A stretch of 64,000 nt of DNA, taken from Gammaproteobacteria bacterium. GTDB taxonomy: Bacteria; Pseudomonadota; Gammaproteobacteria; JAJPIJ01. This document shows positions 1 to 64,000 of this stretch, piece by piece. How positions within the stretch are numbered: the first letter of the stretch is position 1; each line of letters begins with the position of its first letter. The stretch is taken from assembly GCA_022072255.1 (NCBI GenBank), contig JAJVHZ010000026.1, positions 69,300 to 133,299 of the forward strand, written 5' to 3'. The translations under genes were made by a program, and so were the position numbers. The notes beneath the pieces were generated by a model. It saw nothing but the letters and a program-made list of their open reading frames with translations. It was not told the DNA's origin and did not search any database.

Positions 1-14
1 CCAACGTCCGGGCG

Positions 15-2660
15 ATGACAGGCGATACGTCCTGCATTGACTACGCCGACAATGACTTCGAATGCGGTCGCGAAGTCGCCAGACATCTCTTCGAGACCGA
101 CTTGCGCCCGACCGTGGACGGCAAGCAGTACGCCATTCTTGACACCATCGGCTTCAATCTCACCGAGGCTGAGGCCCCTGGCGCGCAGGCATTCCTGGCG
201 GACCTCGCCGCCGACGGCGGCGGCCAGACCTACAGCGCCAATACGGCGAGCCAGCTGGTGGACGTGTTCCTTTCCATTCTCGGCGGCGCGCTGGACGAGT
301 CGCGCTCCTTCAATCCCCCGGCCCTGACCGTCAACTCCTTCAGCCCGCTGGAGAACCGCGACAACGTCTACGTCTCGCTGTTCAAACCCGCCATGACCCA
401 GAACTGGCAGGGCAACCTCAAGAAATACAAGATCTGTCTGCAGACCAATTGCACGGTTGGAAGCCAGACGGTGAACCAGGGCGAGTACTATTCCGCTGAC
501 GAGCAGCCGCTCCTCAACGCGAGCACGGGTCTCATCGACAGCACCACGCAGAGCTTCTGGAGTCCGGCCGATCCCGATAACGGTGGCGATACCACAACCG
601 GCGGCGCGCTTTCGCGCATGCCGCTTCCAGCCAATCGCAACATTTACACCTTCACCGGCGCCTACTCCGGCAACGTCGCGACCGGCACGACGGACCTGAG
701 CAACACGGTCAATCTCGTGGCCGCCGACGCCGTGGCGGGAACCATCACCAACCCCAGCCTCACCAACGCCATGCTCAATGTCGCCAGCGACACGGAGCGA
801 AAGGCGCTCATCGACTGGATCCGTGGCGTTGACGTGGACGACGAGGACGGGGATGCCGCAACCACCACGCGCCACATGATCGCCGACCCGCTGCACGCGC
901 AGGCGGTGGTCGTGTCCTACGGCGGCGCCTCCAACGCGCCGGTGGAGAAGGTCTTCCTGCCCACCAACGGCGGCGGCCTGCACATGTTCAACGCGGCCAG
1001 CATCGTCGGCCCGGCCTCCGAGCCGAAGGATACGGCCAATGGCGGTGTCGAGGAGTGGATGTTCATCCCGCAGGAATTGCTGCCATTCCAGAAGGTCGTG
1101 CGCGCCAATACCAGCACGCCGGTCGGGGACCGCCTGTACGGTCTGGACTCCACGCCCGTGGTCTGGTTCAACGATCAGAACGGCGACGGCCGCATCGCGG
1201 CGGGCGGGGACGCGGCGGACGAGAACACGACGGCTGATACCGATGACTTCGTTGCCATGTTCCTCGGCCAGCGCGATGGTGGCACCCACTATTGGGGCCT
1301 GGAGCTCAATCCGGCCACGACCTGTGACGCGGCCTGCACGAGCGTGACCGTGAATCCGTCGCTGCTGTGGCGCATCACGGGCGGCGACGGCGCGACCGAC
1401 GTCTCGGATCCCTTCCAGGCCCTGGCCAACACCTGGTCGGAGCCGAAGAAGACCCGGGTGCGCACTGGCTCAAGCGAGACCTCCACGCACGCACTCATCT
1501 TCGGCGGCGGCAACATCTATGAGCTGAATGATCAGTTCGGTAACGAGACGGTCGATGTGAACGGCGACAGCACCAACAACCGTGGCAACATCGTTTATGT
1601 CGTAGACGCTACCAACGGCAGCCTCATCACCTCCATCGGCGGCGTGGGCACCAACGCCAAGCTGAAGGTGGTCGGAATGAACTATCCCATCCCCTCCAAC
1701 ATCGCCATTCTGGATACGGACGGGGACAGCAATACCGACCGACTGTACTTCGGCGACCTCGGAGGCAACGTGTGGCGCGTCGATCTCAAGCGCACGCTGA
1801 CCTCGAGCTCGACAGGCACGGACGTTGGATTGGCCGCCAAGCTTGCGGATCTCAATCCCACCAGCAACGCCGGCGCCGCGCCGGTGCCGCTTGAGGCGGA
1901 CACGCGTGCGTTCTATTTCGAACCGACCATCGTGCAGGCCAATGAACTGACCTTCAGCGATCCGAGCAAGCCGCGCTATGATCTGGTGCTGATAGGCAGC
2001 GGTCACCGCAATCATCCCAAGGATGAGGTCGTGCTCAACAGCTTCTTTGCCATCCGGGACTACGCGGCCGGAACGCTGGACGCCGACGCCGACGGGGTGG
2101 TGGATTCCACCTACGTCACCGTCACCGGCGATCAGAGCGGCCCCACCGATCCGAACGGCCTCACTGTCATCACTCCGTCCGATCTCGTGCCGTCGGAGAT
2201 CAATCCATCCACCGGGGAACCGACTTTCAGCGCCTCGCAACTCGTGGTACTCGAGGCGCTCCAGGCCGGCCGAGGGTGGCGGCTGGCTCTCACGAATACC
2301 GGCGAAAAGGTGGTCGGGCGGGCGCGCGCATTGGCCGGAACGCTGCTCTTCACCACGTTCGCGCCATTGACCGGCGAGGCGACCAATGCCTGCACGCCGC
2401 AGGAGGGCATCAACCGCACCTACAAGCTGAATCTCTACAGTGGCGCGGCATTCGCCACCTACGACACCTCGGGCCAGAATCCCACTTACAATCCGACCGG
2501 CGTGGCGGTGACGACCTCGGGCGGAATTGGCTCGACTCCGCAACTCGCCTTCGGCGACGGTACGGTGACGGCGATAACCGGCGGACCGCAATCCATCAGC
2601 GAGTCCATCGAATTGGCCGAGAGCGAGCTGTGGCGCCGGACATACTGGTATGAGCAGTAG
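15..2660 (+). CDS. pilY1: PilY1/PilC-type type IV pilus tip adhesin, C-terminal part (5' end probably outside the window)
   Basis: End of a VWA-like region followed by a beta-propeller with the Ca-binding-like motif LDTDGDSNTDRLYFGDLGGNVWRVDL; C-terminus ...ELWRRTYWYEQ; followed by minor pilin genes. The ATG at 15 is probably not the native start. Confidence 0.88.
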   Translation: MTGDTSCIDYADNDFECGREVARHLFETDLRPTVDGKQYAILDTIGFNLTEAEAPGAQAFLADLAADGGGQTYSANTASQLVDVFLSILGGALDESRSFNPPALTVNSFSPLENRDNVYVSLFKPAMTQNWQGNLKKYKICLQTNCTVGSQTVNQGEYYSADEQPLLNASTGLIDSTTQSFWSPADPDNGGDTTTGGALSRMPLPANRNIYTFTGAYSGNVATGTTDLSNTVNLVAADAVAGTITNPSLTNAMLNVASDTERKALIDWIRGVDVDDEDGDAATTTRHMIADPLHAQAVVVSYGGASNAPVEKVFLPTNGGGLHMFNAASIVGPASEPKDTANGGVEEWMFIPQELLPFQKVVRANTSTPVGDRLYGLDSTPVVWFNDQNGDGRIAAGGDAADENTTADTDDFVAMFLGQRDGGTHYWGLELNPATTCDAACTSVTVNPSLLWRITGGDGATDVSDPFQALANTWSEPKKTRVRTGSSETSTHALIFGGGNIYELNDQFGNETVDVNGDSTNNRGNIVYVVDATNGSLITSIGGVGTNAKLKVVGMNYPIPSNIAILDTDGDSNTDRLYFGDLGGNVWRVDLKRTLTSSSTGTDVGLAAKLADLNPTSNAGAAPVPLEADTRAFYFEPTIVQANELTFSDPSKPRYDLVLIGSGHRNHPKDEVVLNSFFAIRDYAAGTLDADADGVVDSTYVTVTGDQSGPTDPNGLTVITPSDLVPSEINPSTGEPTFSASQLVVLEALQAGRGWRLALTNTGEKVVGRARALAGTLLFTTFAPLTGEATNACTPQEGINRTYKLNLYSGAAFATYDTSGQNPTYNPTGVAVTTSGGIGSTPQLAFGDGTVTAITGGPQSISESIELAESELWRRTYWYEQ

Positions 2661-2706
2661 GCTGGCGCCGATGGCACAATACGCGCGAATCCAGGGGAGA
2701 GGGGCC

Positions 2707-3237
2707 ATGATCACGCGCTGGAGATTGGGCGGCTTCACGATCGTCGAGTTGATGATCACGATCCTCGTGCTTGCGGTGCTGATCTCTCTCGGCGCGCCAA
2801 ATCTGCAACAGATGATCATCAACAATCGGCTCACCACCGAGGTCAACTCGCTGGTCGCCGGACTGCAGTACGCCCGTAGCGAGGCATTGCGGCGCAATGA
2901 GGTTGTAACAATAGGCGCAGCCAGCACGGATTGGAGCAACGGTTGGAGCGTGTGGCTCGATACCGACGCGGATAACGCCGTCGACGGAACGGAAACCCTG
3001 TTGCGGGCCCAGAGTGCGCAGGCTTCCGGCTACACCATCAAGCCGCCGAGCTCGGTGACCACCTCGCCGGCGGCATTGCGTTTCAATCCCAACGGCACCG
3101 TGGCCAATGCCTCGCCGCTGATCACGGAAGTGTGCAAGTCCGGGGTTGTCGGCCGTGTCGTCACCGTCTCGCTGGTCGGCCAGGTGCAGACCAGCAACAT
3201 CAAGGACTCCTCGAACAACGACGTGAAATGCCCATGA
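2707..3237 (+). CDS. GspH/FimT/FimU-type minor pseudopilin
   Basis: Prepilin motif GGFTIVELMITILVLAVLISLGAPNLQQM; ORF can extend to 2650; start at 2707 (MITRWRLGGFTIVEL) preferred. Confidence 0.85.
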   Translation: MITRWRLGGFTIVELMITILVLAVLISLGAPNLQQMIINNRLTTEVNSLVAGLQYARSEALRRNEVVTIGAASTDWSNGWSVWLDTDADNAVDGTETLLRAQSAQASGYTIKPPSSVTTSPAALRFNPNGTVANASPLITEVCKSGVVGRVVTVSLVGQVQTSNIKDSSNNDVKCP

Positions 3238-3773
3238 AACAGACCTCCTACCGCTTCCCGACCTGCGTATCGCCCGCACCGGGCGGGGTCCATCAGCGCG
3301 GTTTCACGTTGCTCGAGGTGCTGATTGCCCTGGTGGTGCTGGCCGTCGGCATGCTCGGCATCGCCGCCCTGCAGGCGCGCGGCATGCAGTACAACACCGA
3401 TGCCTATGCCCGCACCCAGGCCACCATCCTCGCCTACGACATGATCGATCGCATGCGTACGCGCTCCTATCCCCTCAGCAACGACCCGGACAAGAACAAG
3501 CTGGAGGACGCCATGCAGCTCTACACCACCACTGCCGCCAATAACGACGGCGCGTGTGACACCACCAGCACGGCGGTGGCGGAGGAGCTCGAGTGCTGGC
3601 AGCTGGAAGTCGATCGCACGCTCCCCGGAGGGACGAATGGTACGGTCACCTGCAACCCCTGCAACGACGATGGCAATCCCAACAACGATATCTATCAGGT
3701 GACGTTGAGCTGGGTGAATCGCGCCGCCGCGGGCGCGCCGGCCACTCCCGTGATGGTCTCCTTCCAACCGTGA
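3234..3773 (+). CDS. pilV: Type IV pilus modification/minor pilin PilV
   Basis: RGFTLLEVLIALVVLAVGMLGIAALQARGMQYN; ATGA overlap with the upstream gene stop; ORF track start (3132) is too far upstream. Confidence 0.85.
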   Translation: MKQTSYRFPTCVSPAPGGVHQRGFTLLEVLIALVVLAVGMLGIAALQARGMQYNTDAYARTQATILAYDMIDRMRTRSYPLSNDPDKNKLEDAMQLYTTTAANNDGACDTTSTAVAEELECWQLEVDRTLPGGTNGTVTCNPCNDDGNPNNDIYQVTLSWVNRAAAGAPATPVMVSFQP

Positions 3774-3784
3774 GCGCCCGTGCC

Positions 3785-5005
3785 ATGACGATGCAATCCA
3801 GAATGCAACTTGGCTTCAGTCTCGTCGAACTCATGGTGGCCATGGCCATCGGCATATTCCTGATGTTCGGCGCGGTGACCGTGTTCACGAATAGCAAGCG
3901 AACATACAACGAAAATGAAATTTCCTCGCGCCTGCAGGAGAACCTGCGGTTTGCCAGCGAGATACTGACGCACGACGTCCGCATGGCGGGCTACTACGGC
4001 TGTGCCAATACCGACGTCCCGACCACCGCCGCCAGCCCGACCAAGCTGCACAGCGCCATTCCCGCGGCACTGATCACCAACGCCAATCACATCCTCGATC
4101 TCACCGGCGGGGGTATCGAGGGCTGGGAGGGCAGTACCGCGACCGCAGAGTGGCTCCCGAGTGGGCTCGACATCTCCGCCTGGATCACCGCGCCGGTGGC
4201 GTCAGATACCGCCATGTCGGCCGCGACTTTCGGCGCCCCTATATCCACCGGGAGTCCCGACGCCATTCTCATTCGACACGCTGGCGGCGTGCACTGGGAA
4301 GTGACCGCGCAGATGGCGAACCTGACCAGCGCCGTCAGCATCGACAATACCCCCGTCAATGGCGTGGCAGTCAATACGGGCGATCTTGTTTCCGTTTCGA
4401 ACTGCAACTCCGCAGACGTGTTCCGCGTCGCCAGCCAAGGTTCGACTTCCGTGACGCCGGTGAGCGGCACCAAGGTGAACACTGAGTATGGCGAAAAGAA
4501 GACCTTCACCAGCGATGCCGGCACCACCGTCGAATACGCGACCTCGAGACTCTCGAAGTTCGCACCGGTCGCATATTACATAGGGCTGGGCTGCATGGAT
4601 CCGGACACTGACAGCGACACGGCGACCTGCGCGAATACCGGACCCGCCCTGTTCAGGCAGATCTGGGACTCATCCTCCGGAAGCGTCATCCGCCAGCAAT
4701 TGCTGGCCGGCATCGAGAACATGCAGATCACCTATGGCATCGATACCAGCGGCGACCGCGTACCGGATGCTTACGTGCGCGCCGACGACGCCAGCCTTGG
4801 CACCGCGGCGAACTGGGACAGCCAGGTGGTGAGCGTGCGCATCGGTCTGTTGGCGCGCACCGAGCTCCCGCGCTCTCTGCAGCCGGACACGCGGGTGTAT
4901 ACGCTCAACGATACCGACCTGTTTGGCGGCGCCGCACCGAACGACACACACACCCGACGCTTGCTGGTGGCGACCGTGGCGCTGCGCAACACGAATCAAC
5001 GATAG
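3785..5005 (+). CDS. pilW: Type IV pilus minor pilin PilW
   Basis: LGFSLVELMVAMAIGIFLMFGAVTVFTNSKRTYNENE...; position after pilV; ORF track start (3593) overlaps pilV and is unlikely. Confidence 0.87.
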   Translation: MTMQSRMQLGFSLVELMVAMAIGIFLMFGAVTVFTNSKRTYNENEISSRLQENLRFASEILTHDVRMAGYYGCANTDVPTTAASPTKLHSAIPAALITNANHILDLTGGGIEGWEGSTATAEWLPSGLDISAWITAPVASDTAMSAATFGAPISTGSPDAILIRHAGGVHWEVTAQMANLTSAVSIDNTPVNGVAVNTGDLVSVSNCNSADVFRVASQGSTSVTPVSGTKVNTEYGEKKTFTSDAGTTVEYATSRLSKFAPVAYYIGLGCMDPDTDSDTATCANTGPALFRQIWDSSSGSVIRQQLLAGIENMQITYGIDTSGDRVPDAYVRADDASLGTAANWDSQVVSVRIGLLARTELPRSLQPDTRVYTLNDTDLFGGAAPNDTHTRRLLVATVALRNTNQR

Positions 5006-5044
5006 GCGACACCGGCCCGGATACCGTCAGGAGACCAACCACCC

Positions 5045-5581
5045 ATGACGACTCACCCGCATCCATTCTCCATGCCGCGCCAGCGCGGAGCGGCGCTCGT
5101 GATCGCGCTAATCCTGCTGCTCGTCATGACCCTGCTGGGCGTGGCGGCGCTCAGAACGACGACCCTGGAGGAACGCATGGCCGCCAACAGCCAGGAGCGC
5201 AACAGGGCGTTCCAGGCGGCGGAGTCCGGATTGACGCAAGGTCTGCTCGCGATGCTGCCGAATGCCGCGCTCTCGTCGCTCATCTTCAATCCGCCCTCAA
5301 GTGGCTCGCAGATGCTGAATAACGATGCAGGCGCCACCACCCGTTCGGGCGCCGTCATCACCGGCGAATTCGTCGACTCCGGCCCGGTCCCGGTTGGTTC
5401 CGGCACCGAGGCAAACCAGGGGACCAATATCGCGGCCTACTACTTCAACGTGACCAGCACCGGCGGCAACAACATGACCGCCGGCGCCGATGGCCTGGCC
5501 AATGGAACTGCAGCGGGGAACAATGCCGAGGCCATACTGAATCAGGGCACCTGGAAGCCCGGGGCGGCGCTGAACAACTAG
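5045..5581 (+). CDS. pilX: Type IV pilus assembly protein PilX
   Basis: [51 protein letters not shown] is typical PilX N-terminus. Confidence 0.88.
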
Positions 5582-5660
5582 CGCCGGGCCGCGGCCACCG
5601 ACGACACCCCGACAGAACCGTTCGCGGACACAATCTCGGACTCTAACCGGAGCGAAACCG

Positions 5661-6119
5661 ATGCGAGGAAACCACGCTACGCACCGCAGGCAACGCGGCA
5701 TAACCCTGATCGAGCTGATGATCGTCGTTGCGGTCATCGCCATCCTCGCCGCCATCGGCTATCCGTCCTATCGCGACTATGTACGCCGCTCCCACCGCGC
5801 CGAGGGCAAGAGCGAGTTGATGAATGCCGCGGCCCTGCAGGAGAAGTTCTTCTCGAACAACAACACCTACACCACGGACATGACTGCTCTGGGTCTGGAC
5901 AATACCGATCCGGCTGTTACGGAGAGAGGCTTCTATTCCATAGACGCGGCGGACTGTGGCGCGGGAGGAACAATCGCGACCTGTTACGTCCTGACCGCGA
6001 CGGCGCAGGGTGGTCAAAGCGACGACAGCAAATGCACGTCGATGACCATCGACAGCCAAGGCACCAAGGGCGGGGCCGGTGCGCAGTGCAACTGCGCAAC
6101 GGCCGCTACCTGCTGGTAA
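5661..6119 (+). CDS. pilE: Type IV pilin PilE-like
   Basis: [59 protein letters not shown]. Confidence 0.88.
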
Positions 6120-6150
6120 ACGCTACGGGGGAAAGCCGGCAGGCGATTGC

Positions 6151-7101
6151 CTAACCGGTGCCGGTGCGGGCAAGCTCGCGCGGCAGGCTGAAGACCACCT
6201 GCTCGCGGATCCCGGGGGCCTCGTTCACGGTCTCGCCGCCCCACTCGCGCAGTCGGGCCACGACCTGCTCCACCAGCACCTCCGGCGCCGAGGCGCCGGC
6301 GGTCACGCCGACCGTCCTGATGCCTTCGAGCCACTCACGCCTGATCTCCTCGGCGTTGTCGATGAGGTAGGCCGCCAGCCCCTGTTTCTCCGCGATCTCC
6401 TTCAGCCGGGTGGAATTCGAGCTGGTCTGCGAGCCCACCACCAGGATGAGCTCGCACTGCTTCACCAGCTTCTTCACCGCGTCCTGGCGATTCTGCGTCG
6501 CGTAGCAGATGTCTTCCTTCTTCGGTCCGGCAATGCTCGGGAAGCGCTTGCGCAGCGCGTCGATCACCTCCGCGGTGTCGTCCATGGACAGCGTCGTCTG
6601 CGTGACGAAGGCGAGGAAATCGGGGCTCTTGACCGTGAGATTCCAGACGTCCTCGACCGACTCGACCAGGTACATGCCGCCCTTGGCGTCGGCACGACGG
6701 TATTGCCCGAGTGTCCCCTCGACCTCGGGATGGCCCGCGTGGCCGATGAGTATGCATTCGCGGCCCTCCTTCTGGTAATGCCCCACCTCCATGTGCACCT
6801 TGGTGACCAACGGACAGATCGCGTCGAAGACCCGCAGACCCCGGCGCGCGGCCTCCTCGCGCACCGACTTCGCCACGCCATGGGCGCTGAAGATCACGGT
6901 GGCTTCATCCGGTACCTCGTTCAGCTCATCGACGAACACCGCCCCCTTGTCGCGCAGTCCATCGACGACGTACTTGTTGTGGACCACCTCGTGCCGGACG
7001 TACACGGGCGCTCCGAACAGCTCCAGAGCGCGCTCGACGATGCCGATGGCGCGATCGACGCCGGCGCAGAATCCGCGGGGGTTGGCTAGGATGATTTGCA
7101 T
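6151..7101 (-). CDS. ispH: 4-hydroxy-3-methylbut-2-enyl diphosphate reductase
   Basis: [49 protein letters not shown] extends to 7194 but the native start is at 7101. Confidence 0.96.
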
Positions 7102-7190
7102 GGCGTGTTTTTCCTGAAGAGACCGCTCCGTACCGGAGCGCGTAAGGGCTGTGCGGCCTGCCGCAACACTACGGCCGGCCCCGGGGCCTG

Positions 7191-7667
7191 TCAACTCTGC
7201 GAGGGGTTCTCCTCCGGCCGCCTGCGTAGCGTGTCCAGGATGAGGAAGAAGGCGCCCAGCGTTATCGCCGTATCGGCGACGTTGAAGGCAGGCCAGTGGC
7301 GGCCGCCGGCGTGGAAATCAAGGAAATCGACGACATAACCCAGCACCATCCTGTCGACCAGATTTCCGAGCGTGCCACCCAGCACGAGGCTCAGGGCGAG
7401 CGGCAGATGGAAGTGCGCATCGCGCAGCCTCGGCAACCAGGCAATGATGACCACGCTGACCACGAACGCGAGCGTGCTGAAGAACCAGCGCTGCCAGCCA
7501 CCGGCCTGGCTCAGGAAGCTGAAGGCGGCGCCGAAATTATGCACGAGAGTGAGGTTGAGGAACGGCAGTACCTCGATGGATTCGTACAACTCCAGCGCCG
7601 AGGTGGCGATGTACTTCGTCGCCTGGTCCAGCGCTACGATCAGTGTGGACAGCCACAACCATTTCAT
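7191..7667 (-). CDS. lspA: Lipoprotein signal peptidase (signal peptidase II)
   Basis: [10 protein letters not shown]..., [29 protein letters not shown] catalytic motifs. Confidence 0.96.
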
Positions 7668-7746
7668 CGACGCACTCCTCCCTGCCGCTTACTCGTCGCG
7701 CCGGCGCGGCACGGGAGCAATACCCGTGCGATTGCCCTGACGGATC

Positions 7747-10596
7747 TCATACGTGTAGACGCTGCTCGCCGCTGCCGTCGACGTTTTCCACGCACCGGCG
7801 GCAGATCGTCGGATGCGCTTCATCGCTCCCGACATCCTCGCGGCGGTGCCAGCAGCGCTCGCACTTGGCATGATCGCTGGGCGCCACCGCGACCCACACC
7901 CCCTCGATGTCACCGGCGGGCACGGCATTGTCAGGCCGCGCATCCGCCGCATGAACGCGTGCGTACGACACGATGAACAGGAATCTCAATTCATCACCGA
8001 GCCTGTTCAGCGCCTGCTGCCAGCGCGCGTTGCAATAAAGGTCCACCTCCGCCTCCAGCGAGGCCCCGATACCACCGGCGACCCGCAGCCTTTCAAGTTC
8101 CCTGGAAACCGCCTCGCGCACCCGCAGGGCGTCGGACCAGTACTCGAAGGTGAAGATCTGCGACGGTGTCGGGGGCAACCCCGGGTACCATTCCTCAAGG
8201 AATACGGACTCCGAACGTTCCCCCGGCAGATAACACCAGATCTCCTCAGCGGTGTACGACAACACCGGCGCGATCCACCGCACCAGCGCCTCGGCGATGT
8301 GGCACATCGCCGTCTGCGCCGAACGTCGCCCGAGACTGTCCCTGCGCATGGTGTACATGCGGTCCTTGAGAACGTCGACGTAAAAACTGCCCAGATCGAC
8401 GGCGCAGAACTGGTGGGCGAGCTGATAGATGAGATGGAACTCGAAGCTGTCGTAGGCGGCGACGATCTGCCGCTGCAGGTCGGCAGCGCGATCCACCGCC
8501 CAGCGGTCCAGCGTCAGCATTTGATCCACGCCGACGATGTCATGCACGGGATCGAACCCGTCCAGATTGGCGAGCAGATAGCGGGCGGTGTTGCGGATGC
8601 GCCGATAAGCGTCCGCCATGCGCTTCAGGATCTCCTCCGAGACGCTCATCTCGCCGCAATAGTCGGTCGCTGCCACCCACAGGCGGAGCACGTCGGCGCC
8701 GAGAGTCTTCATCACCTGCTGCGGGGCGACAACGTTGCCGCGGGACTTCGACATCTTCCTGCCTTCCGCGTCCACCGTGAACCCGTGCGTGAGCACGCCG
8801 CGGTACGGTGCCGTGCCGTTCATGGCCACGGACGCGAGCAACGAGGATTGGAACCAGCCGCGGTGCTGATCGGAACCCTCGAGATACAGATCGGCCGGAA
8901 ACCTCAATGCGGGATTGCGGCGTAGGCAGCCCTCATGGGTGACGCCCGAGTCGAACCAGACGTCGAGCGTGTCGTTGACCTTCCGGTACTGCGCGGCCTT
9001 CTCACCCAGCAGTTCTGCGGCCTCGAGGTCGAACCACGCGTCGATGCCGGCCTTCTCCATCCTTTGCGCCACCTGCTCGATCAGCGCCGGCGTATCCGGA
9101 TGCAGCGCCCCGGTCTCCTTGTGCACGAACAGCGGAATCGGCACGCCCCACGTCCGCTGGCGGGAAACGCACCAGTCGGGCCGATTCTCGATCATTCCAC
9201 GGATGCGCTCGCGGCCCCAGTCGGGCGTGAACTGCACCGGCTCGATGGACCTCAACGCCTGCGCGCGCAGGCCAAGGGCGTCCATGCTCACGAACCATTG
9301 CGGCGTGGCGCGAAAAATTACCGGCGTCTTGTGGCGCCAACAATGCGGATAGCTGTGCCGCAGCGTCTCGTGGTGCAGCAGGCGATCGTGCGCGCGCAGG
9401 ACCTCGATGACGTGTACATTCGCCCTGAACACGTGCTCACCGGCGAACAACGGCGTGCCTGGCAGGAACTTGCCATCGTCGCCCACCGGATTGTCGACCT
9501 TCAGGCCGTAGCGACCGCCCACCAGATAGTCGTCCTGGCCATGCCCTGGCGCGGTGTGGACGCAGCCGGTGCCCGCTTCGAGGGTGACGTGCATGCCGAG
9601 CACGACCGGCACCTCGCGATCGTAGAACGGGTGCCGCAGTTTCACGCCTTCCAGCGCATCGCCCCGGCAATAGGCGATAACGCGACAGTCCTCGATCCCC
9701 ACCCGCACTGCTACGTCCTTGATGAGCGCCTCGGCCAGGATCAGGCGTTCCGCCCCGGCCGGACCGTCACACTGGACCACGGCATACTCGAACTCCGGAT
9801 GCACGGCTACTGCCTGGTTTGCAGGCAGCGTCCAGGGCGTGGTAGTCCAGATCACCGCCGACAGCGGCCCGCTGCCCTCATGGCCCTCGACGTGACGACA
9901 GCGCGCCATGACCGTCTCCACGTCCGGGACGTCGAAGCGCACGTCGATGGCCGGGGACTCCTTGTCCTCGTACTCGACCTCGGCCTCGGCCAGCGCCGAA
10001 CCGCAGTCTATGCACCAATGCACGGGCTTCGAGCCCTTGATGAGGTGACCGTTGGCGATGATGCGCCCCAGTGACCGCACGATGTCGGCCTCGAAGGCGG
10101 GATTCATCGTGAGATACGGCTGCTCCCAATCGCCGAGCACGCCCAGGCGCTGAAAGTCCGCGCGCTGGCGCGACACCTGCTCCCGCGCATAGGCCCGGCA
10201 GGCGGCGCGAAACTCCTTTGCTCCGACCTCGCGCCCGGCCTTGCCGGCCTTTTTCTCAACCATGAGTTCGATCGGCAGACCGTGGCAGTCCCAGCCTGGA
10301 ACGTAAGGCGCGTCGAAACCGCTCAGCGACCGTGCCTTGACGATGATGTCCTTCAGCACCTTGTTGACGGCATGACCGATGTGGATGTCGCCGTTTGCGT
10401 ACGGCGGTCCATCGTGCAGCACGAACTTCTCGCGGCCGCGCCTCGAGGTGCGGATCCGCTCGTACAGCTTGAGCTCATCCCACCGCGCCAGGATCTTCGG
10501 TTCCCGTTCGGGGAGGTTCGCGCGCATCGGAAAATCCGTCTGCGGCAGGTTCAGCGTGCGCTTGTAGCGGTTCTCGGTCTTGTCTTTTTCGTCCAC
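7747..10596 (-). CDS. ileS: Isoleucyl-tRNA synthetase
   Basis: [24 protein letters not shown]-terminal Zn motif [10 protein letters not shown]...CRRCV. Confidence 0.97.
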
Positions 10597-10638
10597 TTGC
10601 CTGGTCCTTACAGCCTCGATTCAATCCTCGCTCGCCAT

Positions 10639-11577
10639 TCACGGCGACGGTCTCAGCGCGGCGCGCGCATCAATGGCGTCCTGATGCAACTGTTTCTGCA
10701 TCGCCTGCAACGAGACGAACGGCATGTCTTCGCGCAGCTTGCGCACCAGTTCCACGCGGACGTGCCGGCCGTAGCAGTTGTCGGCGAAATCGAACACATG
10801 CACCTCCAGCCGCTTGTACTCGCCTTGCACGACAGGTCGATCCCCGATGTAGGCCATCCCCTGCAGCGGCCCCGCATCCAGGCCGTGCACACGCGCCGCG
10901 AAGATCCCTTCCACCGGCGTGCGCACGCGATGCAGGTCGATGTTGAGGGTCGGGTAGCCTATCTCCCGGCCGCGCTTCTCGCCGTGGGCGACACGGCCGC
11001 TCATGCTGTAGTTCCGGCCCAGCAGCCTGGCCGCTTCGATCATGTCGCCCGCCGTCAGTGCGGCCCGCACCCTCGAGCTGCTGACGCGCCGGCGATCGAT
11101 GCGAAAGGTCTCGGCGCGCTCGACCCGGAAACCGTGACGTTCGCCCTCGGATGCGAGCAGCGCAAGATCGCCGCGCCGTTCGCGGCCGAAGCGGAAATCA
11201 TCGCCGATGATGACCACGCGCGCGCCCAGCCCCTCTGCCAGTATCCGCTCGATGAAGGTCTCGGCCCCCCAGGAGGCGAGCCGCTCGTCGAAACGCAGGC
11301 AGAGCACCCTCCCCGCGCCGCCCTTCCGCAGCAACTCCAGCTTCTCGCGCAACCGGGTGATGCGCGATGGGGCCGTCGCGGGACTGAAGTACTCGCGCGG
11401 CTGCGGCTCGAAGATGATCACCGCCGGTGCCAGGCCCTCGCGGGCCGCAGCCTCGCGCAACTGCGCCAGCAATGTCTGGTGGCCAAGGTGCATGCCGTCG
11501 AAGTTGCCGATCGTCACGGCACAGCCGCGATGTCGGGCGCGCAGGTTGTGCAGGCCGCGGATGAGCTCCATCAGCAT
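10639..11577 (-). CDS. ribF: Bifunctional riboflavin kinase/FAD synthetase
   Basis: VTIGNFDGMHLGHQTLL, SSSRVRAAL, GRVAHGEKRGREIGYPTLN. Confidence 0.95.
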   Translation of the reverse strand: MLMELIRGLHNLRARHRGCAVTIGNFDGMHLGHQTLLAQLREAAAREGLAPAVIIFEPQPREYFSPATAPSRITRLREKLELLRKGGAGRVLCLRFDERLASWGAETFIERILAEGLGARVVIIGDDFRFGRERRGDLALLASEGERHGFRVERAETFRIDRRRVSSSRVRAALTAGDMIEAARLLGRNYSMSGRVAHGEKRGREIGYPTLNIDLHRVRTPVEGIFAARVHGLDAGPLQGMAYIGDRPVVQGEYKRLEVHVFDFADNCYGRHVRVELVRKLREDMPFVSLQAMQKQLHQDAIDARAALRPSP

Positions 11578-11618
11578 GAGGCCCTCAGCGGGAACGAACA
11601 GGTGTGATCACCGCGGAA

Positions 11619-13277
11619 TTATACCGGCGCGCCGCCGGCGGTCACATCCTTCCAGCGCACGCCGACCAGCCGCAACGCCATCCAGTACGACGCCATGCCC
11701 GCGGCAATCCATAGACCCAGGTGCCAGGCGCGCTGCCAGGCGCTCCAGGCGATCCACCGATCGAGATCGCCGCGCCCGAACCACACCACCGCCGCCATCA
11801 GTGCGCTGGCACAGAGGAGTTGCATCCAGAACTTCAGCCACCCCGGGGTCGGCGAGTAGATGCCGTGACGGCGCAGTCCGAGATACAGCAAAGCGGCGTT
11901 CAGAAACCCGGTGAAGGCCGTCGCGAAAGCCAGGCCCACATGCCCGATGCCCAGGTTCATCAGCGGCCAGATGATGACGATGTTGATGAGAAAGTTCGCC
12001 AGCACGCAGATGACGCCGATGCGCACCGGAGTTCGCGTGTCCTGCCGCGCGAAGTACCCCGGCGCAAGCACCTTCACCAGCGTGAATCCGAGGATGCCCG
12101 GTGCGTAGACGATCGTGCTCAGCATCGCCATCTCCACATCGTGCGGGGTCATCTTGCCGTACTGGAACAGCGTGGTGAGTATGGGGCCGGCCAGGATCGT
12201 CAATCCGACCGCCGCCGGCAGCGTGATGACGAAGACCCCTCGCAGCGCCCAGTCCAGCAGCCGGGAGAACTGCTCGCCGGCACCCCGCGCATGACGCTCG
12301 GACAGAAAGGGAAGGATCACCGTGCCGAGCGCAATACCGAAGATGCCCAGCGGAAACTCGAGCAATCGGTCGGAGTAATACAACCACGACACACTGCCGG
12401 TGGGCAGGAACGAGGCCAGCATCGTGTTGACCAGCAGATTGATCTGGGAGACGGAGACGCCGAAGATCGCCGGCCCCATCAGCGTAATGATCCGGCGCAC
12501 GCCGCTGTCATGCCATGCGAACCGCGGCCGGGGCAGCAAGCCCAGCCGGGCCACCTGCGGAAGCTGGAAGGCGAGCTGTATGACTCCACCCAGGAACACT
12601 CCCCAGGCCACGGCGACGATCGGCTGGGCGAAATACGGAGCCGCCCAGAGCGCCATCGCGATCATGCAGACGTTGAGCAGCACCGGGGTGAAGGCCGGCA
12701 CCCAAAACCGCTCCCAGGTGTTCAGCAGCGCGCCCGTGAAGGCGGCCAGAGAGATGAACAGCAGATAGGGGAAGGTGATGCGCAGCATCTGCTGGGTGAT
12801 CGCCAGCTTGTCCGCGTCGGCGCGAAAGCCGGGCGCCACCACATAGACGATGAGGGGGGCGGTCAGCACGGCAAGGATCGTCACCACGAGCACCACCACC
12901 GCCAGCGTGCCGGCCGCGCGGTCCACCAGTGCCCTGACCTCCGCCTGCGAGCGCTGCGCCTTGTATTCCGCCAGCACCGGGACGAACGCCTGCGAAAACG
13001 CCCCCTCGGCGAACAGGCGCCGCAGGAAGTTCGGTATGCGAAAAGCAACCAGGAAGGCATCCGCCGCATAGGTGGCGCCGAACTGTTGCGCCAGAACCAT
13101 GTCGCGCACGAATCCGAGGATGCGCGACAGCAGGGTCATCTGCCCTACGGTCGCCGTGGCGCGGAATAGGGATGCCAGGGCCGTTATCTCCCGGAAAGCC
13201 GCGAAGTTGACAGCACGAAAAGCCGTTGAATTACCGCCGAATTCCGGTCGGCGGCGGGTATCATACAGGATTGACAA
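11619..13277 (-). CDS. murJ: Lipid II flippase MurJ (MviN)
   Basis: MTLLSRILGFVRDMVLAQQFGATYAADAFLVAFRIPNFLRRLFAEGAFSQAFVPV; true start is internal to the ORF (13139 or an upstream alternative codon). Confidence 0.94.
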   Translation of the reverse strand: MSILYDTRRRPEFGGNSTAFRAVNFAAFREITALASLFRATATVGQMTLLSRILGFVRDMVLAQQFGATYAADAFLVAFRIPNFLRRLFAEGAFSQAFVPVLAEYKAQRSQAEVRALVDRAAGTLAVVVLVVTILAVLTAPLIVYVVAPGFRADADKLAITQQMLRITFPYLLFISLAAFTGALLNTWERFWVPAFTPVLLNVCMIAMALWAAPYFAQPIVAVAWGVFLGGVIQLAFQLPQVARLGLLPRPRFAWHDSGVRRIITLMGPAIFGVSVSQINLLVNTMLASFLPTGSVSWLYYSDRLLEFPLGIFGIALGTVILPFLSERHARGAGEQFSRLLDWALRGVFVITLPAAVGLTILAGPILTTLFQYGKMTPHDVEMAMLSTIVYAPGILGFTLVKVLAPGYFARQDTRTPVRIGVICVLANFLINIVIIWPLMNLGIGHVGLAFATAFTGFLNAALLYLGLRRHGIYSPTPGWLKFWMQLLCASALMAAVVWFGRGDLDRWIAWSAWQRAWHLGLWIAAGMASYWMALRLVGVRWKDVTAGGAPV

Positions 13278-13340
13278 TCAGGCCCGAAACCAGCATAGTG
13301 CCGCCCCTTTCCGACCCGGCAACGAACAACGGGGTATCCC

Positions 13341-13604
13341 TTGGCCAACATCAAGTCCGCGAAGAAGCGTGCACGCCAGGCTGAAGCCCGCCGCGAGCAC
13401 AATGCCAGCCGCCGCTCGGCGCTGCGCACCTATATCAAGAATGTCATCAAGGCGATCGACGGCAAGGACAAGGCCGCTGCCGAGGCCGCGTACAAGTCCG
13501 CCGAGCCGATCATCGACCGGATGGCCACCAAGGGGCTCATCCACGCCAACAAGGCTGCCCGCCACAAGTCGCGGCTCACTGCCCGCCTGCGCGCGATGGC
13601 CTGA
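13341..13604 (+). CDS. rpsT: 30S ribosomal protein S20 (TTG start)
   Basis: [38 protein letters not shown]. Confidence 0.97.
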
Positions 13605-13628
13605 CCCGGCGCCTCCTCGACACAGAAG

Positions 13629-13656
13629 AACGCCGCGTCCGACGCGGCGTTTTTTT
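13629..13656 (+). terminator. Rho-independent terminator of rpsT
   Basis: AACGCCGCGT-CCG-ACGCGGCGTT perfect 10-bp stem followed by a T tract. Confidence 0.9.
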
Positions 13657-13699
13657 GGGTCGATATGCTGTGCCGGTCTGAAGCGAGGCTTGAGCCGCC

Positions 13700-14842
13700 T
13701 CAGGTGAGGACCAGATTGTCGCGGTGGATGAGCTCGGGCTCATCGGCGTACCCGAGCGTGGCCTCGATCTGATCGCTCGGGAGTCCCTTGATCGCGCGAG
13801 CCTCGCTGGCTGAATAGTTGACGAGTCCCCGGGCCACCTCGCGACCCTCCGGATCGAGACAGACAACCAGCGCCCCGCGCTGAAAATCGCCCTCCACCTC
13901 GCGTACGCCCACAGCCAGCAGGCTGCGGCCGTGCTCCCGCAGGACCCTGACGGCGCCGGCGTCCAGGCGCAGCCTGCCCTGTTGCTTCAGGCCGCTCGCC
14001 AGCCATTGCTTCCGCGCCGCCAAAGACTCCTGGCCGGGCAGGAACAGTGTTCCCAGCGCCTCGCCCGCCGCCAGCCGCGTAACGACACCCGGCTCCTGGC
14101 CGGCGGCAATGACGGTGGCCGTGCCCGACCGAGCCGCCAGCTTGGCCGCCCGAACCTTGGTGCGCATCCCGCCCCGCCCCCACGCACCGCTGTCCCCGGC
14201 CATCGCCTCCAGTGCCGGGTCCCCGGCATTGGCCTCGGCCACGAGCTTCGCGTCCGGGTGGTAGCGCGGATCCTTGTCGAAGAGGCCAGCCTGGTCGGTC
14301 AGCAGTACCAGCACGTCGGCCTCGATGAGATTCGCCGCCAGGGCGCCCAGCGTGTCGTTGTCACCGAGCTTGATTTCCTCGGTGGCCACCGTGTCGTTCT
14401 CATTGATGACCGGAATGACGCGCAGCTCGAGCAGGGTGCGCAGTGTGCTGCGCGCATTCAGATAGCGCTGACGATTGGCGACGTCCTCGTGGGTGAGCAA
14501 CACCTGCGCCGTCTTGATCCCGTGGTGCTGGAAACACGCCTCATAGGCCCGAACCAGCCCCATCTGGCCGACCGCAGCGGCCGCCTGCAATTCGTGCAAG
14601 GCGTGCGGGCGCTTCTTCCAGCCCAGCCGCGCGACGCCCTCGGCAACCGCGCCGGAGGTCACCAATACCACCTCCCTGCCGAGCCGCCAGAGCGCCGCGG
14701 CGTCTGCCGTCCATGCGTCTATCGAGGCCAGGTTCAGACCCTGGCCGTCGTTGGTGGCCAGGGCGCTGCCGATCTTGATGACCCAGCGCCGGGCCTGCTT
14801 AAGCCGTGTTCGCCCCTGACTCATCGGTATGCCCGATCTCAC
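13700..14842 (-). CDS. proB: Glutamate 5-kinase (start 14824 or 14842)
   Basis: [49 protein letters not shown]-terminal PUA domain. Confidence 0.95.
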
Positions 14843-15911
14843 CCGCTTCCGCTTCGACGACCGGCGGCGACTCCGCCGCGTTGGCTGCCTGCCGCTCGAC
14901 CAGCATCTGGCTGAGTCGATCCTGCAAACGCAGCATCAAGGCCTCGCACCCTTCTCCGCTCAGTGCGGACACCGTGTACGCCGGTCCGCGCCAGCCTATC
15001 CCCCGGACGATGGCATCCACCGATGCGTCGCGCTCCGCCGGCGGCAGCATGTCGATCTTGTTCAGCACCAGCCAGCGCTCCCGCCTCGCGAGTTCTCCGG
15101 AGTAGTTGCGCAGCTCGGTGTCCACCGTGTGGAAGTCCACGACCGGATCGCGCCCCTCGTTCCGGGCTGCCACGTCGATGAGGTGCAGCAGCAGGCGCGT
15201 GCGTCCCAGATGTCGCAGAAATTGTATTCCCAGTCCCGCGCCCTGCGATGCGCCCTCGATGAGGCCGGGGACATCGGCGATCACGAAGCTGCTTCCGGCT
15301 CCCGTCCGCACGACACCGAGGCTAGGGTAGAGTGTCGAGAAAGGATAGTCCGCGACCTTCGGTCGGGCCGCCGAGACGGCCCGTATCAGCGAGGACTTCC
15401 CTGCGTTGGGCAGGCCGACCACACCGACGTCGGCCAGCAGCCGCAATTCCAGGCGCAGATCCCGCACCTCGCCAGGCTCGCCCTTCGTCGTCTTACGCGG
15501 CGCCCGGTTGGTGCTGCTCTTGAAATGCACGTTGCCGAGCCCGTGCCGCCCGCCTCTGGCGACCAGCAACGTGTCGCCCTGCCTGACGAGATCGCCGATC
15601 AGCTCCTCCGTGCCAGCATCATGGACCAGCGTACCCGCCGGCACGCGCACGTACAGATCCTCGCCCTTGCGACCGTTGCATTGCTTGCCCATGCCCGGCT
15701 GGCCGTCCTGGGCCTTGAAGCGCCGTTCGTAGCGGAAATCGACCAGCGTATTGAGGCCTTCCTCGACGACCAGGTAGATGCTGCCGCCGTCGCCGCCGTC
15801 ACCGCCGTCGGGGCCTCCGCGAGGGATGAACTTCTCGCGCCGGAAACCCATGCAGCCATTGCCGCCCTTGCCCGCGTCCACGCGTATGATGACTTCATCG
15901 ACGAACTTCAT
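14799..15911 (-). CDS. obgE: Obg/CgtA ribosome-assembly GTPase
   Basis: [60 protein letters not shown]. Start 15911 preferred over 15944. Confidence 0.96.
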
Positions 15912-15942
15912 GATGGTTCTTCGCCCCGCAGACGCCCCAAAC

Positions 15943-15967
15943 AAAAAACCCCGTCGTGGACGGGGTT
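15943..15967 (-). terminator. Rho-independent terminator downstream of rpmA
   Basis: On the minus strand: AACCCCGTC-CAC-GACGGGGTT followed by TTTT. Confidence 0.88.
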
Positions 15968-15993
15968 CTCTGCAAGTGGAGTATGCAGCGCTT

Positions 15994-16254
15994 TCAGCCG
16001 GCCGGCTGCACGCTCACGTAGGTCCGCTGCTTCCTGCCGCGCACGGCGAAGCTGACCTTGCCGTCCACCGTCGCGAACAGCGTGTAATCGCGGCCCGTGC
16101 CGACATTCGCGCCGGCGTGGTACTCGGTACCCCGCTGACGCACGAGTATGTTGCCAGCATTGACGAACTCACCACCGAAGCGCTTCACGCCCAGGCGCTT
16201 CGCCTCGGAATCGCGGCCGTTGCGGGTGCTGCCGCCTGCCTTCTTGTGTGCCAT
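15994..16254 (-). CDS. rpmA: 50S ribosomal protein L27
   Basis: [29 protein letters not shown]. Confidence 0.97.
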
Positions 16255-16294
16255 TGCTCAAATCTCCTGCGGGTTTCTGTCCGCCTGCACGGGA

Positions 16295-16606
16295 TCAGGC
16301 CGAGATGCCCGTGATCTCAAGCCGGGTGTAATCCTGGCGGTGACCGGCCTGTTTGCGATAGTGCTTGCGGCGGCGGAACTTGATGATCCTGATCTTCTCG
16401 CCGCGGCCGTGCTCGACGATCTTGGCCGAGACCTTGGCCCCGGCAACCGTCGGCGTGCCGACCGTGACCTTGTCGCCGTCCACCAGCATCAGCACGTCGC
16501 TCAACTCCACGTTAGCCCCTTGTTCGGCCGGCAGTTTCTCCACGTCGAGGGTGTCGCCCTGGGCGACCTTGTACTGTTTTCCACCTGTGCGTATGACGGC
16601 GTACAT
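16295..16606 (-). CDS. rplU: 50S ribosomal protein L21
   Basis: [30 protein letters not shown]...[28 protein letters not shown]. Confidence 0.97.
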
Positions 16607-16892
16607 ACCGCGGACCTCTGGGTGCTGTTGCGGAAACGAGGGGCGCGATTGTACGGAATTTGCTAAGCACAGACAAGGTAAACGGAGGGGGCCGGGTACC
16701 CAACGTTCCCAGAGGGTGGATCGCGGCAGGCTGGGGTCTGCCGGGGCCGGTGCTTTCTTTATATTTTAAAGGTTTGCATTGCAAGGTCGATACTTCCACT
16801 CAGGACCGGGCCGCGCCAGCACCCGTGCGTCGTCCAGGACCCCTGCGATGGCCAGTGTCCGCGCGCACCGACACATAAGGAGGATCCAGGCG

Positions 16893-17645
16893 ATGAATGA
16901 CGACAGCTTGACGATCATCCGCCCTAAGACAGGGGCAGAACATCCCGATCCGTGGGCCGAGGTCCCGTTCGAGCCGGCGTTTTTTTCTCCGGGTACGCGC
17001 CTGCTGCCGTCCCTGCCGGTCACCGGCTGGCGGCAACGGTATGCAGAGCACCTGGGCTTCCACGTCACGACCAGGAATCGCGACCTGCTCGCGCACGTGC
17101 GCCGCGTGCTGCTGTGGGCTGCAGCCGGCAACCGCCAGGCCACCTACCGCGCTCTCGCCGACCTCTTCCAGGTGCTGGGCACCAAGGGCCTGGAGTTGCG
17201 CAAGGATATCCTGCAGAGAGTGGCCCCCGTGCTGGCGCCCTCTCAGGTCAGCAGCCTGCGCGCGCAGTTGGCGGTGACCGAGACCGTCACCAGCATGTTC
17301 GACCTGCCCACCTCGCGCTTTGCGCCGAAACGCTCCGCCAAGCTGGTCACCCTGGGTGCCCGCGCGAACCGGATCCAGAGCGGCGCACGGGGGCCGCTCG
17401 GCGAGGCACGCGAATACCTGGAGAACGGGCAGGTCGAGGAGGCCAGACAGGTCCTCGAGGCTGCCCTGCCCCTGCACGCGCACGACACCGACATGCACCG
17501 CGAACTCCTGGAAATCTACCGGCGGGCGCGCGACCTCGACGGCTGCCAGTCGATGTTCAGCAAGATCGATGTCAAGGACAGCGCTGTGGAGAAGGACTGG
17601 CTGGACACCCTTTCCCTGCTCGAGGGTTCTGCCGCGGGCCGATAA
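16893..17645 (+). CDS. TPR-containing protein with FimV C-terminal-like repeat region
   Basis: AAGGAGG SD at 16877-16883 ahead of ATG 16893; LGEAREYLENGQVEEARQVLEAALPLHAHDTDMHRELLEIYRRARDLDGCQSMFSKI reads as TPR helices similar to FimV. Confidence 0.6.
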   Translation: MNDDSLTIIRPKTGAEHPDPWAEVPFEPAFFSPGTRLLPSLPVTGWRQRYAEHLGFHVTTRNRDLLAHVRRVLLWAAAGNRQATYRALADLFQVLGTKGLELRKDILQRVAPVLAPSQVSSLRAQLAVTETVTSMFDLPTSRFAPKRSAKLVTLGARANRIQSGARGPLGEAREYLENGQVEEARQVLEAALPLHAHDTDMHRELLEIYRRARDLDGCQSMFSKIDVKDSAVEKDWLDTLSLLEGSAAGR

Positions 17646-17651
17646 CTGCCG

Positions 17652-18926
17652 TTGCCGTCCATGCCGACATCCACACCCATCCGCTTCGACCTCATCGGCG
17701 CCAACGATCGCACGCGCAACGCCCTGCAGATGGCGTTCGCCGGTCGTGCCAGGGGCAGTTGCGAGTTCGCCAACGGAGACGCGGCCGACGCGGTCATCGT
17801 CGACCTGGACGGGATCGGCGCGCGCACGGAATGGAGCAGGTACCGTCACCAGCATCCGCAGCGCCCGAGCGTGCTGCTGACGGTCAACGACTGCACCGTG
17901 CCGGAGACGGCGATCGTGCTCATCAAGCCGATACGCATCGAGGCCCTGCTGAGCGCCGTGGACGACGTCCGCCGCCGGATCGAGACCGGCGACATCGACG
18001 CCCCGGGGATCACGGTGCGGGCGACAACCGAGACGGTCGTTGGACCCGGCGGTCCGACGACCCGGATCACGGCCACGACTCGCCCCTCCAAGCGCGAAGC
18101 GACAGCGACCTCGCAACCCACCAGCGGCTCGCAGGGTCGCCGGGCAGTCGCTGCCTCGTCGTCGGCTGCGGCGTATCCCGCGCCGTCGAAACCCGCCCCA
18201 CCGTCGGGGCCAGAACCCGTAAGGGATTACCGCGACGTATGCGGCCATCTCCCGGATATCAACTGCGAGGACCTCGAGCAGGTCCGACAACGCTCCTTCG
18301 ATGCCGAGGGAACGCTGCTCGACTGGCTGCGCCGTGCTCAGATCCGCTCCGACAATATGCGCAAGCCGATCGGCCTGAACATACAGGACAAGGACGTGGC
18401 CACCGTCTCCAGCGTGGAGCGCGTAGCCAGGGTGATCCTGAGCGACGAGATACTGAGGAGCAACGCCGCCAAGCGATTCATTGCGAGCCAGGTGCGCATG
18501 ACGGAGATTGCCTCCGACCCGCCGCCGGCCACGCAAAAACTCGCCGAACCCGTGAGTCTCGAGGCACTGCTCTGGAAGATGGCGCTGTGGACGTACAAGG
18601 GGCGTCTGCCCGCGGGAACCTCCGTCAAGGAGCGGGTGTACCTGCGGCGCTGGCCCAACCTGCCGCGTCTGCTCGAGGTCCCGGATGCCATGCGGATCTC
18701 CGCCCTGCTGGTCGAACAGCCGCTCGCCCTCGCGCGCGTGGCCGAGGCGCTGCAGATCCCGCAACGCCACGTCTTCGCGTTCTATGGCGCGGCACAGGCG
18801 GCGGGCCTCGCGAACCACGCCAAGCGCGAGGCGGACAATCTGCTTGCCAGCGTGCCGCCGCGCAAACACGTGGAGCGTAGTTTCATCAATCGCGTCGTCG
18901 GCCGCCTGAAGCGGCTGGTGGCCTGA
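17652..18926 (+). CDS. Receiver-like N-terminal domain plus C-terminal winged-helix-like protein, function unknown
   Basis: N-terminus RFDLIGANDRTRNALQMAF...AVIVDLDG...VLLTVND...VLIKPIR resembles a receiver fold (Asp and Lys positions); C-terminal MRISALLVEQPLALARVAEALQIPQRHVFAFYGAAQAAGLA resembles a helix-turn-helix. Confidence 0.6.
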   Translation: MPSMPTSTPIRFDLIGANDRTRNALQMAFAGRARGSCEFANGDAADAVIVDLDGIGARTEWSRYRHQHPQRPSVLLTVNDCTVPETAIVLIKPIRIEALLSAVDDVRRRIETGDIDAPGITVRATTETVVGPGGPTTRITATTRPSKREATATSQPTSGSQGRRAVAASSSAAAYPAPSKPAPPSGPEPVRDYRDVCGHLPDINCEDLEQVRQRSFDAEGTLLDWLRRAQIRSDNMRKPIGLNIQDKDVATVSSVERVARVILSDEILRSNAAKRFIASQVRMTEIASDPPPATQKLAEPVSLEALLWKMALWTYKGRLPAGTSVKERVYLRRWPNLPRLLEVPDAMRISALLVEQPLALARVAEALQIPQRHVFAFYGAAQAAGLANHAKREADNLLASVPPRKHVERSFINRVVGRLKRLVA

Positions 18927-18947
18927 CGGGCAGCCACGAACCTCGCC

Positions 18948-20450
18948 ATGACGGGCTCTACACTGCCTATCGGCTTCAACTTGAAGGAGTACCGAATCGA
19001 CAAGGTGCTCGGCAAGGGCAACTTCGGAGTCACCTATCAGGGCTGGGACACCCACCTGCAGACGGCGGTGGCCATCAAGGAATTCTATCCGAGCGAGTTC
19101 GTCACCCGTGACCCGAAAGGCGGCGGCAGCGTGCTGCTGAAATCGGAGGAATTCAGCGAGCTGTACAAATGGGGCCGGCAGCGCTTCATCGCAGAGGCGC
19201 AGGTGCTCGCCCGGTTCCGGCACCCCAACATCCTGCGCGTGGCGCGATTCTTCCCGGCCAACCACACCGCCTACATCGTCATGGACTTCGAGGGTGGGCA
19301 GACTCTGAGCGAGGTATTGCGCGCGGCAAAGGAGCCCCTCTCCGAGCAGCAGTTGCGCGCCATCTTCCTGCCCCTGCTGGAAGGGCTGCGCATCGTCCAC
19401 GAGAAGAAATACCTGCATCGCGACATCAAGCCCGCGAACATCCAGATCCGTCATGACGGCACGCCGCTGCTGATCGATTTCGGGGCCGCCGAAATGGAAT
19501 TCGGGAGCAGCAGCTCGGAGGACGTGCAGGTGCTCACGCCGGGCTATGCCCCGATCGAGCAGCACTCCCCCGACACCCCGCAGGGACCATGGTCGGATCT
19601 CTACGCCGTCGGCGCGACGCTATATCGCTGCATCAGCGTCGGTCCGCCGGTCGACGCGGCGCAACGCCAGCGAGCTGCCGAGGAGCACAAGACCGACCCG
19701 CTGGTGCCCGCCGTCACGCTCGGCAACGAGCGGTACAGTGACAAATTCCTGCGGATCATCGACTGGATGATGCAGCTTCGCGCAGAGGACCGCCCGCAGT
19801 CGGTCGGCGACGTGATCGCTCGCCTGCGCGGGGAAGGCGAGGCCCCCGCCGTCACGGGCGGCACCACGTTTTCCTACGTTCCGAAGCGCGCCGCCCGCAA
19901 CTTCAAGATCGTGTTCGCCGGCCCTGTCGGTGCGGGCAAGACGACCGCGATATCGGCGCTCAGCGACATACCGCTGGTCAACACCGATGCTCGGGCGCGG
20001 GACATGACCCGCAGCCGCAAGGCCACCACGACCGTGGCGATGGATTACGGACTGATGCGTTTGTCGGACTCCGAGCGCGTGCACCTGTACGGAACGCCCG
20101 GGCAGGAGCGATTCGATTTCATGTGGGACATCCTGCAGACAGGCGCGCTCGGACTGGTGATCCTCATCGACAACTCGCGCAAGGAGCCGATGAAGGATCT
20201 GGACTTCTATCTTGATGCCTTCCATTCGCTGATCCAGCGCAGCCGCGTTGTCATCGGCGTCAACTTCACCGGCGCCACACGCAGGCCCGATGTCGACGAC
20301 TATCACCGCCACCTGAGCGATGGGCAGCGCAGGCTTGCGATCAACGCGCCGATATTCCAGATCGATGCGCGCCGGCGCGGCGATGTGTCGATGCTGGTAC
20401 AGGCATTGCTCTTTTCAATCGACCCTGGCGTAAAGGACTATCATGTCTGA
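18948..20450 (+). CDS. Ser/Thr protein kinase fused to a small Ras-like GTPase domain (COG2229/MglA/CvnD-like)
   Basis: Kinase: YRIDKVLGKGNFGVTY, VAIKEF, YLHRDIKPANIQI, LLIDFGAAE, PGYAPIEQ. GTPase: FAGPVGAGKTTAISALSD (P-loop), HLYGTPGQERFDFMWDIL, VVIGVNFTGA. Confidence 0.88.
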   Translation: MTGSTLPIGFNLKEYRIDKVLGKGNFGVTYQGWDTHLQTAVAIKEFYPSEFVTRDPKGGGSVLLKSEEFSELYKWGRQRFIAEAQVLARFRHPNILRVARFFPANHTAYIVMDFEGGQTLSEVLRAAKEPLSEQQLRAIFLPLLEGLRIVHEKKYLHRDIKPANIQIRHDGTPLLIDFGAAEMEFGSSSSEDVQVLTPGYAPIEQHSPDTPQGPWSDLYAVGATLYRCISVGPPVDAAQRQRAAEEHKTDPLVPAVTLGNERYSDKFLRIIDWMMQLRAEDRPQSVGDVIARLRGEGEAPAVTGGTTFSYVPKRAARNFKIVFAGPVGAGKTTAISALSDIPLVNTDARARDMTRSRKATTTVAMDYGLMRLSDSERVHLYGTPGQERFDFMWDILQTGALGLVILIDNSRKEPMKDLDFYLDAFHSLIQRSRVVIGVNFTGATRRPDVDDYHRHLSDGQRRLAINAPIFQIDARRRGDVSMLVQALLFSIDPGVKDYHV

Positions 20451-21117
20451 GTACGAACTGATCTCCAATGCTCACGTGGGCGTCACTCCCGCCGGCGCCT
20501 ACTACGCCGCCTCGGGGCGCGATCCCACGGCGGCCCGAACGCTGCTGTTCGCGCTGATGGCGCAATCGCTGACACCGACATTGACGGCGGAGAAGGTCTG
20601 TCAGTGGGCGCAGACCGACAACGAAGACGAAGCGGCGGAATTGCTTTACCGGATGCAGAGCGTGGGATGGATAAAGGGTCTGCGCGCCGCGCAGACCGCA
20701 CCGGAGACGCACATGGAACGCGACGTTCCCGGCCTGCTGAAAGAACTGGCGGTCGACGGTCGCGCGTTGCTCGCCGATTCGCAGGGATTCTTCCTCTCCG
20801 CCAGCGGCTTTGCCCACGAGACCGCGGAGGCGCTCGGCGCACTTGCCGCCGATATCGGTGCCGTGGCCTCGCGACACGACGGTCTGGTCCGCGAGAACCT
20901 CGGCATCGATTCGGCCGCCTGGTCCGTGGTCGACGCGGCCGGTCACAGCCGCATGGGGTTCTGGCCGTTGTTCATAGGCAACCAGCATTTCGTGCTCGTG
21001 GTGAGCGGCGAGCCATGCCTGCACCGCACCGCCTTCGCACACCTGGTGTGGGGGCTCACACGCCGATACGCCGGCGAACACGACACCTCGCGCCGCGCGA
21101 GCACCATCAGGCAGTAG
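20443..21117 (+). CDS. N-terminal winged-helix-like/C-terminal roadblock-LC7-like protein
   Basis: 8-nt overlap with the kinase-GTPase gene; RALLADSQGFFLSASGFAHETAEALGALAADIG matches the roadblock beta-hairpin/helix pattern. Confidence 0.6.
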   Translation: MSEYELISNAHVGVTPAGAYYAASGRDPTAARTLLFALMAQSLTPTLTAEKVCQWAQTDNEDEAAELLYRMQSVGWIKGLRAAQTAPETHMERDVPGLLKELAVDGRALLADSQGFFLSASGFAHETAEALGALAADIGAVASRHDGLVRENLGIDSAAWSVVDAAGHSRMGFWPLFIGNQHFVLVVSGEPCLHRTAFAHLVWGLTRRYAGEHDTSRRASTIRQ

Positions 21118-21148
21118 AAACTGGAATCGAAACCCGGAGCCACATCGT

Positions 21149-21511
21149 ATGCGTGAAGAAATGATCCGTTCCATCCTGAGCGACCTCAACGGCAGCTCCG
21201 CCGATATCACTGCCTCGGCGGTGATCTCAACGGACGGCTTGATGATCGCCAGCCTGCTGCCCGCCAGCATGGACGAGGACCGCGTCGGCGCCATGAATGC
21301 CGCGATGCTGACGCTCGGCGACCGCAGTGCCGCGGAACTCGGGTGCGGCGCGCTCGAGCAGGTGATGGTCAAGGGCAAGGACGGCTACATCCTGATGACC
21401 CACGCGGGGGAGGACGCGGTCCTTTCCGTTCTCGCCCGTCCGAGCGCCAAGCTCGGGCTCATATTCCTCGACGCCCGGCGCGCCGCCGAGGGCATCGCCA
21501 AGCTCCTGTAG
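21149..21511 (+). CDS. Roadblock/LC7 (MglB-like) domain protein
   Basis: ITASAVISTDGLMIASLLPASMDEDRVGAMNAAMLTLGDRSAAELGCGALEQVMVKGKDGYILMTHAGEDAVLSVLARPSAKLGLIFLDARRAAEGIAKLL. Confidence 0.85.
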   Translation: MREEMIRSILSDLNGSSADITASAVISTDGLMIASLLPASMDEDRVGAMNAAMLTLGDRSAAELGCGALEQVMVKGKDGYILMTHAGEDAVLSVLARPSAKLGLIFLDARRAAEGIAKLL

Positions 21512-21562
21512 GTCCGAAGTTCGTACGGGACCGGCAGTACAAATCGATCTGGAGAACACCCC

Positions 21563-22789
21563 ATGGCCGTATTGAGAGTTGGGATTGGACACGCAAAGAC
21601 CGCACGCGAGGCCGCCGAGACGGCGATGCAGAAGACGCCGAAGCCGGACCTCACGATCGCCTTCAGCGCCTTTGGCAAGGACCCGAAGGAGAGCTATGAC
21701 GCCATCCGCTCGGTAGTCGGCAATTCCGCGATTATCGGCGGGACCTCCTGCGGGGAGATCACCAGCGCCCTGCAGGGGCCGCAGAACGACTCCGTTGCGG
21801 TGATGACGCTACAGAGTTCCTATCTCAGCATCGGGGTGGGAGTGGGCGAGAACCTCTCGACCGATCCGAAGGCGGCCGCCGAGCAGGCTGCCGCCGGCGC
21901 GCACAAATCGCTCAAGTCCAACCCCACGGTCATGTCGCTGATGGCCATCGCCCTCGACGGCAAGAACGCCTCCGAGGCCTCGCGCCTGAAGCCTTTCGTC
22001 AACGTCATCATCCCCGACGGCTCCACGGCGCAGGAGGAGCCCTTCATGCGCGCGCTCATCAAGGAGACCGGCACGGTGGCGCAGATCGTCGGCGGCTCCA
22101 CGGCCCACGACTTCAATGCCAGCACGACCTTCCAGTTCGGCAATGGCGTCTACCAGAACTCCGCGGTGCTGGCGACCATAAGCAGCGGACTCAAACTCGG
22201 GACCGCGATGGGGCATCCCTATTTCCCCGGCACCAAGGGCGGGGTCGTTACCCGCTCGCAGGGGCGCACCGTCTACGAGTTGAACAGGCGCCCGGCCACC
22301 GAAGTTGTCAAGGAGATGCTCGGCATCAACGAGCTCAGCGGCGAGGTGTTCGCCAAGAACCCCTTCGGCATCAAGTCCTCGGACGTCTTCGCGGAGTACA
22401 CGGTCAAGAGCGTCGCCCAGCACGGCGAGGACGGCAGCCTCACTTTCTTCGCCGAGATCCCGGAGGGCGCCTACCTCCGTCACATGCAGACCGACCGCAA
22501 TTTCGCCATCGCCAGCTTCAAGAGCACGCTGCAAAAGGCTGTCAACGACGCCGGCAGCCCGAAAAAGGTGGGCGCCGTGGTCATCTTCAACTGCATACTG
22601 CGCCACCTGCTGAAAACGCGCATGGACGTGTGCGATACCAGCATCATCAGGGAGACCTTCGGCGAGGACGTGCCGGTCATCGGGTTCAACACCTTCGGCG
22701 AGCAGGGCATCACGCTGGGCGGAGCCGTCGGGCATTACAATCAAACCGCGACCGTTCTGGTCATCGGCGACGAACTGATTTCCCAGTAA
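21563..22789 (+). CDS. FIST N-/C-domain sensory protein
   Basis: Start MAVLRVGIGHAKTAREAAETAMQK; SAIIGGTSCGEI; IVGGSTAHDFNAS; PVIGFNTFGEQGITLGGAVGHYNQTATVLVIGDEL. Confidence 0.85.
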   Translation: MAVLRVGIGHAKTAREAAETAMQKTPKPDLTIAFSAFGKDPKESYDAIRSVVGNSAIIGGTSCGEITSALQGPQNDSVAVMTLQSSYLSIGVGVGENLSTDPKAAAEQAAAGAHKSLKSNPTVMSLMAIALDGKNASEASRLKPFVNVIIPDGSTAQEEPFMRALIKETGTVAQIVGGSTAHDFNASTTFQFGNGVYQNSAVLATISSGLKLGTAMGHPYFPGTKGGVVTRSQGRTVYELNRRPATEVVKEMLGINELSGEVFAKNPFGIKSSDVFAEYTVKSVAQHGEDGSLTFFAEIPEGAYLRHMQTDRNFAIASFKSTLQKAVNDAGSPKKVGAVVIFNCILRHLLKTRMDVCDTSIIRETFGEDVPVIGFNTFGEQGITLGGAVGHYNQTATVLVIGDELISQ

Positions 22790-22963
22790 GGTGGCCACCC
22801 CGGCGCCGGTCCTGCCGCCGGAGCCGCGCCGGGGCAATCCCGAGGCCCTGTAGCGCCTGACCGCATCCGCCTGACGCGGCGCAAAACCATCCCGCGGGCA
22901 ATTGCAGTACAATCCGGGTTACCGCGCGCCCATGATCTGCGCCGCCCAGCCCGGACCGCCCCA

Positions 22964-23990
22964 AATGCCGCATGTCAAAGCCGTCGATGCCGCCGTACGC
23001 ACCCACGCCATTGGCCAGGCCATGGACGTGCTGGCGATCCGGGCTCTGATCGCCTCGGACATGGAGGCGGTCGATCGCCTTATCGAGCGTTCGCTGCACT
23101 CCGATGTGGCGCTCATCGATCAGCTGGCCCACTACATCATCAACAGCGGCGGCAAGCGCCTGCGCCCGCTGCTTGCGCTCCTGGCCGGTCGCGCGGCGGA
23201 CCACCGCGGGGAGGACCACATCTCCCTGGCCGCCATCATCGAGTTCATCCACACCGCGACCCTGCTGCACGACGACGTCGTCGATGCCTCCAACATGCGC
23301 CGCGGCCGCCTGACTGCCAATCTCGTCTGGGGCAACAATGCCAGCGTGCTGGTCGGGGATTTCCTGTATTCGCGGGCCTTCCAGATGATGGTCGCCATCG
23401 GCAACATGCGAGTCATGGAGATTCTCGCCGACGCCACCAATACCATCGCCGCCGGCGAAGTCATGCAGCTCACGCACTGCCACGATCCGGACACCACGCT
23501 GGAGCGGTACATGGCGATCATCCATGCCAAGACCGGCAAGCTGTTCGAGGCCGCCGCCCAACTCGGCGCCGTCATCTCCGGCAGCGACCGGGTTGTGGAA
23601 CAGGCGCTGACCGCCTACGGGCGGCACCTGGGCACGGCCTACCAGCTCATCGACGACGTGCTCGACTACAGCGCCTCCGCCGAGGAGATCGGCAAGAACA
23701 TCGGCGACGACCTGGCCGAGGGCAAGCCGACCCTGCCGGTGTTGCATGCGCTGTGGAACAGCCAGGGTGAGCAGGCGAGCGGGCTGCGCCAAGCCATTGA
23801 AAAGGGCGGGCTGGAGTTCATCGGCCAGGTCAAGGCGGCGATTGAATCGACGGGGGCCATCGCTTACACTGCGTCGCTCGCCGCCGAGCAGGCGAGGCTC
23901 GCCGCGGCCGCGCTGCATCCCCTGCCCGCCTCGCAGTTCAAGGATGCGCTGCTGGCCCTTGCCGACTTCGCGGTCAATCGCCGTTCATAA
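22964..23990 (+). CDS. ispB: Octaprenyl/polyprenyl diphosphate synthase (start uncertain, 22902-23021)
   Basis: LIDQLAHYIINSGGKRLRPLLALLAGRA, HTATLLHDDVVDASNMRRG, YQLIDDVLDYSASAEEIGKNIGDDLAEGKPTLP. Confidence 0.94.
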
Positions 23991-24000
23991 GTCCGTCAAT

Positions 24001-24077
24001 CGGGGTATAGCTCAGCCTGGTAGAGCGTCTGCTTCGGGAGCAGAAGGTCGCACGTTCGAATCGTGTTACCCCGACCA
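24001..24077 (+). tRNA. tRNA-Pro(CGG)
   Basis: Acceptor CGGGGTA/TACCCCG, anticodon arm TCTGC-TTCGGGA-GCAGA, T arm TTCGAAT, encoded CCA. Confidence 0.96.
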
Positions 24078-24108
24078 ATCCGCAACAGCCCTATCGCCGT
24101 GACTTCCC

Positions 24109-24131
24109 GCGGCCGGCGTCGCGCCGGCCGC
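24109..24131. other. Strong GC hairpin downstream of tRNA-Pro
   Basis: GCGGCCGGCG-TCG-CGCCGGCCGC perfect 10-bp stem; no T tract. Confidence 0.6.
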
Positions 24132-24521
24132 AGACCGGTTCCCCGAAGGCGGCATCGTCGCAATGCGCTCGCGTGGCCGTGGAGTCAAGCACCTGCCCCG
24201 TGTGTCACGGCGGCATTGCCCAACCGTAATCCTGCGGGCCGGATTTTCGCTATCCCGGCCTGATTCGCGCCGGCGGCCTCGCCCCCCGCGTCCCCTCGCA
24301 CCGCAGTCGCGCGCCGTCGATCGTGCCTTCTCCCGTCGGCTTATTGGCACGCGCCGATGTGCGAACTTTCACGTTTCGAATCTCGTCCGCGTATTAACTT
24401 GCCTCTCATGTGGAGAAACGCGCGCTCGGCCGACATCCCCGGGTTCAGGGGAGCGGCGGCTGGATCCGTATGTATCGCGTGCGCTCTTCGCCGCCCTTGA
24501 CCTACTTGCCCGGAGGCCATC

Positions 24522-25160
24522 ATGCGACTCGCCGTTTCCGCACTGACCATCACCATTACCTGTACGGCATCGTTCGCGACCAGGGCGGCTGTATGGGCGG
24601 AACCCTCGGGAGGCGACCTGTTCTCCAACGACGGCCTGAATCCGACGCTGGTCACCCTCGACGCGGGCGTGAACACGATACGCGGCACCACAGGCTTCAC
24701 CAACGTCGTCGATCGCGATTACTTCTATTTCACGCTCGGCGCCGGACAGCAACTCGACTCCATCTTTCTGCGGCCGGTAACGGAGGTGGGCAGCCAGGTG
24801 TCTTTCATCGGCGTGCAGTCCGGCAATCAGCTCACGGTCAATCCGACTGGCGGCAACCCCGCCGGGCTCCTGGGCTACGCGCTCTACAGTCTGGGCCAGA
24901 TCGACACGAACATACTCGACGACATCGGCAACAACATGCTGCATCCCGGCACGACCGGATTTTCCGGCCCGCTCGGGCCCGGAACCTATGCATTCTGGGT
25001 ACAGGACACCGCCTTCGGCACCTTCAACTACAACTACGAGTTCAATGTCTCGGGTGACCCGATCCCCACACCGCTGCCCGGCGCGTATCTGGCCATGCTC
25101 GGCGGTATGGGCGTGCTGGGTCTCCTGCGCCGCCGACGCGACGGTTCGCAACCCCGGTAG
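24522..25160 (+). CDS. Exported protein with a PEP-CTERM-like sorting tail
   Basis: Signal peptide MRLAVSALTITITCTASFATRAA; C-terminal PIPTPLPGAYLAMLGGMGVLGLLRRRRDG. Confidence 0.75.
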   Translation: MRLAVSALTITITCTASFATRAAVWAEPSGGDLFSNDGLNPTLVTLDAGVNTIRGTTGFTNVVDRDYFYFTLGAGQQLDSIFLRPVTEVGSQVSFIGVQSGNQLTVNPTGGNPAGLLGYALYSLGQIDTNILDDIGNNMLHPGTTGFSGPLGPGTYAFWVQDTAFGTFNYNYEFNVSGDPIPTPLPGAYLAMLGGMGVLGLLRRRRDGSQPR

Positions 25161-25289
25161 CCATTCCGCAGGCAGCAGCCCGCCGGACCAGCATCCGACT
25201 TCCTGATTCCTGGATCGCCAGCGATGCCGGCGTTGCGCTTGCGAGCACGCACGTCGCGCGGCACGGCTTCCGATTCACGAGCGAGACAG

Positions 25290-25325
25290 CCCGTCCGGGG
25301 AGCGGCAACGGCGCCCCCGGACGGG
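25290..25325. terminator. Candidate bidirectional terminator-like hairpin between convergent genes
   Basis: CCCGTCCGGGG (25290-25300) and CCCCGGACGGG (25315-25325): perfect 11-bp inverted repeat, 14-nt loop; no T tract. Confidence 0.45.
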
Positions 25326-25371
25326 TCCGGCGAATGGTGCGGATGAGATGCGGTCAGGTCCTGGGCACTGC

Positions 25372-26031
25372 TCAGGCGGCGGCTCGTCGCCGACGCGCAG
25401 TGCTCATCAGGCCGGCGAGCGCGCCGCCCAACAGCCAGACTGCGGCCGGCAGCGGCACTGCCGCGGGCTGGATGTCATAGGACAGGTTGTCCAGCAGAAA
25501 GTACAGGCCATTGCTGCCGCCGGCGGTCGGCAGGAAGCGCAACTCGTCGACGACCCCGAACGCCGAGAAATCGAAGAGATCGTATTTGTCGTTCGCGAGG
25601 GCAACCGTCTGCGAACCCATCTCGACGCCGTTGTTGAAACCCTTAACCTGGACGCCGCCGGCCGACGCGCCGTAGGCCGCGTTGAACCCGGAAAACGACG
25701 TCAGATAGACGGTGTTGAAGGTGAAGTCTTCCGCGCGCTTGATGATGAGCTCCGCATTGGTATAGATCGCATTGGCGCCCGACGGGGCCCCGTAGCTGTT
25801 TCCGAACCCCGTGGTGCCGTCCATGTAGTCGGCATTCTGCATCGTCGCAGGTATCGCCGGACTGGACTCCCAGTCGAATCCGCCGTAGCCGACCGGCACG
25901 GCCTGGTCGGAGGTTGCCGGCAGGATATCGTCAAAATCGAGGATTGCCGCGCCCCCGACAGGGGCATATGCCAGCCCCAGGCCGGCAACCAATGCAAAAA
26001 CCGTATTGCTCTGTTTCATTGCTGTCCTCAT
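25372..26031 (-). CDS. Exported protein with a VPLPA-CTERM sorting signal
   Basis: Start MRTAMKQSNTVFALVAGLGLAYAPVGGAA (ORF track start 26307 too far upstream); C-terminus AAVPLPAAVWLLGGALAGLMSTARRRRAAA. Confidence 0.85.
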   Translation of the reverse strand: MRTAMKQSNTVFALVAGLGLAYAPVGGAAILDFDDILPATSDQAVPVGYGGFDWESSPAIPATMQNADYMDGTTGFGNSYGAPSGANAIYTNAELIIKRAEDFTFNTVYLTSFSGFNAAYGASAGGVQVKGFNNGVEMGSQTVALANDKYDLFDFSAFGVVDELRFLPTAGGSNGLYFLLDNLSYDIQPAAVPLPAAVWLLGGALAGLMSTARRRRAAA

Positions 26032-26638
26032 CTCTCTGCTCCAGTTCGCCATGGATTCCCGATGGATTGCCGGTTCCGCGTTGCGCCTGTACGGCTTCAA
26101 TCGCAACGGCTCTTCAACGCCGTGCACGGACCGGCACCACAAACGACCTCCAAGGCAACTGTAATTCGACGACCGGCATGCCGATGCACAATTCGTCACA
26201 CTAACGGCTGTCAAAAACTGGTCGTACCAACACGCTGAGGCGGCTCGCTGGTCACCACTTCCGAAGGACACGGCAGCAGGCGAGGCGCGTGCGACTGCAA
26301 GCGGCAATCAGGCGCATGAGGACCCGTGGCGCACTGCCACGTCGATTCCGCGATCCTCAATCTTGCGGCGGTTTCTTGACGCGCTTTTTCGAGACAATCG
26401 TCAACATAGGCCAGTGCGCCTGCCACTAACCTCTCTGTCCGAAGTGGACGGCGATGCCGCGACGCGCCGACGGAAACACAGTCGACTGCCCGTCACGTGC
26501 GTGGCCGCCTCGTGGCGGACGCCGGGCGCGCGAACGTCCGGGTGGGCGGCGCGGCGCGGGAACACGAGTCCCTACTTTCATATTCTGGAGAACCAAGATC
26601 TACCGACAGAACCCAGATCTACCGACAAGGATTGAATC

Positions 26639-28585
26639 ATGCGAGAGACTGACAACCACCGAACTACACATAGGCCATTGTCGTTCAACGGCGAATCCGC
26701 AGCGACGATCCGTCTTGGCGCCTCCTGTCGGCGCGCGACGCCCGTCATTCTGCCCCTGCTCGCCATCGCGCTTGCGCTGCTCCCGGCGCTCGCGCAAGCG
26801 CAGAGCGTTCCGCCAAGGCGGATCGTCGCACCGCCGCCGCCCCCGCCGCCACGCCCGACGCTCCCCGGCCTGCTGACCGGGCTGCCCTCGGTCAACGACG
26901 CGACCTGGGATGAGACGGCCGTTCGCAAGGTGCTGCAGATCTTCGCCTTCGGCGGACTTGCACGGGACTCGCAGATCACGGCCTGGGCGAACATGAAGCC
27001 CGCGGACGCGATCAAGCAGATGCTGACGCTGGGCACGACGAACAATCTCCTCTCGCCCTCGGAGGGCACGGCCTTCGGCGATGGCACGCTCACCGGTGTG
27101 AGCGCCTTTCTCTCGGGCGCATCCAGTCCGATACCAGACACCGACTACCGCACCGAGTTCGAACAGGATGCCTACAACGGGTCGAACTTCACGTGGATGT
27201 ACGCGGCGACGTTGCGCGGCCTGAACCCGTTCCGCCAGAAGATGGGGCTGTTCGAAACCAACTATCACATGGCGGTGCACCGGCGGAATCTCAGCAGCGA
27301 ACAGCTATTCGCCTACTACGACCGGGTCATGAGCGCACTGGCCGCCTCCCCGACCAACGGCTACGAGACGGTGATGACGACCGCCGCCCTGTCCGCGGCC
27401 GTCGCCCGCCAATACGGCCATGACGATGCGCGGTTCAATCGATCGACGGGCGAGTGCAACTGCAACGAGGACTTCGCCCGCGAATACCATCAACTGTTCT
27501 TCGGCATACTGGCCCTCAACGAACCCGACTACCACGAAAACACCACGATCAAGAACACGGCCAAGGCGCTGACGGACATGAACCTGTACCACCCCGGGTT
27601 CACGCCCAGCACGGACCCGGAGCCATGGGCGGGGCAGGACGTGCAGTATCAGTCCGATCAGCACCCCGCCGGCACGCTCGACATCCTGCACAACGCCAAC
27701 ACCGGCACCAACGCGCAGCAACGATTCCTCAACCAGGCCGCCGCGCAGATCAATCACCCGGAGAGCCTGGACACGCTGCCGGTGATGATTGTGGAGGTGC
27801 TGGCGGACGACAACCTGTCGAACGCGAAAAAGGCTGCGCTGCGCCAGGCATGGAGATCGATGGCACGCAAGGACATACTCCTGTACGTACAGGCCTACGC
27901 CATCTCCACCCTGTTCCACGACCCGGCACGGATCAAGTATCTCAACAGCTTCGACCGGCACCTGAACATCGCCAACAAGACAGCCCTAAGCAACAGCGAG
28001 CAGTACGCCGAATGGCCCCGCACCCGATGGCTGAACGACTTCGATCAGCAGCGGCCGTTCGAACCCATGCACGAGGTCTTCGGCGGCCAGACCGGCGAGG
28101 AGACTTCCAAGAGCGCCTATCTGTTCCAGTCCAACTACGACAACGCCACCGAGAACGGCGGCAGGAACACCGGCTACACCCTGACGCGGCACGGGCTCAG
28201 CCTGACACGCAACTGGGCGGCCGTGGTGCCGGCCACCAACGGCACCTACCCAGTACGTTCGGTCGCGGAGTGGCTGTGGCAGCGTTACGTTTCGGACGGC
28301 GGCAGGAATCTCGGGCCGCTCGAGCGCGCGCATCTCTACGCCCTGCTGGCGACTGGCAATGACCTCGCTTACGCCGTGGCGACCGCGAATCCCGATCGCG
28401 TCATCTCGGCCAGTGACCTGACCACCGACGCCACGCTAGCAACCGCCGTGAATGGATTCTCCACATCGCTGATGAACTTGAACAGCACGGTCGTCAACGA
28501 CCGAACCGAGGCGAACCGGCGCGTGGGACAGGCCATCAACTTCATCCTTGCCACACCGTTCATGCTTGCGCAGGAGGGACGATAA
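26639..28585 (+). CDS. DUF1800 family exported protein
   Basis: Signal peptide, PPPPPPPRP linker, MGLFETNYHMAVHRRNLSSEQLFAYYDRVMSAL...NCNEDFAREYHQLFFGI; next gene is a DUF1501 protein. Confidence 0.8.
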   Translation: MRETDNHRTTHRPLSFNGESAATIRLGASCRRATPVILPLLAIALALLPALAQAQSVPPRRIVAPPPPPPPRPTLPGLLTGLPSVNDATWDETAVRKVLQIFAFGGLARDSQITAWANMKPADAIKQMLTLGTTNNLLSPSEGTAFGDGTLTGVSAFLSGASSPIPDTDYRTEFEQDAYNGSNFTWMYAATLRGLNPFRQKMGLFETNYHMAVHRRNLSSEQLFAYYDRVMSALAASPTNGYETVMTTAALSAAVARQYGHDDARFNRSTGECNCNEDFAREYHQLFFGILALNEPDYHENTTIKNTAKALTDMNLYHPGFTPSTDPEPWAGQDVQYQSDQHPAGTLDILHNANTGTNAQQRFLNQAAAQINHPESLDTLPVMIVEVLADDNLSNAKKAALRQAWRSMARKDILLYVQAYAISTLFHDPARIKYLNSFDRHLNIANKTALSNSEQYAEWPRTRWLNDFDQQRPFEPMHEVFGGQTGEETSKSAYLFQSNYDNATENGGRNTGYTLTRHGLSLTRNWAAVVPATNGTYPVRSVAEWLWQRYVSDGGRNLGPLERAHLYALLATGNDLAYAVATANPDRVISASDLTTDATLATAVNGFSTSLMNLNSTVVNDRTEANRRVGQAINFILATPFMLAQEGR

Positions 28586-28587
28586 TC

Positions 28588-30033
28588 ATGAAACGCCGGA
28601 TAAACGACATCGCAAGCCTGAATTCGCGCCGGGATTTCCTCAAGCGCAGCATCGCCCTCGGTCTGATCGCAGGGACTGGCACGTTGTTCGACAGCCGGTC
28701 CGCGCTTGCAGCCGGCAACCAGAACGTGACCCAACGCGTACTGGCCAACATCTTTCTCGGGGGCGGGCCGGATCTGCGCCATGCCTTCGTGCCACCTTTC
28801 AGCACGGTCACCACCAATGTCGGTTACGCCTATTGGAAGAACAAGGCCACTTCGCATTCCATCGCCAATGACAACACCTCGCTCAATAACCGCTGGATCA
28901 ACGACTTCTTTGCGGTGAGTTCGGGCAGCACGCAGTTCGGCATACTAAAGCGATGTGGATGGCTGAAAACGATGTGGGACCAAGGCAACGTCGCCTTCGT
29001 ATGCAACGTCTTCGGATCGGATTCCCGCGATCACGACCAGGCCACCACCGTCATGGAATTGGGCGATACCACTGCGCCGAAATCCGCCTTCGGTTCGGGA
29101 TGGGGCGGGCGGCTCGCCTACGCGGCGCGCGGCAATGTGCTCGCGGTTTCCGGCTATCCGCGCGCCTTCAGCTTCGGTCCCGACCCGGCGGCGCCCAATG
29201 ACCTCAAGAAGAACAGCGATCAGAACGTCATCATCGCCAGTAACATGCGCGACTACGGTCTGTATGACGCGCCGCGAGGCGTTGGCAGCGTCGGCAGAAA
29301 TGAACGTGTCGCACGGGCCCTGCGCAGCTATTACGCCGGCAAACGACCGACGATAGCGGGCAGCTCTCCCTATTCACGCTTCTTCGACACGGAGGAGAAG
29401 CTGCGAAATTTCGGCGATCAGATCGAGGCGCGCCTGGCCGCATTTCCGCAGCCCGAGGATTTGCAGACCTGGATCGAGAACTCCGCCTACGGCTGGTACC
29501 TGGGCATGCAACTGCGCAACCTCCACGACGCGCTGGCCTGCAGCGACATCGTCAACCTGCGCGTGGCCTCGATGGAGTTCAATGGCTGGGACAGCCACAA
29601 TAACCAGCGCAACGAGATCGAGGGCAATCTCGAGGCACTCTTCGGGGACGGCCAGGGCCTGGACCTGCTGTACCGGAATCTCTCCCCGAGCGCGCAACAG
29701 AACCTCGTGTTCGTGCTCGATGGCGAGTTCGGGCGCCAGATCCGCTCCAACGGCGGCAACGGAACGGACCACGGCGAGGGGAATTACGTCATCCTGATCG
29801 GCAACTCGGTCAACGGCGGCGTGTACGGAAACATGTTCCCGCAGCGCGAGGTCGACATCCTTGCGCAGCCGAACCGCTACTACAATCCGGACATCCAGGG
29901 GCTGACGGCGATCGACCACGTCTTCGGCCGTGCGTGCGACTGGGTGAGCCCGGGGTCCAAGAGCGCGGTATTCCCGCAGTTTGCCGGCAAGCCGATCGAG
30001 ACCGGGCTCAACCTGACGGGACTATTCGCCTAG
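28588..30033 (+). CDS. DUF1501 family protein with a Tat-type signal
   Basis: SRRDFLKRSIALGLIAGTGTLFDSRSALA twin-arginine signal; NIFLGGGPDLRHAFVPPF, VFVLDGEFGRQIRSNGGNGTDHGEGNYVILIG. Confidence 0.85.
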   Translation: MKRRINDIASLNSRRDFLKRSIALGLIAGTGTLFDSRSALAAGNQNVTQRVLANIFLGGGPDLRHAFVPPFSTVTTNVGYAYWKNKATSHSIANDNTSLNNRWINDFFAVSSGSTQFGILKRCGWLKTMWDQGNVAFVCNVFGSDSRDHDQATTVMELGDTTAPKSAFGSGWGGRLAYAARGNVLAVSGYPRAFSFGPDPAAPNDLKKNSDQNVIIASNMRDYGLYDAPRGVGSVGRNERVARALRSYYAGKRPTIAGSSPYSRFFDTEEKLRNFGDQIEARLAAFPQPEDLQTWIENSAYGWYLGMQLRNLHDALACSDIVNLRVASMEFNGWDSHNNQRNEIEGNLEALFGDGQGLDLLYRNLSPSAQQNLVFVLDGEFGRQIRSNGGNGTDHGEGNYVILIGNSVNGGVYGNMFPQREVDILAQPNRYYNPDIQGLTAIDHVFGRACDWVSPGSKSAVFPQFAGKPIETGLNLTGLFA

Positions 30034-30061
30034 GGGTTGTCCAGCAACGTCGGCGTCAACA

Positions 30062-30086
30062 CCCGGCCGCCGCGAGGGCGGCCGGG
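30062..30086. terminator. Terminator-like hairpin between convergent genes
   Basis: CCCGGCCGCC-GCGAG-GGCGGCCGGG perfect 10-bp stem; no T tract. Confidence 0.5.
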
Positions 30087-30169
30087 ACGCGCCATTGGCG
30101 CGCAACGAAATATCGATCGGTAACCGGTGTCCGTCTGCTTCCCGCTCCCGGACGTCAGGCCGGGCAGCC

Positions 30170-31357
30170 CTACTGCAGGCTGGCGCGGCGGTCCGGCGGG
30201 AGGAAATTGGCGCGCCGGAACCCGAGCTTCTCGGCCTCCTGCACCGTGCGCGCATAGCACTCGCCGCGCAGCGGCTCCACGCGCACGTCGTCGTAGCGAT
30301 CGTCGAATGGAAGATGGTACATCCGCTCCCGCGTGCGTTCGTCGATGCGGCACTTGATGACAGGGAAGTTCACGTTCAGTCTGAAATTCTCCTTCACCTC
30401 CACCTTCAGTCGCGCGGCCGCCTCGCGCGCCAGGTCGCTCAGACGTGTGTTGGTGATGAATCGCGGCACGATCCTGGGCGGGAACAGCTTGTCCTCGCTG
30501 AGCCGGATGCTGAGCATCTGCACGGTGCCATAAAGATTGAGGATGTGGCGCTCGTGTATCAGCTTGTCCGATGCCCAGCAGCGCGCGTGCACGACGTGGA
30601 TGATGTCGTCCTTGCAGCAGATGAGATCCTCCGACAGCCCCTTCACGCCCGCGGCGACGGGCTGATAACGCACTTCCCAGCCCTCCCGCTCGTACAGATA
30701 CCCGATGTAGCGGTCGTACAGCATCCCAATCGCCGCCGGCGTCAGACCCTGGCGCATGAAGCGATCGAGAGCAAGCTGGTCGCGCTCGACGCTCGAGAGC
30801 TGCCGGTATTCATCGCTGCTGAGCAGCCTCTGCACCGGGTCCCGGCCCTCCGGCGCGCGCGGCAGCAACTGGACCGCCTCGTTGAGTATGGTGTTCTCGT
30901 AATCCTCCAGAAACGGAAAGTACTCCTTGTAACTGGCGAGCTGGTACTCGAGGTATTTCAGCCTGTCCTTGAGCATCCTGCGCTCGGCCTGCACGCGGGC
31001 CAGCTCCACATCGCCAGACTGCACGTCCCGGCGCCGGCCGCGCAACTGGACGGCGACCACGTCGTCCATGGCCTTGTCGGCCTCGGCAATCAGGTGGGTG
31101 AGCCAGCGGCGGCCATTGATGTAGCCTTCCTGGAAGGACTGTCGCGTCTGGTCGAGCAGGCGCTCGCGGGCCTTGAGTTCGAGCGCGAGCAGGTCGAATT
31201 CGCGGCGGAAGGCCGCCTCCTGCCTGGCCAGGGACTCGCGCGTGCGGCGATTCTCGTCGCTCTCCTTCACCTCCACGGCCTTGCCGCGCATCCAGGCGTA
31301 GACGCCCACGCAAAGCAGCGCGAAGCACGCAATGGCTAGGTATCCCCACGGGTACAT
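30170..31357 (-). CDS. Membrane-anchored Mrr/restriction-endonuclease-like protein, possibly degenerate active site
   Basis: N-terminal TM MYPWGYLAIACFALLCVGVYAWM, long charged region, then IGYLYEREGWEVRYQPVAAGVKGLSEDLICCKDDIIHVVHARCWASDK. Start 31357 preferred to 31471. Confidence 0.65.
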   Translation of the reverse strand: MYPWGYLAIACFALLCVGVYAWMRGKAVEVKESDENRRTRESLARQEAAFRREFDLLALELKARERLLDQTRQSFQEGYINGRRWLTHLIAEADKAMDDVVAVQLRGRRRDVQSGDVELARVQAERRMLKDRLKYLEYQLASYKEYFPFLEDYENTILNEAVQLLPRAPEGRDPVQRLLSSDEYRQLSSVERDQLALDRFMRQGLTPAAIGMLYDRYIGYLYEREGWEVRYQPVAAGVKGLSEDLICCKDDIIHVVHARCWASDKLIHERHILNLYGTVQMLSIRLSEDKLFPPRIVPRFITNTRLSDLAREAAARLKVEVKENFRLNVNFPVIKCRIDERTRERMYHLPFDDRYDDVRVEPLRGECYARTVQEAEKLGFRRANFLPPDRRASLQ

Positions 31358-31498
31358 GGCCGTATCCCTATTCCCCTGGCGATCAGTGTACCGAAATCGC
31401 CCGGGCGCAAGAACGGCCTGTCGCGGCCCGAGTGTGTCGAAGATCACAGGGGCGCGGAGGCGCTGCGCCATGCCGCGTGATCGCGGGGAACACGAGGT

Positions 31499-32857
31499 TC
31501 ATGCCTGCGCCAACGCCTGATCCAGCGTCAATACGCCGGTCACCTGCATGCCTTCGATGCGTTCGCGCGGCACGTTCGCCTTCGGAACGATCGCATGGCG
31601 ATAGCCGTGCTTGGCCGCCTCGCGCAACCGCTCGGGCCCGCCGGGCACCGGCCGGATCTCGCCCGCCAGGCCGACCTCTCCGAAGACGATCAGATCCTGG
31701 GGCAGCGCTCTGCCCCGCAGACTGGACAACACCGCCAGCAGCACCGCGAGATCGGCGCCGGTCTCCGATACGCGCACGCCGCCGACGACGTTGACGAAGA
31801 CGTCCTGATCATAGGTCACGACCCCGGCATGGCGGTGCGCGATCGCCAGCAGCATCGCCAGCCGGTTGCCGTCCAGACCGATGGTCACGCGCCGCGGATT
31901 GGCCAGCTTGGTTTCATCCACCAGCGCCTGCACCTCCACGAGCAGCGGGCGCGTGCCTTCGCGGGTGACCATCACCACGCTGCCCGGGGACTGCTGTTCG
32001 TGCCGCGAGAGGAAGATGGCGGAGGGGTTGCTCACCTCCCGCAATCCCCTGTCGACCATCGCGAAGACGCCCAGCTCGTTGACCGCGCCATAGCGATTCT
32101 TAACGGCGCGAATGACCCGGTAGCGCCCGCCGCTGTCGCCCTCGAAATACAACACCGTGTCGACCATGTGCTCGAGCACGCGCGGACCGGCAAGCGCGCC
32201 CTCCTTGGTGACGTGGCCGACGAGGTAGATCGAAGTGCCGCTCTGCTTTGCGAACCGCACGAGCTGTGCCGCGGTCTCGCGCACCTGGCTGACACTGCCG
32301 GGGGCGGAGGTGATCACGTCCGTGTACATCGTCTGGATGGAGTCGACCACCATCACCCGCGGCTGCTCGCGGCGTGCCAGATCGAGGACACGCTCGATGC
32401 GCGTCTCGGTGAGCAGGCGGATCGAACGGGTGTCGACGTCGAGCCGGCGCGCGCGCAACGCGATCTGCTGCGAGGATTCCTCGCCGGTGACGTACAGGGT
32501 CTTGAGCCGGTCGGCGACCGCCGCCAGCATCTGCAGCAGCAGCGTGGACTTGCCGATCCCGGGGTCACCGCCGATCAGCACGACCGAGCCCGGGACGATC
32601 CCGCCACCGAGCACGCGGTCGAGCTCGCCGATGCCGGTCGGCAGGCGCTCCTCCTCGACCGCGGCGACGCTGCGCAGGTCGCAGATCTCGGCGCTGTCGC
32701 CGCTGTAGCCGGAGAATCGCGGATTGGACCTCGCGGGCCGCGATTCGACGGCGATTTCCACGAGCGCGTTCCACGCCCCGCACTCCGGGCATTGCCCCGC
32801 CCATTTCGGCTGGGTCGCCCCGCAATCCTGACACTGGTATTGGCTCTTCGCGCGCAT
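31499..32857 (-). CDS. radA: DNA repair protein RadA
   Basis: CQDCGATQPKWAGQCPECGAWN zinc finger; GGDPGIGKSTLLLQ; KNRYGAVNELGVF. Confidence 0.97.
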   Translation of the reverse strand: MRAKSQYQCQDCGATQPKWAGQCPECGAWNALVEIAVESRPARSNPRFSGYSGDSAEICDLRSVAAVEEERLPTGIGELDRVLGGGIVPGSVVLIGGDPGIGKSTLLLQMLAAVADRLKTLYVTGEESSQQIALRARRLDVDTRSIRLLTETRIERVLDLARREQPRVMVVDSIQTMYTDVITSAPGSVSQVRETAAQLVRFAKQSGTSIYLVGHVTKEGALAGPRVLEHMVDTVLYFEGDSGGRYRVIRAVKNRYGAVNELGVFAMVDRGLREVSNPSAIFLSRHEQQSPGSVVMVTREGTRPLLVEVQALVDETKLANPRRVTIGLDGNRLAMLLAIAHRHAGVVTYDQDVFVNVVGGVRVSETGADLAVLLAVLSSLRGRALPQDLIVFGEVGLAGEIRPVPGGPERLREAAKHGYRHAIVPKANVPRERIEGMQVTGVLTLDQALAQA

Positions 32858-32922
32858 GCTGGAGACCGAACTGGACCGGCGGAGTCGCGGTGGGACCGAC
32901 TGCCGACCGTGGCGGGCCGGAG

Positions 32923-34077
32923 TCAGGCGATACCGTTGTCGACCGGCTCGCGGAGTTCCTCCCAGTCGACAGTGTCGAGGTCCGAGCTCACGGTCACCTC
33001 ACCGATGACCTCGAAACGCGGGCGCACGCGCACGCTGCAGAGCAGCTCGTAGGGAATGGTGCCCGCGTGACGGGCGACCTCTTCGACCGGCAGACCTTCG
33101 CCCCACAATACGACCGGGTCGCCGACCCGCGCCTGCGGCACGTTGCGCAGATCGACGATCAGCATATCCATGGAGGGGCGTCCGATGAGGGCGGCGCGCG
33201 TGCCGTTGACCAGCATCGGGGTGCCGGACTCGCAGTGCCGCGGGTAGCCGTCGCCGTAGCCGATGGCCACCACGCCGATCGGCATGTCCTCCGGACAGGT
33301 CCAGGTGCAGCCATAGCCGACGGGTTCGCCCTTGCGTACCCGCTTGACCGCGATCAGCGCCGAGCGGACGGTCATCACCGGCTTCAGCCCTTCCTGCACG
33401 GCCACCGTGTCGGCGAACGGCGAGACCCCGTAGAGCATCAGTCCGGGCCGTACCCATTCCGCGCGCGCCTGCGGCACGGCGATGATTCCTGCGGAGTTGG
33501 CGATGCACCGCTCACCGAACATCGCGCCCGTGGCGTCGGCGAACACGGCCAGCTGACGCTCCACGGAGGCGTCTCCGCGGGCGTTGGCGTTGGCGAAATG
33601 GGTTACCAGCCGCATGGGATCGGCGACGGCATGGCATTGACCGAGTCGCTTCCACAGCGCCGGGGCCGCCGCCGGGTCGACGCCGAGCCGGTGCATGCCC
33701 GTGTCGATCTTCAGCCATACGGGCACCGGCGGGCCCGCGGGCGCCTGCTCCAGCATCGCCACCTGTTCTGGACAATGCACCATGGTGTCCAGGTGGAGCT
33801 CGCGCGCCAGGCGCAACTCCTCGGCGTCGAACACGCCCTCGAGCAGAACGATGCGCCCGCCCACGCCGGCGCGGCGCAGGGTCACGGCCTCCTCGAGGCA
33901 GGCCACACCGAACGCGTCGGCATCGGCGAACGCGCGTGCCATGCGCGTCAGGCCGTGGCCGTAGGCATCGGCCTTGATGATCGCCATGACCCTGGAACGC
34001 GGCGCCAGCGCGCGCACGCGCGCGAGGTTGGCGCGCGCGGCATTCAGATCGATGACCACTCGGGCAGGACGGCTCAT
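32923..34077 (-). CDS. alr: Alanine racemase
   Basis: AIIKADAYGHG; IANSAGI; VRPGLMLYGVSPF; GRPSMDMLIVDL. Confidence 0.96.
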   Translation of the reverse strand: MSRPARVVIDLNAARANLARVRALAPRSRVMAIIKADAYGHGLTRMARAFADADAFGVACLEEAVTLRRAGVGGRIVLLEGVFDAEELRLARELHLDTMVHCPEQVAMLEQAPAGPPVPVWLKIDTGMHRLGVDPAAAPALWKRLGQCHAVADPMRLVTHFANANARGDASVERQLAVFADATGAMFGERCIANSAGIIAVPQARAEWVRPGLMLYGVSPFADTVAVQEGLKPVMTVRSALIAVKRVRKGEPVGYGCTWTCPEDMPIGVVAIGYGDGYPRHCESGTPMLVNGTRAALIGRPSMDMLIVDLRNVPQARVGDPVVLWGEGLPVEEVARHAGTIPYELLCSVRVRPRFEVIGEVTVSSDLDTVDWEELREPVDNGIA

Positions 34078-35456
34078 CGCTGGTAGTCGTCGTAGGCCAG
34101 GTTGTCGAAGCGCGTGAACTGCCCGCGGAAGGCGAGCTTGACCGTGCCGATCGGGCCGTTGCGCTGCTTGGCGACGATGATCTCCGCGATCCCCTTCTGA
34201 TCGGAGTCCGGGTTGTAGACCTCGTCGCGATAGATGAAGACGATGACGTCGGCGTCCTGCTCGATGGCGCCGGACTCGCGCAGGTCGGACATGACCGGAC
34301 GCTTGTCGTTGCGGCTCTCCAGGCTGCGATTGAGCTGCGAGAGCGCGATCACCGGCACGTGCAGTTCCTTCGCCAGCGCCTTCATCGACCGGGAGATCTC
34401 CGAGATCTCCGTCGCGCGGTTCTCCTTGGTCCCCGCGACCTGCATGAGCTGCAGATAATCGATGACGATGAGATTCAGGCCGTGCTCGCGGGCGATGCGA
34501 CGGCAGCGCGCCCGCAGCTCCCCGGGAGTCAGCGCCGGGCTATCGTCGATGAACAGCTTGGTGTCGTTCAGCATCTGCACCGCCGAGGTCAGGCGCGGCC
34601 AGTCGTCATCGGTGAGCTTGCCGGTGCGCATGCGGTGCTGATCGATGTGGCCGAGCGAGGACATCAGACGCATGGCGAGCTGCTCGCCCGGCATTTCCAT
34701 GGAGAACACCGCGACGGTGTGCCGGTCCTTGATCGCGGCATGCTCGACGATGTTCAGGGCCAGGCTGGTCTTGCCCATCGACGGCCGCCCGGCGATCACG
34801 ACCAGGTCCGCGGGCTGCAGGCCCGAGGTCAGCTCGTCGAAATCGCCCCAGCCGGTGGGAACGCCCGTGATCGGGCTCTGCTTGGTGAACAGCTCGTCGA
34901 TGCGATCCAGCGCGCTGCCGAGCAGCTCCTTGATCGACTTGTAGCCGGCACGACCGCGATTGTTCTGTTCCGCGATCTCGAAGACGAGGCGCTCGGCCTC
35001 GTCCAGCAGCTCCTCGCTCGTGCGTCCTTCCGGATTGAATGCGACGCCGCTGATACTGGCGCCGGCGCGTATCAGCTGGCGCAGCACGGAGCGTCCGCGC
35101 ACGATGTCCGCATAGGCGGCGATATTGGCGGCGCTGGGGGTGTGCTCGGCAAGCGAGGCGACGTAGGGCAGTCCGCCGACCCGTTCGAGGTCGCCGTTGA
35201 TCTCGAGGGCCTCGGCGACCGTCACCACGTCGCAGGGCTTGCCGGCCCCGGCCAGACCCGCGAGCGCGCTGAATATGATCCGGTGATCGTTGCGGTAGAA
35301 ATCCTGCTCGGTGACGCGCTCGGCCACCAGCAGCCAGGCGTCGTTGTCCAGCATCAGGCCGCCGAGGACCGCCTGTTCGGCCTCGATGGAATGCGGCGGC
35401 ACCTTCAGCGCATCGGTGACCGCTTCTGCCGCATAGCTGGCCAAGGTGGAGATCAA
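34074..35456 (-). CDS. dnaB: Replicative DNA helicase DnaB
   Basis: VPPHSIEAEQAVLGGLMLDNDAW; IAGRPSMGKTSLALNIVEHAA; DVIVFIYRDEVY. Confidence 0.97.
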   Translation of the reverse strand: MISTLASYAAEAVTDALKVPPHSIEAEQAVLGGLMLDNDAWLLVAERVTEQDFYRNDHRIIFSALAGLAGAGKPCDVVTVAEALEINGDLERVGGLPYVASLAEHTPSAANIAAYADIVRGRSVLRQLIRAGASISGVAFNPEGRTSEELLDEAERLVFEIAEQNNRGRAGYKSIKELLGSALDRIDELFTKQSPITGVPTGWGDFDELTSGLQPADLVVIAGRPSMGKTSLALNIVEHAAIKDRHTVAVFSMEMPGEQLAMRLMSSLGHIDQHRMRTGKLTDDDWPRLTSAVQMLNDTKLFIDDSPALTPGELRARCRRIAREHGLNLIVIDYLQLMQVAGTKENRATEISEISRSMKALAKELHVPVIALSQLNRSLESRNDKRPVMSDLRESGAIEQDADVIVFIYRDEVYNPDSDQKGIAEIIVAKQRNGPIGTVKLAFRGQFTRFDNLAYDDYQR

Positions 35457-35488
35457 ACGACCCCGCCTGCCCGGGGCCGCATGCTGCT

Positions 35489-35950
35489 TCAGGCCTTGAT
35501 TTCGCTCTCGGCGACGACGCGCACCGTCACCGCGACGTTCACGTCGGCGTGCAGATGCAGCTCCACCGCGTGGTCGCCCAGGGTGCGGATCGGACCGGTC
35601 GGCATGCGCACCTCGCGCTTCTCGACCTCGGTGCCGGCCCTGCTGAAGGCCTCGGCGATGTCGGCGGTGCCGACCGAACCGAACAGCTTGCCCTCCTCCC
35701 CGGCGCGGGCGGCGACGGTGACCACCGCGTCCTTCAGCGCGGCGGCGCGCGTCTCGGCCTTCGCCAGGGCCTCGGCCTGCGCCGTCTCCAGCTCCGCGCG
35801 CATGGTCTCGAGCTTGTGCACGTTGGCCTCGGTGGCGGGCACGGCCATCTTCTCGGGGATGAGAAAATTGCGCGCGTAGCCCGGGCGCACCTTGACGCGG
35901 TCGCCGAGCTTGCCCAGATTGTGTACCTTCTCAAGCAGGATCACTTCCAT
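35489..35950 (-). CDS. rplI: 50S ribosomal protein L9
   Basis: MEVILLEKVHNLGKLGDRVKVRPGYARNFLIPEKMAV. Confidence 0.97.
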   Translation of the reverse strand: MEVILLEKVHNLGKLGDRVKVRPGYARNFLIPEKMAVPATEANVHKLETMRAELETAQAEALAKAETRAAALKDAVVTVAARAGEEGKLFGSVGTADIAEAFSRAGTEVEKREVRMPTGPIRTLGDHAVELHLHADVNVAVTVRVVAESEIKA

Positions 35951-35989
35951 CTTCGTTCACCTTTCAGACGTGACTTCTCTCGCCAATGC

Positions 35990-36922
35990 CTACGCGCCGG
36001 CGGCGAATCGGGCGCGAAAATCAAAAACCAGGTCTGCCAGCGCCAGCGCCGCGAGCAGCGCGATCACGTAAAACGGCAGCAGCAGCAACGCCAGGTACAG
36101 CGCGAATACCCAACCCGCGGGCAGCCGGCGGCGCCAGATCTCGTGATGCGCGTAGGCCAGACCGTGAATCGCCAGGGCGCACACACTGATCGCCAACAGG
36201 TCCACAGCATACCCCAGGGGGGCCCCCGATACACCGGCCGCGCGGGATGCCGTCACCGCGACCAGCAACGCCAGCAGCACACCCGTGGCCAGGCCGCGCG
36301 GCAGTTGCAGCGCCCGGAACTCCGGCGCGAATCCGCCGGGGTTGTACAGGCGCGCCTGCCAGTGGCGCGCCAGCAGCACCGTGGCCATCAGCGTCACCAG
36401 CATGGAGGCAGCGACCAGGCTGTTGAGCACGCGGGCCACGGTATCGAGGTGCTCTGCGGTGATCCCGGATGCAGCTCCCTGCTCGCCCGCGAGCTTCATC
36501 ATGTTGTCCAGCACCCGCCGCCACCAGGCAACGACATCGCCGGTCCACAGGCGCAGGCCGACGGCGCACGCGGCCGCGATCGCCGCCGCCGTCACCAGCG
36601 CCCAACCCTCGCTGCGGCTCAGCCGCAGGATCAGCGCGCACAGCAGCGCGGGCAGCCAGATGAGGCCCAACACCCACAGCGCCGGCTGCACGGATCGAAA
36701 CATCACACCGGTAAAGACCGCGACAGCCGCGGTGGCGATGCCGGAGACCTTCAGGCCCTCGGCTGCGCCGTGACGCAGCGTCACCAGGGCAATTGCCGCC
36801 CCGCTGAGGCAGCTCGTCAACGGCATCAGCAGCGCGACGAGCCACCCGATGGCGATGAACAGCGCGGCCGCCGCGCCCGCGTGCAGGCGGCCCTGCATGA
36901 TCCACGCAGCCAGCGGGCGCAT
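35990..36922 (-). CDS. DUF2232/YybS-like membrane protein
   Basis: Multi-TM protein between rpsR and rplI, the usual gammaproteobacterial position of DUF2232 genes. Confidence 0.7.
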   Translation of the reverse strand: MRPLAAWIMQGRLHAGAAAALFIAIGWLVALLMPLTSCLSGAAIALVTLRHGAAEGLKVSGIATAAVAVFTGVMFRSVQPALWVLGLIWLPALLCALILRLSRSEGWALVTAAAIAAACAVGLRLWTGDVVAWWRRVLDNMMKLAGEQGAASGITAEHLDTVARVLNSLVAASMLVTLMATVLLARHWQARLYNPGGFAPEFRALQLPRGLATGVLLALLVAVTASRAAGVSGAPLGYAVDLLAISVCALAIHGLAYAHHEIWRRRLPAGWVFALYLALLLLPFYVIALLAALALADLVFDFRARFAAGA

Positions 36923-36949
36923 GCGAGTTCCGCCGCGTTGAGCGTAAGG

Positions 36950-37201
36950 CTAGTGCGAGTCGCAGTACGGCAGCAACGCGAGAAATCTCGCGCGCTTGAT
37001 CGCCGTCGCCAGCTGGCGCTGATAGCGGGTCTTGGTCCCTGAAATGCGCGCCGGAACGATCTTGCCGTTCTCGGAGATGTATTGCTTGAGGGTGGCGATG
37101 TCCTTGTAGTCGATCTCCTTGACCCCCTCCGCCGTGAACTTGCAGAAACGCTTGCGACGGAAGAAACGCGCCGCCGGTCTTTCCCGGGGTCTCATGCTCA
37201 T
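36950..37201 (-). CDS. rpsR: 30S ribosomal protein S18
   Basis: [69 protein letters not shown]. Confidence 0.97.
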
Positions 37202-37614
37202 GCTTCAGCCTCGCTGGGTTCCACTTCAGACACCTCTTCCACCTCGGCGGCGCCCGATTCGCCGCGCCGCGGCGTGTATCGCTCTTCCTCGGCTTCGCGC
37301 GCCTTCGCCAGCGGCGAGGGCTCGGTCACGGCCTCGTCGCGCGCAACGATGAGATTGCGGATGACCGCGTCGTTGAACCGGAAGGCGTTGGACAACTCGG
37401 TCAGGGCCTGCTGCGTGCACTCGATGTTGAGCAGCACGTAATGGGCCTTGTGGACCTTGGCGATGGGATAGGCGAGCTGGCGGCGTCCCCAGTCCTCGAG
37501 CCGGTGTACCGCGCCGCCGCTCACGGAGACGATGCCCTTGTAGCGTTCGAGCATGGCGGGTACCTGCTCGCTCTGATCCGGGTGGATCAGGATGACGATC
37601 TCGTAATGACGCAT
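37198..37614 (-). CDS. rpsF: 30S ribosomal protein S6
   Basis: [65 protein letters not shown]. Confidence 0.97.
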
Positions 37615-37798
37615 GTATTTTCCTCTCGGGTTGGCAGCCTCCCGACCGGCGTCATCCGGCGGTGAGGCAAGGATCCTCCGGAGGCGCGGCGCGCGGCCTG
37701 ACCTCCGGAAGGGCGCGTAGTTTAGTGCAGCGACCGGAATCAGGCAACAGACCGCGATCCGCCGATAACTGGCGCCCGATCATGACGTTAAACGGCCA

Positions 37799-39178
37799 TC
37801 AGGGGACGGCGAGCCCGGCGGCGCGCAGGTGCCGTCCGGAAATCCTCAGCAACCGCGCGTTCAGGAGCAGGGCCGCCACCGTGAGGCCGGCCACCAGCCC
37901 GGTCCAGAGGCCGAGCACGCCCTGCCGCGGCCCCAGCAGGTCGGTGAGCCCGAGGGCATAGCCCAGCGGCATCCCCACGCCCCAGTAGGCAAGCAGCGTG
38001 ATGACCATGGTCATGCGCGTGTCGTGGTAGCCGCGCAGGCTGCCCGCGGCCGTCACCTGCAGGCCGTCGGAGAGCTGGAACGCCGCCGAGTACGCCAGGA
38101 TGGTCACCGCGAGTTGGCGCACTGCCTCATCGGGGGTGTAGAGAGAGACGATCGAATAGGGGAAAACCAGCAGGGCAAAGGCGCTGCAGCAGGCGAAGAA
38201 CACCGCGCTCCAGGCCCCCTGCGCGGCGTATCGACGGGCGCGAGCGGGTTCACCGGCACCCAGGGCATGACCCACCTTCACGGTCAGCGCGAGACCGAGG
38301 CTGGTCGGCACCATGAACAGCAGGGCGCTGAAGTTCAGTGCAATCTGGTGCGCCGCCAGCGTCGTGGCCCCGAGCCTGCCGATGAGCAGCGCGACCAGTG
38401 CGAAGATGCTGGTCTCGGCGAACATCGCCGCGCCGACCGGGAAGCCCAGCCGCAGCATCGACCACAGGCGCCGCGGCTCCACGGCACCGAATCCGTGCAG
38501 CAGCGGCCGCCAGCGCCTGCGCGTCAGCACGGCCAGCGCGGTGAGCTGGATCCACATGACGAATCCGCTGGCCCAGCCGCAGCCCGCGCCACCGAGGGCA
38601 GGCAGGCCGAGCTCGCCGTGTATGAAGAGATAATTCAGCGGGACGTTGCTGAGAAACGCCAGCACCTGGATGACCATCACCGGCCGGCTGCTGCCACCGC
38701 CTTCGGTCAGGCCGCGCAGCACGAGGAAGAGCATCATCGCCGGCGCTCCGATCGCCATGCCTTCGAGATAGAGCGCCGCCATCGGCCGTACGGCCGGGTC
38801 GACGCCCATGAACACCAGCAGGTGGTCGCCGTGCAGCATCAGCGTCAGGGCGATCGCCGCCAGCCCGCCGGCCAGCCACACGCCCTGCCGCACCGAGGCC
38901 GCGAGTGCCGCGCGATCCTTCGCGCCTTCGGCGCGGGCGACCGTTGCCGTCACCGCGCTCAGCACCCCGAGGCACATGACGTAGACGGGCATCCACATGC
39001 TGAATCCCACCGCCACGGCAGCGAGGTCCGTCCGCCCGACCGCCCCGGCCATGACGGTGTCGACCACGCCCATGCCTATCTGGGCAAGCTGGCCGATGAG
39101 CATCGGCCAGGCCAGTTGCAGCAGCGCGCGCCAGTCCCTGCCCGGCAACGGCAGGGGCCGCGCGGTTCCCACCGTCAT
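37799..39178 (-). CDS. MATE family multidrug efflux protein (NorM-like)
   Basis: LAWPMLIGQLAQIGMGVVDTVMAGAVGRTDLAAVAVG; about 12 hydrophobic segments. Confidence 0.9.
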   Translation of the reverse strand: MTVGTARPLPLPGRDWRALLQLAWPMLIGQLAQIGMGVVDTVMAGAVGRTDLAAVAVGFSMWMPVYVMCLGVLSAVTATVARAEGAKDRAALAASVRQGVWLAGGLAAIALTLMLHGDHLLVFMGVDPAVRPMAALYLEGMAIGAPAMMLFLVLRGLTEGGGSSRPVMVIQVLAFLSNVPLNYLFIHGELGLPALGGAGCGWASGFVMWIQLTALAVLTRRRWRPLLHGFGAVEPRRLWSMLRLGFPVGAAMFAETSIFALVALLIGRLGATTLAAHQIALNFSALLFMVPTSLGLALTVKVGHALGAGEPARARRYAAQGAWSAVFFACCSAFALLVFPYSIVSLYTPDEAVRQLAVTILAYSAAFQLSDGLQVTAAGSLRGYHDTRMTMVITLLAYWGVGMPLGYALGLTDLLGPRQGVLGLWTGLVAGLTVAALLLNARLLRISGRHLRAAGLAVP

Positions 39179-40332
39179 GGCACCTCGGTGGTGCGCCGGA
39201 TCCGGCTCAACGCCTCGCGCAGCAGCGTCCGCGAACAGCCGAAGTTGAGACGGACGAATCCCGGCGCCCCGAATTCCGCCCCCCTGGACAAGCCGACGCC
39301 GGCGCGGTCGAAGTGGGCATGCGGATCAGCATGGCCCAGGCCGCGCGCATCCACCCAGGCAAGATAGGTGGCCTCGGCCGGGGCCATGGACAGCCCGGGC
39401 GTATCGTTGATCGCCGCGTGGACCAGCGCGGCGTTTCCCCGCAGGTACTCGAGCAACGCGCGTCGCCATGGCCCGCCGTGCCGGTAGGCCGCCTCCGCGG
39501 CCGCGTATCCCAGCACGTTCACGTCGGGGACGATGCCGCGCAGCACATGGCGCAACCGGCGGCGCAGGGCGGCGTTGGACACAATCGCGAACGAACAGCC
39601 CAGACCCGGGATGTTGTAGGTCTTGGATGGCGCCATCAGCGTGATGGTGCGCTCGGCCAGTGCCGGGTCGAGAGTTGCGAACGGGACGTGCCGGCGATCC
39701 GGGGCCAGGATCAGGTCCGCATGGATCTCATCCGAGCAGACCACGAGATTACACTCCTCGGCAATGCGTGCCACGGCGAGCAGCTCCGCGCGCGACCAGA
39801 CGCGGCCCACCGGATTGTGCGGATTGCAGAGCATGAGCAGGCGCGCACGTGGCGTGACGGCCGCGCGCAGCGCGTCCGGATCCCAGTGCCAGCGATCGCC
39901 GGTCAGCGCCAGCGGGACGCGGATGCAGCCGCGATCGGAGTACAGCGGCGCGGACAGGAACGGCGGATAGATCGGCACCGCGGTCAGCACCTCATCGCCG
40001 CCTTCGCCCACGGCGCGGCAGGCGGCGTTCAGGCCCGGCACGAGACCGGGCAGCCACAGCAGCCACTCCGGGCGCACGTCCCACTGGAAGTTGTCCGCGA
40101 GTGCGGCGATGACTGCCTCGGTCAGCGACGCGGGCGGGTCAGCGTAGCCGAATACGCCGTGATCGACGCGCGTGTGCAAGGCCTCGATCACGCAGGCCGG
40201 CGAGGCGAAGTCCATGTCCGCCACCCACAGCGGCAGCACGTCGCGGCCCGCGTATCTCGCCCACTTGCGGCTGTCGGTGCCGCGGCGATCCGGTGGATGG
40301 TCGAAGTCGAATTCCGCGCTCATGCATGGCAC
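39175..40332 (-). CDS. PatB/MalY-type pyridoxal phosphate C-S lyase/aminotransferase
   Basis: FDFDHPPDRRGTDSRKWARY...LPLWVADMDFASP; LMLCNPHNPVGRVW; MAPSKTYNIPGLGCSFAI. Confidence 0.9.
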   Translation of the reverse strand: MPCMSAEFDFDHPPDRRGTDSRKWARYAGRDVLPLWVADMDFASPACVIEALHTRVDHGVFGYADPPASLTEAVIAALADNFQWDVRPEWLLWLPGLVPGLNAACRAVGEGGDEVLTAVPIYPPFLSAPLYSDRGCIRVPLALTGDRWHWDPDALRAAVTPRARLLMLCNPHNPVGRVWSRAELLAVARIAEECNLVVCSDEIHADLILAPDRRHVPFATLDPALAERTITLMAPSKTYNIPGLGCSFAIVSNAALRRRLRHVLRGIVPDVNVLGYAAAEAAYRHGGPWRRALLEYLRGNAALVHAAINDTPGLSMAPAEATYLAWVDARGLGHADPHAHFDRAGVGLSRGAEFGAPGFVRLNFGCSRTLLREALSRIRRTTEVP

Positions 40333-40433
40333 CCGGGTTCCGCGCCGGTCGCAGCGGGATGCCCCGGCCTTCCGTCATTGGAGAGCCGGCGCCGCGCAGT
40401 GCGACGCCGGCGTTTGCGATCCGCCTGCCTCGC

Positions 40434-41366
40434 TCAGACCTCGAGATGACTGTACAGCACGGTCGAGAGGTAGCGTTCGCCGAACGAGGGGATGACCACC
40501 ACCACCAGCTTGCCCTTGTTCTGCGGCCGGGAGGCGACCTGCAAGGCGGCCCAGGTGGCCGCGCCCGAGGAGATGCCGACCAGCAGCCCCTCCTCGGTCG
40601 CCATGCGCCGCGCGACGTCGAGCGCATCGTCGTTCTTCACGCGCACGACCTCATCGTAGATCGATGTGTTGAGGATCTTCGGGACGAAGCCGGCGCCGAT
40701 CCCCTGGATCGGGTGCGGTCCGCGCTGTCCGCCGGAGAGCACGGCGCTCGCGTCCGGTTCCACCGCGATGACCTGTACGTCCGGTTTGCGCGCCTTTATC
40801 ACCTCGCCCACGCCGGTGATCGTCCCGCCGGTGCCGATGCCGGAGACAAAGATGTCGACCTTGCCGTCGGTGTCGCGCCAGACCTCCTCCGCCGTCGTTT
40901 CGCGGTGAATCTGCACGTTGGCGGGATTCTCGAACTGTTGCGCGATGACGTAGCGCGGATCGGCCGCCGCCATCTCCTCGCAGCGCTTGATCGCCCCGGG
41001 CATGCCTTCCGGGCCGGGAGTGAGGATCAGCTCGGCGCCGTACGCCTTCAGGATGAGCTTGCGCTCGCGGCTCATGGTCTCGGGCATGACGAACGCACAC
41101 TTGATGCCCCGCGCCGCGCACACCATCGCCAGGCCGATGCCCGTGTTGCCGCTGGTCGGCTCGAGGATGATCGTGTCCGGCTTGATGCGGCCGGCCGCCT
41201 GGAGGGCATCTATCATGGACACGGCGATGCGGTCCTTCACGCTGTGGGCCGGATTGAAATACTCGAGCTTGCAGACGATCACCGCGTCGATGCCGGCGGA
41301 GACCCTGTTGAGTCGCACGAGTGGCGTGTTGCCGATGAGTTCGGCGGTATTGTTTGCTATTCGCAT
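40434..41366 (-). CDS. cysK: Cysteine synthase
   Basis: [71 protein letters not shown]. The ORF track fuses this with upstream readthrough. Confidence 0.94.
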
Positions 41367-41431
41367 GGGATCCTCTCGTATGGGTGCTGGGGTCGGCTCA
41401 TCCTGACACAACCTGCATCGGCACGCGAACG

Positions 41432-42184
41432 TCACTTGCCGCGCTGCAGCCTCTGCCGCCGCGTCTCGAACAGGCAGATGCCGGTGGATACCGAGACGTT
41501 GAGGCTTGCCACCGTCCCGGCCATCGGAATGCGGGCGAGCACATCGCAATGTTCGCGCGTGAGCCGCCGCAGGCCCTCGCCCTCCCCGCCCATCACCCAC
41601 GCGACGGGACCGGTGAGATCGATCTCGTAAAGCGTCTTCTCCGCCTCCGCCACGGCGCCGATGAGCCAGACGCCGGCCTCCTTCATCTCCGCGAGCGCCC
41701 GGGCAAGATTGTTGACGGCGATGAGCGGCACGGTCTCGGCCGCGCCGCTCGCCACCTTCGCGGCCGCGGCCGTGAGCCCGGTGCCCCGGTGCTGCGGCCG
41801 GATGACGGCCCGGACGCCGGCGGCGTCCGCCACCCGCAGGCAGGCCCCGAGGTTGTGAGGGTCCTCCACGCCGTCGAGCACGAGGAACAGGGCATCGTGC
41901 AGGGCGCCCTCCAGCAGTGTCGGCAGATCCACCGCTTGCTGGTCTTCGCGCGGGCGGCAGCGCGCCACGATGCCTTGGTGCCGCCCTCCGCCGGAGAGCT
42001 TGTCCAGCGTGGCCCGCGGCGCCGGCTGCGGATGGATGCCGTTGCGGGAGGCGGCGCCGAGGATGGGAGCGTGCGCCGGATTGTGCGCACCGGCCAGGAC
42101 CCAGAGCTCCAGAACCGCGTCGGGCGCACGCTCGATTAGGGCGCGCACGGCGTGTACGCCGTAGATGAGTTCGCTGCGTGCCAT
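41432..42184 (-). CDS. rlmB: 23S rRNA (guanosine-2'-O-)-methyltransferase RlmB
   Basis: [70 protein letters not shown]. Confidence 0.95.
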
Positions 42185-42232
42185 GAGGATATCTTCGTCC
42201 GCCCCGACGACGCGTCCCGGCTGGAAACGCGA

Positions 42233-44479
42233 TCAGTGGCGTTTCTTCCTCTTCGCGGCGCCAGGTTCCCCGAGCGCAGGCAGGGCGCGCGGCTGCGCCT
42301 CCGCGACCAGGTCGAAATCGATCTTGCGCTCGTCGAGATCCACCCGCATGACCTTGATGCGCACGGGATTGCCGAGCCGGTACACGCGCCCGCTGCGCTC
42401 TCCGCGCAGTCGATGGCCGACGGCATCGAAGTGGTAGTAGTCGTTCGGCAGCGAGGTGATGTGCACCAGGCCCTCGACGTATATGTCCTTCAGCTCGACG
42501 AACAGGCCGAAGCCGGTCACCGAGGAGATGATGCCGTCGTAGTCCTCGCCCACCTTGTCCATCATGAATTCGCACTTCAGCCACGCCACCGCGTCGCGCG
42601 TGGCCTCGTCGGCACGGCGCTCGGTCATCGAGCAGTGTTCGCCCAGGGCCTGCATCGCGGCCATGTCATACGGGTACTTGTGCGCCTTGGCCCTGCCGAT
42701 GTGCGCGCGGATCGCCCGGTGCACGAGCAGGTCGGGGTAACGCCGTATCGGCGAGGTGAAATGCGTGTAGGATTCCAGCGCCAGGCCGAAATGGCCGATG
42801 TTCTCCGGCCCGTACACGGCCAGCCGCAGGCTGCGCAGCAGCACGGTCTGAATGAGGTGCGCGTCCTCGCGCCCGCCGATCTTCCCGAGCAGCCGCGCGA
42901 AGTCCTTCGCCCGGGGCACCTCGCCGCCCGGCAACTGCAGTCCGAGCTCGGCGAGAAAGGTGCGCAGATCCTCCATCTTCTCGGCAGAGGGCTTCTCGTG
43001 CACGCGGAACAGGGTGGGCACCGCGTGCTCCTGCAGGAATTCGGCGGCCGAGATGTTGGCGGCGATCATGCACTCCTCGATGAGCTTGTGGGCCTCGTTG
43101 CGCACCAGCGGCACGACCCGCTCGATCTTCTTGTCGGGTCCGTACAGGATGCGCGTCTCGCTGGTGTCGAAATCGATCGCCCCGCGCTGCTCGCGTTGCC
43201 TGCGGAGCAGTTGATAAAGCGCGTAGAGATTCTCCAGGTGCGGCAGCAGCGCCTTGTGCTTCGCGCGCACCGCCTCGTCACGATCGATGAGCGCGGCGGC
43301 CACCTCGGTGTAGGTGAGCCGCGCGTGGGAGTTCATCACGGCGTTGTGGAAGACGTGTTTCTTCTTCACGCCCCTGGCGTCGAAGTGCATCTCGCACACC
43401 ATGCACAGGCGATCCACCCTCGGGTTCAGCGAGCACAGTCCGTTCGACAACAGCTCCGGCAGCATCGGGATGACGCGATCCGGGAAGTACACGGAGGTAC
43501 CGCGATTGTGCGCCTCCCTGTCGAGCGGCGCGTCCGGGCGGACGTAGTGGGAGACATCGGCGATGGCTACCAGCAATCGCCAGCCCTGGCCGTGCCGCTC
43601 GCAGTAAACGGCGTCGTCGAAGTCGCGCGCGTCCTCCCCGTCGATGGTCACCAGCGGCGCGTCGCGCAGATCGAGCCGCCCGCGCCGATCGGCAGCGGTC
43701 ACCTCCGGCACGATGGTGTCGATCTCCTCGGTCACCGCCTCCGGCCACACGCACGGCAGCTCATAGGCGCGGATGGCGATGTCCACCTCCATCCCCGGGG
43801 CCATGTGCTCGCCGAGCACCTCGGTGATGTGGCCGAGCGGCTGCCGGCGCCGATCCGGCTGGGCGATGATCCTGGCGACGACGATCTGGCCATGGGTGGC
43901 GCTGCCCGCCTCGCCGGCGGGGATGAGGATGTCCTGCGCGATGCGCTTGTTGTCGGGTACGACGATACCGACGCCGGCCTCGTCGAAGTACCGGCCGACC
44001 ACGCGGTGATTGGCGCGCTCGAAGACTTCCACGATCGCGCCCTCGGGCCGGCCGCGCCGATCGTGTCCGCGCAGCCGCACCAGAGCGCGGTCGCCATGCA
44101 GCGCGCAGCGCATCTCGCGCGCCGAGAGAAACACGTCGTCGCCGCCGTCGTCGCGGATGAGGAATCCGAACCCTTCGGGATGTCCGACGATGCGGCCGCG
44201 GATGAGGTCCATCTTGTCGATGAGGCCGTAACCGCCGCGGCGGTTGCGCACCAACTGCCCGTCGCGTTCCATGGCATCGAGCCGGCGCGACAGGGCGAGC
44301 TTGTCGTCTTCCTCGGTCACGCCCAGGCCGCGCGCGATCTGCTCGGCATCGCGCGGCACGCCTGCGTCCTCGAGAAACTTGTGGATGAACTCCCGGCTGG
44401 GTATGGGACGCTCGTAGCGGGCGGCTTCGCGCTCGGCGTGGGGATCGTCGGACCAGCGATGGCTTCGTTTTCGGCTCAT
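42233..44479 (-). CDS. rnr: Ribonuclease R
   Basis: [42 protein letters not shown]1 domain and basic C-terminus. Start 44479 (MSRKRSHRW). Confidence 0.95.
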
Positions 44480-44519
44480 TGACAAGGGGTGGCGGGGTGG
44501 ATAAATTGCCCCACTCCGC

Positions 44520-44604
<85 letters not shown>

Positions 44605-45287
44605 TCCTCCCCACTTTCGTAACGCATTGATCAGTAAGTCAGCCTACCACATTCGGCGGCTGGCGTGGAGAGCAGATCAGCGGGTGATACAGGCCGGTGC
44701 TACGAAGCGCCCGCCGCGTAGAGGCCCGCGACGTGAAACTGCCCTCCCATCTGCAGCGCAATCGCCCTGTTTTTTTCCGCTTCCGCCTCACGGCGACACT
44801 GCGATCCAACATCGGCAGGATTGAATCCACCCGGTCGCTGAGTACCGACGCTCATTCCGGCAGGCCGGCTTTGCGCATTAGAGCAACATCGGACTCGCGG
44901 TAGACGCGCGCGGCCCAGCCCTGGCGTTGACGAACCTCGCGCGGCTCCCGTTCTCGCACGCCCGGCGCAGGAGCATCCGCAGCCAGGCAGGCCGGTTGTC
45001 ATATCTACTACAGGAGCCGTGTGCGCGTGAGCGAATCGTCGCAAGCCGCGATGGCGATCAGTGGCACCCGAATGCGCCGATCGGACAACATCCGGACCAG
45101 CGCGCCGAACTCGTTGTCCGGAAGTTCGGCAACGACGGGCAGCACCGCGCCGGCCTGCGTCCCCGCGCCCGATTTCGACCGCCCCTGCGGCATGACGTGT
45201 CCAGCCATGCCGACCATGCAAACGGGCGGGCGGATATACGGAATAAGTGGAACTGCGTATCCCCGCCGGAGCCGGGCAGGCTGGCGC

Positions 45288-45899
45288 TCAGTTGGCGATG
45301 CCGGCGGTGAGTGCCATGCGGACAAGCTGGGAGAGGTTGCTGGCCTGCATCTTTCTCATCAGCCGGGCGCGATCGATCTCCACCGTCCGCAGGCTGATGC
45401 CGAGCGTCGAGGCGATGTCCTTGTTGGCGTCGCCCATGATCAATCGCTCCAGCACGTCACGCTCGCGCGCCGTCAGGCTTGCAACACGCACCGTCGCCTC
45501 CGAGGCATTGCGCTGAACTTCACGCCGGCGCAGAGCCTGGTCGAGCGCCATGCGCAGGGCTGCGAGCAGGACATCGTGGGCGATCGGCTTCTCCAGGAAT
45601 TCCAGGGCGCCGGCCTTCATGGCGCGGACCGCCAGCGGCACGTCGCCGTGACCGGTCATGACGATCACCGGCAGATCCGAGCCGCGGCGCGCCATCACCT
45701 CCAGCAGCTTGACGCCGTCCATTCCCGGCATGCGGATATCCAGCAACAGACAACCCCGCCAGTCCGGCCGGTACGCCTCCATGAAGCTCTCCGCAGACGC
45801 GAAGGTCCGGGTGGCAAATCCTTCGACCTCCAGGAGCATCTGCAGCGAGTCGCGCACGGCCTCGTCGTCGTCCACGATGAACACGCGCAGCCCGCTCAT
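45288..45899 (-). CDS. fixJ: FixJ-family response regulator (receiver + LuxR HTH)
   Basis: MSGLRVFIVDDDEAVRDSLQMLLEVEGFATRTF; LLLDIRMPGMDG; IVMTGHGDVPLAVRAMKAGALEFLEKP; LTARERDVLERLIMGDANKDIASTLGISLRTVEIDRARLMRKM. Confidence 0.92.
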   Translation of the reverse strand: MSGLRVFIVDDDEAVRDSLQMLLEVEGFATRTFASAESFMEAYRPDWRGCLLLDIRMPGMDGVKLLEVMARRGSDLPVIVMTGHGDVPLAVRAMKAGALEFLEKPIAHDVLLAALRMALDQALRRREVQRNASEATVRVASLTARERDVLERLIMGDANKDIASTLGISLRTVEIDRARLMRKMQASNLSQLVRMALTAGIAN

Positions 45900-47467
45900 T
45901 GCTCCATCTCCGCGCCCTCGTGCGCCGGCAGTTGAAACGCGAAGATCGCGCCGCCCTCCGGCCTTGATCGGCCCCAGATCCTGCCGTCGTGAGCGTCGAT
46001 GATGGAGCGGCAGATCGACAGGCCGATGCCCATGCCGTTCGGCTTGGTGGTCACGAACGGCATGAACAGGCGCTCCTCGACCTCCGGCGGCAGTCCCGGA
46101 CCGGTATCGGAGACCGACACCTCGATGTCGCCGTTCGCGCCGGCCGCCGTGCGCACCACTATCTCGCGCCGTTCGCTGGTGTGCAGCGCATCGACACTGT
46201 TGCGCACGAGGTTGAAGATCACCTGCTGGATCTGCGTGGCATCGGCGAGCACGTCGGGCAGCGCGTCGGTCAGATCGAAACTCACGTTGATGCCCTTCTG
46301 GCGGGTGTCGATCAGCGCCAGCGCGCACGCATCGCCGATGACATCATTGATGCTGACGGGCAGCAACTCGGCCTGCCCGCGGCCGATGAGCTGGCGCAGG
46401 CGGCGGATGATCTGGCCGGCGCGATCGGTCTGCTGCACCGCCTTGTCCATGAGCAGGATCACCTTCGCCGCGGCGTCGCCCTCCAGGGTCCTGGCCATGT
46501 TGGCGCCGGCGCGCACGTAGTTGGAAATCGCGGTCAGCGGCTGATTGAGCTCGTGGGCGATGGCCGAGGCGATCTCGCCCAGCTCGCTCAGGCGTCCGAT
46601 GCGATAGAGCTCGATCTGCAGGTCATGGATCTTGCTCCGGGCGCGCTCGCGCTCGGTCATGTCCTGTACGAATCCCGTGAACAGGCGCCGCCCCCCGGCG
46701 TTCACCTCCCCCACCATCAGGTTCACCGGGAAGACGCTGCCGTCCCTGCGCTGCGCCTCAACCATGCGCCCGGCACCCATGATGCGGCTCTCGCCGGTTC
46801 TCAGGTACCGATCCAGGTACTGATCGTGCCGGCTGCGATGCGGCTCCGGCATCAGCATGCTGACGTTGCGCCCGAGCACCTCCCGTTCGGTGTAGCCGAA
46901 CAGCCGCTCGCCGCCCCGGCTGAAGGACTGGATCAGACCCCGCTCGTCGATGGCGACGATGGCGTCGAGGGAGATGTCGATGACGGAGCGCAGCCGGGCG
47001 CGCTCCTGATCGAGTTGGTCAGCGTACCGCTGCCGCCACCAGCACAGCACCGCCACGGTCCCGAACATGAACACCGAAAGCAGCCGGTTGCCCACCACGA
47101 CCCAGAGTGGGGTTCCCTGCAATGCCGGCGGTGACAGGAAGTAACCCAGTGCCGTGAGGACGGTCGCGGCGGCGGCAAAGGCGAGGGGCGCCGTTCGCCA
47201 CGGCAGCCACATGCTGATCAGGATCGGCACCACGTAGGGCACGGCCGCCGCCACGCCGAGCGGCAGGATCAGGTCCAACGCGAAGATGACCAGAGTTGTC
47301 GCCACGCCGGCGGTGAGCAACAGCGCCGTTTTGAGGTCGATCGGCCACGCCGGGGCGGCCGGTTGGGTCGGCACGCTCACACTGGGCTCCTTCGTTCGAG
47401 GCACGGGAAATCCCGGAAGGGGATCCTCTGCCGTCCCTGGCCGCAGCGATGGCCGCGCGTCGCCCAT
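45896..47467 (-). CDS. fixL: FixL-like oxygen-sensing PAS histidine kinase
   Basis: N-terminal TM segments; PAS with MPEPHRSRHDQYLDRYLRTGESRIMGAGRMVEAQRRDGSVFPVNLMVGE (FixL haem-PAS pattern); HELNQPLTAISNYVRAG H-box; ATPase motifs. Confidence 0.88.
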   Translation of the reverse strand: MGDARPSLRPGTAEDPLPGFPVPRTKEPSVSVPTQPAAPAWPIDLKTALLLTAGVATTLVIFALDLILPLGVAAAVPYVVPILISMWLPWRTAPLAFAAAATVLTALGYFLSPPALQGTPLWVVVGNRLLSVFMFGTVAVLCWWRQRYADQLDQERARLRSVIDISLDAIVAIDERGLIQSFSRGGERLFGYTEREVLGRNVSMLMPEPHRSRHDQYLDRYLRTGESRIMGAGRMVEAQRRDGSVFPVNLMVGEVNAGGRRLFTGFVQDMTERERARSKIHDLQIELYRIGRLSELGEIASAIAHELNQPLTAISNYVRAGANMARTLEGDAAAKVILLMDKAVQQTDRAGQIIRRLRQLIGRGQAELLPVSINDVIGDACALALIDTRQKGINVSFDLTDALPDVLADATQIQQVIFNLVRNSVDALHTSERREIVVRTAAGANGDIEVSVSDTGPGLPPEVEERLFMPFVTTKPNGMGIGLSICRSIIDAHDGRIWGRSRPEGGAIFAFQLPAHEGAEMEQ

Positions 47468-47839
47468 CCCTGCCTGGCACACTCTAGCAGATTGCGACAC
47501 GAGGCAGTATGCGTTGAACGACCCGCCGCAACGCACTCGCCGCGGAACGACGCTGGGAACGAAACGGTTTGCGATAGCGATTCGATCCTCCAGTGACGCG
47601 GCGAGCGTTCATGCGCTAAATTACTCACGACATACCCAAGGGGGTGCGGCTTGATCGACTTCGGTTCGCTTCCGCCTGTCCCGCGCGCCGATGCGCTGCC
47701 CGCCGCCACGACGTCACCACTCCGCGGCCGGGCCGCTCGCGTCCCCGGCGCGTCATGCGTCCCCCGCGTAACCCCTCGATCGTTGGGCTCGGCCACGCAC
47801 GTATCCAGATCGTTCGCCTCGACGAGGAGGTGAGTACCC

Positions 47840-49270
47840 ATGCCTCGCATCAGTGAAGACTGGCTGGCGGTGTGGATCGGGCTGCTGGTGTTCGCCCTCG
47901 CCGCCGCGACCATGTTCGGTGTCGATCTGCTGGGCTGGTCGATCACCAGCAAGGTGTGGGTCGAACCCGCCAAGGCGCTTGCGCCTGTTGCCAGGGGCTC
48001 TACCGTCCCGGCGCTGCTGTCGCTGGCCGGAACCTACCTCCTCATGCTGGCGCTCACCTGCGCGGGCGCGAAATGTCTCGGCGCTCACCTGCCACGGTTC
48101 GCCGCCGCGTTCACGGCGCTGTTCGCGCTGAGCGTGCTCTGCTCGGCGATCGGCCATTACGCCTACATCGCCGCCACCCCGGACAAGTTCGACAGGCTCG
48201 GGATCACCTGGTCGCTCAACCTCACCGGCGAATCCGGCTACATCATCGCCCTGCTCCTCGGCCTGGCCATCGCCAATCTCCTGCCCCGCCTTGCCGAGGC
48301 CCTCAGGGAGGCGGTGCGGCCGGAGCTGTACGTGAAGATCGCGATCGTCATCATGGGCGCCGCGCTGGGCGTGAAATCCGCGGAGACCTTCGGCCTCGCG
48401 CAGTCGGTGATCTGGCGGGGCCTGTGCGCCGTGGTCGAGGCCTATCTCATCTACTGGGCGGTGATCTACTACGTGGCGCGGCGCTACTTCCGCTTCAGCC
48501 GCGAGTGGGCGGCGCCGCTCGCCTCCGGGATCTCCATCTGCGGGGTCTCCGCCGCGATCGCCACCGGCGCGGCCATACGCGCGCGGCCGATCGTGGCGGT
48601 GATGGTCTCCTCGCTGGTGGTGATCTTCGCGGTGATAGAGCTGCTGCTGCTGCCGTTCCTGGCGCAGCACTTCCTCTACGAGGAGCCGATGGTGGCGGGC
48701 GCCTGGATGGGTCTGGCGGTGAAGACCGACGGCGCGGCCATCCCCGCGGGCGCAATCACGGATGCACTCATACGCGCCAGGGCGTTCGCGGTCAGCGGTG
48801 TCCAGTACCAGGAGGGCTGGATCTCGATGACCACGACAACCACCAAGATCTTCATAGACGTGTTCATCGGAGTCTGGGCGTTCGTGCTCGCGATAATCTG
48901 GACAAGCTTCATCGAGCCCAAGCCGGGAGTGCGCGTCGGCGCCGCGGAGATCTGGGAGCGTTTCCCGAAGTTCGTCATCGGCTACGTGCTGACATTCGCG
49001 CTCATGCTGTGGTGGTGCCTGGGCGATGAGGCGCGCATCGGCGCGGCCAAGCCGGCCACCGAGGTCGCGAACGTCTACCGGCAGTTGTTCTTCCTGATGA
49101 CGTTCCTTTGCATCGGGCTGGTCAGCGACTTCCGCAAGCTGCGGGAGGAAGGTATCGGCAGGCTGGCGGCCGTGTACGCCGTGAGCCTGTTCGGCTTCAT
49201 CATCTGGTTCGGCCTGCTGATCTCCTGGCTGTTCTTCGCGGGCGTGAAGCCGCCGCTGGCGTCAGGCTGA
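47840..49270 (+). CDS. YeiH/UPF0324-type putative sulfate exporter-family membrane protein
   Basis: ASGISICGVSAAIATGAAIRARPIVAVMVSSLVVIFAVIELLLLPF; multi-TM, 476 aa. Confidence 0.75.
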   Translation: MPRISEDWLAVWIGLLVFALAAATMFGVDLLGWSITSKVWVEPAKALAPVARGSTVPALLSLAGTYLLMLALTCAGAKCLGAHLPRFAAAFTALFALSVLCSAIGHYAYIAATPDKFDRLGITWSLNLTGESGYIIALLLGLAIANLLPRLAEALREAVRPELYVKIAIVIMGAALGVKSAETFGLAQSVIWRGLCAVVEAYLIYWAVIYYVARRYFRFSREWAAPLASGISICGVSAAIATGAAIRARPIVAVMVSSLVVIFAVIELLLLPFLAQHFLYEEPMVAGAWMGLAVKTDGAAIPAGAITDALIRARAFAVSGVQYQEGWISMTTTTTKIFIDVFIGVWAFVLAIIWTSFIEPKPGVRVGAAEIWERFPKFVIGYVLTFALMLWWCLGDEARIGAAKPATEVANVYRQLFFLMTFLCIGLVSDFRKLREEGIGRLAAVYAVSLFGFIIWFGLLISWLFFAGVKPPLASG

Positions 49271-49285
49271 GGGGGACTGGAACCT

Positions 49286-49435
49286 ATGCAGAAAGGTAGC
49301 GAACGACGCATCAAGGACGAACTGCAGCGCATGCCCTACGAGCCGCTGCTGCCGGTGGAGCGCAAGCTCATCCTCGGCAGTCTGCTCCTGGGCGCCGTGC
49401 TGCTGGTCCTGCTGCTGTGGACCACGAGAGGCTGA
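49286..49435 (+). CDS. Small single-TM protein (49 aa)
   Basis: MQKGSERRIKDELQRMPYEPLLPVERKLILGSLLLGAVLLVLLLWTTRG, 15 bp after the YeiH-like stop; below the ORF track length cutoff. Confidence 0.6.
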   Translation: MQKGSERRIKDELQRMPYEPLLPVERKLILGSLLLGAVLLVLLLWTTRG

Positions 49436-49482
49436 TCGATCCCTGGACCGCGAAGTCGCGCGCGCAATGAGCGCGCGGCGGC

Positions 49483-52001
<2,519 letters not shown>

Positions 52002-52011
52002 GGCCGGGCAC

Positions 52012-52197
52012 TCAGTGAAAGAGATACAGGAAGAGAAGCCCGACGAGCATGGAGCCGAGTCCGACGTAGCGCAGCGTGCGCTCGTCCAGCCGCGAGGCCT
52101 GCTCGAATACCCGCCGCATCGCTGCCGGGCTCAGGAACGGCCCGATGCCTTCAAGCACGAGCATCAGGCCGAACGCCGCCGCGAGGTCCTGCCACAC
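52012..52197 (-). CDS. DUF2065 family small membrane protein (GTG start)
   Basis: VWQDLAAAFGLMLVLEGIGPFLSPAAMRRVFEQASRLDERTLRYVGLGSMLVGLLFLYLFH. Confidence 0.85.
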   Translation of the reverse strand: MWQDLAAAFGLMLVLEGIGPFLSPAAMRRVFEQASRLDERTLRYVGLGSMLVGLLFLYLFH

Positions 52198-52222
52198 GTC
52201 ACCCTCCGCGGCGCTGCATACA

Positions 52223-53104
52223 TCACGGTGTCGGCGGCACCGACGGGGAGGAAGGACTGTTGAAGTACCGGAAGAACTCCGAATCCGGCTGCAGCACGAG
52301 GATGTCCTCCTTGCTCTTGAAGCCGGCACGGTAGGCGCTCAGGCTGCGGTAAAAACTGTAGAACTCCGGGTCGGCGCCGTAGGCGGAGGCGTAGATCTGG
52401 GCCGCGCTCGCATCGCCCTCGCCGCGCAGGGTCTCGGCGTCGCGATAGGCCTGCGCGAGGATCACCGTGCGCTCCTTGTCGGCCCCGGCCCGGATCTTCT
52501 CCGCGGCCTCGCCGCCGCGCGAGCGCAGGTCGCGCGCCACGCGCTCGCGCTCCGCGCGCATCCGGTTGTAGACCGACATGCTGACCTCCGGCGGCAGGTC
52601 GATACGCTTGATGCGCACGTCGACGACCTTCGCGCCGATGTCCTGCCCGCCCTTGCTCGCGGCCTCGGTCACCAGGCCCATGACCACGCCGCGCTCGCCG
52701 GAGATCACCTCGTCGACGGTGCGCTTCGCGAACTCCTCCTTGAGCTTGGAGTTGATCGTCTGCGACAGCAGCGCCGCCGCGTACTCCTCACGGCCCTGGG
52801 TGGCGCGGAAATAGTCCTCGACGTCGTCGATCCGCCAGCGCACATAGGAGTCGACGATCACGGCCTTCTTCTCCTTGGTGGTGAAGCGCTGGGCCTCGGC
52901 ATCGAGGCTCAGCAGCCGCTTGTCGAACTTCCTGACCTGCATGACCACCGGCAGTTTGAAGTGCAGCCCCGGCTGGTAGTCCGAGCGGTAGATCTTGCCG
53001 AAGTTGAGCACGATGGCCCGCTCGGTCTCCGAAACGACGAAGGTCGAAGACCAGATCGCGATGACGGCGACCACCAGCGCTATGAAAAGACGTGACATCA
53101 GCAT
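52223..53104 (-). CDS. hflC: FtsH protease modulator HflC
   Basis: SPFH protein: FVVSETERAIVLNFGKIYRSDYQPGLHFKLPVVMQVRKFDKRLLSLD. Confidence 0.96.
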   Translation of the reverse strand: MLMSRLFIALVVAVIAIWSSTFVVSETERAIVLNFGKIYRSDYQPGLHFKLPVVMQVRKFDKRLLSLDAEAQRFTTKEKKAVIVDSYVRWRIDDVEDYFRATQGREEYAAALLSQTINSKLKEEFAKRTVDEVISGERGVVMGLVTEAASKGGQDIGAKVVDVRIKRIDLPPEVSMSVYNRMRAERERVARDLRSRGGEAAEKIRAGADKERTVILAQAYRDAETLRGEGDASAAQIYASAYGADPEFYSFYRSLSAYRAGFKSKEDILVLQPDSEFFRYFNSPSSPSVPPTP

Positions 53105-53106
53105 GG

Positions 53107-54333
53107 TCAGCGCGCCTCCCGCACGCGCTCGGCGGCGCGATCGCGTTCTTCAATCGAGGCCCTCACCGAGGCGTCTTCCCGCAGATCGGTGGCCAGGTCC
53201 TCCGGCGTGCGCGCCGCGGGTGCGGCGGTGGTGGGCTGCGGCGGTCGCTGCGGCAGCAGGCGGTCGAGCGGCAGGTAGAGCATCTGGTTGGCGGATTTGC
53301 TGTCCACGACCACCTTGGAACTGTTGTTCAGGACCGACTCCATCGTCTCGAGATACAGGCGCTCGCGCATCACTTCCGGGCTCTTGTGGTATTGCGTGAG
53401 CAGCTCGCGGAAGCGATTGCTCTCGCCCTCGGCCCGCGCGATCGCCTGCTGCTTGTAGGCCTCGGCCTCGGCGCGTTGACGCGCGGCGGCGCCGCCGGCC
53501 TTCGGCAGGATCTCGTTCTTGTAGGCCTCGGCCTCGTTCACCAGGCGCTCGTAGTCCTGGTCGGCCTTGATGGCGTCGTCGAAGGCGTCCTTGACCTCGG
53601 CCGGCGGATTGGCGTCCTTGCTGTTGACCTGGTTGACGATGATGCCGGTGCCGTGCGCGTCCAGTATCTGCTGCAGGCTGTCCTTCGTGGCCTGCGCGAT
53701 CTGCTGGCGTCCCTCGGTGAGGGTGAAGTCGATGGTATTGGCGCCGACCGTCTCCCGCAGCGCCGCCTCCGTCGCCTGGCGCAGCATCTCGTCGGGACCC
53801 TTGACATTGAACAGGTATTGGGCCGCGTTCTTGATGCGATACTGCACCTCGAGATCGACCACCGCGATGTTGCCGTCCTTGGTGAACATCGACCCCTTCA
53901 CCTGCTGCGAACGGACCAGATCGATATTCACCTTCTGGACGCGCTCTATCGGACGCGGCAGGCGTATGCGCCAGCCCGGGTCGAGCGTATCCACATGCTT
54001 GCCGAAGCGCGTGACGACGCCGCGCTCACCGGGCTGGATCGCATAGAACATCTGACTGAAGACGAGGATGCCGCCGAACAGGGCGACGATGGGCAGATAG
54101 GCCGTCGGGATCGGCGGGCCGCCGCCGGCGCCACCGCCGCCGCCGTTGCGAGGACCCTTGCCACCGCCGAACAGGCCGCGCAGCCGTTCGCGCATCTTGC
54201 CGATGACCTCTTCGAGCTCCGGCGGGCCGTCCTGACGACGGCCCCCGCCCCACGGGTCGCGTGGCTCGCGGTCACGTCCGCCGCCGGGTTCGTCCCAAGC
54301 CATGGGCGTGCTGCCCCTCTTCTCGTCTGTCAT
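53107..54333 (-). CDS. hflK: FtsH protease modulator HflK (start 54333 or 54303)
   Basis: MAWDEPGGGRDREPRDPWGGG; FYAIQPGERGVVTRFGKHVDTLDPGWRIRLPRPIERVQKVN. Confidence 0.95.
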   Translation of the reverse strand: MTDEKRGSTPMAWDEPGGGRDREPRDPWGGGRRQDGPPELEEVIGKMRERLRGLFGGGKGPRNGGGGGAGGGPPIPTAYLPIVALFGGILVFSQMFYAIQPGERGVVTRFGKHVDTLDPGWRIRLPRPIERVQKVNIDLVRSQQVKGSMFTKDGNIAVVDLEVQYRIKNAAQYLFNVKGPDEMLRQATEAALRETVGANTIDFTLTEGRQQIAQATKDSLQQILDAHGTGIIVNQVNSKDANPPAEVKDAFDDAIKADQDYERLVNEAEAYKNEILPKAGGAAARQRAEAEAYKQQAIARAEGESNRFRELLTQYHKSPEVMRERLYLETMESVLNNSSKVVVDSKSANQMLYLPLDRLLPQRPPQPTTAAPAARTPEDLATDLREDASVRASIEERDRAAERVREAR

Positions 54334-54432
54334 TTTGTCGCTGCCGCGCTTCCAGATTACTGCTCCCGCCATATACCCTGTGACCTGCTCGACAACGGAG
54401 ACGGCCAGCGTGTTGGTGTCTTTGGGATCTAC

Positions 54433-54462
54433 GCCTGAGCGTTCAGGGCCTGAGCGTTCAGG
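54433..54462. repeat. Two perfect tandem copies of a 15-bp palindrome-containing unit
   Basis: GCCTGAGCGTTCAGG repeated twice; each unit has the CCTGA/TCAGG inverted arms. Confidence 0.9.
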
Positions 54463-55523
54463 CATGCCCGCCAGTCTTGCACAGGCGGGGTGAAATTCAA
54501 AATTCGAACTGGCCCACTACCCATTACTCCGGGAGCGACTTGCATCCGACGATCGCGTGTTGCCATCGTTACGGCGTTGCTGTGGGCGTGGAATGCGTGC
54601 GGATCGGAACCGCGGACGCGCATTCCATACGGGACGATCCTCGGCTGTGGCGTCTTCTACGCGGCCTGTCTCATCACCGTCAAGGTGGCGCGCCATGGCG
54701 GGGCTTCAGCCGCGAGATTGATGGCGTCGAGCACGGCGATCACTGCGTTGTTCCCGTTGCCGATCGCGGCGCTTTCGCCACAATCATTTTTCCCCACGAT
54801 CACTGCGAACCGGCCCGTGTGGTAATTCGCGTGGCCGGCCTTGGCGCCGTAGGCCTGCTCGCGGAAGATGTGGCCGAGCTTCGCGCGCGAGAGCGTTCGT
54901 CTGCAACCCGCGCGAGACGCATTTCGGACCACGCTCGCAACATGGCGGCACGTCAAGACCCTGTCCCTGCCGCACTTCTGCCCGCACGGCAGTCCCGTTG
55001 CTGAGCGGAAGGGCACGGCGGCAGCGTGGCAAACACGTGCATCGCGCCGCACGGCGTGCGCGAACGGGCGGCGCCGGTTCTCGACCATCAAATTGCCGCT
55101 CCGCTCTCCACGATCTCGGTGCAGGCACCGAGCCCATTCACAACCGCCACGACCTTGGCGAGGTGCTCGCGGGGCGCGGCATCCGGGATGGGCCTGGCTG
55201 CGTGCGCCCATGTCTCGCCGGCGTCCTCCACTATGTCTGCGAGTTCACGAGGCCGGAGGCACCCCCCGGGGACAGCCAGGAGGTGCCCAACCAGCGGGCG
55301 AAACGCCTCGGAGAGAGCATCGTCATTCCCGGGCACCTGCCCGTACACGTAGCCGGGTCTGCCCGTGGGCTCCAGTGCGCAACACTGGGTGTCGTCTTGG
55401 CCCAATGGTGCAGTGTCGCTCCACGACAGCGGCACTGTGCCGGCTACGCAAGCGCAATACGATGCCGCTTTGCGCATTGCGGGTCCGGTGAGCAGCGAAC
55501 TTGGAGTAAAATGTAATGTAAAC

Positions 55524-55542
55524 GAGACCGATTCTTATTGGC
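55524..55542 (+). promoter_or_regulatory. Candidate Fur box
   Basis: GAGACCGATTCTTATTGGC matches GATAATGATAATCATTATC at 11/19 positions by hand count and overlaps the predicted -35. Confidence 0.4.
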
Positions 55543-55566
55543 GCTTCGAAATGTGTTCGCTATAAT
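55538..55566 (+). promoter_or_regulatory. Sigma70-type promoter for the porin operon
   Basis: TTGGCG - 17 nt - TATAAT, 40 bp before the ATG at 55606. Confidence 0.65.
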
Positions 55567-55605
55567 CCGGGCTCAAGCCGGCCATAACAACGAAGGAGCG
55601 CACGG

Positions 55606-56955
55606 ATGAATCCCACCCGCCTCGAGGCGTCCCACGCCGCCATCGCCCTGTTCATTCTCGGTATTTTTTGGAGCGTTCCTGCTGCGTCCGCGTCTCCTCC
55701 GTCCGCGGAGGAGATGTGGAAAATCATCCAGCAGCAACAGAAGACCATCGAGGAGCTGAAGGCCAGGCTCGAAGCGACCGACGGCAAGGTCACGGCCTCA
55801 CAGCAAAGGATAGAATCGACCGAAAAACAGGCGCAGGCGGCCGAGAAGAAGGCCGAGGAGGCCACAGCCGCCGCGGACGAGGCCGGTGCGTCGAGCAGTA
55901 CGGCGGCCTCATGGGTAGACCGCACACACCTGGGCGGCTATGGCGAACTGCACTACAACAACCTCGAGAACGAAACGGCCGGCACGGAGCTCGATCGGGT
56001 CGACTTCCACCGCTTCGTGCTCTACGTCGGACACGAGTTCACGGACTGGCTGCGGTTCAACTCCGAACTCGAGCTCGAGCACACGCTGGCAGGCGATGAC
56101 GAGCCCGGTGAAGTCGAGCTGGAGCAGGCCTACATCGAGATGGACGTGTACCAGAATCAGAGTTTGCGCGCGGGCATCCAGGTGCTGCCGGTCGGCATCA
56201 TCAACGAGACGCATGAGCCGCCGACGTTCTACGGCGTCGAGCGCAATCTCGTTGAGACCAATATCATCCCGACGACGTGGTGGGAGGCTGCGCTCGGCGC
56301 GCACGGCGAGGTGCTGCCGAGCATGGTTCCCGGCTTGAGCTACCATGTGATGCTGCATTCCGGCCTGCAGGTACCCGTTACCGGCGCGAACGCTTTCCGC
56401 ATTCGCAACGGCCGCCAAAAAGTCGCCGAAGCGTCAGCGGACGAACCGGCGTTTACCGGGCAGATCAGGTATGCAGGCATTCCAGGCGTCGAACTCGCGG
56501 TCAGCGGTCAATATCAGAGTGATGTCACGAGCGACTCGCTCGCGAGCGGCGGGATCGCAGCGACGCTTTTCAGCGGTCACGCAATTGTGAACAAGGGGCC
56601 GTTCGGACTGCGTGCACTGTACGCGCGCTGGGACCTCGACGACGGCCTTGCGGCGGACGGGCCTGCGACCGGCCCATCACCCGGCCGCGACGTGCAGGTC
56701 GGCTGGTATGTCGAGCCGTCGTATCGATTCGCACTGCCCGGAGCCGTACCGGGCGATCTCGGACTATTCGCGCGCTACAGCGAAACCGACAACAACGCCG
56801 GCGACGCCAGTACCACCGATACCGGGATCGACCGTTGGGATGTGGGATTCAACTGGTGGCCGCATCAAAACGTCGTGTTCAAGTTCGACTATCAGAATGA
56901 GGAGAACGGCTCGGACAACGACGGATTCAACCTCGGATTGGGCTACCAGTTTTGA
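55606..56955 (+). CDS. Outer-membrane porin-like protein (OprO/P-like) with N-terminal coiled coil
   Basis: Signal peptide; IIQQQQKTIEELKARLEATDGKV; GGYGELHYNNLENE, DVGFNWWPHQNVVFKFDYQNEENGSDNDGFNLGLGYQF C-terminal beta strand ending in F. Confidence 0.78.
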   Translation: MNPTRLEASHAAIALFILGIFWSVPAASASPPSAEEMWKIIQQQQKTIEELKARLEATDGKVTASQQRIESTEKQAQAAEKKAEEATAAADEAGASSSTAASWVDRTHLGGYGELHYNNLENETAGTELDRVDFHRFVLYVGHEFTDWLRFNSELELEHTLAGDDEPGEVELEQAYIEMDVYQNQSLRAGIQVLPVGIINETHEPPTFYGVERNLVETNIIPTTWWEAALGAHGEVLPSMVPGLSYHVMLHSGLQVPVTGANAFRIRNGRQKVAEASADEPAFTGQIRYAGIPGVELAVSGQYQSDVTSDSLASGGIAATLFSGHAIVNKGPFGLRALYARWDLDDGLAADGPATGPSPGRDVQVGWYVEPSYRFALPGAVPGDLGLFARYSETDNNAGDASTTDTGIDRWDVGFNWWPHQNVVFKFDYQNEENGSDNDGFNLGLGYQF

Positions 56956-56985
56956 AATGTAACCAAACGGATCCTGCCGCATGAC

Positions 56986-57531
56986 ATGAAGCGGCGTGCA
57001 CTCGGTCCAGTCGTCCATATGGCGGTCACGCTGGTCGCGCTGCTCGCGCTTGGCCCAATCGCGGCGCGTGGCACCTATCAGGAGCCGGCGGAGTTCGTCG
57101 CGGAGGCGTTCGGAGGGGCGCCGCCCCCGCCCGAAGTGCTCACGCTCGACGAGCCGCTCGCGCAGCGTGCGCGCGAGATACTGGATCATCCAATCCGCGC
57201 AAAAAGGCTCCGCTATTGGCGAGAAGGTGTGCGTACGGTCTGGGTACTGGAGGAGGTCGGCAAGGAGGAGCCGATCACGGCCGGGTTCATCGTGAACGGG
57301 GGCAAGATTGAGCGAACCAAGGTGCTCATCTTCCGCGAATCACGCGGTTGGGAAGTCCGCTACCCTTTCTTCACCGATCAGTTCCACGGGATCACACTCG
57401 AAGGCGACGATGAACTCAGCCACTCGATCGACGCGATCTCCGGAGCGACCCTGTCGGTGTCAGCGCTGAAGAAACTCGCGCGCCTGGCACTGGTGCTCGA
57501 CCGCCATGTCCAAGCGGCATCACCCCGGTAG
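56986..57531 (+). CDS. FMN-binding domain protein, putative covalent flavinylation site
   Basis: Signal peptide; SIDAISGATLSVSAL fits the ApbE-type D-x-x-[ST]-G-A-T motif. Confidence 0.8.
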   Translation: MKRRALGPVVHMAVTLVALLALGPIAARGTYQEPAEFVAEAFGGAPPPPEVLTLDEPLAQRAREILDHPIRAKRLRYWREGVRTVWVLEEVGKEEPITAGFIVNGGKIERTKVLIFRESRGWEVRYPFFTDQFHGITLEGDDELSHSIDAISGATLSVSALKKLARLALVLDRHVQAASPR

Positions 57532-58282
57532 CACGCAGCGACGGCTGAGCGTTGCGTTCCATGTTTGGCATCGCCGTCTCGGTGTTGCGGTTTGCATATT
57601 CGTCGTGATGCTCGTCGTGACGGGTATCGTCCTCAACCACACCGAACGGCTCGGAATGCACGAACGTCATGTGAATGTCGGGTGGATCCTGGATTGGTAC
57701 GGCATCGAAGCTCCGAGCGATGCGGTGAGCTACGCTGCGGGCGACGTGTGGATCACGCGCATGGGCAACCGACTGTTCTTCGACGGTACTCCGCTCGCCG
57801 AGGAAGTCGATCGCCTGGCCGGCGCCGTTGCGCTCGCCGCAAGCGAGGCAAGGATCGTGGTCGCGACGTCCGATCGGTTGTACATCTATTCCGCATCGGG
57901 AGAACTGGAAGAACCGTTGGGACGGGCGCACGGCGTACCGGATGACATGCGCGCGATCGGCACGCGCGCTGATGAGCTGGTGATCGCGACCGGCACCGGC
58001 ACGATGACGTTCTCGCTCGACGATCTGACAACTTCGCCTACCGACTCGAGCGGTGTCGCATGGGCGCGGCCCGGAAAGCCGGGCGAAATGCTGCAGCAGG
58101 AACTGACGGCCGCCTACCGTGGATCGGGATTGACGCTCGAACGCATACTTCTTGATCTACACAGTGGCCGGATCTTCGGTCGCTACGGCGTGTACTTCAT
58201 CGACGCGGTCGCCGCGATTGTTCTGCTGCTCGCGTTGAGCGGCGCGTGGCTGTGGCTGCGCCATCTCGGCAAGCGGCGCTAG
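57506..58282 (+). CDS. PepSY-associated TM protein
   Basis: HVWHRRLGVAVCIFVVMLVVTGIVLNHTERLGM and LERILLDLHSGRIFGRYGVYFIDAVAAIVLLLALSGAWLWLRH; overlaps the preceding gene. Confidence 0.82.
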   Translation: MSKRHHPGSTQRRLSVAFHVWHRRLGVAVCIFVVMLVVTGIVLNHTERLGMHERHVNVGWILDWYGIEAPSDAVSYAAGDVWITRMGNRLFFDGTPLAEEVDRLAGAVALAASEARIVVATSDRLYIYSASGELEEPLGRAHGVPDDMRAIGTRADELVIATGTGTMTFSLDDLTTSPTDSSGVAWARPGKPGEMLQQELTAAYRGSGLTLERILLDLHSGRIFGRYGVYFIDAVAAIVLLLALSGAWLWLRHLGKRR

Positions 58283-58544
58283 GGTCTGTTGACGTATGTT
58301 TTGCTGCCGCGACGGAGGCTGTGAACAGCGCGATGGCAGGGGATCGCCACTGCGAGCGAGTCCGCCGCGCAGGCGTGGGCCACCGGCCGCACCGATTCCG
58401 GTGCACCGATCCGCCGGGCGAACTTGCTGTCGAACCGGCCGGAATTCCTTTCCACGGCTGCGCGACGCGCTGCTTGAGCGCTGGCCCGCGCGCGTCGAGC
58501 GGCAGGTCGAGGCCCGATGCGGGAGCCTCAACGAGGCCCACCAC
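58279..58544 (-). pseudogene. Frameshifted, truncated ada/ogt-type O6-alkylguanine-DNA alkyltransferase remnant
   Basis: Frame 1: LDLPLDARGPALKQRVAQPWKGIPAGSTAS; then another frame: FARRIGAPESVRPVAHACAADSLAVAIPCHRAVHSLRRGSKTYVNRP*. Contains the PCHR active-site motif and conserved flanks. Confidence 0.82.
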
Positions 58545-58548
58545 CTGC

Positions 58549-59829
58549 TCAGGCCTCCAACAGTTCGGCGCTCTCGGTGGCTGCAGGTTGCATCGGGCGC
58601 GGCAGGCCGGCCTCGGTGCAGAGGTGCCGCAGGTATTCGGGGTCCATGTGCACGGTGACGACCCAGCCCCCGCCGTCCTCGGCGTGCCGCTCGCCGGTCA
58701 CCACGCCCATCGCGTGGAGGCGCGCACGCAGCCGCGCCGCGTTCGGCGGCACGTCCAGACGAACCGGTCCGACGCCGCGGCGCATGCGCTCGGCCACGGC
58801 CTGGAGCAGCAGTTCGATGCCCTGCCCGGTCCGCGCCGACAGCCAGACGCGCCGCGGCGCTCCCTCGTCGTTGCGGTCGATGCGTGGCGCCACACCCTCG
58901 AGCCGGTCGATCTGGTTCATCACCATGAGGCTGGGAAGGGCATCGGCGCCGATCTCCCGCAAGACCTCGATCACGTCCGCGGCGCGTTCCTCGCGCCGTG
59001 GATCCGCCGCATCGATGACCACGAGGAGCAGATCGGACTGTGTCGCCTCCTCCAGCGTGGCGCGAAAGGCGGCCACCAGCTCGTGGGGCAGATCGCGGAT
59101 GAATCCGACGGTGTCGCTCAGGACCGCGTGACCGCTGCCCGGCAGATCGAGCCGGCGCAGGGTCGGGTCCAGGGTCGCGAACAACTGATCGGCGACGTAC
59201 GTGCCCGCGCCGGTCAGCGCGTTGAACAGCGTGGACTTGCCGGCGTTCGTATAGCCGACCAGGGAGACGGTGGGCATATCGGCGCGGGCGCGCGCCCGAC
59301 GGCGCTCGCGACGTTGACACCGCACCCGCTCCAGGCGCTCCTCGATCTGGCGCATGCGCCGTTCCACCAGCCGGCGGTCGATCTCCAGCTGGGTCTCGCC
59401 GGGACCACCCCGCACCCCGATACCGCCCTTCTGCCGCTCGAGGTGAGTCCAGCCGCGCACCAGGCGCGTGGCCATGTGCCGACACTGGGCGAGCTCCACC
59501 TGCAACTTGCCCTCGTAGGTGTGCGCGCGCCGGGCGAAGATGTCGAGGATGACGCCGGTACGGTCGGTGACGCGGCAGCGCAGCCGCCTCTCGAGGTTGC
59601 GTTCCTGCGCCGGCGTGAGGCTGTGATTGAACAGCACCACCTCGGCGCCCAGCGTTTCGACGGCGGCGTCAAGCTCCTGGAGCTTGCCGCTGCCGATGAA
59701 ATGGGCCGGATCCGGTGCGTGACGCGAGCCGGTGAGCGTGCCCACCACCTCGGCGCCCGCGGAGCTGGCCAGCTCCACGAACTCGTGCAGCGACTCCTCG
59801 AGTGGTGCGCCGCGCAGGGTGATATTCAC
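58549..59829 (-). CDS. hflX: HflX ribosome-associated GTPase
   Basis: GGPGETQLEIDRRLVERRMRQIEERL; LVGYTNAGKSTLFNALTG; DTVGFIRDLPHELVAAF. Confidence 0.96.
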   Translation of the reverse strand: MNITLRGAPLEESLHEFVELASSAGAEVVGTLTGSRHAPDPAHFIGSGKLQELDAAVETLGAEVVLFNHSLTPAQERNLERRLRCRVTDRTGVILDIFARRAHTYEGKLQVELAQCRHMATRLVRGWTHLERQKGGIGVRGGPGETQLEIDRRLVERRMRQIEERLERVRCQRRERRRARARADMPTVSLVGYTNAGKSTLFNALTGAGTYVADQLFATLDPTLRRLDLPGSGHAVLSDTVGFIRDLPHELVAAFRATLEEATQSDLLLVVIDAADPRREERAADVIEVLREIGADALPSLMVMNQIDRLEGVAPRIDRNDEGAPRRVWLSARTGQGIELLLQAVAERMRRGVGPVRLDVPPNAARLRARLHAMGVVTGERHAEDGGGWVVTVHMDPEYLRHLCTEAGLPRPMQPAATESAELLEA

Positions 59830-59936
59830 CAGGATCGCGCGCCGCCCCTGGGAGGGACGCTCAAACAGGGACGTGGTCAGGGCCCGCCCCCGTACGCGTC
59901 AAGTCCCGCCGCCACTGGCGCCCCGATAGCCGCACC

Positions 59937-60185
59937 TTACTCCCCGGCACCCGCCGCATCCTCGTCGGTACGCGGCAACTTGACGTTGCGCGCCGGCACG
60001 ACCGTGGAAACCGCGTGCTTGTAGACCATCTGGCTGACGGAATTCTTCAGCAGGATGACGAATTGATCGAAGGATTCGATCTGCCCCTGCAACTTGATGC
60101 CATTGACCAGGTAGATCGACACCGGGACGTGTTCCTTGCGCAGGGCGTTCAGGAACGGCTCCTGCAATGACTGTCCTTTACTCAT
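59937..60185 (-). CDS. hfq: RNA chaperone Hfq
   Basis: [64 protein letters not shown]. Confidence 0.98.
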
Positions 60186-60373
60186 CGTTGTTCTCCTTCT
60201 TCTGTTGCGCTTCTACTTTTCGGTTGCATCCAGCTTGTACATTGTCTGCGCACGAGGATTTGCCACAGCCGGAGCGCCGGCCTCCCTGGGCGGCACGCCG
60301 GCGTCGTCCGGCCCTTTTACCTCCGATTGGCCGGGAACAAGTCCGGGTTGGAAATTACGTCCCTTTGTTGAAA

Positions 60374-61351
60374 TTATACCCGCTTAATCTTGACATGCCG
60401 ATGAAGAATATGTTCCACACTTCGCACCAATTCATCGGCCTGCTCTGGCCTGCCGGCATCCAGCCACCGTGCGCCCGGCTCCGCCCGCAGCCAGGTCAAC
60501 TGACGCTTGGCGAGCTGGCGCGTGGCGGCGACCGCGGCGCGGATCATGCTCGCCCGATCGCACCGGCCATGCAGGTGGGCCCACGCCTGCCGGTAGCCCA
60601 CCACGCGCAACGCCGGCAGATCCGCGTGCAGATCGCCACGGTCGCGCAATCGCCGGACCTCATCCAGGAATCCCTCGGACAACATCTGATGAAACCGCGC
60701 CTCGACCCGGCGGCGCAGGTCCTCACGGTCGGTCGGACACAGCACGAATTTCCACAGGGCATAAGGCAGTTCGGTGCGATGGGCAGCCCACCAGTCGCTC
60801 ATGCTGCGGCCGGTGAGCGCGTGCACCTCCAGGGCCCGCTGTATCCGTTGCGGATCGTTCGGGTGGATGCGGGCGGCGGCCTGCGGATCGACGGCCGCCA
60901 GGCGCGCGTGCATCGCCGCCCAGCCCAGCCGGGCGGCCTCGGCGCCCAGCGCCGCGCGGGTGGCGGCATCCGCCGGCGGCAGTGGCGAGAGGCCACGCTC
61001 CAGGGCGCGGAAGTACAGTCCCGTGCCGCCCACCAGCAGTGGCACGCGGCCAGCGCGCCGGATCGCCTCGATGGCAGCCAGCGCATCGGCGCGAAATTCG
61101 CCGGCGGAGTAGTTCGCGCTTGGCTCCCTGATGTCGATGAGGTGATGGGGCGCCCGTGCCAGCACCTCGGGCGTCGGCTTGGCCGTCCCGATATCCATGC
61201 CACGATAGACCATCGCGGAGTCCACGCTGACGATCTCCAGCGGCAGGCGCTGCACGAGCTCGACCGCCGCGGCGGTCTTGCCGCTGCAGGTGGGGCCCAT
61301 CAGGAAGATGACCGGCGGGCGCGGCGCTGCGGTCGACGGCGAGGGTTTCAT
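60374..61351 (-). CDS. miaA: tRNA dimethylallyltransferase
   Basis: PPVIFLMGPTCSGKTAAAVEL; IVSVDSAMVYRGMDIGTAKPT; start 61351 preferred over 61558. Confidence 0.96.
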   Translation of the reverse strand: MKPSPSTAAPRPPVIFLMGPTCSGKTAAAVELVQRLPLEIVSVDSAMVYRGMDIGTAKPTPEVLARAPHHLIDIREPSANYSAGEFRADALAAIEAIRRAGRVPLLVGGTGLYFRALERGLSPLPPADAATRAALGAEAARLGWAAMHARLAAVDPQAAARIHPNDPQRIQRALEVHALTGRSMSDWWAAHRTELPYALWKFVLCPTDREDLRRRVEARFHQMLSEGFLDEVRRLRDRGDLHADLPALRVVGYRQAWAHLHGRCDRASMIRAAVAATRQLAKRQLTWLRAEPGARWLDAGRPEQADELVRSVEHILHRHVKIKRV

Positions 61352-61397
61352 GGGTTGAGATTGCGGGGATGGCCGTGGCCGCGACGCACGGGAGTTC

Positions 61398-63134
61398 CTA
61401 GTCGCGGTCTGCGAGCAGCCGCCTGAGATCGAGGGCGGTGACCCGCGCGGCGAGGCCTCGGCACACCATGGCATCGACGCCGTAGCGCCCGGCGAGTTCC
61501 CGTAGCAGCGCCACCGCCTCCGTGTCCGTGGACGGCAGCAGCGCGGCGGCGCCGGCACGGGCGATGCCCTTCAAGATTGCCTGCTGCCGCAATTCAGGCA
61601 GCGCGTGCGTCTCGGCACCCGCATGCAACACGCCATCCAGCACTGCCTGTGCCGGGATCTCCCGCAGCGCGGCGGGCACGGCGCGCAGCATCACGGTGCC
61701 CGGCGCCGCCCGCTCCAGTTCCACCCCGCAGGCCGGCAGCACGTCCACCACGCGCTCGATGGCGTCCGCGGCCACCTCGTCGACGGCCATCGCACAGGGA
61801 AAAAGCAGGGGTCGGGGGTCCGTCGCCCGGCGATCGCCCGCGCCCTCCAGGGCGTCCAGCCAGAGCGCGGCGCGGGCGCGCTGCGCGTCGATCAGCAGCA
61901 GCGCGCTGGCCGCGCGGGCGACGATGAGGCCGCCCGGCAGCACCATGGCCTTGTCGATCTCCAGCGAGGGGGACGTAGCCACCGTGAATGGCGGTTCCTC
62001 GCCTGGCTCGACGGCCGTCGCCCGCGTCGCCAGCCTGGCCGGATAATCCGGACCGGGCTCGGCGATGACCGACGGCAGCGCCGGGCCGGCGCCGCCGGTA
62101 TCCCCGGGCAGCGCGCGCCCCGGCGCCGCATCGGGGCCGCGCAGCACACGCCGCAGGGCGCTGAACACGAAGTCGTGCACCCGGCGGGTGTCCGCGAAGC
62201 GCACCTCGATCTTGGCCGGATGGACGTTCACGTCGAGCGTCTGCGGATCGATCTCCAGATACAGGACGTAGGCCGGGTGTCGGCCTGCGGCAAGCGCATC
62301 CCCATAGGCGAGGCGCGTGGCGTGCTGCAGGCGCGGATCGCGCACCGGACGGCCGTTGACGAACCAGAACTGCAGATCGCTCTGGTTGCGCGCGCCCGCC
62401 GGCGCCGCGATCCACCCGCGCACCGCCAGGCCCGGGACCGCAGCATCGACCGGCCGCGCATGGCGCAGGAACGCCAGGCCGCAGACTTTTTCCAGCCGGC
62501 GAGCGACCTGCTCCTCGGACAGAGCCGGTCGGATCGCCAGCACGCGCTGCTGGTTGTGGGTGAGACTCAGGCCGAGGTGAGGGCGCGACAATGCGGTGCG
62601 GCGCAGCCAGTCCTGGATGTGCAGAAATTCGGTGCGTTCGCTCTTCAGGAACCGCCGGCGCACGGGCGTGCTGAAAAACAGGTCCCGCACCTCGATGGTC
62701 GTGCCCGTGGCGTGCGCGGCCGGCATCGGCCCCTCGATATCGGCCGATCCCTGCATGGAGACGGTCCAGGTCTCGCTGCTGCCGTGCTCGCTCGAGGTCA
62801 GCGTCAGCCGCGCGACGGCGCCGATGCTCGCCAGCGCCTCGCCGCGGAAGCCGAGCGTGCCGAGGACCGCCAGGTCCGCCAGTGATCGCAGCTTGCTGGT
62901 CGCGTGCCGCTGCAGGGCCAGCGGCAGGTCCTCGCGGCTCATCCCGCCGCCGTCGTCGCGCACCCGGATGAGGCGCGCGCCGCCGAGCTCCACCTCGACG
63001 CTGATCTGCCCGGCGCCGGCGTCGATGCTGTTTTCCACCAGCTCCTTGACGACGGAAAACGGGCGTTCGATCACCTCGCCGGCGGCGATCTGGTTGATGA
63101 CGGAATCCGGCAGTAATGCGATGCGCGGCGACAT
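61398..63134 (-). CDS. mutL: DNA mismatch repair protein MutL
   Basis: IALLPDSVINQIAAGEVIERPFSVVKELVENSIDAGA; RDDGGGM; GFRGEALASI. Confidence 0.97.
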   Translation of the reverse strand: MSPRIALLPDSVINQIAAGEVIERPFSVVKELVENSIDAGAGQISVEVELGGARLIRVRDDGGGMSREDLPLALQRHATSKLRSLADLAVLGTLGFRGEALASIGAVARLTLTSSEHGSSETWTVSMQGSADIEGPMPAAHATGTTIEVRDLFFSTPVRRRFLKSERTEFLHIQDWLRRTALSRPHLGLSLTHNQQRVLAIRPALSEEQVARRLEKVCGLAFLRHARPVDAAVPGLAVRGWIAAPAGARNQSDLQFWFVNGRPVRDPRLQHATRLAYGDALAAGRHPAYVLYLEIDPQTLDVNVHPAKIEVRFADTRRVHDFVFSALRRVLRGPDAAPGRALPGDTGGAGPALPSVIAEPGPDYPARLATRATAVEPGEEPPFTVATSPSLEIDKAMVLPGGLIVARAASALLLIDAQRARAALWLDALEGAGDRRATDPRPLLFPCAMAVDEVAADAIERVVDVLPACGVELERAAPGTVMLRAVPAALREIPAQAVLDGVLHAGAETHALPELRQQAILKGIARAGAAALLPSTDTEAVALLRELAGRYGVDAMVCRGLAARVTALDLRRLLADRD

Positions 63135-63203
63135 GCCACGCTATGGTAAAGGCCGGCGGGACCGCGGGTAAGTGTCGCGACGGACGACGCCGCGCGCCGT
63201 CGT

Positions 63204-63998
63204 TCAGGGGTTCGAGGCCACGCGGCGCTCGCGCCGTTCTGCCATCAGGGTGCCGGGGGGCGGTGTGGTCTCGAAATACCGGTGTATGCCACCCGCGATG
63301 GCGCCTGCCAGTTGCTTCTGGTGCGAGGCGGTGCGCAGCTTGCGCTCCTCCGCGGCGTTGGTGAGATATGCCGTCTCCACCAGGATCGAGGGTATGTCCG
63401 GGGACTTCAGCACCACGAAGCCGGCGTGCTGCACCTGCGGCTTGCGCACGTTGCCGATGCCGTCGAGCCGGTCGAGTACCTCCTCGGCGACATCGGTGCT
63501 CGCCTCCATGGAGGCGGTCTGCGACAGGTCGAGGAGCACCGATTTCAGAACGCTGTCCTTGTCGTCCCAGGTGACCCCACCGATGTAGTCGGAGGAGTTC
63601 TCGCGGTCGGCGAGCCAGCGTGCGGCCTCGCTGCTGGCGCCGCGCTGCGAAAGGACATAGACCGAGGAGCCGGCGACTTCGGGGTTCTTGTAGGCATCCG
63701 CGTGCACCGACACGAACATGTCGGCCCGATGACCACGTGCCTTTTCGATGCGCTTGCGCAGCGGGATGAAATAGTCGCCATCGCGCGTCAGGACCGCGCG
63801 CATGCCCTCGACGCGATTGATCTCCTCGGCCAACCGGCGCGCGATCGCCAGCGTGACGTCTTTCTCGCGCGTGCCCTTGCGGCCGGTGGCGCCGGGGTCC
63901 TCGCCGCCGTGGCCGGCGTCGACCGCCACGATGACGTCGCGGCCGCGCCCGGTGCCCGAAGCCGGCGCCGGCGGCTTGGCCGGCGGGCTGGGCGCCAT
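63204..63998 (-). CDS. N-acetylmuramoyl-L-alanine amidase (AmiB/AmiC type), N-terminus outside the window
   Basis: IVAVDAGHGGEDPGATGRKGTREKDVTLAIARRLAEEIN; FVSVHADAY; SILVETAYLTNAAEE. Confidence 0.94.
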   Translation of the reverse strand: MAPSPPAKPPAPASGTGRGRDVIVAVDAGHGGEDPGATGRKGTREKDVTLAIARRLAEEINRVEGMRAVLTRDGDYFIPLRKRIEKARGHRADMFVSVHADAYKNPEVAGSSVYVLSQRGASSEAARWLADRENSSDYIGGVTWDDKDSVLKSVLLDLSQTASMEASTDVAEEVLDRLDGIGNVRKPQVQHAGFVVLKSPDIPSILVETAYLTNAAEERKLRTASHQKQLAGAIAGGIHRYFETTPPPGTLMAERRERRVASNP

Positions 63999-64000
63999 GG

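Follow-up and report, generated by a model that had tools for sequence, protein, structure and literature searches.

A gammaproteobacterial Group 3 MglA-type operon with a PpkA-like kinase fused to its GTPase and a FIST gene beside its roadblock protein

In the window, that is, the whole stretch of 64,000 nucleotides that was analysed, six complete open reading frames follow one another on the + strand, at the coordinates of the preliminary description, which had noted six co-directional, tightly packed genes:

Gene A: 16893..17645, + strand, TPR protein of 250 aa, which opens the conserved core
Gene B: 17652..18926, + strand, receiver-like N-terminal domain, linker and helical C-terminal region
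Gene KG: 18948..20450, + strand, PpkA-like Ser/Thr kinase fused to a Group 3 MglA GTPase
Gene D: 20443..21117, + strand, N-terminal helical/winged-helix-like domain plus roadblock-fold domain, second MglB-type protein
Gene E: 21149..21511, + strand, stand-alone roadblock/LC7 protein, MglB-type
Gene F: 21563..22789, + strand, FIST_N/FIST_C protein

The gaps between successive genes from A to F measure 6, 21, -8, 31 and 51 nt, in keeping with the tight packing; the negative value is an 8 nt overlap of KG and D. A possible alternative ATG of gene B is located at 17661. Downstream, ispB follows the cassette after 112 nt, and rplU/rpmA/obgE/proB lie upstream in divergent orientation.

The domain assignments proposed for KG, E and F proved correct: KG is a Ser/Thr kinase fused to a small GTPase (PF00069, E=1.8e-36, and a Ras-like GTPase), E a stand-alone roadblock protein (PF03259, E=1.3e-14) and F a FIST protein (FIST_N, PF08495, and FIST_C, PF10442, E=9.5e-32 and 3.1e-25), of the domain family that includes the heme NO sensor NosP. 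Within the 500 aa of KG, the kinase spans about aa 1-300 and the GTPase about aa 316-500. The kinase part, which carries the Hanks-type catalytic Lys, HRD and DFG motifs (VAIKE, HRDIKPAN and DFGAAE), resembles PpkA; PpkA kinases are known from type VI secretion loci. PpkA is also the closest solved structure (5hnv, 211 bits), with about 39% identity over 204 aligned positions and an APIEQ segment common to both; the difference is that the window kinase is fused to a GTPase. This GTPase displays the motifs GPVGAGKT, TTTV, GTPGQ and DAR. Its G2 motif (TTTVAMDYG) contains Thr instead of Arg and, like G3 (YGTPGQERF), is kept in the family; G4 is degenerate and without the usual Lys (GVNFTGA in the window, GVTxMD in the family), and the DAR of G5 (IDARRRGD) is likewise kept.

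Gene A had been described as TPR/FimV-like. The TPR assignment holds, though on a weak match (E=2e-4, under the curated cut-offs of Pfam); the FimV relationship was dropped, the FimV_Cterm matches being weak and confined to 2 of 29 homologues. For gene B, the Pfam search of the cassette proteins returned no match. Its N-terminus (about residues 10-112) is predicted to adopt a structure resembling PhoP/CheY-type receivers, and D51 (29/31), D53 (31/31), S/T77 (30/31) and K92 (31/31) are kept in an alignment of 31 sequences; unlike this set of Asp, Ser/Thr and Lys, the acidic pair is not conserved. The receiver-like part of the original receiver plus HTH assignment is accordingly upheld by predicted structure, and the HTH part persists in the form of a putative winged helix, with which the helical C-terminal region is compatible as judged from predicted secondary structure. 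The winged-helix-like plus roadblock-like organization suggested for gene D is confirmed at the level of the fold: the AlphaFold model (pLDDT 88) has the MglB proteins of M. xanthus and Thermus as its best Foldseek matches, and it is the C-terminal half of the predicted structure that resembles MglB roadblocks. The Pfam roadblock match of gene D stays under threshold (E=0.12), and no sequence homology between D and E is detectable, their link being at fold level only. Gene E shows the highest conservation of all components (mean column identity of 82% in the alignment), with D29 and G30 invariant. In MglA/MglB, roadblock proteins regulate small GTPases.

Group 3 MglA proteins were described in beta/gamma-proteobacteria by Wuichet & Sogaard-Andersen 2014 (PMC4316618). 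That paper gives as hallmarks GTPGQ in G3, Thr in G2, a degenerate G4 and DAR in G5, names Neisseria as a Group 3 genus, and places a receiver-like and winged-helix protein adjacent to the GTPase, together with one or two MglB proteins that have a conserved Asp-Gly pair. All related loci with class-level names come from beta/gamma-proteobacteria. In a search of a plasmid collection, the best match was a Neisseria gonorrhoeae record (52% identity), which carries A-B-G-D-E in order; the actinobacterial GTPases among the matches listed reached 35-41%. Because gene content, motif state and taxonomy agree with PMC4316618, the identity of the cassette core as the Group 3 MglA system, which was already known, is well supported. 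The mgl operon of Neisseria, Snodgrassella and Xanthomonas is similar in its GTPase motifs, its receiver-like and winged-helix protein, its MglB, its beta/gamma-proteobacterial hosts and its conserved neighbourhood, and gene B is the ‘protein of unknown function’ of Group 3 mentioned there. The window differs from this description in the fusion of the GTPase to a PpkA-like kinase and in the additional FIST gene; TPR and candidate-sensor genes are not mentioned in the sections of the paper that were consulted (PMC4316618). The classification took proteins of 240 aa or less, a length cut-off that the 500 aa KG fusion exceeds; the cut-off belongs to the design of the survey and does not characterize the clade.

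A contig scan with the kinase-GTPase protein yielded 525 relatives, and the best 80 loci were retained. These and loci from an even class-level sample make up the 146 distinct loci that were compared, a set in which relatives of the window protein are over-represented. The usual order, seen in most of the 146, is A-B-GTPase-D-E, with a stand-alone GTPase of about 180 aa in most loci; in about 90 loci gene B is directly preceded by a homologue of gene A, and a shorter B-GTPase-E form of the operon also occurs. The gene arrangement is not a matter of chance, since A-B-GTPase-D-E is repeatedly found in this order across the class. A survey of co-occurrence, named beforehand as a test, came out in favour of the association in 321 class genomes: roadblock E is present in 45 of the 61 genomes with the GTPase vs 4 of the 260 others (p=1.7e-36, phylogeny ignored), and the GTPase and B occur together in 51 genomes, as against 10 with the GTPase only and 14 with B only (p=4.9e-36, phylogeny likewise ignored). 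Gene B is further tied to the GTPase by L089, since both are joined there in a single gene, a receiver-GTPase fusion seen in one genome and of which no report was found in the open-licence literature. The other components can do without the GTPase, because it is missing from L142-L144, where the remaining core genes (A, B, D and E) are preserved together with a candidate sensor.

The kinase is tied to the GTPase because the two are joined in one polypeptide. Such a kinase fusion is present in 12 of the 146 loci, including one whose GTPase has decayed. In the GTPase tree, for which actinobacterial GTPases only served as outgroup, the fusions of the window and L002-L011 form one clade with two free GTPase copies (SH-aLRT 98); the free copies adjoin fused ones in L009 and L010. 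As the fusions group in one clade, the sequences indicate that the kinase-GTPase fusion most likely arose once and that duplication came later. The VAIKE, HRD and DFG motifs are found in all fusions of these 11 loci except L011, in which an HRD pattern is not detectable. Two distant relatives, L090 and L094, have kinase-GTPase genes with decayed parts. A search of the open-licence literature found no report of a PpkA-like Ser/Thr kinase-GTPase fusion like that of the 11-locus clade.

The FIST gene F occurs in 3 of the 146 loci (window, L002 and L007), and its position is held by PAS and PhnD-like genes in relatives. Clustering of the downstream genes revealed a stand-alone PAS protein after gene E in 71/146 loci and a PhnD-like binding protein at this place in 74/146; the N-termini of PhnD-like proteins that were inspected display no evident signal peptide. 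The PAS sequence of the operons contains an RHPDMP...W pattern, which we take to resemble the FAD-binding PAS of Aer. A protoglobin is encoded in 13/146 loci, in some of which it is sited between D and E. These distributions suggest that the PAS, PhnD-like, protoglobin and FIST proteins are exchangeable candidate sensors beside roadblock E; no report of candidate-sensor genes in Group 3 operons was found in the open-licence literature. A globin-roadblock fusion, HGbRL, is known (PMC4476040), and a kinase is under the control of FIST/NosP, which binds it (PMC12570481). NosP operons resemble the window in that a single FIST_N + FIST_C protein shares an operon with a kinase-bearing gene; however, the partner in the window is a Ser/Thr kinase-GTPase instead of a histidine kinase, and the FIST protein scores 124.9 bits with the NosP model, well under the equivalog cut-off of 450. 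Four His are common to the three operon FIST proteins. Given the locus counts of FIST and of the kinase fusion, neither defines the Group 3 system: the FIST gene is a local addition and the fusion a lineage-restricted one.

Roadblock-GTPase modules are ancient and also present in eukaryotes (Rag/Ragulator, dynein); to our knowledge, little is known about the inputs to the bacterial modules outside Myxococcus and conservons. For the pathway of the cassette, we infer signal, output and direction as follows. It is reasonably probable that the cassette is a modified Group 3 Mgl-type operon, in which the signal would pass from the sensor via D/E to the GTPase and through the fused kinase to pili and/or transcription. 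A cytoplasmic ligand, plausibly NO or heme in the case of FIST, would change the sensor; in relatives, PAS or protoglobin may respond to redox state or O2, and the PhnD-like protein to a small molecule. The sensor would act on the roadblock pair D/E, which would determine whether the GTPase domain carries GTP or GDP. This nucleotide state may then switch the fused kinase, which could modify partners such as A or B. The output would be type IV pilus or surface behaviour, with the TPR protein A as a SgmX-like effector, and/or transcription.

The TPR protein SgmX is an effector of MglA-GTP that acts on type IV pili (PMC7519303). Myxococcus MglA/MglB (Group 1) with SgmX is comparable to the window in GTPase, roadblock GAP, TPR partner and a link to type IV pili, which for the window is a hypothesis; the Myxococcus system differs in its G2/G3 motifs, has no kinase fusion, and its mglA lies apart from its response-regulator partners. 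Type IV pili are the favoured output because an orphan mglB mutation in a Group 3 Snodgrassella alters pilus-type motility (PMC11112851) and the GTPase is associated with PilT, which is present in 61/61 GTPase genomes vs 210/260 others (p=1.6e-5, with genome size and phylogeny ignored). Three PilT-family genes score above the cut-off in the genome from which the window comes. Instead of pili, the output could be transcription, via the C-terminus of gene B; transcriptional output through gene B was proposed by Wuichet (PMC4316618).

The main rival to a sensor-to-kinase direction is that the kinase provides the input: it would receive a signal, in a position like that of the CvnA histidine kinase in conservons, with the GTPase, B or the roadblocks as its phosphorylation substrates and the GTPase as the output switch as in MglA. 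The published conservon model takes the GTPase as the output of the system, and a linked kinase is missing from most Group 3 loci, so that independent outputs must exist for the GTPase. The FIST candidate sensor, however, stands apart as its own protein next to the roadblock, and the kinase of L090 is intact while the GTPase motifs are decayed, which suggests that the kinase may be the part whose function is retained; we regard the kinase as input as rather unlikely. Still less credit is due to the idea that the kinase fusion is neutral and the FIST gene an unrelated neighbour, the operon being a standard Group 3 one in all other respects. The three loci with FIST and the confinement of the fusion to one clade would fit such an incidental origin, but the position of FIST is identical in the window/L002 and the more distant L007, and the fusion persists in 11 divergent loci, all but one of which show the full set of kinase motifs.

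The cassette had initially been viewed as a conservon-like analogue. Conservons (Group 2; CvnA-D) are indeed alike in the operon pair of GTPase (CvnD; KG) and roadblock (CvnB; E) and in the GTPGQ (G3) and DAR (G5) motifs, and this much of the claim stands. The cassette is not a new analogue because its core is already known as the Group 3 MglA system, and further counterparts are lacking: the ORF list and domain searches contain no CvnA-type sensor histidine kinase, and comparison of the gene D profile with a Streptomyces DUF742 protein (CvnC) gave a probability of 0.1%. Moreover, the gene order is different, the window kinase is eukaryotic-type and fused, and the window has receiver-like and TPR proteins. 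A true proteobacterial conservon, for which the common GTPase motif peculiarities and the GTPase-roadblock pairing could be adduced, was rejected as highly improbable on gene content and the D/DUF742 comparison, and the GTPase is nearer to the Neisseria sequence than to the Streptomyces/Rhodococcus sequences; the comparison with conservons is a fair analogy. A defence or conflict system is equally improbable. Such systems do contain kinase, GTPase and TPR modules, several PADLOC kinase models match the kinase domain of KG, and gene A has one weak EAD11 match in the profile search; but the PADLOC matches concern the generic kinase domain only, which is why the idea was rejected, the remaining genes have no PADLOC match, no toxin or nuclease is present, and the operon is conserved and syntenic.

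In a modified Group 3 Mgl-type operon, the kinase fusion would offer a simple biochemical readout of the GTP loading set by roadblocks and sensor, and the recurrent candidate sensors beside the roadblock are concrete, testable inputs. More generally, and tentatively, Group 3 operons might be general cytoplasmic sensing hubs, in which signals from interchangeable stand-alone sensors would reach the GTPase through a near-invariant roadblock, and one lineage of which would have a GTPase-gated kinase in a single polypeptide. No precedent for the kinase fusion, the exchangeable candidate-sensor genes or the receiver-GTPase fusion was found in the open-licence papers searched; the Group 3 core was known already. 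In the class survey, many long GTPase frames look like spurious upstream extensions, and a GTPase-roadblock fusion in L086 was discarded, its C-terminal roadblock match being below the cut-off and unconfirmed by profile comparison. Beyond the known fusions, extra domains in the GTPase gene are clear in L089, L090 and L094 only.

Among the proteins compared, the stand-alone roadblock E (window 21149-21511, + strand) and its homologues are conserved far above the GTPase or the roadblock-fold protein D: in the family alignments, mean column identity is 82% for E (alignment A3), as against 60% for the GTPase and 50% for D. The nearest solved structure to E is an Asgard (Thorarchaeota) roadblock, 7f8m, with 44% identity across 100 residues; CvnB5 and MglB rank well behind it as solved relatives.

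In three related loci (L142, L143 and L144), the GTPase gene is absent and the order is TPR protein (A), receiver-like protein (B), D, candidate sensor, E, the candidate sensor being a protoglobin or a PhnD-like protein. In Halothiobacillus-type loci, a further protein without any Pfam match is encoded between D and E, after the PhnD-like gene:

L022:8140-8595 (also in L029, L056 and L080), protein of ~150 aa

The Group 3 operon of Neisseria gonorrhoeae (L156, NZ_CP119140.1) sits in a 2.17 Mb record carrying a plasmid label; here B, the GTPase and D span more than one reading frame, which may reflect sequence error or decay.

Downstream of the cassette, the window carries:

24001-24077, tRNA-Pro (cgg), immediately 3' of ispB
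24522-25160, +, predicted exported protein, PEP-CTERM-like C-terminal tail
25372-26307, -, predicted exported protein, PEP-CTERM-like C-terminal tail

Both tails are of the VPLPAAVWLLGGALAGLM...RRR type.

Follow-up and report, generated by a model that had tools for sequence, protein, structure and literature searches.

To our knowledge, the MglA-type switches known in bacteria act via separate partner proteins. Group 3 MglA of beta- and gammaproteobacteria, with Snodgrassella, Neisseria and Xanthomonas as hosts, was described by Wuichet and Sogaard-Andersen (2014) as a single-domain GTPase marked by GTPGQ at G3, a deviant G4 and DAR at G5, with one or two MglB and an 'unknown protein' of receiver-like and winged-helix-like parts as neighbours (PMC4316618, available text). 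The same text gives GTPGQ as a hallmark of MglA Groups 2-5 and the deviant G4 as one of Groups 2 and 3. As far as the available description goes, the actinobacterial conservons (CvnA-D; Group 2 MglA) also combine a kinase-type component, a roadblock protein and an MglA-type GTPase with a deviant G4; their kinase-type component is a separately encoded, membrane histidine kinase-like protein, with no Hanks-type kinase and no fusion. Kinase and Ras-like G domain share one polypeptide in the Roco kinases (LRRK2) and in DAPK1, whilst the prokaryotic Roco proteins known so far lack a kinase (PMC6337361).

We analysed a 64,000-nucleotide stretch of a gammaproteobacterial genome (hereafter the window), in which one ORF encodes, as a single chain, a Hanks-type Ser/Thr kinase with its full set of motifs and, C-terminal to it, a Ras-like G domain (Table 1). 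Pfam Pkinase matched residues 15-284 (E 1.8e-36). This half carried the G-loop LGKGNFG, the VAIK lysine (K44), the alpha-C glutamate (E83), HRDIKPAN (D159, N164), DFG (D177) and the subdomain XI Arg of Hanks-type kinases. The nearest known protein in both sequence and fold was PpkA, a Ser/Thr kinase linked to type VI secretion (T6SS): it was the best PDB match (phmmer, E 1.8e-61; next match ~1e-20), was 38% identical over the kinase domain and headed the Foldseek matches (5hnv). In the window, the PpkA-like kinase is instead fused to a G domain, and no T6SS genes were recognised in the operon. Residues 320-436 gave weak Pfam matches to P-loop GTPase models, and this half contained GPVGAGKT at G1 (325-332), YGTPGQ at G3 (381-386), VNFTG at the G4 position (438-442) and DAR at G5 (473-475). 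The initial annotation had read a single kinase-GTPase polypeptide with these kinase motifs, P-loop, G3 and G4 sequences, and all were confirmed. It had also proposed domain modelling. The AlphaFold2 model, built from an alignment of 33 proteins of the window and the loci, shows the folds of a kinase and of a Ras-type G domain, joined by a short linker of lower confidence (mean pLDDT 83); the predicted packing of the two domains against each other (pTM 0.67) carries no information. A fold search against viral structures recovered generic kinases only.

Table 1 Features of the kinase-GTPase operon in the window (positions on the window; basis of each assignment).
Feature	Position	Strand	Basis
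TPR-containing protein, first operon gene, start codon uncertain	16893..17645	+	weak TPR_16/TPR_19 matches
Putative pseudo-receiver and C-terminal winged-helix-like protein	17652..18926	+	conserved ends; description in PMC4316618 (available text)
Kinase-GTPase fusion	18948..20450	+	one ATG-started ORF, 500 aa
Hanks-type Ser/Thr kinase domain, PpkA-like, aa 15-290	18990..19817	+	Pfam; PDB PpkA; Foldseek PpkA 5hnv
Linker, aa 291-316	19818..19895	+	F-x-Y-x-P-[KR] in most fused homologues
Group 3 MglA-like G domain, aa 317-500	19896..20447	+	G1, G3, G4, G5 motifs
G1	19920-19943	+	in G domain of fusion gene
G3 GTPGQ	20091-20105	+	in G domain of fusion gene
G4 NFTG	20262-20273	+	in G domain of fusion gene
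G5 DAR	20364-20372	+	in G domain of fusion gene
Second MglB-like protein, 224 aa	20443..21117	+	homologue Robl_LC7 matches; CvnB5; AlphaFold2/Foldseek MglB
MglB-type roadblock/LC7 protein, 120 aa	21149..21511	+	Robl_LC7 E 1.3e-14
FIST_N/FIST_C sensor protein	21563..22789	+	Pfam; slot of PAS and phosphonate-binding-fold genes elsewhere

By its motifs, neighbours and taxonomy, the G domain is best assigned as a variant of Group 3 MglA, agreeing with most features of the published description. Shared with those systems are GTPGQ, the deviant G4, DAR and the one or two MglB, and a neighbouring gene has the described conserved ends and variable linker of the putative receiver/winged-helix-like protein (PMC4316618, available text). 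The closest homologue (92% identity) is gammaproteobacterial, in keeping with the beta/gamma host range, and relatives occurred in Rhodocyclaceae, Gallionellaceae, Methylococcaceae and Thiotrichaceae. In addition, a Thr of G2 (TTVA) substitutes for the intrinsic Arg finger, both Thr being invariant in the fused sequences. Group 3 MglA as published is a single-domain GTPase (PMC4316618, available text), whereas the window protein adds an N-terminal Ser/Thr kinase domain and loses the G4 Asp; because of the added kinase domain, we regard it as a variant rather than a plain member. These features bear out the likeness to MglA and CvnD-like GTPases suggested in the initial annotation. Its reading of atypical G3 and G4 motifs was accurate as to the motifs themselves, but GTPGQ and a deviant G4 had already been described for MglA groups, so these deviations are in themselves unsurprising (PMC4316618, available text).

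The resemblance to Roco kinases and DAPK1 is one of architecture. Like DAPK1, the window protein places the kinase first, but its G domain is of the MglA type and it has no COR: the Roc score was 20 against a cut-off of 27, COR gave no match and the protein ends after the G domain. As prokaryotic Roco proteins known so far lack a kinase (PMC6337361), the window fusion is independent of the Roco kinases and represents a bacterial parallel to kinase-GTPase proteins of the LRRK2/DAPK1 type. The open literature yielded no description of a kinase-MglA fusion, a search result that does not prove its absence. The GTPase family is known; the fusion, together with the loss of the G4 Asp in most of the fused clade, appears new.

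An assembly or sequencing artefact joining two adjacent genes can practically be dismissed. A metagenome-assembled genome (MAG) of the same genus (locus L039) encodes a fused homologue of the same length and 92% identity, and a further 11 distinct fused homologues (~49-60% identity) were found, giving 13 distinct fused sequences in total. They represent several genera: besides L039, the genome scan found them in Rhodocyclaceae, in Sideroxydans (Gallionellaceae) and in proteobacterial genomes without classification, and the total includes two genomes assembled as megabase contigs (G301 and G431), which a further genome search contributed. Kinase catalytic motifs were kept throughout, except for HLD in place of HRD in L015 and L048. 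The fusion is nevertheless rare: it was seen in 3/47 class-level genomes carrying the GTPase (G000, G008, G213), a count in which the kinase half was checked only where the locus was fetched. Standalone relatives of the GTPase occupied ~70 flanked loci in Methylococcaceae, Thiotrichaceae, Halothiobacillaceae and others, mostly at 50-62% identity. A kinase as a split neighbouring gene was sought at these ~70 loci and none adjoined the GTPase, apart from a single kinase match on the opposite strand (L079). Thus, neither a sequencing error nor a consistent two-gene arrangement in homologues, the two outcomes named in advance as fatal to the fusion, was borne out. Other domains fused to the GTPase were also considered for the long frames of L037, L149, L155, L160 and L163; these contained no domain-like sequence and appear to be stop-to-stop extensions upstream of a start codon adjacent to the P-loop.

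All 13 fused sequences fell into one clade of the GTPase tree (support 95/93), together with two tandem GTPases that lack a kinase. The fused kinases likewise formed one clade in the kinase tree (95/93), with the same early branches. Since each tree gives a single fused clade, one fusion event is most likely, with both halves inherited together ever since. The two tandem kinase-less GTPases, inside the fused clade, follow the fused gene in L046 (7463-8017) and L047 (~1630-2160). In a pairwise comparison of the window with L039 (NG86), the kinase had a dN/dS of 0.11 and the GTPase one of 0.13, indicating purifying selection on both halves. Thirteen fused homologues, one clade and low dN/dS in both halves together argue that the fusion is no artefact. 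The junction coincides with the natural N terminus of the standalone GTPases, which begin just before the P-loop (MSxYKIIFTGPVGAGKT), and the linker motif F-x-Y-x-P-[KR] of most fused members was absent from the standalone proteins.

The operon order conserved in related loci was TPR protein, receiver/winged-helix-like protein, GTPase, second MglB-like protein and MglB. The fusion occupies the slot of the standalone GTPase, and because this slot holds a kinase-less GTPase in most relatives, the kinase is read from these comparisons as an addition to an older standalone GTPase. Many related loci have a homologue of the TPR protein at the corresponding position. The receiver/winged-helix-like protein had no Pfam match; across 124 homologues it showed two conserved ends joined by a variable linker. 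Its putative receiver part keeps the KP motif and lacks the acidic pair of true receivers, which makes phosphorylation on Asp improbable.

Two roadblock proteins follow. The smaller, with a conserved DG pair (TDGLMIAS), was the sole Robl_LC7 match above cut-off in the genome, and a genome search found one Group 3-like MglA system. The start of the gene for the larger one and the end of the fusion gene share 8 bases. Robl_LC7 was matched by 25/35 of its homologues, many of them weakly (best E 3.6e-4), and the best PDB match of its profile was CvnB5 (E 0.021), a further likeness to the conservons. A profile-profile comparison of the two roadblock proteins did not match them to each other, and the identity of the second was therefore settled by structure: its AlphaFold2 model (pLDDT 88) has a helical N-terminal part and a C-terminal roadblock fold, with MglB as the top Foldseek matches. 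Neither a histidine kinase-like CvnA nor a CvnC was recognised among the operon genes.

Downstream of the roadblock genes, PAS and phosphonate-binding-fold genes occurred in 52/55 standalone loci with enough downstream sequence. Among fused loci, three had both and two the phosphonate-binding gene alone, whilst FIST_N/FIST_C took this place in the window, L039 and L044. The 3' end of the operon therefore looks like an exchangeable sensor slot. Genes in this slot lie at 21563-22789 in the window, 8543-9783 in L040 and 7633-8880 in L049. The slot, whether PAS/phosphonate-binding or FIST, is not mentioned in the available text of PMC4316618 and appears new.

Within the fused clade, G4 changes further. 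The Asp at this motif reads guanine, and it was present in 3/13 fused sequences compared with 130/139 standalone ones, in which G4 is T[QRK]MD or similar. Two early branches of the fused clade have TRMD; the other eleven have NF[MTA]x, a single one of them having the Asp. Set against its retention in Group 3-like standalone proteins, the loss of this Asp in most fused members is an unusual feature. On the tree it maps to one event, from which no statistical link to the fusion can be drawn. Given this loss, it is uncertain whether GTP is bound at all, and the guanine specificity of the window G domain is a real question. The G domain of the fused clade might accordingly be seen as a degenerate, poorly guanine-specific pseudo-GTPase that docks the kinase on the roadblock proteins, as the replacement of T[QRK]MD by NFx, in most cases without the D, would suggest, along with Ala or Val at the G3 Thr in 5/11 fused sequences (this Thr is present in 96/98 standalone relatives). 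We consider this improbable, as the P-loop Lys, the G2 Thr pair, the catalytic Gln of PGQ and DAR are kept in all fused sequences, dN/dS of the GTPase half is low, and CvnD9 is an active GTPase belonging to Group 2, where the G4 Lys is often missing (PMC4316618, available text). Also unlikely is a reading in which, in this one-chain kinase-GTPase of an origin independent of LRRK2 and DAPK1, a roadblock-regulated MglA-type switch directly gates the Ser/Thr kinase and its G domain has lost guanine specificity, responding to another nucleotide or serving as a docking switch free of nucleotide.

We favour, with moderate confidence, a sensor- and roadblock-gated MglA-type switch with Ser/Thr phosphorylation as an output in cis. 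In this scheme the fusion gene is the centre of a signalling operon. A sensor, FIST in the window and PAS with the phosphonate-binding fold in other loci, would act with the two roadblock proteins to determine which nucleotide state the G domain adopts. This state would in turn control the covalently attached PpkA-like kinase, or present it to its substrate. The kinase would autophosphorylate and would probably also modify a partner from the operon, for instance the receiver/winged-helix-like or the TPR protein. Kinase activity, nucleotide binding, roadblock regulation, the direction of coupling and the substrates are all inferred. Coupling of phosphorylation to a GTP switch, as suggested in the initial annotation, is plausible given the fusion and the purifying selection on both halves. 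The linker of the receiver/winged-helix-like protein was considered as a substrate by its Ser/Thr content, which did not differ between fused and other systems (14% vs 13%) and so gave no hint that this protein is the substrate.

Control could also run in reverse, with the kinase autophosphorylating the linker or the G domain and thereby setting the switch, whose output would be the G domain acting with the receiver/winged-helix-like protein, as proposed for conservons driven by histidine kinases. Conservons do pair a kinase-like sensor with a GTPase output (PMC4316618, available text), standalone systems work without a kinase, which would make the switch the old core, and several fused homologues have Thr-rich linkers (VTTTT, TTTT) immediately before the P-loop. 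The linker Thr positions are not conserved, however, and we judge this reading rather unlikely. If the favoured cis-output arrangement holds, this small soluble protein of 500 residues, encoded alongside its roadblock regulators, would offer a tractable system for studying how a Ras-like switch controls a kinase in cis, and phosphorylation would become an output that can be measured for Group 3 MglA systems, which are poorly studied.

MglA systems elsewhere are linked to type IV pili. A link of the window system to these pili is possible by analogy, and the genome has PilT-family genes, three of them in tandem on contig C29 (28358-31665). The genome also had ~24 further kinase-like matches in all, and five same-strand Ser/Thr kinase matches lay within 20 kb on contig C51 (2388-21902). 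In the same bacterial family, a PpkA-like kinase (L120, 940-3246) has a nucleotide cyclase domain at its N terminus (Guanylate_cyc, E 4e-13). Elsewhere in the window, a tRNA gene (24001-24074) lies just before the gene of a small protein with a PEP-CTERM-like tail (24522-25160; PTPLPGAYLAMLGGMGVLGLLRRRR), and a run of plus-strand ORFs (25348-31339) has a single Pfam match, DUF1501, at 28588-30033.
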